Shown here piece after piece: positions 1 through 38,873 of a stretch of DNA of 38,873 nt. Position 1 is the stretch's first letter; each line of letters opens with the position of its first letter. The DNA is from Lysobacterales bacterium (GTDB lineage Bacteria > Pseudomonadota > Gammaproteobacteria > Xanthomonadales > SZUA-36). The stretch spans positions 1 through 38,873 of the forward strand of contig JAOUCS010000021.1 in the NCBI GenBank assembly GCA_029859645.1, given 5' to 3'. The position numbers were made by a program, and so were the translations under genes. A model generated the notes under the pieces. It was not told where the DNA came from and searched no databases. It was given only the letters and a program-made list of their open reading frames with translations.

Positions 1-1
1 C

Positions 2-376
2 GAGGTCCTGACCAGCCCCCAGGAAGGCGGCGAATGGGGAAGAGCGGCAACCAACGACCTGCTGGCAAGCCGGGTCAAGGTAAGAGCCCTGAACTTCATG
101 CGCGGCCGTACCTTCCTGAACCGCTACGTGATCATCGATGAGGCCCAGAACATTACACCCAAGCAGATGAAAGCTCTGATCACCCGGGCCGGCCCGGGCA
201 CCAAAATGATTTGCCTGGGTAACGTCGAGCAAATCGATACACCCTACCTCACGGAGACGACTTCCGGACTGACGTTCGCCGTCGACCGGTTCAAAAGCTG
301 GACGCATGCGGGTCACATCACGTTGCGGCGCGGTGAGCGTTCACGACTGGCGGATTTTGCCTCCGAGGCGTTATAG
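2..376 (+). CDS. PIN-PhoH family ATPase, 3' part only
   Basis: This is the C-terminal 124 residues of a PhoH-family P-loop ATPase; the frame is open at the left window edge, so the start, Walker A and any N-terminal PIN domain lie outside. The Walker B segment VIIDEAQN is seen at about nucleotides 128-151, followed by a run resembling TPKQMKALITRAGPGTK and the QIDTPYL and RGERSRLADFAS segments. These are typical of the PhoH2 type (PIN-PhoH fusion, B. subtilis YlaK-like), rather than of the shorter YbeZ type. PhoH2 proteins are thought to be RNA helicase/nucleases; that role is family knowledge, not visible here. The gene ends in TAG at 374-376, convergent with the permease gene that follows. 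Confidence 0.85.
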   Translation, partial: EVLTSPQEGGEWGRAATNDLLASRVKVRALNFMRGRTFLNRYVIIDEAQNITPKQMKALITRAGPGTKMICLGNVEQIDTPYLTETTSGLTFAVDRFKSWTHAGHITLRRGERSRLADFASEAL

Positions 377-466
377 GTCAATCCACGCACCAGCGGGACG
401 GAAAGGGGTTGGATTTGCTCTCGTGCTCCGCTGCTGCGAGCTGCGGCTGTTGGTTGTGCTGATGCG

Positions 467-1546
467 TCAGGCTGCTTCCGCAGTGACCTCGTCAGGATCC
501 TCTGATTGCCGCGGCCAGGCATTGAGTACGGCCTTGACCAGGGTCGCCAGGGGAATCGCGAAAAAGATGCCCCAGAAGCCCCAAAGCCCACCGAAAACCA
601 GTATGGCCAGTATGATGGCGACGGGGTGCATGTTTACCACCTCTGAAAACAGCAGCGGCACCAGCAGATTGCCGTCCAGGGCCTGGATGATGGCGTAGGC
701 GATGATCACCTGGCCAAAATCCCAGCCCCAGCCAAACTGGAAAAAGGCTATCAGGGCTATCGGAATCGTCGCCACTGCGGCGCCGATGTAGGGTACCAGC
801 ACGGAAAAACCTACCAGGGTTGCGAGCAGGGCTGCGTAATCCAGGTCCAGGACGATGAAAGTGATATAAGTAACTGAACCAACAATAACTATCTCCGTTA
901 CTTTTCCCCTCACGTAATTCGCAATCTGGGCTTCTGACTCGGTCCAGACGCGGTTCACCAGGGTGCGCTCCTTCGGCAGGTAATTGGCGATCCAGAAAAC
1001 GATAAGCGACTTGTCTTTTAGCAGAAAAAATACCAGCACCGGCACCAGCACCAGGTAGATCACCAATCCAATCACGCTGGCGACCGAAGCCAGCGACCAG
1101 CTCAGTGCCTGCTGACCCCACACGGCCATTTCCTGGCCCAACTGGGTGATGATGATCTGAATCTGCTCCTCTGAAATCATCTGGGGATAGGCTTCAGGCA
1201 ACTGTTTGAGCAATTCCTGACCCTGCGCAATGTAGTTGGGAAACTGCTGCACCAGGGCCGTCAACTGCCGGATGACAATAGGGACCAGCCCAAACGTCAG
1301 GAAGAACAAAACTGTCATGAACAGCAGGAAAACGATGATGACCGAAGGCAGACGGGGCATGCCGGTTTTTTGCAGCCTGCTGACCAGCGCCTCCAGCAAA
1401 TAAGCGATGACAATGCTTGCGAACATGGGCGCAAGCCACTTTCCCAGGCCGACGATGACGGCAAAACCGACGACCAGTACAAGGCCGAGGATGACCACTT
1501 GCGGGTCGGAGAATGATCGTCTGAACCAGTCTTTCAACAGTTCCAT
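467..1546 (-). CDS. AI-2E family (PerM/YdiK-like) transporter
   Basis: The product is a 359-residue polytopic inner-membrane protein of the AI-2E transporter superfamily. Hydrophobic segments lie at about residues 18-50, 65-92, 145-175 and in a cluster from about 215 to 335. The C-terminal part contains the family-typical run around LVPYIGAAVATIPIALIA, followed by ALDGNLLVPLLFSEVV and HPVAIILAILVFGGLWGFWG. Members have been assigned to AI-2 export, to Na+/H+ antiport, or to nothing at all, so the substrate cannot be named. The length matches E. coli PerM (about 350). The ATG at 1546 has no strong ribosome binding site. The 90-base gap to the PhoH-type gene holds no clear terminator. Confidence 0.85.
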   Translation of the reverse strand: MELLKDWFRRSFSDPQVVILGLVLVVGFAVIVGLGKWLAPMFASIVIAYLLEALVSRLQKTGMPRLPSVIIVFLLFMTVLFFLTFGLVPIVIRQLTALVQQFPNYIAQGQELLKQLPEAYPQMISEEQIQIIITQLGQEMAVWGQQALSWSLASVASVIGLVIYLVLVPVLVFFLLKDKSLIVFWIANYLPKERTLVNRVWTESEAQIANYVRGKVTEIVIVGSVTYITFIVLDLDYAALLATLVGFSVLVPYIGAAVATIPIALIAFFQFGWGWDFGQVIIAYAIIQALDGNLLVPLLFSEVVNMHPVAIILAILVFGGLWGFWGIFFAIPLATLVKAVLNAWPRQSEDPDEVTAEAA

Positions 1547-1577
1547 GGGATCTGGCTTTTTTGCTTTACGATAGTGG

Positions 1578-2765
1578 TCAGAAGCTCAGCGACCACATGG
1601 CCTCAAGCTCAATCTGCTGATCCAGGGTATCCGTGGTGACACCCAGCACACTGCCTCCGAAAGCAAACTCCGAGGGCGCATAGGCTGCATTGAAGGCGAG
1701 CCGGCTTCTGTCACTGGTTCGCCTCGAATAACCCACCACCAGGGCGCTGTCTGCCAGGTCTCCTTTCAGCGCCCGGTTCAGCACTGCAGAAGAGGGAGAG
1801 GGTTGTGTCCGGGTGCTCAGGTCCACATGCCACTGCTGGTCCTCTCCATCGCTCCAGGTGTAACCCACGCTGTAAACCGTCAGATCGTTCCAGTCAAAAG
1901 AGGGGCTACCTGAATCACCCAGCAGGGACAGGAAGCGGTTCGGAAGATAACGGCTGGGGAACGCGCTAATGTCGCTATACATCACCCGCTCAATGGCGAC
2001 GTTAAGCCATGACCGCTCAGTGGCCTGGAACGCCAGGCTCACGCTGGCGCGCGCAGGAATGTCCAGATCCGCAGCCTGGGCGTAAACACCGCGATAAGTG
2101 TCAAAGGCTTCCATATCGATACGGGACTGGTAGCCCGCATCCAGCGCAATCCCCTTGACCACTTCCTGGCGCAGGGCCAGGCGCACACCCGTGCCGTAAC
2201 CGGATTCATACTGAGGGGAATAGGTGGTCGGCAGCCACGGACTTTCACCCGGCCTGCTGGCCGCGGTCAAACCCAGGCTGGCCGCGCTGTAGCGTTGATG
2301 CGCAATGATCGCAGCCACACCAAGCACCGAATTGTTGGAAAACTGATGCTCGATGCCCGGCGAGAAATATTGCCGGTCAAAACTGGTGCCCTGAAAACTC
2401 GCATCAGGTTCCACACCAGGCCACTGGTATTCGGAATCAGACTGCCATTCAAACTCGAAGTTGATCCGGGTTGGCGGCGGCGACTCGAGGTGCGATGCAA
2501 AATCCGGCATGATCGAGATTTCGCTGTTGCGCAACCAGGAGATACGCATCGGTTCGGTGTTGTCGGGCAGCATGTAAACCGGTGTCAATTCCTGCGCCAG
2601 GTATTCCTGCCATGGGCCCAGTTCAAAACCGATAATGTAGAAGGAGGTAAGACCATTTCCAACGCTGGCAAAGCCCGCTGCAGGCAAGCCGATCCCCGGG
2701 GCACCGGCAACTCCCGGCATCAATCCCATGATGGCTAACACAGTACTGGCGACCTTCAGGCGCAC
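1578..2765 (-). CDS. FadL/OmpP1-like outer-membrane protein
   Basis: The predicted mature protein is rich in alternating hydrophobic beta strands and ends in MWSLSF, with the terminal phenylalanine typical of outer-membrane barrels. The block around DAGYQSRIDMEAFDTY and the following LDIPARASVSLAFQ resembles the FadL/OmpP1/TodX family pattern (stretch containing Y-K/S-R, then D-I-P-A). Family members move hydrophobic substrates such as long-chain fatty acids across the outer membrane; the substrate here is unknown. I chose the GTG at 2765 because GAGGG stands about seven bases upstream and the product then begins with a clean signal peptide (MRLKVASTVLAIMGLMPGVAGA). In-frame ATGs at 2786 and the farther-upstream start at 2837 lack a good ribosome site and would bury the signal peptide. 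At 395 residues it is slightly shorter than typical FadL. Confidence 0.7.
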   Translation of the reverse strand: MRLKVASTVLAIMGLMPGVAGAPGIGLPAAGFASVGNGLTSFYIIGFELGPWQEYLAQELTPVYMLPDNTEPMRISWLRNSEISIMPDFASHLESPPPTRINFEFEWQSDSEYQWPGVEPDASFQGTSFDRQYFSPGIEHQFSNNSVLGVAAIIAHQRYSAASLGLTAASRPGESPWLPTTYSPQYESGYGTGVRLALRQEVVKGIALDAGYQSRIDMEAFDTYRGVYAQAADLDIPARASVSLAFQATERSWLNVAIERVMYSDISAFPSRYLPNRFLSLLGDSGSPSFDWNDLTVYSVGYTWSDGEDQQWHVDLSTRTQPSPSSAVLNRALKGDLADSALVVGYSRRTSDRSRLAFNAAYAPSEFAFGGSVLGVTTDTLDQQIELEAMWSLSF

Positions 2766-2884
2766 ACATTTTCCCTCATTCTGCATTAGATGCATAAATT
2801 CACGATGAAATATGGCAGGAATGCAACAGCAAGTCAATGACCACGGGCAGATTCCCTGACCCCTTAGAAAACACTACAGGCAGC

Positions 2885-2890
2885 ATTATA
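2885..2890 (-). promoter_or_regulatory. Candidate -10 box for the FadL-like gene
   Basis: Read on the minus strand this is a perfect TATAAT. It lies about 120 bases upstream of the GTG at 2765, in the divergent region shared with thiD. The -35 position (about 2908-2913, CTCTTT on the minus strand) is poor, so activator dependence is possible. Confidence 0.4.
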
Positions 2891-2935
2891 CAAGTCATTG
2901 TTTTTAAAAAGAGTGGCCCAAACCCGACGGGGCAA

Positions 2936-2965
2936 TTGACGGCCGTCATCAGAGTCCCTTATAAA
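2936..2965 (+). promoter_or_regulatory. Sigma-70-like promoter for thiD
   Basis: TTGACG at 2936-2941 is followed, after 17 bases, by TTATAA at 2959-2964 (TATAAA at 2960-2965). Transcription would start near 2972, giving a leader of about 55 bases before the thiD ATG. No thiamine riboswitch core is evident in that short leader. Confidence 0.5.
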
Positions 2966-3027
2966 ACCCCCGGGCGATCGTTCCGTTGCTAGAATGCAAC
3001 AACACTATTCTGACAGGAAAACAGGGC

Positions 3028-3831
3028 ATGCAGAAGCCGTTTATAGAAAGGTCTGTGCTCACCATTGCAGGTTCAGACAGCTGCGGCGGATCGGGCATCC
3101 AGGCCGACCTGAATACTTTTGCCGCTTTCGGGGTATACGGCGCATCGGTGGTGACTGCTGTCACAGCCCGCAATACGCGAGCGGTAAGGGCCGTTGAGCC
3201 GATTTCAGACCAGATGATCGTGGACCAGGTGGAGTCAGTCCTGGAGGATCTGCCAATCAGTGCGATCAAGATAGGCGCCCTGCCCAGCGTGGCGGGCATT
3301 GCCGTTCTTGGAGAGCTTCTGTCGCTCCTGAATCCCCGCATCCCGATGGTAGTGGACCCCGCGGTAATTGAACCCCGCGGCAAAGAGCTGGGCGGGGAAG
3401 TCATCCTGGAAGCGGTGCAAAATCACTTGTTTCCGCTGGCAACACTGATAACCCCGAACCGGCAGGAGGCAGAAATCCTTACCGGCCGGAAGATCCACTG
3501 CATGGAGGATATGAAATCCGCCGCGCACGAGCTCCTGGCGCTCGGATCGAGTGCCGTTTTTCTCAAAGGCGGAACGTTCGGAACCCCGGAAATCACCGAT
3601 CTGTTGCTGACAGAAGCGGGTTTTGAAAGCTTTTCCCACGCTTCTTTCAAGGGACGTTTTCACGGCACGGGATGTGCGTTGTCTTCTGCCGTGGCGGCAG
3701 GCCTGGCCATGGGCTGGGAGCTGAGCGCTGCGGTACGCGAGGCGGTTGAGTATGTTCAGCAATGCCTGGGCCACAGCCGCACGCCCGTAACAGGAAGGGC
3801 CGGCTTACTGGGCTTTCACCCCAGCAGCTAG
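3028..3831 (+). CDS. thiD: Hydroxymethylpyrimidine/phosphomethylpyrimidine kinase
   Basis: ThiD phosphorylates HMP and then HMP-phosphate to HMP-PP, the pyrimidine half of thiamine. The protein (267 residues from the ATG at 3028) starts with the family block [18 protein letters not shown], then carries [38 protein letters not shown] and the anion-hole/catalytic motif [15 protein letters not shown] near residue 215. These are ribokinase-fold kinase hallmarks. The ATG at 3028 gives the usual N-terminus; an in-frame start at 2986 adds 14 unconserved residues. AGGA lies about 12 bases upstream. No other thiamine gene is adjacent. Its stop codon overlaps that of the convergent isocitrate dehydrogenase gene. 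Confidence 0.92.
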
Positions 3832-4832
3832 ATTCGGCTGATTATCGCCTCGGAGAAAGAGTCCGTGTTGCCAGACCCGCCAAGGTCGGGCGTGATGCGG
3901 TCGCCCGCAGCAATGGTGGCCGTGATTGCCCCGTGCAAGCGATCAGCTTTGTCCTGCATACCGAGGTGAGAAAGCATTTGCGCAGCGGTCAATAAAAGTG
4001 CACAGGGGTTGGCAATCTTGCGACCTGCTATGTCTGGCGCCGATCCATGCACAGCCTCGAATATGGACACTTCCCGGCCGATATTGGCGCCTGGAGCCAG
4101 GCCGAGACCGCCGACCAGGCCGGCACAGAGATCGGAAATGATGTCGCCAAACAGGTTGGTGGTCACGATGACGTCAAACTGCTGCGGGTCCATCACCAGC
4201 TTCATGCAGGTCGCGTCGACAATCATTTCCTCACATTCAATATCCGGGTAGTTTTCGGCTACGCCGCGAGATACGTCTAAAAAAAGTCCGGATACGGTTT
4301 TGAGGATGTTGGCTTTATGCACCAGGGTCACTTTTCGCCGCCCTGCCCTGCGTGCCAGCTCGAACGCATAGCGGGTGACACGCTCGCTGCCTTTACGCGT
4401 GATCACCATTTTCGATTCAGCCGTGTTGCCGTCTTCACTGAGCAACGCATCGGCCGCGAGATAGGCGCCTTCGGTATTTTCGCGAACCGTCACGATATCC
4501 ACGTTTTCATAGCGCGAACGGGTTCCAGGCATCGACACCACGGGACGGACATTGGCATACAGGTCGAACAACTCGCGCAGAGTGACATTAATGGAACGAA
4601 AGCCCATGCCAACCGGCGTAGTCAGCGGGCCCTTCAGCGCAACCCGGTTGCGGCGGATCGACTCGAGCGTGGCTTCGGGTAACAGGTCGCCATGCCGATC
4701 GAGCGCGCCGAGACCCGCCTCGACATATTCGTAATCGAAACCACAATCCAGGGCATCCAGCACGCTGATGCTCGCGCTCATGATTTCAGGTCCGATACCG
4801 TCTCCGCTGATCACACTGATCGTCTGGCTCAT
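3828..4832 (-). CDS. NAD-type isocitrate dehydrogenase (isocitrate/isopropylmalate dehydrogenase family)
   Basis: This 334-residue enzyme belongs to the beta-decarboxylating dehydrogenases. It shows GDGIGPEI near the N-terminus, the substrate-binding RSINVTLRELFDLYANVRP segment, the RENTEGAY motif, a catalytic-Lys region HKANILK, the metal-binding aspartates in TNLFGDIISDL, and the NAD-site EAVHGSAPDIAG. The S-x-N-V-T-L-R segment and short length fit mitochondrial-type NAD-isocitrate dehydrogenase better than LeuB; homoisocitrate or tartrate dehydrogenase cannot be fully excluded. It would convert isocitrate to 2-oxoglutarate in the TCA cycle. The ATG at 4832 has GGAG eight bases upstream. 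Confidence 0.8.
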   Translation of the reverse strand: MSQTISVISGDGIGPEIMSASISVLDALDCGFDYEYVEAGLGALDRHGDLLPEATLESIRRNRVALKGPLTTPVGMGFRSINVTLRELFDLYANVRPVVSMPGTRSRYENVDIVTVRENTEGAYLAADALLSEDGNTAESKMVITRKGSERVTRYAFELARRAGRRKVTLVHKANILKTVSGLFLDVSRGVAENYPDIECEEMIVDATCMKLVMDPQQFDVIVTTNLFGDIISDLCAGLVGGLGLAPGANIGREVSIFEAVHGSAPDIAGRKIANPCALLLTAAQMLSHLGMQDKADRLHGAITATIAAGDRITPDLGGSGNTDSFSEAIISRI

Positions 4833-4864
4833 TACTCATTCTCCAGGAAAATTCTGAGCCGGCG

Positions 4865-4870
4865 ATTATA
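4865..4870 (-). promoter_or_regulatory. Candidate -10 box upstream of the isocitrate dehydrogenase gene
   Basis: Minus-strand TATAAT lies 33 bases before the ATG at 4832. The best -35 at 17-base spacing (4888-4893, TCAGTT on the minus strand) is weak and lies inside the 3' end of the tusE gene. It suggests the dehydrogenase is not simply read from the tus transcript. Confidence 0.35.
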
Positions 4871-4879
4871 CCCTATGCG

Positions 4880-5194
4880 CTAAACACAACTGACAGGACG
4901 AGGCAATCCGGCGTATCGGCAGCCCTGCGTTCCCGGGCCTTCGGGAAACAACCGGTAAAGATATCGGCTGTTGCCTTTATCATCTCCCAAAGCAGCGCGT
5001 ACACGACCGACGAGGGCCCGCATCGGTGGCTCAATTTCGTAGCACTCAAAGTATTGCCGAAAAATATTCAGCACCACCCAGTGGTCGTCAGTCAGCTCTA
5101 AATGATCTTGCGCAGCCATGCTGCGGGCGACATCGGGTGTCCATTGCAGCCAGTCCAGCAGATAACCTTTTTCATCGGTCGCGGGAAGCGCCAT
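4880..5194 (-). CDS. tusE: TusE/DsrC family sulfur carrier
   Basis: The product (104 residues) is a DsrC/TusE-family protein, the sulfur acceptor that takes persulfide from TusBCD/DsrEFH. It ends in LPRPVSCV, placing the universal reactive cysteine at penultimate position 103. A second cysteine at residue 92 (GCRYAG) lies eleven positions before it; as family knowledge, this two-cysteine C-terminal arm (CysB and CysA) is characteristic of DsrC, while TusE proteins working only in tRNA thiolation usually keep only the last one. The gene is last in the tusD-C-B-E run, two bases after tusB. Its role could be 2-thiouridine formation in tRNA or sulfur oxidation; context in this window does not decide. 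Confidence 0.88.
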   Translation of the reverse strand: MALPATDEKGYLLDWLQWTPDVARSMAAQDHLELTDDHWVVLNIFRQYFECYEIEPPMRALVGRVRAALGDDKGNSRYLYRLFPEGPGTQGCRYAGLPRPVSCV

Positions 5195-5196
5195 GC

Positions 5197-5508
5197 TTAT
5201 TTCCAGGTCAGGCAGGTAGCGTGTTTTCTAAGCAAATCCGGAAATTCCTGGTCAGTGACCACACGAACCTGCAGGTCGTGCGCGACCGCCAGCAAGCCAC
5301 GGGCCTGCAAGTCCGCAGCCAGGAACATGCTGCTGCAAGCGAACGGAGGCTCTTCTCCGATGTTTGCAGCCGCCAGCCACATCACCCCATCATCCACGAA
5401 CAGTACGGCATCGCCCTCTTTGCTGAATGCACCACACCGCTGCACGAGTTCGGCCGATGACCGAACCACCAGGTGCAGACAGGTTTTGCTCTTGGCCTTC
5501 TTGCCCAT
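5197..5508 (-). CDS. tusB: TusB/DsrH-like sulfur relay subunit
   Basis: This small protein (103 residues) sits where TusB/DsrH is expected, directly after tusC and before tusE. It has the family-like CLHLVVRS start strand, then GDAVLFVDDGV, and a mid-region FLAADLQARGL followed by VRVVTDQEFPDLL, matching the usual L-x-x-D-x-x-A-R-G-L pattern. A cysteine at residue 25 (QRCGAF) lies roughly where DsrH carries its conserved cysteine. Two starts are possible: ATG at 5508, used here, and ATG at 5529, which would overlap tusC by 17 bases; neither has a clearly better ribosome site. TusB forms a heterohexamer with TusC and TusD in the cytoplasm. Confidence 0.78.
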   Translation of the reverse strand: MGKKAKSKTCLHLVVRSSAELVQRCGAFSKEGDAVLFVDDGVMWLAAANIGEEPPFACSSMFLAADLQARGLLAVAHDLQVRVVTDQEFPDLLRKHATCLTWK

Positions 5509-5512
5509 GGCC

Positions 5513-5884
5513 TCAGACCACCACCGCATGTTGCTGCGCCCGCCAGGCGATTCTTATCGCATCGCTGTCCAGCGCATCTGCAGGCATGACCAGGGTAATC
5601 GCTTTTTGCCGGCAATAATCCAGCCAGGCCTGTTCAGCGTATACCGTGGTTTTCGCCAACTCGGGTAAGGCAGACCAGGCCCGGTAGCCGGGCGGCAACA
5701 AGGCAGCGATGCTGTTTTGATCTGCTGCCAGCTGCAAGATGGCGGGGCCGACAAAGTACAGGTATAACTCGAACTCCATCGCAGCAGCTGCCATCGCCAG
5801 GTCGATGTTCGCCCGTGCCACGCGGTTCTGGTAAGGCCTGCTCTGCACAATCATCGCCAGTGAACGATCTGAAACCACGGCCAT
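5513..5884 (-). CDS. tusC: TusC/DsrF-like sulfur relay subunit
   Basis: The 123-residue product matches the DsrF/TusC pattern: an early RPYQNRVARANIDLAMAAAAME run resembling the family's short-peptide-then-helix motif, then LYLYFVGPAILQL and the C-terminal part VYAEQAWLDYCRQ. It is one of three related DsrE-fold subunits and is structural rather than catalytic in the known complexes. Its ATG overlaps the tusD stop in an ATGA arrangement (5881-5886 region), indicating translational coupling, and its own stop lies just before the tusB start. Confidence 0.82.
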   Translation of the reverse strand: MAVVSDRSLAMIVQSRPYQNRVARANIDLAMAAAAMEFELYLYFVGPAILQLAADQNSIAALLPPGYRAWSALPELAKTTVYAEQAWLDYCRQKAITLVMPADALDSDAIRIAWRAQQHAVVV

Positions 5885-6231
5885 CAGAATGTCACTACCC
5901 GGTCACTGTGTTGCGTCAGTTCCAGCATCCTGGCCAACCCGGCTTCGCGAAAGGGTAAACCTACAGGTTCTTCGAACCTTCTCTGGCAAGCGGATGAACA
6001 CAACAGTAACGGTACGCCGTGATCGGCAGACAGGCTTTGCCAGGCCTCGGTCAGGCAAGGTGTGCCCGCATCCCGGGCACGGCCCGCCTGGCCGTGATAG
6101 ACGCCCTCTTCCCGGAAAAATATCGCGGTCAGGTGTTCGCCGCTGTCGATCAGTGCACGCACCAACCGCAGCGCGGTGACACCGAGGCTGCTGCTCCAGG
6201 GACCTTCATTTACGACGACCAGTATTTTCAC
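5884..6231 (-). CDS. tusD: TusD/DsrE-like sulfurtransferase subunit
   Basis: TusD/DsrE is the persulfide-carrying subunit of the TusBCD (DsrEFH) complex. This 115-residue protein starts MKILVVVNEGPWSSS, has the GVYHGQAG loop, and carries a cysteine at residue 78 in VPLLLCSSACQRR, the exact place of the active-site cysteine known in DsrE. The start is GTG at 6231, the first possible start after an in-frame TGA; no ribosome site is evident, so it may be leaderless or nearly so. It is first of the tusD-C-B-E run and is divergent from bepA. Confidence 0.85.
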   Translation of the reverse strand: MKILVVVNEGPWSSSLGVTALRLVRALIDSGEHLTAIFFREEGVYHGQAGRARDAGTPCLTEAWQSLSADHGVPLLLCSSACQRRFEEPVGLPFREAGLARMLELTQHSDRVVTF

Positions 6232-6307
6232 GTTAAACTGTCAGTTGCCGAGAACCGGCCCCATATTACGTTGTCGAAATGGTGATGGGAATGTCAGGGG
6301 TAATGCA

Positions 6308-7774
6308 TTGAAGAAATTAACGCGGCTCATACTGGTACTGCTGTGCGTTTTCACCAGCCTCGCCAGTGTCGCCCAGACCGAGCAACTGGACTTGCCGGAT
6401 ATGGGCGCTTCCGCTAATTCCATACTGTCCAGGGCGGAGGAGGCGGAATATGCCAAGGCCCTGCTGATGCAGATGCGCGCCTATGAAGTACTCAACGAAG
6501 ACCCCCTGATCTCGGCTTATTTCGAAGACATGGGCTTTCGCCTGGCGGCCCATAGCGACCGCCCCGACAAGGCCTTTACCTTCGTCGTCATCAATCAGCC
6601 GGTGGTTAATGCCTTTGCCGCGCCCGGCGGTGTCATTGCCCTCTACAGCGGGCTGATCCTGGCCGCCGACGACGAGAACGAAGTGGCCGGCGTCCTGTCT
6701 CACGAAATTGCGCACATCACACAGCTGCACCTTTACCGTGCTTATGAAAATCAGCAGGCCATGACCATACCGATCGCGCTGGCCATGCTGGCCCTGGTGC
6801 TGGTGGGCGGCGGTGGTGGCGAAGCGATCCAGGGCGCCGTCATGGGCGGCCAGGCGGCAGCCATGCAGGCGCAGATATTTTTCACCCGGCAAAACGAATA
6901 TGAAGCAGACCGGATCGGTATTTCCACGTTGTCCAGAGCAGGCTACGATCCGGCCGGCATGGGCGAGTTCTTCGAGAAAATGGGCAGGATCAACCGGTCG
7001 ATGGGAGAAGGACCACCCGAATATCTCCGTACTCATCCGGTTTCAGTCAGCCGCATCGCCGAAGCCGAAAACCGCGCTGCAAACATGCCAAAGCCCGAAC
7101 CCACGGACGGGCGTGACTTTTACCTGGTCCAGGCACGGCTGCGGGCCATGACCTCGAAAACCCCGGACGAAGCCCTGGACTGGTTCAAGCATCGCATGGA
7201 CCGGGCGGACATCAGCCAGGCCGAGAGCGATGCACTTTTTTACGGTCGTGCGATAGCGCTGCAAAAAAAGGGGAACTATGAAGAAGCCCGCAAACTGCTG
7301 CAAAACCTGATAGAGCGTGACCACCACATCGCTTATGATTTGCAACTGGCGGACCTCGACCTCGAATCGGGCAATGACAACCGTGCCATCGACCAGTTAG
7401 CCGGCCTGTACAACAGTTTCCCCGGTAACCACGCAATTTCCCTGCAATACGCAACAGCGCTTCTTAAAGATGGCGATACCGGCAAAGCGGACACCGCTGC
7501 CGTGATCCTGCGCAAGCAATTACTTTCCCACCCCAACGATCCTAAGCTGTATGAGTTGTATGCACGTTCCGCCAATATCGCGGGCGATACGGTCAAGGCC
7601 AAGGAGGCCATGGCGGAGTCCTACTACCTGCGCGGAGGTATCCACGAGGCGGCCATGCAATTGCAGACCCTGGCTAACGAAGACGATCTGGATTATTACC
7701 AACGGGCCCGGATTACGGCCCGGATTACGGAACTTCGTCTGGAACTGGCCAAACTCGGGCTGGAAGAAAGCTGA
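6308..7774 (+). CDS. bepA: BepA-like periplasmic metalloprotease/chaperone (M48 with TPR)
   Basis: BepA (formerly YfgC) degrades or assists misassembled outer-membrane proteins such as LptD in the periplasm. The protein has a signal peptide (MKKLTRLILVLLCVFTSLASVAQ), an M48 domain with zinc motif HEIAH at residues 132-136 and the third ligand glutamate in NEYEADRIG near residue 199, a glycine-rich hydrophobic loop just after the HEIAH helix, and a C-terminal TPR region from about residue 265 onward. I chose TTG at 6308 because AGGGG stands seven bases upstream and the signal peptide begins there; the open frame extends to 6176 but that part overlaps tusD antisense and spoils the signal peptide. 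Length 488 is normal for the family. Confidence 0.9.
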   Translation: MKKLTRLILVLLCVFTSLASVAQTEQLDLPDMGASANSILSRAEEAEYAKALLMQMRAYEVLNEDPLISAYFEDMGFRLAAHSDRPDKAFTFVVINQPVVNAFAAPGGVIALYSGLILAADDENEVAGVLSHEIAHITQLHLYRAYENQQAMTIPIALAMLALVLVGGGGGEAIQGAVMGGQAAAMQAQIFFTRQNEYEADRIGISTLSRAGYDPAGMGEFFEKMGRINRSMGEGPPEYLRTHPVSVSRIAEAENRAANMPKPEPTDGRDFYLVQARLRAMTSKTPDEALDWFKHRMDRADISQAESDALFYGRAIALQKKGNYEEARKLLQNLIERDHHIAYDLQLADLDLESGNDNRAIDQLAGLYNSFPGNHAISLQYATALLKDGDTGKADTAAVILRKQLLSHPNDPKLYELYARSANIAGDTVKAKEAMAESYYLRGGIHEAAMQLQTLANEDDLDYYQRARITARITELRLELAKLGLEES

Positions 7775-7786
7775 ATTGAAATTATT

Positions 7787-7808
7787 CTGTCATATGCGTC
7801 CTTAATAA
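7787..7808 (+). promoter_or_regulatory. Possible half Pho box upstream of phoB
   Basis: CTGTCATATGC at 7787-7797 is a good match to one Pho-box half (CTGTCAT plus A/T-rich tail), but the following 11 bases (GTCCTTAATAA) match poorly. PhoB autoregulation would be expected. The site is 33 bases upstream of the GTG start. Confidence 0.3.
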
Positions 7809-7840
7809 TGGTATTTCCGGTTATCTATGTGTGAATCACA

Positions 7841-8539
7841 GTGAGCAAAAACCCTTCATCAGTGCTGGTGGTGGATGACGAAATCGCCATTCTCGACATG
7901 ATCTGTTTCGCACTTGAGCAGGCTGGCATGGAAGTGCAGACTGCGGCCAGCGCCTATGACGCCCTGATTCAGCTCAACGATAACCGGCCAGACATCATAC
8001 TGATGGACTGGATGATGCCCGGCGTCAGCGGGATCGAACTGATCCGGCGTCTGCGCAAAGATCCGAATACCGAAGACATCCCGATCATCATGCTTACTGC
8101 CAGGGTGACTGAAGATGACAAAATCTCAGGCTTGGATGCGGGTGCGGACGACTACCTGGTAAAGCCTTTTTCGCCGCGGGAGTTGCTGGCGAGGATCAAG
8201 GCGGTATTGCGCCGGAGCACTCCTGGCAATGAGTCTGGAGAAATTACCTTGGGGCGAATAAAGATGGATACGATCTCCCGGCGGGTATTGTCCGATGGCC
8301 AGGAAATTCACCTTGGCCCCACCGATTATCGTTTGCTGGAATTTTTCATGGCCAATCCCGGTCGGGTATTCAGCCGGAGCCAGTTGCTGGACCGGGTCTG
8401 GGGCACTAATGTCTACCTGGAAGAACGCACAGTAGATGTCCATATCAGGCGCTTGCGAAAAGCCCTGGAGAAGGCAAGCGCCGAATCCTATCTGCAGACG
8501 GCCCGCGGACATGGCTATCGATTTGTAGCCGATGAATAA
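7841..8539 (+). CDS. phoB: PhoB phosphate-regulon response regulator
   Basis: This is an OmpR/PhoB-class regulator of 232 residues. The receiver domain shows the acidic pair D12-D13, phospho-acceptor D56 in LMDWMMPG, TA at about 86-87 and K108 in LVKPFSPREL. The C-terminal winged helix (about 130-230) has LGPTDYRLLEFFMANPGRVFSR and VDVHIRRLRKAL, which are PhoB hallmarks. It starts at a GTG with a weak ribosome site. PhoR follows 14 bases downstream, as in most phoBR operons. Phosphorylated PhoB should bind the Pho box in front of the porin gene downstream. Confidence 0.93.
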   Translation: MSKNPSSVLVVDDEIAILDMICFALEQAGMEVQTAASAYDALIQLNDNRPDIILMDWMMPGVSGIELIRRLRKDPNTEDIPIIMLTARVTEDDKISGLDAGADDYLVKPFSPRELLARIKAVLRRSTPGNESGEITLGRIKMDTISRRVLSDGQEIHLGPTDYRLLEFFMANPGRVFSRSQLLDRVWGTNVYLEERTVDVHIRRLRKALEKASAESYLQTARGHGYRFVADE

Positions 8540-8553
8540 CGCCCGTTGATGGC

Positions 8554-9837
8554 ATGACACACCGAGACTGGAAATACCACGCTTCCGTTTTCATAATTTT
8601 GGTTGCTGTCATTTTGCTGACGGGCTGGTTTTTCGGGCATTTCACCGAGACGGCTCTTGTCGTCGTGGCGTTTGCTGCGGCGTGGCACCTGGTTCATTTC
8701 TGGAGAATGTACGCCTGGCTGAAAAACCCAACCCTGGAAACGCCAAAAAGCCTGGGAATATGGGCGGACGTATTCAGCCGGCTGAGCTCCCTGGAGCAGC
8801 AAAAAAGAAAACAGAAAAAGCGCTATCGGCGAATGATCAATGACTTTCGAAATGTGACCGATGCATTTCCGGACGCCACCCTGATGATTGACAAAAGCGC
8901 CAGGCTGGCCTGGTTCAACCAGGCTGCGGCAATATTCCTGGGACTGGAAGAGAATAAAGACGTAGGCCGCCGAATCTCGAGCCTGTTGCGCAGTACCGAA
9001 TTCAATCACTGGTTGTCTGACGGAGAAAAAATCGCAGGCAAGCTGGAAATTCCCGCTCCGGGTAACACGGAAATGTGGCTTGAAATCAGCTCTGTGCCTA
9101 TACATAAAGGACGGCAGCTGATCATTTTTCGGGACATTAGCGAAGTCCATCACCTGGATCGCGTGAGGAAAGATTTCGTCACCAACGTTTCCCATGAATT
9201 GCGCACGCCCCTTACCGTCATGCGAGGGTACCTTGAGATATTACAGGACCGGCCCGAGGATGAACTGACCGGCCCCTTCAGGCGCATGCATGCACAAGCG
9301 ATCCAGATGCAGGCCATGCTTGATGACTTGCTTGAACTCTCCCGATTACAGTCCCTGGATGAACAAGGTGAGATTGAACCCGTGGACGTGCCGGCGATAT
9401 TGATGCAGATCAAAGAGCAGGCGCAGGAAATCAGCCGCGGCCGGCATGAACTGCAATTCCAGATCGATAAAGACCTGCACCTGCTAGGAAAGCGGTCCGA
9501 CCTGGAAAGCGCGTTCCGCAATCTCGTTGTCAATGCGCTGAAATATACTCCGGGTGGCGGCGAAATCTCCGTGTTGTGGTCGAATGGAGAGCAAGGCCCT
9601 TCACTGGCAGTCTCCGACACCGGCATAGGCATTCCCCGGAGGGAGATTCCGAGGCTCACAGAACGATTTTACCGGGTGGGTTCAGACCGCGGGCGCGAAT
9701 CCGGCGGTACCGGTCTCGGATTGGCGATTGTCAAACATGTTCTTTCCGCTCACGACGCCCAACTGGAAATAGAAAGCGACGTTGGTGTCGGCAGTCGATT
9801 CACCTGCATCTTCCCTCCTCACCGCATTTCTGACTGA
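8554..9837 (+). CDS. phoR: PhoR phosphate-sensing histidine kinase
   Basis: The 427-residue kinase has two N-terminal membrane segments (about residues 10-28 and 33-50), a charged linker, a PAS domain (about 95-200), the phospho-acceptor H214 in NVSHELRTPL, and a HATPase domain with NLVVNALKYTPGGG, DTGIGIPRREI and GTGLGLAIVKH boxes. The short N-terminus without a large periplasmic domain and the PAS domain are typical of PhoR, which senses phosphate through the Pst transporter and PhoU. No pst or phoU gene is in the window. Length is like E. coli PhoR (431). Confidence 0.93.
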   Translation: MTHRDWKYHASVFIILVAVILLTGWFFGHFTETALVVVAFAAAWHLVHFWRMYAWLKNPTLETPKSLGIWADVFSRLSSLEQQKRKQKKRYRRMINDFRNVTDAFPDATLMIDKSARLAWFNQAAAIFLGLEENKDVGRRISSLLRSTEFNHWLSDGEKIAGKLEIPAPGNTEMWLEISSVPIHKGRQLIIFRDISEVHHLDRVRKDFVTNVSHELRTPLTVMRGYLEILQDRPEDELTGPFRRMHAQAIQMQAMLDDLLELSRLQSLDEQGEIEPVDVPAILMQIKEQAQEISRGRHELQFQIDKDLHLLGKRSDLESAFRNLVVNALKYTPGGGEISVLWSNGEQGPSLAVSDTGIGIPRREIPRLTERFYRVGSDRGRESGGTGLGLAIVKHVLSAHDAQLEIESDVGVGSRFTCIFPPHRISD

Positions 9838-9871
9838 CCAGAGTCAATCCGTTCATATTTACGTAACGGAA

Positions 9872-9893
9872 CTGTCACAAAACACTCATAAAA
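9872..9893 (+). promoter_or_regulatory. Pho box upstream of the porin gene
   Basis: Two 11-base direct repeats, CTGTCACAAAA and CACTCATAAAA, stand side by side, matching the PhoB-binding consensus of tandem CTGTCAT-like heptamers with A/T-rich tails. The site is 38 bases before the porin ATG, a normal position for a PhoB-activated promoter in which the box replaces the -35. A clear -10 is not obvious; CATATC/TATCTT near 9911-9918 is the best candidate. Confidence 0.65.
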
Positions 9894-9931
9894 TTCGCGA
9901 GTGGGATTCACATATCTTTGGAGGAGACCGA

Positions 9932-11224
9932 ATGAAAAAGCTAATGGTCCTGGCTGGATTGAGCCTGATCATCATCAGCACTGCGTCATATGGGCAAGTC
10001 AGTGAAGATGAGATTCAGTTGCTGCGACAGCAGATTGAAATGTTGACGAAGCGCCTGGACGACCTTGAAAAACAGAATCAACAACTGGTTCAATCCGCAG
10101 AACAGTCAGAAGCCCAGAACGTGGCCAAAACGGAAGAACTCGTGGACACCCGGGTTGACGCGGCAGTCACCGAACAGGTTGATGAAAAAATGGCCGCCGT
10201 TTCCTGGGCGGAGCGCATTCGCTGGAAGGGCGATTTCCGCTACCGCTATGAATACATTGACCAAGAAGGGCGGGATAGTCGGAACCGCAGCAGGATTCGC
10301 GCGCGCACCAACCTCGAGGCGGACCTCTCCCCCACCCTGGAAGTGGGCGTCGGCCTGGCGACCGGCGGTGACGATCCAGTCTCTTCCAACCAGACCATCG
10401 GTGGCGGCGGCTCCAGCAAGGACATCAAGATCGACCTGGCCTATTTCGACTGGTCAGGCCTGGAAAACACTCATATTGTTGGCGGTAAATACAAGAATTT
10501 CCTGATCCGCCCGGCCAAGAAAGGCCTGCGTTGGGACGGTGACTGGCGCCCCGAAGGACTGGGCGTAATCTGGGACAATGATTTCATCTTTGCGCAAGCA
10601 CTGGGAACCTGGCTGGAAGGCGATAGCAACAAAGGCACCGAGTTTGCATGGGCCGTGCAGGGTGGTTTCAATTTCAACACGGGTGACTGGGGCAAGCTGA
10701 AAATCGGAGCAGGTTATTCCGTATTCGATATTGCAGGTCGTACTCCCGTGTTTGGCGAGCCGGATGATTTTTACGGCAATACGTTCAGGGTAATACCCGT
10801 TCCCGGTGAGGATGATCCCTTGCTGGTTTTTGCCTACAACTATCGCAACTGGGAAGCTTTCGCAGAATGGAAAATCAACAAGTTTCTGCTGTTTGCAAAC
10901 TGGACGCAAAATACCGAAGTAGATGAAGCCGACACCGGTTACCTGATCGGCGCCAAATATGGCTCGGCCAAGGACAGGGGCACCTGGGACATCACCTACT
11001 TTTATGAAAAACTGGAAAAGGATTCCACGGTTGGCCTGCTGGCTGATTCCGACTTCGGCGGCGGCGGCACGGATGCCAAGGGCCATGTGATCTCCGGAAC
11101 CTATGCATTTCACAAGAAATGGAATTTCAAAGCGACTTATTTCATCAATAAGATCAACCTTGAACGGGAAGAAGACACGGATTATAACCGCCTCATGCTG
11201 GATCTTAATTTCAAGTTTGATTGA
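9932..11224 (+). CDS. Putative porin, probably phosphate-starvation induced
   Basis: The 430-residue product has a signal peptide (MKKLMVLAGLSLIIISTASYG), a coiled-coil stretch at about residues 25-60 (heptad-like LLRQQIEMLTKRLDDLEKQ), and then a beta-rich barrel beginning at RWKGDFRYRYEY. This architecture, with the SRIRARTNLEADLSP and GGKYKNFLIRP-like runs, fits the putative-porin family (Porin_5-like) rather than classical OmpC. ATG at 9932 is preceded by GGAGGAGA, a strong ribosome site. An upstream Pho box and its place right after phoR suggest it takes up phosphate or polyphosphate under starvation, as OprP/OprO do; that is inference. A strong terminator follows. Confidence 0.82.
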   Translation: MKKLMVLAGLSLIIISTASYGQVSEDEIQLLRQQIEMLTKRLDDLEKQNQQLVQSAEQSEAQNVAKTEELVDTRVDAAVTEQVDEKMAAVSWAERIRWKGDFRYRYEYIDQEGRDSRNRSRIRARTNLEADLSPTLEVGVGLATGGDDPVSSNQTIGGGGSSKDIKIDLAYFDWSGLENTHIVGGKYKNFLIRPAKKGLRWDGDWRPEGLGVIWDNDFIFAQALGTWLEGDSNKGTEFAWAVQGGFNFNTGDWGKLKIGAGYSVFDIAGRTPVFGEPDDFYGNTFRVIPVPGEDDPLLVFAYNYRNWEAFAEWKINKFLLFANWTQNTEVDEADTGYLIGAKYGSAKDRGTWDITYFYEKLEKDSTVGLLADSDFGGGGTDAKGHVISGTYAFHKKWNFKATYFINKINLEREEDTDYNRLMLDLNFKFD

Positions 11225-11253
11225 ACGACAGTCAGCGACGATGGTGAAAAAAT

Positions 11254-11280
11254 CGGGCCGGTTATCCGGCCCGTTTTCTT
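11254..11280 (+). terminator. Rho-independent terminator after the porin gene
   Basis: An 8-bp stem (CGGGCCGG at 11254-11261, CCGGCCCG at 11266-11273) with loop TTAT is followed by TTTTCTT. It separates the Pho-controlled porin from the exopolyphosphatase gene. Confidence 0.88.
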
Positions 11281-11312
11281 AATACCCCCAAACCGTTTAT
11301 TCTTAGCACCTC

Positions 11313-12827
11313 ATGTCTGATTCAGAACGTACTGATACCTTTGCCGCGGTCGACCTTGGCAGTAACAGCTTTCACCTGCTGGTCGCGCGGCGCGAGCATG
11401 GCGAACTGCGCGTGATCGACCGCATCAAGGAAATGGTCCGCCTCGGAGGCGGTCTGGATGCCGAGGGCAACCTTGACCGCGTGATCCAGGACCGTGCCTT
11501 CGCCTGCCTGGCCCGGTTCGGGCAGAGACTGCGGGGAATTCCTGCTGACAACCTTCGCGCGGTGGGCACGCAAACCTTTCGCCGCATGAAAAACGCCAAT
11601 TCGTTCCTGATGATCGCTGAGACCGGCCTGGGCTGCAGCATCGACATCATTGCGGGACGGGAGGAAGCAAGGCTCATCTACCTCGGTGTCACACAGGGCG
11701 TATCCGGGCATCAGGACCGGCGCCTGGTGATCGATATTGGCGGAGGCAGCACCGAACTGGTCATCGGAGAAGGGCTGGAACCGCTGGAAATGGAAAGCCT
11801 GCAATACGGCTGTGTCTCACTGACCCGGCAGTTTTTCGGTGATGGAAGAATCAGCATCGACCGCTGGAAAAAAGCCGTGCGTTCGGTCATGGCCGACCTG
11901 CAGGAACTGCGGGTTCGCTATCTGAGGGCTGGCTGGGACAGCGTCATCGGCTCTTCCGGCACCATTAAGGCGGTGGAAGAAATTTGCCGCCAGCAGGGCT
12001 GGATTGAAAAAGACATCAATGCCGACGCCCTGCACATGCTGCGGGACCGGTTGCTGGAATTTGAAACGATCGATTCCGTGCGCCTCGCTGGCTTGTCTGA
12101 ACGGCGCCACCCGGTCCTGGCCGGAGGACTGGTGATGCTCTGCGCCTGCTTCGAAGCATTGGAAATCGAATCCATCCGCGTCTCTCCCTATGCGTTGCGG
12201 GAAGGGGTGCTGCACGACTTGCTGGGCCGCCTGGATAACCAGGATCCCAGGGCCAAAACCATCGATGCGTTCATGTCCCGATACAGTGTTGACCGGAACC
12301 AGGTCAACCGCGTGAAAGAACTGGCCCTGAGAACCTGTGACAAACTATCGGATGGCATGCATCTGCAACCCATTCACCGGCAGCTTCTGGGCTGGGCCGC
12401 GGATCTTCACGAGACCGGCCTGGGCATTTCGCACAGCCAGTACCAGCTTCACTCAGGCTACCTGGTGGAGAACTCTGACATGACCGGGTTTACCCACCAG
12501 GAACAGCTGTTCCTGGCTGCGCTGGTGAGAAATCACCGCCGTCCCATCCCCAGGAGCTTCACGGATCAGCTGCCGACACGACTGCATGAACCTCTGCGGA
12601 TGACCTTGTTCTGCCTGAGATTCGCCTGCATCCTGTGTCGCAGCCGCGAGGACCTGGCAATTCCGTCATTCCGCTTGAGCGGCAGCGACAACCGGATTAC
12701 CGTGAGTTTTCCGGCCCACTGGAGTGAGAACCACCCGCTGACCCTGTTCGACCTGCAACAGGAATCACGGGACCTCCAGTCGATCGGGCTGCAATTCCGG
12801 ATCAGTAAGCCCTTGACCTCCGTATGA
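11313..12827 (+). CDS. ppx: Exopolyphosphatase (Ppx/GppA family)
   Basis: The 504-residue protein is an ASKHA-fold phosphatase. It opens with AAVDLGSNSFHLLVAR (phosphate 1 motif), has VIDIGGGSTELVIGE (phosphate 2 motif, about residues 138-152), and a GSSGTIKAVEE segment, followed by a C-terminal HD-like helical domain with HETGLGISHSQYQLHSGYL. It releases orthophosphate from polyphosphate; a GppA (pppGpp phosphatase) activity is the alternative, but full length and the HD-like tail favour Ppx. It lies beyond a terminator from the porin, so it probably has its own promoter, not resolved in the 85-base gap. It overlaps epmA by 4 bases. Confidence 0.87.
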   Translation: MSDSERTDTFAAVDLGSNSFHLLVARREHGELRVIDRIKEMVRLGGGLDAEGNLDRVIQDRAFACLARFGQRLRGIPADNLRAVGTQTFRRMKNANSFLMIAETGLGCSIDIIAGREEARLIYLGVTQGVSGHQDRRLVIDIGGGSTELVIGEGLEPLEMESLQYGCVSLTRQFFGDGRISIDRWKKAVRSVMADLQELRVRYLRAGWDSVIGSSGTIKAVEEICRQQGWIEKDINADALHMLRDRLLEFETIDSVRLAGLSERRHPVLAGGLVMLCACFEALEIESIRVSPYALREGVLHDLLGRLDNQDPRAKTIDAFMSRYSVDRNQVNRVKELALRTCDKLSDGMHLQPIHRQLLGWAADLHETGLGISHSQYQLHSGYLVENSDMTGFTHQEQLFLAALVRNHRRPIPRSFTDQLPTRLHEPLRMTLFCLRFACILCRSREDLAIPSFRLSGSDNRITVSFPAHWSENHPLTLFDLQQESRDLQSIGLQFRISKPLTSV

Positions 12828-13792
12828 ACGCTGTCGGCGGCCCGCAAGCCTGGCGTCCTGGCGCATCGCGGTGGGTGATCGAAGCCCGGGCCCGGTTACT
12901 GAGTGATATCCGGCAATTCTTCGCCAGCCGTAAGGTGCTGGAAGTGGAGACCCCGGTCTTGTCGCGCTCGGGTAACAGCGATCCCAATATCGTAAATCTG
13001 GCGACCGACAGTCTGCCGCACCGGTATCTCCGGAGTTCTCCTGAATATTTCATGAAACGCATGCTGGCTTCTGGTAGCGGCGACATTTATGAACTCGGAA
13101 GAGTATTTCGCGCTAATGAAAAAGGCCGCCTTCACAACCCGGAATTTACGCTGCTGGAATGGTATCGCAACGGCGTTGCCTACCTCGACCTGGCATCCGA
13201 AGTTTGTGACCTCGTCGTTTCCTGCGGCCATGGGCAATTTGACGGCTGGCCCGTGGAGCAAAAGACCTACCGCCAGCTGTTTCTCGATCACACGGGTCTG
13301 GATCCGTTCTCATGTGACGAAACCGACTTGTCCCAACTCGCTGCCGAACGGGGAATACAGGCAGTCTCAATGAGCCAGCTGGAGTGGCTGGATCTTATTT
13401 TGAGCCAGGTCATAGAACCTGCTTTGCCCGGGGAGACCCTGACGATTGTCCATGACTTTATGCCGGAACAGGCAGCCTTATCGCGAATCCGGCCATGTGA
13501 TCCGCCCGTTGCCGAACGATTCGAGATTTACCTGGGACAGATGGAATTGGCTAACGGCTACCAGGAACTGACCGATGCGGATGAGCAACTGACGCGCTTT
13601 GAATACGAGCGAAAAACTGCAGTTGCCCGGGGTGAAGAACCCTTCCCGCTTGACCATTTGTTGATCGAAGCGATCAGGCACGGACTGGGTGACTGCAGCG
13701 GGGTGGCGCTGGGAGTCGACCGCTTGCTGATGTCACTGGTCAAACTGGATCACATCGATGCGGTGCTGGCGTTCAGTGACGAGCGCAGCTGA
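12824..13792 (+). CDS. epmA: EF-P lysine ligase EpmA (PoxA/GenX)
   Basis: EpmA attaches (R)-beta-lysine to a lysine of elongation factor P, which helps ribosomes through polyproline. The 322-residue protein is a class II aminoacyl-tRNA synthetase catalytic core without the anticodon-binding domain: motif 2 region YELGRVFRANEKGRLHNPEFTLLEW appears split across residues 87-111, and motif 3 is GVALGVDRLLM near the C-terminus. Short length (E. coli 325) distinguishes it from LysRS. Its ATG overlaps the ppx stop as ATGA. EpmB and the efp gene are not in this window. Confidence 0.92.
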   Translation: MNAVGGPQAWRPGASRWVIEARARLLSDIRQFFASRKVLEVETPVLSRSGNSDPNIVNLATDSLPHRYLRSSPEYFMKRMLASGSGDIYELGRVFRANEKGRLHNPEFTLLEWYRNGVAYLDLASEVCDLVVSCGHGQFDGWPVEQKTYRQLFLDHTGLDPFSCDETDLSQLAAERGIQAVSMSQLEWLDLILSQVIEPALPGETLTIVHDFMPEQAALSRIRPCDPPVAERFEIYLGQMELANGYQELTDADEQLTRFEYERKTAVARGEEPFPLDHLLIEAIRHGLGDCSGVALGVDRLLMSLVKLDHIDAVLAFSDERS

Positions 13793-13796
13793 TAAT

Positions 13797-15131
13797 TCAG
13801 GCGGTATCCCTGTCAAGCGGCAGCGTGACGGCGACAATCAGTCCACCGTCCTCAGCATTACGCGCGCGGATGCTGCCACCATGATGCTTCACTGCATTGG
13901 CCACGATGGACAGCCCGAGACCATGACCTCCAGTGTCGCGGTCCCTTGACTCCTGCACGCGATAGAACGGTTCGAATATTTTCTCCAGCTCCTGCTCCGG
14001 CACGCCGGCGCCATAATCCCGGACTTCCAGCGTGACTCGGGATTTTCTCTTACTGGCATCCAGCGACAACAACACCCCGAGGTCAGGATCAGTGTACCGC
14101 AGCGCGTTTCGTAACAGGTTTTCCATGGCCCGCCAGAGCAACTCGCGGTCGCCATGAAAAACACAAGGCTGCTCCGCAATCCAGGAGACGCCAGGTTTGC
14201 CCTCGGGCACTTCGTAGTTAACCACTTCAACCAAGTCACTCATGAGCGCTGACAGGTCCAGATCCTCTTCCGACATGACCACCATTTCGGAGGTCTCCCG
14301 CAGCAGGCCCAGAACATCATTGACCAGGGATTCCAGGCGTTCGCTTTCCAGCGTGATCCGGTCGATTTCCGAACCGATTTCGCCAACCCCTTTCTGCCGG
14401 GCGATCTCGATCGCAACGCTCATCCTGGCCAGCGGCGAGCGCAGCTCGTGACTGACGTCCTGCAGCAACCGCTGGTTTGCCTGCTGCATGGCCTGCAGCC
14501 GGGCCGTCATGACGTCAAAGTCCGTGGCCAGCTGTCCGATCTCATCCTGCCGGGCCGGCATGGTCTTGCTGACTCGTGTCGCCAGGTCACCGGCGGCAAT
14601 CTTGCGGCTGGCCTTGCGAAGTTCTTCCAGCGGCGTTGCCAGAGAGCGGGCCAGGAAATAGCTGATCAGGGCGCTGAGGATGGCCGCGGCGACCAGGCGC
14701 AAGGCAGTCCCCTGCGGCCCCGGCGCCAGCAGAGTCGTTGGCGGTGTCCGATTAACCGTCAAAATGGTATAGGCATCGCCCTGATCGTTTTCGAATTCCG
14801 TGGTATCCATCACGGTGCGGCGATCAACCAGCTGCTTGAGGGCATTGTCCCGGCCCAGCAACTCTTGCCCGTCGGCATCGACGACGTAAATATGACTGCG
14901 GGTCATGCGGGGAATATTCAACAACTCGTCGCGCAGACCCTTTCTGCCATCCATTTGCAGGGCCTGCTGGGCCCGCTGCGTAATCCGGATCATTCCCCGT
15001 GAAAACGTGTTTGCAGGTTCTTCGGCCCACTGCTCACGGGCGAGCTTGTCATTCAGCCAGCCGATCGTCGCCGAAAAGCCGACGATACTCAGCCACATCG
15101 TCAGAAACAGCTTCCAGAAAAGTGAAAGCAT
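13797..15131 (-). CDS. CpxA-like sensor histidine kinase
   Basis: This kinase of about 444 residues has two membrane segments flanking a periplasmic domain (about residues 8-28 and 145-165), a HAMP domain (SLATPLEELRKASRKIAAGDLATRV), the phospho-acceptor H228 in DVSHELRSPLARM, and a HATPase domain with NLLRNALRYTDP, DYGAGVPEQEL and GGHGLGLSIV. The H-box SPLARM and paired CpxR-like regulator support an envelope-stress CpxA assignment, although the periplasmic sensor part is not diagnostic. I prefer the ATG at 15131; a TTG two codons upstream is also possible. It lies immediately after its regulator gene and ends four bases from the convergent epmA. Confidence 0.85.
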   Translation of the reverse strand: MLSLFWKLFLTMWLSIVGFSATIGWLNDKLAREQWAEEPANTFSRGMIRITQRAQQALQMDGRKGLRDELLNIPRMTRSHIYVVDADGQELLGRDNALKQLVDRRTVMDTTEFENDQGDAYTILTVNRTPPTTLLAPGPQGTALRLVAAAILSALISYFLARSLATPLEELRKASRKIAAGDLATRVSKTMPARQDEIGQLATDFDVMTARLQAMQQANQRLLQDVSHELRSPLARMSVAIEIARQKGVGEIGSEIDRITLESERLESLVNDVLGLLRETSEMVVMSEEDLDLSALMSDLVEVVNYEVPEGKPGVSWIAEQPCVFHGDRELLWRAMENLLRNALRYTDPDLGVLLSLDASKRKSRVTLEVRDYGAGVPEQELEKIFEPFYRVQESRDRDTGGHGLGLSIVANAVKHHGGSIRARNAEDGGLIVAVTLPLDRDTA

Positions 15132-15137
15132 CCCCAA

Positions 15138-15818
15138 TCAGGCAGTTCTGTACTGGTAGCCGATACCGCGAATGGTTTCGATACGATTGTCCCCGCGCGG
15201 ATCCGGTCCCAGCTTGCGTCGCAGGTTGCTGACGTGCATGTCAACGCTGCGATCATGCGGCACCGGCTCTCTGCCCAGGGCCGACATGTAAAGATCGCGC
15301 TTGCTGACCACGTCGCCCCGATGCTGCAGCAGTTGGTACAGGATGCTGAACTCGGTGCTGGTCAACTCGACCATCTCGCCCGATTTCAGCAAGGTGCGGC
15401 TACCCGGGTTCAACTCGATATCGTCCAGCGCGATGACAGCTTGCTCGGTTGATGCCTGGCCACGCCGCATCACCGCCCTGATCCGGGCCAGCAGCTCGCG
15501 CGGATTGCATGGCTTGGGCACGTAGTCATCCGCACCCAGCTCCAATCCCAGGATACGGTCCATGTCGTCGCCACGAGCGGTCAGCATGATCACCGGCAGC
15601 TTACTCTCTTTGCGCAGTTCCCTGAGCACATCCATGCCGTTCATACCCGGCATCATCACGTCCAGAACGATGAGATCCAGACCGGGTTTGCGGGCTTCTT
15701 CCAGCGCAGCCAGTCCATCAGGCGCCAACCGCACCTGGAATGACTCGGATTCAAAATATTCTTTCAGCAGTCCGCTGAGTTCAGTGTCGTCGTCTGCCAG
15801 GAGTATCGTATTTTGCAT
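15138..15818 (-). CDS. CpxR-like response regulator
   Basis: A 226-residue OmpR-class regulator. The receiver domain has acidic D10-D11-D12 region, phospho-acceptor D53 in LIVLDVMMPGMNG, and the block MLTARGDDMDRILGLELGADDYVPKPCNPRELLARIRAVMRR, which closely follows CpxR. The C-terminal winged helix includes ELTSTEFSILYQLLQHRGDVVSKRDL and RSVDMHVSNLRRKLG. It is first of a two-gene unit with the kinase. The usual KPF of the receiver is KPC here, a small oddity. A CpxR binding site (GTAAA-N5-GTAAA) is not clear upstream. Confidence 0.87.
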   Translation of the reverse strand: MQNTILLADDDTELSGLLKEYFESESFQVRLAPDGLAALEEARKPGLDLIVLDVMMPGMNGMDVLRELRKESKLPVIMLTARGDDMDRILGLELGADDYVPKPCNPRELLARIRAVMRRGQASTEQAVIALDDIELNPGSRTLLKSGEMVELTSTEFSILYQLLQHRGDVVSKRDLYMSALGREPVPHDRSVDMHVSNLRRKLGPDPRGDNRIETIRGIGYQYRTA

Positions 15819-15880
15819 GCTTGATCAACAGCTCGTTTTGCGCGTTGTTGTTACTGACCAGCCCACAGTTTAACCGTTCC

Positions 15881-15911
15881 AAAAAAAAGGCGCACCGAAC
15901 TGCGCATTTTT
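15881..15911. terminator. Bidirectional terminator-like hairpin between divergent genes
   Basis: Eight A residues at 15881-15888, stem GCGCA/TGCGC (15890-15894 with 15901-15905, loop CCGAAC) and a T-run at 15907-15911 make a hairpin with U-tract in both directions, better on the minus strand. It sits between head-to-head genes (cpxR-like and the M15 gene), where terminators are unexpected. Confidence 0.5.
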
Positions 15912-16003
15912 GGTATTCCCATGATCGACCGGAGCTTACCGGTCGCTCAATCGAAATTCCAAAACAGGCGTAAATCCAGCGCGATTACGTATACTGTTTA
16001 CAG

Positions 16004-16573
16004 GTGGCAGACGACTGGAGCATGACCGTCTTATTTTCGTTCTTCAAAAAGCGCCGATTTATCTCCCGGATCACCCGCCTGAACGAGTCATTGGGGATAC
16101 CCGGGGATTATGCCCGGTCACGGTGCCTGACCGTCCAGATGGAGTCGCGCAAGCTGGTTTCCATCGGACCTGATATCTATGACCGTGACCAGAGAATGCT
16201 GCCCGGCGCAGCGATGGCGTGGCGAGCGATGCGGGATGCGGCTGCGCAAGATCAGGTCGAACTGCAACCGGTATCCGCTTTTCGCTCAGTCGACTACCAG
16301 TGCCACATCATCCGCCGGAAACTGGAACAGGGCCAGGACATCGAACAGATCCTGCAGGTGTCCGCAGCACCGGGCTACAGCGAGCATCACACCGGCAGGG
16401 CGCTGGATATCACGACACCCGGTTACGCGGTGCTGGAAGAGGATTTTGAACGCAGTGAGGCCTTTACCTGGCTTACCGAGTCAGCCGCGAATTATGACTT
16501 CGAGATGTCCTTTCCCCGCGAAAATCCGCACCGCGTCGCCTACGAACCCTGGCACTGGGCCTGGAGAGGATAA
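16004..16573 (+). CDS. M15 family D-alanyl-D-alanine carboxypeptidase-like protein (VanY type)
   Basis: The 189-residue product carries the VanY/M15B zinc site: S-x-H-x-x-G-x-A-x-D at residues 126-135 (SEHHTGRALD) and the EPWHW box at 181-185, with E181 as catalytic residue and H184 as third zinc ligand. It should cleave D-Ala from peptidoglycan stem peptides. No signal peptide or membrane segment is visible at the N-terminus from either the GTG at 16004 or the ATG at 16022, so its route to the periplasm is unclear; cytoplasmic recycling of peptides is an alternative. GTG at 16004 has no good ribosome site; ATG at 16022 has GGAG very close. Confidence 0.82.
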   Translation: MADDWSMTVLFSFFKKRRFISRITRLNESLGIPGDYARSRCLTVQMESRKLVSIGPDIYDRDQRMLPGAAMAWRAMRDAAAQDQVELQPVSAFRSVDYQCHIIRRKLEQGQDIEQILQVSAAPGYSEHHTGRALDITTPGYAVLEEDFERSEAFTWLTESAANYDFEMSFPRENPHRVAYEPWHWAWRG

Positions 16574-16576
16574 GGC

Positions 16577-17041
16577 TCAGTGAACAGAGCCTGAGATCTC
16601 TACCCGTTCAGCTTCGTCTTCACTGATCCGCGCGGCCAGGTCGAACGGCAGATGAATCTGCTCCAGACCCAGTCGCAGCAGCAGCATGCGCAACTCCTGC
16701 TGCAGCAGGGGATACAACTGCCGGGTGAGGCTCGCATGATTAGAGGTGAACTCCGAGACATCCATCGGCTCGCCCTCCATTTGCTGGTATATGGCTTCGA
16801 TCGCCACCGAGGCAACGAACTTGGTTCCCGGGTTGTCCTTGCTGCCGCCTTTACACGTCAGGCGCGCAGTGACCTGGTAAGCAGGCAGCGCGTCACCCGT
16901 GTCGGTCTTCAGCATCCTCGGGGCCAGGTTTAACTCTACCTTGGCTTCCTGCGGGCCTGATTCCTTGCTCACCTCTATCAGCTTGGCCTTCAGGCTGGAA
17001 GTCTGAACGTGTTGCAGTACAAATTGGTCGAGTAAATTCAT
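16577..17041 (-). CDS. SecB-like protein of unknown role
   Basis: The 154-residue product shows the overall run of SecB: an early strand LKAKLIEVSKE, then AKVELNLAPRML, a central YQVTARLTC followed by TKFVASVAIEAIYQ, and a helix-rich C-terminus LYPLLQQELRMLLLRLGLEQIHLPFDLA that resembles the SecB segment before its LxxVNFDAL-like end. True SecB in gammaproteobacteria is near 150-165 residues but has different consensus words, so this is probably a distant paralogue, not the export chaperone itself. I cannot name a partner. It is convergent with the M15 gene (3 bases apart). Confidence 0.5.
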   Translation of the reverse strand: MNLLDQFVLQHVQTSSLKAKLIEVSKESGPQEAKVELNLAPRMLKTDTGDALPAYQVTARLTCKGGSKDNPGTKFVASVAIEAIYQQMEGEPMDVSEFTSNHASLTRQLYPLLQQELRMLLLRLGLEQIHLPFDLAARISEDEAERVEISGSVH

Positions 17042-17072
17042 TCACTCAAGATGTGACCGTCGAGGTCCGCTT

Positions 17073-17708
17073 TCAAGTCATCAGAACAGTGTCTGCTGCT
17101 CGCCAGAAATACCAGGCGGCCGCGGAACGGTAAGGGGCCAGGTGAGCGGTCTGGTCAGCCACCTGCTCCGGCGCAGGCAATTCATCCAACCGGTAGACCG
17201 CCTGCACGCCCTTTTGGACACCCAAATCCGCTGACGGCATGACGTCCGGTCGCCCCAGGTTAAAAATCAGGTACATCTGCGCTGTCCAGGGCCCGATACC
17301 GCGGACCTGGCACAGGTTTTCCATAATTTCCTCGTCATTCAGACGGCCCATACGGTGCATCGGAACCAGCGAGCCGTTAAGCGACTTCTCAGCCAGGTCC
17401 TGCACCGCCAGCGCCTTGTTACGGGACAAACCCACTGCCCGCAAATCTTCGAACGCCAGGTCAGTGGCCTGGCCCGCTTCGGGCACCTGGTCGGTGAACA
17501 GGCCACAAAAGCGCCCATGAATCGTAGCGGCCGCCTTGCCGGATAACTGCTGATAGATTATGGCTGCGGCCAGCGCGTTGAACAGGTCGCGATCACGTGC
17601 GACTTTCAGTTTCAATGGCCCACAGCTGCTGATAAAACGCCCCAGAGAGGGACATTGCCTGCACAAAATGTCAACGGCCTGCTTGCGGTTATAACGCAGT
17701 CGGCTCAA
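17073..17708 (-). CDS. AlkA-type DNA-3-methyladenine glycosylase
   Basis: The 211-residue protein belongs to the HhH-GPD superfamily, AlkA/MAG group, which removes alkylated purines from DNA. It shows ALAAAIIYQQLSGKAA (AlkA-like substrate pocket helix), a helix-hairpin-helix with QVRGIGPWTAQMYLIF at about 134-149, and catalytic D161 in MPSADLGVQKG. It lacks the AlkA N-terminal domain, as in Mag1-like forms. The start is TTG at 17708, the only start before the core; GGA lies 8 bases upstream. It is just downstream of the DUF4340 gene on the same strand, so it may share that transcript without being functionally linked. Confidence 0.88.
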   Translation of the reverse strand: MSRLRYNRKQAVDILCRQCPSLGRFISSCGPLKLKVARDRDLFNALAAAIIYQQLSGKAAATIHGRFCGLFTDQVPEAGQATDLAFEDLRAVGLSRNKALAVQDLAEKSLNGSLVPMHRMGRLNDEEIMENLCQVRGIGPWTAQMYLIFNLGRPDVMPSADLGVQKGVQAVYRLDELPAPEQVADQTAHLAPYRSAAAWYFWRAADTVLMT

Positions 17709-17709
17709 G

Positions 17710-18777
17710 TCAGGATTCCGGCAAGGCTTTAAGCAGATCTTCCATTCGCTGAGTCATCGAAGTGAACTTGTACCCTGGAATGCGATAAGCCCAACCCCGC
17801 GTGCGGTTGTTGATTGTCTCGGCACGCTGGCGTGTCTCGTCATCACTTTCCTGCGACCCGCCGCGGGTCTCCAGCGCCGTCGTATAAAGCCCCGCTTCTA
17901 ACCTCATCCAGAACTCGGCATCGTCAGTTTCCTCCGCGGCTGCAACTTCTATCAGTTCCGCATTTATCTGCAGGCCGTCGGCTGTCAGCAGGCTCAGTCG
18001 CGATGCATTCTCCCATCCCAGCTTGTCCTGAGGGCTGACGGAGTCCAGGCTGAGGTCGGCCAGCACGCTAGCGAGGGCGTTGACAGACCAGTTTGATTTT
18101 ACTTCCCTGCCCGCAGGAATATCGAGCAACTGGAAGTCTTCCTCTTCAGCAGAGACTTTCGTAATTGCCACTTTTTCGCCATCGGGATGAATGACCTCAA
18201 CCTCGACCACTTCCGCCTCGGAGATATCAATGATTGACGGGTCCAGCCAGGACGAGCGCTCGAGCGGCACTTCCAGAACGGTATCGATCAGGGCGCTGGC
18301 GGCGGAATCAGCCAGCCGGACATACTGGCCGGACCTGCCCCGGGCCCCGTTACCTGCAACCACCGCCGGCAAACCAGTGTCTGCTGCAAATTCGATCAGC
18401 ACACCCGCAGCCGATTCAGAACTCACATCTTCCACACCCAGGCGATCATAGTATTCAGGATTAGCCGTCTTAGCTTCGACGATCCGGGCCTGTGACAGCG
18501 CCGACAGCAATTTGCGCAGGGTTTCCCAGTCGGCGCGGTAACTGGACGCTTCTTCGGCGATCCAGAGATCGCCCTTTCGCTGCAGGGTCACAATGATCTG
18601 GTTGCCCGCCGCGGTCAGCCTGAGCCAGTCAAGTTCATTGACCTGATCTGCCATGCCGGGCAACAACAGCCCCGATTCGGATACTTCATCCTGGCCGGTA
18701 GGCTCCGGCAGGATGAGAACGAAGGCGCCGACCAGAAAGGTGACGAACAGCAGCCATGAAAAGTGTTTTCTGCTCAT
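17710..18777 (-). CDS. DUF4340 domain protein of a Gld-type ABC system
   Basis: The 355-residue product has one N-terminal membrane segment (about residues 7-24) and a long exported domain matching DUF4340 proteins: WLRLTAAGNQIIVTLQRKGDLWIAEE, then a repeated beta-rich unit (around residues 190-260), ending GWAYRIPGYKFTSMTQRMEDLL. It overlaps the GldG-like gene by an ATGA. The four-gene set (ATPase, permease, GldG-like, DUF4340) is common in gammaproteobacteria; the role of DUF4340 there is not established. Confidence 0.8.
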   Translation of the reverse strand: MSRKHFSWLLFVTFLVGAFVLILPEPTGQDEVSESGLLLPGMADQVNELDWLRLTAAGNQIIVTLQRKGDLWIAEEASSYRADWETLRKLLSALSQARIVEAKTANPEYYDRLGVEDVSSESAAGVLIEFAADTGLPAVVAGNGARGRSGQYVRLADSAASALIDTVLEVPLERSSWLDPSIIDISEAEVVEVEVIHPDGEKVAITKVSAEEEDFQLLDIPAGREVKSNWSVNALASVLADLSLDSVSPQDKLGWENASRLSLLTADGLQINAELIEVAAAEETDDAEFWMRLEAGLYTTALETRGGSQESDDETRQRAETINNRTRGWAYRIPGYKFTSMTQRMEDLLKALPES

Positions 18778-20636
18778 GGGTTTTCCACTGGGTTCAATTG
18801 CGGGCGTGTCCGTTTCCGGCGCATGCGACTGCCATAAACCAGGGCGATGACCATCACGATGGCAGGCACCAGCGCTATGTTAAGCAATTTTAAACGGGTT
18901 CCAAGGCTATTGATGTCGCGTTGCAGGTCATGCTGAACCTGCCGCAACTCACGCCGGATCTCGAACTTGCGGTCAACAAACCGCTGGATTTCCTGCTGTT
19001 GTTCAGGGCTGATCACGGTCAGTTCACTTTCTCCCTTGGCAGCCTGCAGTTCAGTCAATTTCCGTTCCGTGTCTTCCAGTTCCATCTGCAGGCGTTCTTC
19101 GGTCGCCCGGTAGGATTTCTCGGCCGCCACGCGAATATCATCGACACGATCGAACGGCCGGCCGGAACTGGCGCGGGTGCGGATACTGATCAGATCCCGG
19201 TTGCCCAGCAGGTTGTCGACCACGTTCACGGCAAACGAACCGTTGTCCGCAAACGCGGTGGTGATGTCCTGGCCGAAAAACGGTTGACGCTGAATCCACA
19301 ACCGGTCAGAAAGTGCATCCGTGTCAGCCACCAGCACGACGTTGATACCCGCTTCGCCAGCGGTTGCGAGATGTTCATCGTCTGTCCCTTGCGGTGCCTC
19401 GATCGACGCCTTCGCCTCCCCGGTCACCCTGGCGGCCAGCGCATAACGTTCACCCGTAGGATTGAAGTCGGTCATCAGGTCGGCAGGATTGGTCAGGAAC
19501 CTGAGCCGTGAAGAGTCCATCGGTGCGGCATTTTCGCTGCTCATCACCAGCGGTTCGAAGCGGGTCCTGGCGTCGTTTTTCGCAGAGAACCAGCCCACGG
19601 AAGAAAAATTGACGACTTCCAGATCTGACGTAATGATGTCCTCATCGTCGAGCCCTTCCGCCGTCACGGACAGAATCCCGATATGCCGCGAACGGCTGGT
19701 TCCTATGCCAAATTGCAGGTCGCCAATTACCCGGGCAGGGTCGTATTCCACACCCCAGGCGTCCAGCATTGAACCCAGCGAGGATGCGCTGCCGGCCTGC
19801 AACTGGGCCATTGGATCGGCGGGATTACCCCGGTCCATTTCCGCAAAGGGATCCAGGTAAGCGATAAGGTGGCCGCCTCCGAGTACAAACTGCTCGACCT
19901 GGTACTGCATGGACATATCCAGATCCTTGGGGTGGATCAGCATCAACACATCGAGATCTTCCGGTAACTCGCCGGCGGTCGCATCGATTTCTTCGATCTG
20001 GAACAACTGGCTGAGTTGCTCATGCAGCACCCATGCAGGCTGCGCTGCCTGCGTCGCGGGATCGAATCCTCCACGCAGAGGGAGTGAAGACATCAGCCCC
20101 AGTGTTTTTCTCTCTGGGTTACCCAGCGATGAGATCATCTTGGCCAGGTCATACTCCAGGAACTTCTCCTTGGACGGCTGCAGAAAGGGCATCGCCTGCA
20201 TGTCGTCCAGTGAATTACTTCCTGCAATCCCCAGGTAAAGCGAATCACCCGAAGCACCCACCGGCACCGCCTGTAATCCAAATGCCGTTGCCTCGTCCTC
20301 TGCCTCGGAAAACGGCTCGGGATCGATGCGCCTGAGCTTCAGCTTGCCCGGATTGTGGTTGACGAACTCCTCGACCAGCTCATCCACTCGGCGGGCGTAA
20401 CTGCGAATTTGTGGCAGGTCCCGGCTGGCTTCTTGCGAGAAGAACAGGTAGAGCGTCACCGGTTCCTGCAAGTCATGGAGGATATTACGAGTCCCGCTGC
20501 TGAGCGTATACAGCTGATTTTCGGTCAGGTCGAACCGTAACCCCCGTAACAGGTTACTGGACAGCATGCTGGCCACCACGAAGAAAACCAGCAGCAGCAG
20601 CAGGGAACCGATTGAGTATATGGACTTTTTCTGCAT
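18774..20636 (-). CDS. GldG-like ABC transporter auxiliary membrane protein
   Basis: The 620-residue protein has an N-terminal membrane helix (about 8-25), a large external region with the GldG/ABC_transp_aux pattern (LTENQLYTLSSGTRNIL, then VLMLIHPKDLDMSMQYQVEQFVLGGGHLIAYLDPFAEMD), a coiled coil around 500-570 rich in E, Q, R, and a C-terminal membrane helix (about 585-605) before a basic tail (RMRRKRTRP). In Flavobacteria GldG works with GldA and GldF in gliding; here no gliding genes are present, so the name only marks homology. Its ATG lies ten bases after the permease stop. Confidence 0.85.
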   Translation of the reverse strand: MQKKSIYSIGSLLLLLVFFVVASMLSSNLLRGLRFDLTENQLYTLSSGTRNILHDLQEPVTLYLFFSQEASRDLPQIRSYARRVDELVEEFVNHNPGKLKLRRIDPEPFSEAEDEATAFGLQAVPVGASGDSLYLGIAGSNSLDDMQAMPFLQPSKEKFLEYDLAKMISSLGNPERKTLGLMSSLPLRGGFDPATQAAQPAWVLHEQLSQLFQIEEIDATAGELPEDLDVLMLIHPKDLDMSMQYQVEQFVLGGGHLIAYLDPFAEMDRGNPADPMAQLQAGSASSLGSMLDAWGVEYDPARVIGDLQFGIGTSRSRHIGILSVTAEGLDDEDIITSDLEVVNFSSVGWFSAKNDARTRFEPLVMSSENAAPMDSSRLRFLTNPADLMTDFNPTGERYALAARVTGEAKASIEAPQGTDDEHLATAGEAGINVVLVADTDALSDRLWIQRQPFFGQDITTAFADNGSFAVNVVDNLLGNRDLISIRTRASSGRPFDRVDDIRVAAEKSYRATEERLQMELEDTERKLTELQAAKGESELTVISPEQQQEIQRFVDRKFEIRRELRQVQHDLQRDINSLGTRLKLLNIALVPAIVMVIALVYGSRMRRKRTRPQLNPVENP

Positions 20637-20646
20637 GTCTGTTCCT

Positions 20647-21393
20647 TCAGTCGGCCTTTTTCAATTCCAGGACGATGGTATTGGCCATCAACCACAGCGT
20701 GATGACGAGTGCGAAATAAACCAGGTCGCGCAAGTCGATTACACCCCTGGAAATATCGGCAAAATGGGCCAGGAAACTGAAGTTGGCAATCGTATCCAGC
20801 AAAGCCTGCGGGGCCCAGCCTGAAAACAGGTTCATGACCATCGGCAAACCGCTCAGCATAAAGCCGAAGCAGACAACCAGGCTGAGAATGAACGCGACCA
20901 CCTGGTTGCGGGTCAGGGCAGACATGCACGAAGCGATCGCCAGAAATCCGCCTGCCATCAGCCAGCTACCCAGGTAACCCGACAAAATCACACCGTTATC
21001 GGGCTGGCCCAGGTAATTCACGGTCACCCAGATGGGAAACGTCAGCAACAACGCTGTGCCCACGAAGAACCAGGCGGCAAGAAACTTTCCGGCAACCGCC
21101 TGCCACGTCGTCAAAGGCAGCGTCAACAGCAACTCGACGGTTCCTGAACGTCTTTCCTCGGCCCAGAGCCGCATACCGATTGCAGGCACCAGGAACAGGT
21201 ACAACCAGGGGTGAAACTGGAAAAACGGCTCGAGATCGGCAATTCCCCGTTCATAAAACGAACCGATGTAAAACGTGAAGACACCCGCCATCACCAGGAA
21301 GATGACGATAAAGACCCAGGCGACCGGCGTCGAAAAATATCCCGTCAGTTCCCGGCGCATGACGTTCGAAATTGGCCCGGCAAATGTAGCCAT
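20647..21393 (-). CDS. ABC-2 type permease, GldF-like
   Basis: The 248-residue polytopic protein has six hydrophobic segments (about residues 25-48, 55-78, 100-130, 140-165, 170-195, 222-242). The starting run VMRRELTGYFSTPVAWVFIVIF and the loop RLWAEERRSGTVELLLTLPLT are hallmarks of ABC-2 export permeases of GldF type. It pairs with the ATPase downstream of whose gene it starts: its ATG overlaps the ATPase TAA as TAATG (minus strand near 21391-21395). Substrate unknown. Confidence 0.88.
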   Translation of the reverse strand: MATFAGPISNVMRRELTGYFSTPVAWVFIVIFLVMAGVFTFYIGSFYERGIADLEPFFQFHPWLYLFLVPAIGMRLWAEERRSGTVELLLTLPLTTWQAVAGKFLAAWFFVGTALLLTFPIWVTVNYLGQPDNGVILSGYLGSWLMAGGFLAIASCMSALTRNQVVAFILSLVVCFGFMLSGLPMVMNLFSGWAPQALLDTIANFSFLAHFADISRGVIDLRDLVYFALVITLWLMANTIVLELKKAD

Positions 21394-22325
21394 TATGAAA
21401 CCTCCCCCTGTGTCACCTGTCTGAACACCTCGTCCAGGCGCCCGGCTTCCAGCCGCAGTTCGCTGACCTGCCAGTCATGCTGGCGGACGGTATCTGAAAT
21501 GACTTCGAACAACTTGCAGCCATCGGCAGGAAACACCGTGAGCTCACCTTCGCGCAGTTCAACTTTGCGCGCCTGCGACAATTCGCTGAGCACACTGGCT
21601 GCTTTTTCCGGCTGTTCAACCACCAGCGTGATGGCGTCATGGTAACGGGACCTGGCGATCAATCCCTGTGGCGTATCATCGACCAGCAAGCGGCCGTCCG
21701 AAATGATCATTGCCCGGTTACACAAGGCATCGACCTCTTCCAGCAGGTGCGTGGAGATCACGATGATTTTTTCACTGGCCATGTCGCGGATCAGATGCCT
21801 GACTTCATGTTTCTGGTTGGGATCAAGGCCATCGGTGGGTTCGTCCAGGATCAGAACACTGGGGTTGTGAATGATCGCCTGTGCCAGACCTACGCGTCTT
21901 TTAAAACCCTTCGACAGGGTTTCTACCGTCTGCTCCGGCACTCGGTCCAGGTTGAGCCGCTCGATGGCGGCACCGGCGGCTTTAATCGCGGCCTTACCAT
22001 TGAATCCCCTGGCCCTGGCAATAAACTCCAGGAATTTTCGAACGGTCATCTCACCGTAGCTGGGCGCCCCCTCGGGCAGGTATCCCATGCAGCGCCGGGC
22101 GGCCAGGGAGTCATCAACAATGTCATGACCGTTTACCAGGGCCGTTCCGGATGTCGGCGCGAGGAAGCCGGTCAGCATCTTCATCGTGGTTGATTTGCCA
22201 GCCCCGTTGGGGCCAAGAAAACCCAGGACCTCACCTGCGCCCACTTCAAAACTCAAGCCATCCACGGCGACCAGATTGCCATACCGTTTGCACAAAGACC
22301 TGGACTCTATACTCAGATTACTCAT
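21393..22325 (-). CDS. ABC transporter ATPase, GldA-like
   Basis: The 310-residue ATPase has Walker A GPNGAGKST (residues 38-46), signature LSKGFKRRVGLAQAI, Walker B VLILDEPTDGLD and the switch histidine in VISTHLLEEV. After the core comes a C-terminal extension (about 215-310) typical of DrrA/CcmA-type export ATPases. I use ATG at 22325; an upstream TTG at 22340 adds five residues without support. It begins the four-gene minus-strand unit. The 120-base region before it is shared with the divergent M14-type gene. Confidence 0.9.
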   Translation of the reverse strand: MSNLSIESRSLCKRYGNLVAVDGLSFEVGAGEVLGFLGPNGAGKSTTMKMLTGFLAPTSGTALVNGHDIVDDSLAARRCMGYLPEGAPSYGEMTVRKFLEFIARARGFNGKAAIKAAGAAIERLNLDRVPEQTVETLSKGFKRRVGLAQAIIHNPSVLILDEPTDGLDPNQKHEVRHLIRDMASEKIIVISTHLLEEVDALCNRAMIISDGRLLVDDTPQGLIARSRYHDAITLVVEQPEKAASVLSELSQARKVELREGELTVFPADGCKLFEVISDTVRQHDWQVSELRLEAGRLDEVFRQVTQGEVS

Positions 22326-22447
22326 TAAAAAATCCCACAATCACGCTCCCACACGTTCGTTCCTGCAAAAATTTAAGTCCCCGCAGACAAATTTCAAGGC
22401 TGCTCTTTCTTCATTTCTTCAATGCCTGTATCTTGACCTGCATATTT

Positions 22448-23548
22448 ATGATTTCGCTCGACTTCAAAGAACTTGACCACATCCCGGATGGCCTCCTTGA
22501 GCGCCCTGCTTCAGCTTTGTACCAGCAAATCGACGGCCCGACGCTCATTCACCTCAAAGGACGCAACAAGCGCCCCCTCGTGGTGTCAGTTATCCAGCAT
22601 GGCAATGAAATTACCGGCTGGGAAGCGATCCGCCGTCTGCTCAAAAGTCACTACCAGTTCGACGAATTGCCACGCTCATTATTGCTTTTTATCGGCAATC
22701 CGCTGGCAGCAAAACACCGCCTTCGCAGACTGGACGATCAACCCGATTTCAATCGTTGTTGGCCTGGCGGCAATGAAATGGACAGTGAATACACCCGTTT
22801 GTTCCGGAAAATACATGACCGGATGAGGGAGCTGAACCCCCTGGCCGTAATCGACATTCACAACAACACCGGACTTAATCCCCATTATGCGGCAGTTAAT
22901 GTCATTCGTTCGGATTATCTGCGCCTCGCGTCGCTTTTTTCTTCAAAGGTGGTCTACTTCACAATGCCCGCAGGGACGCTCTCCCTGTCGATGTCTGAAT
23001 ATTGCCCCTCACTGACCCTTGAATGCGGACAGGCAGGTGAAATACACGGTACCGATCATACGCTGGCCTTCCTTGAAACCTGCCTGAACCTGGAGAATCT
23101 CTCCGGCAAGCCGGTCAGCGCGGATACCGTACACCTGTTCCACATGGTTGCGACGGTCTACGTCAATGATGATGTACTGTTCGGTTTTGGTCGCGTGCCG
23201 GCGGAACTTGCATTAAGAGAAGACCTCGACAAGTTCAATTTTTGCGAACTTCCCGCCGGTACTTCGTTTGGTGACCTGAACCAGGTGACGCGAAAACCGC
23301 TGGTTGCGGTCAATCCTGAAGGCGTGGATATAACCGATGACTACTTTTTCTTCGGGCGGGGACAGGTTGAAACCATCCGCGAGATCATGCCTTCCATGCT
23401 GACACTGGACCGCAGGGTGATCCAGCAGGACTGCCTGTGCTATTTGATGGACCGGATCCATTTCGAATTCGATGAAGAAGTGAGCGGCACGGAAATACTG
23501 CCCGAGGGCCTTCGCCGCTCAGACCGCCCCGGCAACCCCGTTGTATGA
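22448..23548 (+). CDS. AstE/aspartoacylase-like M14-family zinc hydrolase
   Basis: The 366-residue protein has the zinc ligands H51 and E54 in IQHGNEITGWEA, an arginine/asparagine pair in FNRCWPGG (residues 101-108, substrate carboxylate binding) and third ligand H138 in IDIHNNTG, followed by LECGQAGEIHGTDHTLAFLE. This is the succinylglutamate desuccinylase/aspartoacylase branch of M14, so the substrate is likely an acylated amino acid or peptide, not decided here. ATG at 22448 gives the normal N-terminus; the open frame extends upstream, but only over the ABC gene's 5' end in antisense. Confidence 0.85.
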   Translation: MISLDFKELDHIPDGLLERPASALYQQIDGPTLIHLKGRNKRPLVVSVIQHGNEITGWEAIRRLLKSHYQFDELPRSLLLFIGNPLAAKHRLRRLDDQPDFNRCWPGGNEMDSEYTRLFRKIHDRMRELNPLAVIDIHNNTGLNPHYAAVNVIRSDYLRLASLFSSKVVYFTMPAGTLSLSMSEYCPSLTLECGQAGEIHGTDHTLAFLETCLNLENLSGKPVSADTVHLFHMVATVYVNDDVLFGFGRVPAELALREDLDKFNFCELPAGTSFGDLNQVTRKPLVAVNPEGVDITDDYFFFGRGQVETIREIMPSMLTLDRRVIQQDCLCYLMDRIHFEFDEEVSGTEILPEGLRRSDRPGNPVV

Positions 23549-23633
23549 TCAAGCCACTCATGACTTCTGTCACTGGTGAAGGACCGGCCCCGTCCCCAAT
23601 GATTAAGTCATACCGAAAAAGGAGGAGTTCAGA

Positions 23634-23873
23634 ATGAGCATGTGGTCAGCTATCGTTCTCATTGTCATGGCCGCAATGGCCGGCGAAGCCTGGCGGCACC
23701 ACGTCAAGGCTCGTAGTTCTGGCTCGAATAAACAGGATGTCGAACGGCTCGAGCAGCGCATCGCGGAACTCGAAACCGAGCTGCGCGACCGCATCGAGAC
23801 CTTGGAGCGCATCGTCACCGACGACAAGGTCGACCTGAAACGCCAATTCGACCACCTCGACAAAACCGGCTGA
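23634..23873 (+). CDS. Small PspB-like membrane protein
   Basis: The 79-residue product has one N-terminal membrane segment (about residues 3-20), then a basic stretch and a coiled coil of heptad pattern (about 35-75, VERLEQRIAELETELRDRIETLERIVTDD). The tail ETLERIVTDDKVDLKRQFDHL is like phage-shock PspB tails (RxxxLExILDxxxPxW). PspB would detect inner-membrane stress with PspC, but neither PspA nor PspC is adjacent, so this is only a family resemblance. ATG at 23634 is well supported by AGGAGG eleven bases before. Confidence 0.65.
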   Translation: MSMWSAIVLIVMAAMAGEAWRHHVKARSSGSNKQDVERLEQRIAELETELRDRIETLERIVTDDKVDLKRQFDHLDKTG

Positions 23874-23887
23874 CTCGCCGCGGAGGC

Positions 23888-24009
23888 GCGGGAGCAGGGA
23901 AGCGAAACTCCAGAGTGTGAGCCGGTTGGCGCAAGCCAGAGGCAAACCCAACCATGCCGTTGAGCGCAGCCGCCTTCCGCCAAAAGCGGAAGCAGGGAAG
24001 CGAAACCCC
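23888..24009. repeat. Pair of near-identical 24-base direct repeats with three hairpins
   Basis: GCGGGAGCAGGGAAGCGAAA (24-base unit 23888-23911) recurs at 23986-24009 with 22 of 24 positions the same and a perfect 16-base core AGCAGGGAAGCGAAAC, 98 bases apart. Between and beside them are hairpins: CGCC/GGCG around 23876-23888, TGGC-GCAA-GCCA at 23927-23938 (a GNRA tetraloop) and CTTCCGC/GCGGAAG at 23974-23992. The element fills the space between convergent PspB-like and response regulator genes; there is no U-run, so it is not a plain terminator. It may be a REP-like interspersed repeat or a structured 3' element. Confidence 0.6.
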
Positions 24010-24651
24010 CTAAATCTGTCCGAGCTCGAATGCCTTCAACACTGCTCGAGTCCGGTCACGGACACCCATCTTGGACAGGATGTTGGACACGTGGTTTTTG
24101 ACCGTCCCCTCGGCGACACCCAGTGAATTTGCTATTTCCTTGTTACTGTAACCACCGGCCATCAGCCTCAGTATCTCGGTTTCCCGATCTGTCAGCGGAT
24201 CGGGCTGATCCAGGCTGGAGAAGTCGTTGTGCAGATTTTCCAGGCCCTTGAGTAAGCGCTGCGTCACTGCCGGTTTCACAATAGAACCCCCGTCTGACAC
24301 GGTTTTAACGGCGTTGACGAGTTCAACCAGCGCCACGTCTTTGAGCAGGTAGCCCTTGGCGCCGAGGCGGATTCCGGCCAGCACCAGTTCATCGTCATCA
24401 AACGTGGTCAAAATGATGGTAGGCGGCAATGCATCATTCTGTGACAACTCTCTCAGAACATCCAGGCCGGACAAGCCGGGCATACGCATGTCCAGCAAAA
24501 CGACGTCGGGCATCACTTCCGGGATCATCCTGATCGCTTCGGCGCCATCCGCCGCTTCAGCGATAACTTCTATTTCTTCAGACAATTCGAGCAGGCTGCG
24601 TACGCCTTTGCGCACCAGGTTCTGATCGTCAACCAACATTACCTTGATCAT
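24010..24651 (-). CDS. NarL/LuxR-family response regulator, DesR-like
   Basis: The 213-residue protein has a receiver domain with phospho-acceptor D54 in VVLLDMRMPGLSG and K near 104 (GYLLKDVAL), and a C-terminal LuxR-type helix-turn-helix with LTDRETEILRLMAGGYSNKEIA then GVAEGTVKNHVSNILSKMGV. It pairs with the adjacent HisKA_3 kinase; ATG at 24651 overlaps that gene's TGA. Targets cannot be inferred; membrane or cell-envelope stress (DesKR, LiaRS) is the common theme for this type. Confidence 0.9.
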   Translation of the reverse strand: MIKVMLVDDQNLVRKGVRSLLELSEEIEVIAEAADGAEAIRMIPEVMPDVVLLDMRMPGLSGLDVLRELSQNDALPPTIILTTFDDDELVLAGIRLGAKGYLLKDVALVELVNAVKTVSDGGSIVKPAVTQRLLKGLENLHNDFSSLDQPDPLTDRETEILRLMAGGYSNKEIANSLGVAEGTVKNHVSNILSKMGVRDRTRAVLKAFELGQI

Positions 24652-25808
24652 GCCATCCTCTCCACGGGTATCCAGGCCTGCAGTGAAAAACCATCACCGG
24701 GACTGCTTTCGATTTTCAGTTCTCCACCCATCAGCCGCAACCGTTCGGCCATACCGTTCAGGCCGTTGCCGGCCTTAACTTCGGTCACGCCGCGCCCATC
24801 ATCACGGGCAGTCAGCGCCACCCCACTGACGTCCTGAACCAGACTGAGCCACAAATTCCGGGCCCGGGCATGGCGCACACTGTTGGTGACCATTTCCTGG
24901 GCACACCTCAGCAGCACCTGGGCACGGCGGGGATCGGTCATCGCCAGCTCGGAGGGCAAATCCAGGTGGATCACCGGTTCAGGAACACCACTCACCAGCG
25001 TTCTCAGCGCCGCAGCCAGGTCAACTTTGTCATCAACCCGCATATCATTGACGACCTCGCGCACATCGGCCAGCAGCAACTTGGCCAGCGAGTGAGCCTG
25101 TTGCACATGATCCAGCGCCTTGCCGTCGACCAGGTGAGTCGCTACTTCAAGGTTCAGCGTCAAGGCTGTCAGGTGATGCCCGACCAGGTCGTGCAGCTCC
25201 CGGGCGATCCGGACTCTTTCAGCAATTCTCGTATTGTCGGCCAACAGCGCCTGGGTTGCACGCAATTCAGAATTTACTTTGCGCAACGCATCGCGTGCAA
25301 TATGCTGGCGCAGCGCAACCACGCCACTCATGAAGGCAAACAGGGAAATACCCAGGAAAACCCCACCGACGAAGGCCGTCTGGATGAATGAATCTGGCGA
25401 AATCGCATTGATCACGAAAACCAGCAGAACATTCTGCGAGATCAACCAGGTCAATGCCGGCGCCGCAGGCAACATCCACGGCAACAGGCCGGCGACCGTC
25501 AACAGCAGCAATCCGCCCAGCGATGTTTCAGTCATCAGGCTGACGCCCAGCGCACAGATCGTCAGAACAGAGAGCGTCACCAGCCGATGGGGAATACCGG
25601 AACGCACCGGCAGGGCCCCGGTCTGGTTCCAATAGGTCACTCCGAATACCAGGTGCAAAACCAACCAGGCCAGGTACTGGTTCAGATTCAGCGGATTCTC
25701 GGACCAAAACTGCATCGCGAACAATGGAATAGAAGCACACAGCCACGTGAACAGGCCTGCGTAACGAAGCAGTTCAATCGGGCGGTGTTTACTCTCGATG
25801 AATTCCAT
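24648..25808 (-). CDS. HisKA_3 sensor histidine kinase, DesK-like
   Basis: The 386-residue kinase has about six membrane helices in residues 14-168 with almost no external loop, a helical linker, the HisKA_3 phospho-acceptor H206 in RIARELHDLVGHHLTAL, and a compact HATPase domain with QEMVTNSVRHARARN and DGRGVTEVKAGNGLNGM boxes. This layout is the DesK type, sensing membrane state rather than an external ligand; that is inference. It is transcribed just before its response regulator and divergent from the HETCH gene at 25874. Confidence 0.88.
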   Translation of the reverse strand: MEFIESKHRPIELLRYAGLFTWLCASIPLFAMQFWSENPLNLNQYLAWLVLHLVFGVTYWNQTGALPVRSGIPHRLVTLSVLTICALGVSLMTETSLGGLLLLTVAGLLPWMLPAAPALTWLISQNVLLVFVINAISPDSFIQTAFVGGVFLGISLFAFMSGVVALRQHIARDALRKVNSELRATQALLADNTRIAERVRIARELHDLVGHHLTALTLNLEVATHLVDGKALDHVQQAHSLAKLLLADVREVVNDMRVDDKVDLAAALRTLVSGVPEPVIHLDLPSELAMTDPRRAQVLLRCAQEMVTNSVRHARARNLWLSLVQDVSGVALTARDDGRGVTEVKAGNGLNGMAERLRLMGGELKIESSPGDGFSLQAWIPVERMA

Positions 25809-25873
25809 ATGGACTCATATTACCGCAGTCTCCGTTATCCTATACCTCTCGAAAGTCATGCCGGGAAAACCTA

Positions 25874-26392
25874 ATGACACAAGCCCAACCCGGGGTCATC
25901 CGTTATTCGGACATCGATCCTCTGCCACTGGTTCGATTACTTGCGCGATTTGGATTATTGCTGGATACCGAACCTGCCGGCGCCACCATCCCGGGTTCAT
26001 ACTGGGGTGACGAGGAAGCCGGGCTGGTCGGCAGCATGCTGAAAATCCGTGAAGACACGCCCATTCATTCGATCCTGCACGAAACCTGCCATTACATCTG
26101 CATGGATGATCGACGGCGCAAGGGGCTCGATACCGATGCCGGCGGTGATTACGCTGAAGAAAATGCCGTCTGTTATCTTCAAATCCTGTTGTCCGATGAA
26201 CTGCCGGGCATGGACAGGCACCGGATGATGAGCGATATGGACGCCTGGGGGTATACCTTCAGGCTCGGGTCCGCGCGGGCCTGGTTCGAAAGGGACGCAG
26301 AAGACGCTCGGGGCTGGCTGCTGTCGCATCGGCTGATCGACAAGAATGAGAAGCCAAGCTTCCAACTCCGGGACCGGGACCGGGACGAATAA
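25874..26392 (+). CDS. Putative HETCH-type zinc metallopeptidase
   Basis: The 172-residue cytosolic protein carries an HExxH motif, HETCH at residues 69-73, in a predicted helix (HSILHETCHYICMDD), and downstream acidic residues in DYAEENAVCYLQILL (E95-E96), placed like the third ligand helix (ExxA) of small cytosolic metallopeptidases. No signal peptide or transmembrane segment is seen. I do not recognise the family by name; similar short open-reading frames with this motif are annotated as hypothetical. It is divergent from the DesK-like kinase gene, and a weak ribosome site precedes its ATG. Proteolysis is not proven. Confidence 0.6.
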   Translation: MTQAQPGVIRYSDIDPLPLVRLLARFGLLLDTEPAGATIPGSYWGDEEAGLVGSMLKIREDTPIHSILHETCHYICMDDRRRKGLDTDAGGDYAEENAVCYLQILLSDELPGMDRHRMMSDMDAWGYTFRLGSARAWFERDAEDARGWLLSHRLIDKNEKPSFQLRDRDRDE

Positions 26393-26514
26393 TTGCGTGT
26401 GGCAATGATGAGCTACAGCCCCGGTACATCCTTGACAGAAAGGTCAGCACGTCGTAACGCCGGACACACATCAGTGACTTGATTTAGGCATATCGGCACC
26501 CATTGGTTTTAACT

Positions 26515-26757
26515 ATGGATTTGATCCCTCAGGAATTACGGGCCGGACTGCTGATCGCCATCAGCCTGGCCATGACGCTGCTGGTCCTGTTTGTGCTGGC
26601 ACGTTGGGCGCGGCGACGCAGTAAAGGCGCTGTCGTTGCCGGCGCCCTGTTATCGATGTTTGCGCCGGACCCAACGCTGGAGCGAAATATTCGACTTGCA
26701 GAAGAAGCCAGGCAGGTTCAATGCGAAGAGGACGAGGAAGGCGAAAACAAGGGCTGA
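26515..26757 (+). CDS. Small hypothetical membrane protein
   Basis: An 80-residue product with one strong transmembrane segment (about residues 9-31), a basic cluster right after it (RWARRRSK, an inside-positive stop), a short hydrophobic stretch and a highly acidic C-terminus (CEEDEEGENKG). I do not recognise it. The ATG at 26515 is preferred over a TTG four codons upstream. It is convergent with the FHA gene 14 bases away. Confidence 0.55.
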   Translation: MDLIPQELRAGLLIAISLAMTLLVLFVLARWARRRSKGAVVAGALLSMFAPDPTLERNIRLAEEARQVQCEEDEEGENKG

Positions 26758-26771
26758 TCCCGGTGCCTGCT

Positions 26772-27206
26772 TTACTGCAAAGGAGGGAACGGCAACCATC
26801 CCTGGTACCAGGCCAACGCTGCGGCAGCCATCAACCCCCCCACGATGAGCCATGGAACATAACCGCGTTTCGGCTGCACGGCCGCCTGCGTCAGCACCTT
26901 TTCTGGCCGTAATCCAGGCGCCTGCAGAACCCAGCGACAATTGGCGATGCGTATTTCATCACCGCTGGCCAGGCTTGCCTGCTGGATCGCCTCGCCGTTT
27001 AACAGTGTTTCCATGGCCGGATCAAGGTTGGTCAATACCAGTCTGCCGTCATCGTTTTCCCGAATTTCCGCGTGCCGCGGCGCCACGCCCTCCTGGTCCA
27101 CCCGCAGGTCGCAATCATCCGCCCGACCGATGAGTGAAACGCTGTCCAGATTGAACGGCTGATTGATGACCGGGCCCGAGGCGCCTTTTAATCGGTAGTT
27201 GCTCAT
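26772..27206 (-). CDS. FHA domain protein with C-terminal membrane anchor
   Basis: The 144-residue protein contains an FHA phosphothreonine-binding domain (about residues 20-92): SLIGRADDCDLRVDQEGVAPRHAEIRE holds the conserved G-R and S/P-R-H-A elements (R28, R44-H45), followed by LTNLDPAMETLLNGE and LASGDEIRI. A C-terminal hydrophobic segment (about 116-134) would anchor it in the membrane with the FHA domain in the cytoplasm. Its ATG overlaps the truD TGA. No Ser/Thr kinase or type VI gene is present, so the partner is unknown. Confidence 0.8.
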   Translation of the reverse strand: MSNYRLKGASGPVINQPFNLDSVSLIGRADDCDLRVDQEGVAPRHAEIRENDDGRLVLTNLDPAMETLLNGEAIQQASLASGDEIRIANCRWVLQAPGLRPEKVLTQAAVQPKRGYVPWLIVGGLMAAAALAWYQGWLPFPPLQ

Positions 27207-28255
27207 GTCGTTTCTGATATGGAGTCGGGGTCTGTAGTTACAAGTTCCCGCAAAACGCTGGTGGCATATCCGCCGGGTGGCAATTCGAAACCGAGCTGGA
27301 GCTCCGCCCCTGACAGGTTCCAGCTCATGACCCGCGGCACCAGCCGCAGAGAGCGCCTGGCTGCTTTCATTCCGGCTTTCTCAAGGCCTTGCAGCAGCGC
27401 GTGATGATCCGCGAGAGCGGCCTGCTCGACAGCTGCAGCATCCCGCTCCGCTCCAACTCCATTTCGTCCCGCCAGCAGACCTCCGGGATGGATGTCGAAT
27501 TCGGCACAACGGCGGTCCAGTTCAGGGTCTGGCATCCGGCAGGGAAACGTCGAATGGCTGCCATCCAGGCAGGCAATATCGCCATCGATCAGTCGGTTCC
27601 AGCTTCGGTCTTCCACCCGTCGTGAAAGCAGTTCATTGAACAGAAAACTCCTGACCGATGACAGGTAGATACTCTTCTTGTTCCTGGGTAAACGACCTCC
27701 CCGCTTCAGCCACTGGCTGCCACGAACCACGTTGAACCCACCATGGCCGAATCTCTGTGGCCCGAAATAATTGGGTACTCCTGCTTCTTTCACTGTTTCC
27801 AGCCGCCCCGCCAAGCCATTCGTGTTGCCCTCGAGGTCCCTGATGACCAACCTGAACCGGTTGCCTCGAAGTGCGCCCCGCTTAAGTTTTCGGTGATGCC
27901 GACAGGCCGTGATGATCCTGGCATCAGCCATTTGCCAGCCCTTCCAGTCCACATCGCCGGCTTCCTGCAGCCCGATTGAAAACCATTGCCGGGTCACTCC
28001 ATGGCGGTCTTTCATGCCCGCATAACCCACCTCACGCCCGGCCACGCCCGCCAGTGACGCCAATTGCCGGGCAACCCAGTCAGTGTTCGCGCCACGTTTT
28101 TCGATTTCGAGCCAGAGGTGGTTTCCCTCATTCGAGGGGGTAATCAACGGTATTTCCTGAACCTCGAAGTCCTCGGGAAAAGCACGAATCCGTCCACGAC
28201 ACTCCGGCGCGCCCGCTGCGCGAGCCCAGTCCGGCAGGCTCCATCCAGTGGACAT
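27203..28255 (-). CDS. truD: tRNA pseudouridine-13 synthase TruD
   Basis: TruD makes pseudouridine at position 13 of tRNA-Glu. The 350-residue protein has the catalytic aspartate D83 in GYAGMKDRHGVTRQWFS, the FxPEDFEVQEIPL N-terminal motif, the NRFRLVIRD segment and the C-terminal VPNYFGPQRFGHGG block, which are family signatures. The ispF stop lies three bases before its ATG, as in the classical ispDF-truD order. It ends within the FHA start by an ATGA. Confidence 0.94.
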   Translation of the reverse strand: MSTGWSLPDWARAAGAPECRGRIRAFPEDFEVQEIPLITPSNEGNHLWLEIEKRGANTDWVARQLASLAGVAGREVGYAGMKDRHGVTRQWFSIGLQEAGDVDWKGWQMADARIITACRHHRKLKRGALRGNRFRLVIRDLEGNTNGLAGRLETVKEAGVPNYFGPQRFGHGGFNVVRGSQWLKRGGRLPRNKKSIYLSSVRSFLFNELLSRRVEDRSWNRLIDGDIACLDGSHSTFPCRMPDPELDRRCAEFDIHPGGLLAGRNGVGAERDAAAVEQAALADHHALLQGLEKAGMKAARRSLRLVPRVMSWNLSGAELQLGFELPPGGYATSVLRELVTTDPDSISETT

Positions 28256-28258
28256 GGG

Positions 28259-28738
28259 TCAGGTCGGCGTAATCAGAACAATGGCCAGCGAGGCTATTCC
28301 TTCGCCGCGGCCACAAAAGCCCAGTTGTTCAGTTGTGGTGGCCTTAATAGACACCGCTCCGGAGGCCAATTCCAGGATACCCGCGATGACCTCCCTCATT
28401 GCAGCGGCATGCGGTCCGATTTTTGGTGATTCACAGACGATGGTCAGGTCGAGGTTGACTACACTCCAACCTGCGTCTCGCAACAATTGGTTGACCTCGG
28501 CAAGCAGTATTTTGCTGTCCGCGTCACGCCAGCGTTGATCCGATGGCGGAAAATGCTGGCCGATATCCCCAAGGGCCGCAGCGCCCAGCAGGGCATCGCA
28601 GAGTGCGTGCAGGGCCACATCACCATCCGAATGCGCGGCCAGGCCCTGTTGATGGGGAATCCGGACACCGCCGAGCATGACGTGATCACCGTCAGCAAAT
28701 ACGTGGACGTCGAGTCCCTGGCCAACCCGGAAACTCAT
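28259..28738 (-). CDS. ispF: 2-C-methyl-D-erythritol 2,4-cyclodiphosphate synthase
   Basis: IspF closes the ring to MEcPP in the non-mevalonate isoprenoid pathway. The 159-residue protein has zinc ligands D10 and H12 in GQGLDVHVF and H44 in [25 protein letters not shown], and the C-terminal [21 protein letters not shown] at 28738 gives the standard start; the open frame continues upstream only into ispD territory. It lies four bases after ispD. Confidence 0.95.
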
Positions 28739-28742
28739 GGCA

Positions 28743-29450
28743 TCACTCCCTGACGGATTGTCGCTGCAAAATGAACTCGGCCAGGGCAAGATCCTCCGCA
28801 CCGGTGATCTTGATGTTGGTGGAAGAGCCTTCAACCAGCAGCGGAAAAGCCCCGACCCGTTCCATCGCGGCAGCGTCATCGGTGGGCAACAAGCCAGCGG
28901 ACAACGCGGATTCGAGGTTTTTCGCCAGTTCACGAATCCGGAACAATTGGGGCGTCTGGGCTGCCCAGAAACGGCTGCGGTCGATGGTACGCTCAATCAG
29001 GCCACCATCATCGGCCAGCTTGAGGGTATCGTTGACCGGTGTCGCCAGGATGGCGCCATCGGAATGTTCCAGACCCACTCTCAGCAGCCGGTTCAAATCC
29101 TCGCTGGACAGGCAGGGCCGCGCCGCATCGTGCACCATCACCCACTCACAGGCAGGATCATTATCCATGATACTGCGCAGACCGTTCATTACCGTCTGCG
29201 CCCGGCTATCGCCGCCAATGACGGTACTGACCCGCGGAAAGGAAGGCCGCACCAGCTCATCGAAAATACCGTCATCCGAAGCGAGTGCAACGGTGCACGA
29301 CTGAACGCTCTCGTGATTCATCACGGCGGCGAGACTGTGCGCGATTACCGGCAGTCCCAACAAGTGCGCATATTGCTTCAACGTGGTGCCACCAAAACGA
29401 ACGCTGTGACCCGCTGCGGGAATCAGGGCGTGCACCGCTTGTCCGTTCAT
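28743..29450 (-). CDS. ispD: 2-C-methyl-D-erythritol 4-phosphate cytidylyltransferase
   Basis: IspD couples CTP and MEP to CDP-ME, the step before IspE/IspF. The 235-residue protein has [14 protein letters not shown] (nucleotide-binding loop with R18), [13 protein letters not shown] with the conserved aspartate, [12 protein letters not shown] and TPQLFRI motifs. The usual proline of PKQY is leucine here. It lies between ftsB and ispF with gaps of three to four bases. Confidence 0.93.
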
Positions 29451-29453
29451 GAT

Positions 29454-29758
29454 TTACTCCCTGCTGCCGTCGTCACCGGTCTCTTTCTCACCGGGAACGA
29501 CCTGGTAAAATTCCTCGTTTTCCTTGACCATGCCCAGCTCACTGCGGGCCCGTTCCTCTACCGCCTGCAAACCCTGCCTCAAGTCCTCTACCTCGGCCTG
29601 GAGCTCCTGGTTGCGAAGAGCCAGGGCTGCATTTTCCTTTGCCTGTTCCTCGACGCGAACGGCCAGTCTTTTAACATCGCGGTAGCCACCTTCTCCAAGC
29701 CACATCTTTAACTGCAGGGCAATCAGCACCAACAGCAATATGGCCAGCAGGGAACGCA

Positions 29759-29759
<1 letters not shown>
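29454..29759 (-). CDS. ftsB: Cell-division protein FtsB
   Basis: FtsB is a small bitopic divisome protein that joins FtsL and FtsQ. The 101-residue product has one membrane segment (about residues 3-20, LLAILLLVLIALQLKMWL), followed by a periplasmic coiled coil (KRLAVRVEEQAKENAALALRNQELQAEVEDL) and the conserved EERARSELGMV run. Its ATG shares a base with the eno stop (TGATG), giving close coupling. Confidence 0.92.
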
Positions 29760-35602
<5,843 letters not shown>

Positions 35603-35613
35603 GGAGAAAACTG

Positions 35614-35973
35614 ATGAGCCAAAGAACTGAAATCGAACGGGCGATCAACCTGTTTATCGATGCAATCAACCGCAATGACGCCAGCCAGATCCCACTCACC
35701 GAAGATGTCATTATGTCCGGGCCGATGATGGCTGAACCGACCATCGGCGAAGCGGAAGTCCGCAATTACCTCAATGAGACGTCTCCTTTCATCGCACATC
35801 TTGACTTGCGCGAGACCCTGATCGAGGGCGACCGGGCCGCGATCATCGTCAAGTTCACCGGCATCAACGGCGTAGTAATAGAGGGCGCAGAGTTTTTCAC
35901 CTTCCGGGATGGAAAAATCGCCAGTGACCATATCTACTTCGACACTCGCCGGTTGTTCAAGGGAGCAAACTGA
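35614..35973 (+). CDS. NTF2/SnoaL-like small protein
   Basis: The 119-residue protein has the NTF2-like fold pattern (SnoaL or steroid-isomerase type): an N-terminal helix pair (EIERAINLFIDAINRND), then alternating strands ending in DRAAIIVKFTGINGVVIEGAEFFTFRDGKIASDHIYFDTR. No obvious catalytic set can be assigned. GAGGAG stands seven bases before ATG and is part of parE's stop region, so it is co-translated with parE. Nearest upstream/downstream neighbours are parE and nnrS; its function is unknown. Confidence 0.75.
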   Translation: MSQRTEIERAINLFIDAINRNDASQIPLTEDVIMSGPMMAEPTIGEAEVRNYLNETSPFIAHLDLRETLIEGDRAAIIVKFTGINGVVIEGAEFFTFRDGKIASDHIYFDTRRLFKGAN

Positions 35974-35990
35974 TCGACAGTGCCCTCTGG

Positions 35991-37133
35991 TTGCGTGGTT
36001 TTCGCCCGTTCTTCCTCGCAGCATCCCTGTTTGCCATCTTTACGATGGCCATGTGGCTGGGCGTGTACCGGTTTGGTCTGCAACTGCAACTGGACGGGTT
36101 ATCCATGTTTCAGTGGCATGCGCATGAAATGATTTACGGATACTCGATGGCCATCGTCGCCGGCTTTCTGCTGACGGCAGCCTGGAACTGGACCGGCGAA
36201 AAAACTGCCGCAGGAGCCAGCCTCGCCTGGGTATTTGCGCCCTGGGTCATCGCCCGGCTGTTGATGGCCCCCGGAACCCCTTACCTGGTTTACGCCGCCG
36301 CTGCCGACCTGGTCTTTCTGCTGGCGACCGGATTCGCCATCTGCCGGCCCATTATCAAAGCCCGGCAAAAACGCCAGATCCCTGTTTTGCTGATCCTGTC
36401 ATTGCTGCTGCTGAGCAACCTGGCATTCTATCTCGGCGCAGCGGGTCTGCTGGAATCCGGCGTTCACCTCGGAATCTATGGCGGACTCTACATCGTGCTG
36501 GGCCTGGTGCTTTTCATGGGCCGGCGAGTCATCCCTTTTTTCACCCAGAGAGGGGTCGGTTACGAAGTGGAACTCAAGAACGCCCGCTGGAACGACATCG
36601 CCACTTACATCTTTTACCCGCTGTTCCTGGTCTGCGAACTGGCCTTTCCGCAAAGCATTGCGGGGGCGCTGCTGGCGGCAGCTCTGCTGGTTTCAAATTC
36701 CATCCGCGTCAATGGCTGGCACACATTGGGCATCTGGCAGAAACCCTTGCTCTGGGGTCTGTTCGCGTCTTTCATCATGATTAACCTGGGCTTTCTGTTG
36801 CGTGCCCTTTCGCCATTGACGACGTTACCTGATTACATCCACGTACATGCTTTCGCCGTTGGCGGCATCGGCATCGTGACCGTCAGCATGATGGCACGGG
36901 TTACCCTGGGCCATACCGGCAGGAATGTTCACCAGGCCCCGCCGGTCATGACTTTACTGCTTTTTTGCATGGTCCTGACCACGGCGGTCCGGGTATTTTT
37001 CCCGCTGGTCGATCCATACAATTACCAGTTCTGGATCACGGTTGCCGGCGTACTATGGATGGTTTCATTCACCCTGTTTTCCATCGTTTTCATCCCCATG
37101 CTGGTGGGGCCAAGAGTTGACAACAAACCATGA
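35991..37133 (+). CDS. nnrS: NnrS family membrane protein
   Basis: NnrS is a haem- and copper-containing membrane protein linked to nitrosative stress and denitrification. The 380-residue product is almost all hydrophobic (about 12 helices) and has the family start [14 protein letters not shown], the histidine-bearing [24 protein letters not shown], and the C-terminal [29 protein letters not shown]. The start is unsure: the nearest usual start, TTG at 35991, has no ribosome site, while CTG at 35970 overlaps the previous TGA and has GGGAG a few bases upstream. Its stop overlaps the parC ATG (ATGA). Confidence 0.88.
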
Positions 37134-38873
37134 CCGAGATTACCCAGTCTTTTTCCGACCACGAACAGATACCTCTCAAGGATTATGCCGAGAAAGCCTA
37201 CCTGGATTACTCCATGTATGTCGTTCTCGACCGGGCGCTGCCGCATGTTGGCGATGGTTTGAAGCCGGTTCAGCGGCGCATCATTTACGCAATGAGCGAG
37301 CTCGGTCTGAGCGCCAGCTCGAAACACAAGAAATCTGCCCGAACGGTCGGCGATGTCATCGGCAAGTTCCACCCACACGGCGATTCCGCCTGTTATGAGG
37401 CCATGGTGCTGATGGCCCAGCCTTTCGCTTTTCGCTACCCACTGGTCGATGGCCAGGGAAATTTTGGATCGCCCGACGATCCCAAGTCATTCGCAGCCAT
37501 GCGCTACACGGAGTCCCGGTTGACGCCTTACGCCAAGACACTGTTGCGTGAACTGGGCATGGGAACCGTTGACTGGGGGCCAAACTTCGACGGCACGCTG
37601 AAAGAACCGCTGATGCTGCCGTCGCGCCTGCCAAACGTTCTTCTCAATGGCAGTACCGGCATCGCGGTTGGCATGTCCACTGACATTCCACCGCACAATC
37701 TGCGCGAGGTTGTGTCCGCCTGTATTCGCCTGCTGGAAAGTCCTAAATCGACCGTCGCCGAACTGTGTGAACATGTCAGGGGCCCGGACTACCCCACCGA
37801 CGCGGAGATCATCACTCCAGCTGAAGACTTGCAGGCGATCTATGAAACGGGCAACGGCTCGGTCAAGATGCGCGCTGTCTGGGAAAGGGAAAATGGCGAA
37901 ATCGTTATTACCGCGCTGCCCCACCAGGCTTCACCTGCCAAGATCCTGGAGCAGATCGCCACGCAAATGCAGGCCAAGAAACTGCCGATGGTAGAAGACC
38001 TGAGAGATGAGTCCGACCACGAAAACCCGACGCGCCTGGTGATCGTACCGCGTTCCAATCGCGTCGATCTCGAACAGCTGATGAACCACCTGTTCGCGAC
38101 TACCGACCTGGAAAGGAACTACCGCGTCAACCTGAACATTATTGGGATCAGTGGCAAGCCCCAGCTGCTCAACCTCAAAGATCTGCTCAAACAATGGCTC
38201 AGTTTCCGGATGGATACCGTGGTGCGGCGTCTCAACCACAGGCTCGACCAGGTCGTGGACCGGCTGCATATCCTGGAAGGCCTGCTGGTCGCTTATCTCA
38301 ATATCGATGAAGTGATTCACATTATTCGCCATGAGGACAAGCCGAAACCCGTGCTGATGAAGCGTTTTAGCATCACTGGAACCCAGGCGGAAGCCATCCT
38401 CGAACTGAAGCTGAGGAATCTCGCCAAGCTGGAAGAAATGAAGATCCGTGATGAGCAGGATCTGCTGTCCGATGAACGCGCTGAACTGGAGAAACTCCTC
38501 GGCTCGAAAGCCAGGCTCAAAACGTTGATCAAAAAGGAATTGCTCGAGGACGCCGAGACCTTCGGAGATGAACGGCGCTCGATCCTGGTTCGCCGGGAAG
38601 CTGCCCAGGCGCTGCGCCAGGAAGACCTGATTCCTTCTGAGCCATCGACGATCGTGCTGTCGCGCTCCGGTTGGGTTCGCGCCGCCAAGGGGCATGACAT
38701 TGATCCAACGACCATCAACTACCGGGCCGGAGACGAATATCAGCACTCCGCCCGTGGACGCAGCAATGAACAGGCGGTTTTTCTTGATTCGAGAGGCAGG
38801 GCATTCTCGCTGTCCGCGCACAGCCTGCCATCTGCCCGCAGTCTCGGCGAGCCGTTGTCCAGCCGCTTTACGA
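37130..38873 (+). CDS. parC: DNA topoisomerase IV subunit A, 5' part
   Basis: ParC is the DNA-cleaving subunit of topoisomerase IV. The first 581 residues are present; the right window edge cuts the gene (family length about 750). It shows [35 protein letters not shown], the quinolone-resistance region [26 protein letters not shown] with serine and glutamate at the wild-type positions, and active-site tyrosine in [10 protein letters not shown]. The run [14 protein letters not shown] and [13 protein letters not shown] distinguishes it from GyrA. It overlaps nnrS by ATGA and so is probably co-transcribed with parE. Confidence 0.95.

Follow-up and report, generated by a model that had tools for sequence, protein, structure and literature searches.

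The tusDCBE cluster of the window (the whole stretch of 38,873 nucleotides that was analysed) is very probably the normal, native relay for tRNA thiolation, in which the first of two C-terminal TusE cysteines, C92, would be an old and spare residue, and sulfur oxidation in the same organism would proceed through a separate sHdr-LbpA system. This explanation draws on gene content, homology, residue positions, phylogeny, synteny, the distribution of the residues among relatives and an sHdr cluster located elsewhere in the genome. The window is contig C223 of genome G000, which comprises 3.84 Mb in 255 contigs and is 95.7% complete.

Inspection of the open reading frames revealed tusD-tusC-tusB-tusE at 4880-6231 on the minus strand as four reading frames. 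The genes, the codons of the relevant cysteines and the flanking genes are as follows.

3828-4832, minus strand: isocitrate/isopropylmalate dehydrogenase family gene; downstream flank, common to dsrA-less family members
4880-5194, minus strand: tusE, DsrC/TusE family, 104 aa (reading frame, TIGR03342, Pfam DsrC, alignment to 1yx3)
4886-4888, minus strand: codon of TusE C103, the CysA, penultimate, persulfide-carrying position (alignment to 1yx3; role as given in excerpts of PMC3397948)
4919-4921, minus strand: codon of TusE C92, the CysB position of DsrC (sequence and alignment to 1yx3)
5197-5508, minus strand: tusB of the DsrH family, 103 aa when begun at the ATG of 5508 (reading frame, TIGR03011, Pfam DsrH)
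5434-5436, minus strand: codon of TusB C25, the DsrH Cys20 position (sequence and alignment to 2hy5)
5513-5884, minus strand: tusC, DsrF family, 123 aa (reading frame, TIGR03010, Pfam DsrE)
5884-6231, minus strand: tusD, DsrE family, 115 aa, GTG start (reading frame, TIGR03012, Pfam DsrE)
5998-6000, minus strand: codon of TusD C78, the active-site cysteine (sequence and alignment to DsrE and TusD)
6299-7774, plus strand: M48 protease (BepA-like); divergent upstream flank, common to dsrA-less relatives

The longest frame of tusB starts at 5529, and the ATG at 5508 is the start that matches the residue numbering of a preliminary description of this DNA. TusE matched TIGR03342 (dsrC_tusE_dsvC) with 126.5 bits, over the cut-off. 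The best matches of TusB (TIGR03011, TusB/DsrH, 43.8 bits), TusC (TIGR03010, TusC/DsrF, 38.3 bits) and TusD (TIGR03012, TusD/DsrE, 68.6 bits) were under the curated NCBIfam cut-offs, indicating that these three proteins are divergent. TusE, TusB, TusC and TusD were all over the cut-off for Pfam DsrC, DsrH, DsrE and DsrE, respectively. Judged by sequence, the homology of TusE, TusC and TusD is clear and not a chance likeness, and that of TusB is assigned on the basis of family models and gene order. The closest named relatives of TusE in sequence comparison were proteins of uncultured Lysobacterales/Xanthomonadales and of similar metagenome bins.

Alignment of TusE to DsrC of Allochromatium vinosum (PDB 1yx3) was gapless and placed C92 and C103 on the two C-terminal cysteines of DsrC, CysB and CysA, spaced eleven residues apart as in DsrC. 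TusD C78 aligned with the cysteine of DsrE and with that of E. coli TusD, and TusB C25 paired with the DsrH cysteine in PDB 2hy5, the match being weak (E 0.087). Thus, the frames and alignments agree with the gene order D-C-B-E and the four cysteines pointed out in the preliminary description. At the loop of DsrC, too, A. vinosum DsrC and the TusE of the window are gapless against each other, and DsrC of two sulfate reducers (2v4j, 2xsj) is 7 residues shorter there, so that in this alignment the loop does not tell the TusE of the window apart from the DsrC of sulfur oxidisers.

According to excerpts of PMC3397948, CysB (Cys100 in A. vinosum) is restricted to DsrAB-bearing organisms, and elsewhere the position is nearly always Ala, Ser or Thr, with exceptions in Methylococcaceae, Marinobacter and Lawsonia. 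The position was therefore read in relatives of the window, where dsrA-less denotes genomes with no dsrA match over the family cut-off, several of which have weak matches (42-43 bits in the family genomes G279 and G289). The order sample comprised all 63/63 genomes with a DsrC-family match, one main copy each, with extra copies in G278 and G288 omitted. A search of the window's own family (f1) gave DsrC-family matches in 34/39 genomes, of which the reading covered all except G375 and G392, and except a second copy in each of G384 and G388. The class set comprised 43 dsrA-less genomes, one copy each, after omission of G164 (in-frame stops), G144 and G257 (weak matches) and G186.

CysB was present in 26/26 genomes read with dsrA over the cut-off. 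Outside this count stand seven genomes labelled 'dsr?' and kept as Dsr rows in the tree of 91 sets described below: G270, a dsr control with no dsrA match over the cut-off whose dsrEFHC contig ends just upstream, and six family genomes outside the dsrA search (G379, G384, G385, G386, G388 and G389). CysB was also present in 34/56 genomes of the order with TusE and no dsrA over the cut-off: in 4/8 of those from f1, rising to 12/21 f1 Tus sets once further family genomes were added, and in 30/48 TusE from the other sampled families. By family the counts were 7/7 (f174), 4/4 (f175), 6/6 (f181), 12/14 (f179), 1/13 (f178), 0/3 (f173) and 0/1 (f180), CysB thus predominating in four of these families. 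dsrA over the cut-off was found in 0/48 of the other-family genomes, three having sub-cut-off matches of 19-22 bits, and sHdrA of G000 was found in 0/48, three having stray matches of 26-29 bits. It was also found in 0/24 class genomes searched, these 24 and the 48 together giving four weak matches of 26-134 bits; true sHdrA scored at least 623 bits in five genomes, all of f1. Since CysB occurs in 30/48 TusE from genomes without dsrA over the cut-off and without sHdrA, it is a common TusE residue in this order and no mark of sulfur oxidation. As worded in the excerpts of PMC3397948, the published link between CysB and DsrAB breaks down in several families within a single order. A literature search poor in subscription papers did not show CysB described for the TusE of these bacteria, which is weak evidence of absence.

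In the class set, CysB was found in 18/43 dsrA-less TusE read. G067 and G134 of this set fall with Dsr in the tree and may be dsr genomes whose dsrA contig is missing; a few of the 18 CysB-bearing genomes are probably dsr genomes with gaps. CysA was lacking in G178. A cysteine at C78 was seen in 92/92 TusD identified in dsrA-less genomes, and that of TusB was present in 39/60 dsrA-less TusB found versus 23/26 DsrH, the TusB, TusC and TusD proteins having been picked by script with home-made profiles so that some weak picks, for example TusD in L100, may be wrong. With these profiles, TusB was unrecognised beside TusE in L042, L049 and L094 (f173) and in L045, L059 and L097 (f178), and all of TusBCD were unrecognised beside TusE in the three f173 loci. 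tusD, tusC, tusB and tusE were adjacent in 25/43 of the dsrA-less class genomes read. Neither TusD C78 nor the TusB cysteine nor the adjacency of the four genes tells Dsr and Tus apart, and the loop, as aligned here, does not do so either. On the basis of their distribution, CysB, TusD C78, the cysteine of TusB and the order of the genes were rejected as signs of sulfur oxidation.

A genome search detected tusE as the sole DsrC-family gene of G000. Of the dsrAB genes, which the preliminary description had proposed to look for, dsrA was sought with TIGR02064 and gave 0 matches in this 95.7% complete genome; soxB also gave no match in the genome search. MnmA, cut by contig ends in this assembly, is present as two pieces, each at a contig end (C255 and C37; L175 and L176), one over and the other just under the family cut-off. 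Two MnmA pieces were also seen in G306, where they resemble each other. Contig C65 of G000 (L172, 4683-9463) encodes the large and small subunits of a [NiFe] hydrogenase, with an Fe-S protein containing a CCG domain nearby; we take this to be possibly an uptake hydrogenase of the Isp type.

A search for the Cys-rich domain led to contig C248 of G000 (L171, 1-8625), which contains a complete type I sHdr-LbpA cluster; the search for lipoate-binding shdr genes suggested in the preliminary description was thereby answered with a match. The cluster on L171 is composed as follows.

1-789: lipoate ligase, cut by the contig start
705-1511: GATase
1552-1971: DsrE-like protein
1967-2734: HdrC1
ending at 4085: HdrB1
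4094-5140: HdrA
5144-6019: sHdrH candidate, 292 aa, by place and length, with no Pfam match
6023-6784: HdrC2
6757-7722: HdrB2
7698-8153: 152-aa open reading frame with no Pfam match
8170-8625: LbpA, with N-terminal RGC, C-terminal EGCG, and ESGKW

The genes shdrC1B1AHC2B2 are syntenic at 1967-7722, the H gene being assigned by place and length, in agreement with the definition of type I in excerpts of PMC11582611 as shdrC1B1AHC2B2 in one cluster. The LbpA has the lysine and the two hallmark cysteines absent from GcvH, the pair of cysteines by which LbpA is told from GcvH in excerpts of PMC6067878. The organism is likely a sulfur oxidiser through sHdr-LbpA, an activity predicted from what is known of this family of systems. 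Since sHdr of Woeseiales from marine sediment has been published (excerpts of PMC12345210), a cluster of this kind is in itself no novelty.

The descent of the window genes was evaluated in a tree of concatenated TusD-C-B-E from 91 sets and in AU tests on 52 hand-chosen sets of these, with LG+G4 and a quick search. In the 91-set tree the window paired with G377, of the same genus, within the Tus sets of the family and apart from DsrEFHC. In the 52-row tree SH-aLRT was 99 for the pair and 100 for a group of 8 Tus sets of the family. Forcing the window to group with DsrEFHC cost 431 log-likelihood units (AU p 1.6e-7, 52 rows). DsrEFHC of dsr-bearing relatives grouped with the Dsr sets of the class, away from the Tus sets of the family. 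Forcing all 18 family Tus sets together with Dsr gave AU p 5e-5 and forcing the family's own Dsr together with its Tus gave AU p 8e-5 (52 rows each), these two constraints having been chosen after the tree was seen. The deeper Tus group at the level of the order is not firm: the tree of 91 rows includes f175 in it (0.835) and excludes the f180 set, whereas the tree of 52 rows places f175 with the Dsr and class sets (88). The surroundings of the genes were compared over 7.5-8 kb in the family, where the M48 protease and the isocitrate dehydrogenase adjoin Tus in 7/7 dsrA-less loci. Of 28 other loci of the order, 26 have the protease in the stretch and 19 have the dehydrogenase, and among 20 class loci the protease was present in 1. 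None of five neighbour genes searched turned up at any of the family's 5 dsr loci.

These results bear directly on the proposal in the preliminary description that the cluster might be a Dsr set without dsrAB nearby, that is, DsrEFHC remaining after loss of dsrAB. The gene order is identical, both DsrC cysteines are present, and Dsr does exist in the family, five of its genomes in the order sample having dsrA with DsrC nearby. The tree and AU tests nevertheless contradict such an origin, the flanks differ from those of the family's dsr loci, the DsrEFHC of dsr-bearing relatives does not group with the family's Tus, and no dsrA was found in the genome, making this origin extremely improbable; the reading was rejected on tree, synteny and AU tests. 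The preliminary description had named two observations that would refute its proposal: a phylogeny in which the protein falls firmly within TusE and C92 is common among TusE, and an absence of sulfur-oxidation genes from the genome. The first is what the tree, the AU tests and the CysB counts show; as to the second, dsrA and soxB were not found but the complete sHdr-LbpA cluster is present.

The Tus proteins could also have two jobs, thiolating tRNA and exchanging sulfur with sHdr-LbpA, with C92 and C103 as a two-thiol carrier, an explanation that is unlikely. G000 does carry sHdr, and in family f1 CysB is present in 8/10 sHdr-bearing versus 4/11 other Tus sets (Fisher p 0.08 with kinship ignored; the correlation offers four independent pairs and has no power). 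The sHdr genes were called by an sHdrA match in G000, G327, G394 and G395 and by the pattern of the Cys-rich domain in G376, G377, G378, G372, G373 and G374, with no partner hit in G373. The 11 sets without sHdr were called by that pattern alone for 9 and also by the sHdrA search for G279 and G353, and the comparison includes genomes of 65% (G383) and 60% (G390) completeness. Against an exchange with Tus, the sHdr cluster owns a DsrE-like protein (L171, 1552-1971) and lies on a different contig from the Tus set, and sulfur delivery to sHdr in Hyphomicrobium is by a DsrE3C protein (excerpts of PMC11582611 and PMC12423496). CysB is absent from two sHdr-bearing genomes, replaced by V in G377 (sHdr by Cys-rich-domain pattern), the nearest relative read, and by S in G395 (sHdrA found), and the residue is as common as stated above in TusE of the other sampled families, from genomes without sHdrA or dsrA. 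The trend in f1 is the sole positive sign of a functional link between TusBCDE and sulfur oxidation, and a weak link is possible; most likely, sHdr-LbpA runs parallel to the Tus set with its own DsrE-like protein. Thus, from the suggestion in the preliminary description that the set joins tRNA thiolation to sulfur oxidation, a sulfur-oxidation system in the genome stands and the link itself is unsupported beyond the p 0.08 trend. A different role for C92, in which a C92-C103 disulfide would halt tRNA thiolation under oxidative or sulfur stress, is very unlikely. Retention of CysB in whole families without dsrA or sHdrA is poorly explained by pure neutrality and suggests some selection, and an intramolecular disulfide has been proposed for DsrC (excerpts of PMC3397948). 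Such a switch is at odds with the finding that CysB changed at least five times among 18 Tus sets of f1, those lacking it having V, I, T or S instead.

In the preferred explanation of a native relay, the tusDCBE operon would be the lineage's own, inherited vertically. As expected from knowledge of the family, persulfide sulfur would pass from TusA/IscS to TusD C78, then to TusE C103 and on to MnmA, which would make the 2-thio group of the wobble uridine in tRNA. C92 would be an old residue, retained in most sampled TusE of the order, repeatedly changed and dispensable for sulfur oxidation, with probably a minor redox role at most, for example a reversible C92-C103 disulfide; its age and spare nature are likewise proposed from knowledge of the family. 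Sulfane sulfur is predicted to be oxidised by the separate type I sHdr-LbpA with its own DsrE-like protein.

The f1 genomes with dsrA over the cut-off (G298, G320, G334, G341 and G348; L033, L035, L036, L037 and L038) have MnmA, and their one DsrC-family gene is located close to dsrA; a DsrC-family search found no native TusE in them. In these genomes tRNA thiolation may therefore have passed from TusBCDE to DsrEFHC. A. vinosum differs in possessing four additional TusE/DsrC-like genes (excerpts of PMC3368242). One member of the family, G298 (L025 with L283), has both dsrA with dsrEFHC and sHdrA. The family could be thought to have one interchangeable module, DsrEFHC of the dsr genomes doing both jobs after loss of native TusBCDE, and double-cysteine TusE of the sHdr species exchanging sulfur with both sHdr-LbpA and MnmA, which is improbable. 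Family f1 is a natural experiment, with close relatives that have native TusBCDE, or DsrEFHC without a TusE found, or TusBCDE plus sHdr, and so allows the question whether DsrC substitutes for TusE to be asked directly.

The window system resembles TusBCD-TusE of E. coli in its four families, TusD C78, the penultimate cysteine of TusE, MnmA and the lack of dsrA. In E. coli, tusE is located away from tusBCD, whereas in the window it adjoins them; the window TusE also differs in having C92 and the window TusB in having a cysteine at the place of DsrH Cys20. The likeness to DsrEFH-DsrC of A. vinosum lies in the order E-F-H-C, CysA and CysB eleven residues apart, the filled positions of DsrE C78 and DsrH C20 and the gapless alignment with 1yx3; the window differs in a genome without dsrA, a separate clade and neighbours unlike those of the family's dsr loci. 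The cluster on L171 resembles the type I sHdr-LbpA of Hyphomicrobium denitrificans in the order C1-B1-A-H-C2-B2, the DsrE-like protein, lipoate ligase, GATase and LbpA, and in G000 this cluster and the Tus genes are on separate contigs. The cysteine pair serves to tell DsrC from TusE when genomes and viruses are annotated, and phage genes have been sorted into the two by it (excerpts of PMC8190135). Since most TusE have CysB in four families whose genomes lack both dsrA and sHdrA, sulfur oxidation is called too often in this clade when the motif is used by itself, and the over-calling of DsrC by the double cysteine in this order is a modest but useful lesson for the annotation of genomes and viruses. 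The double-cysteine TusE of Methylococcaceae, Marinobacter and Lawsonia described in excerpts of PMC3397948 are like that of the window in having both cysteines and no dsrAB; there they are exceptions, whereas here most TusE of four sampled families within a single order have the double cysteine.
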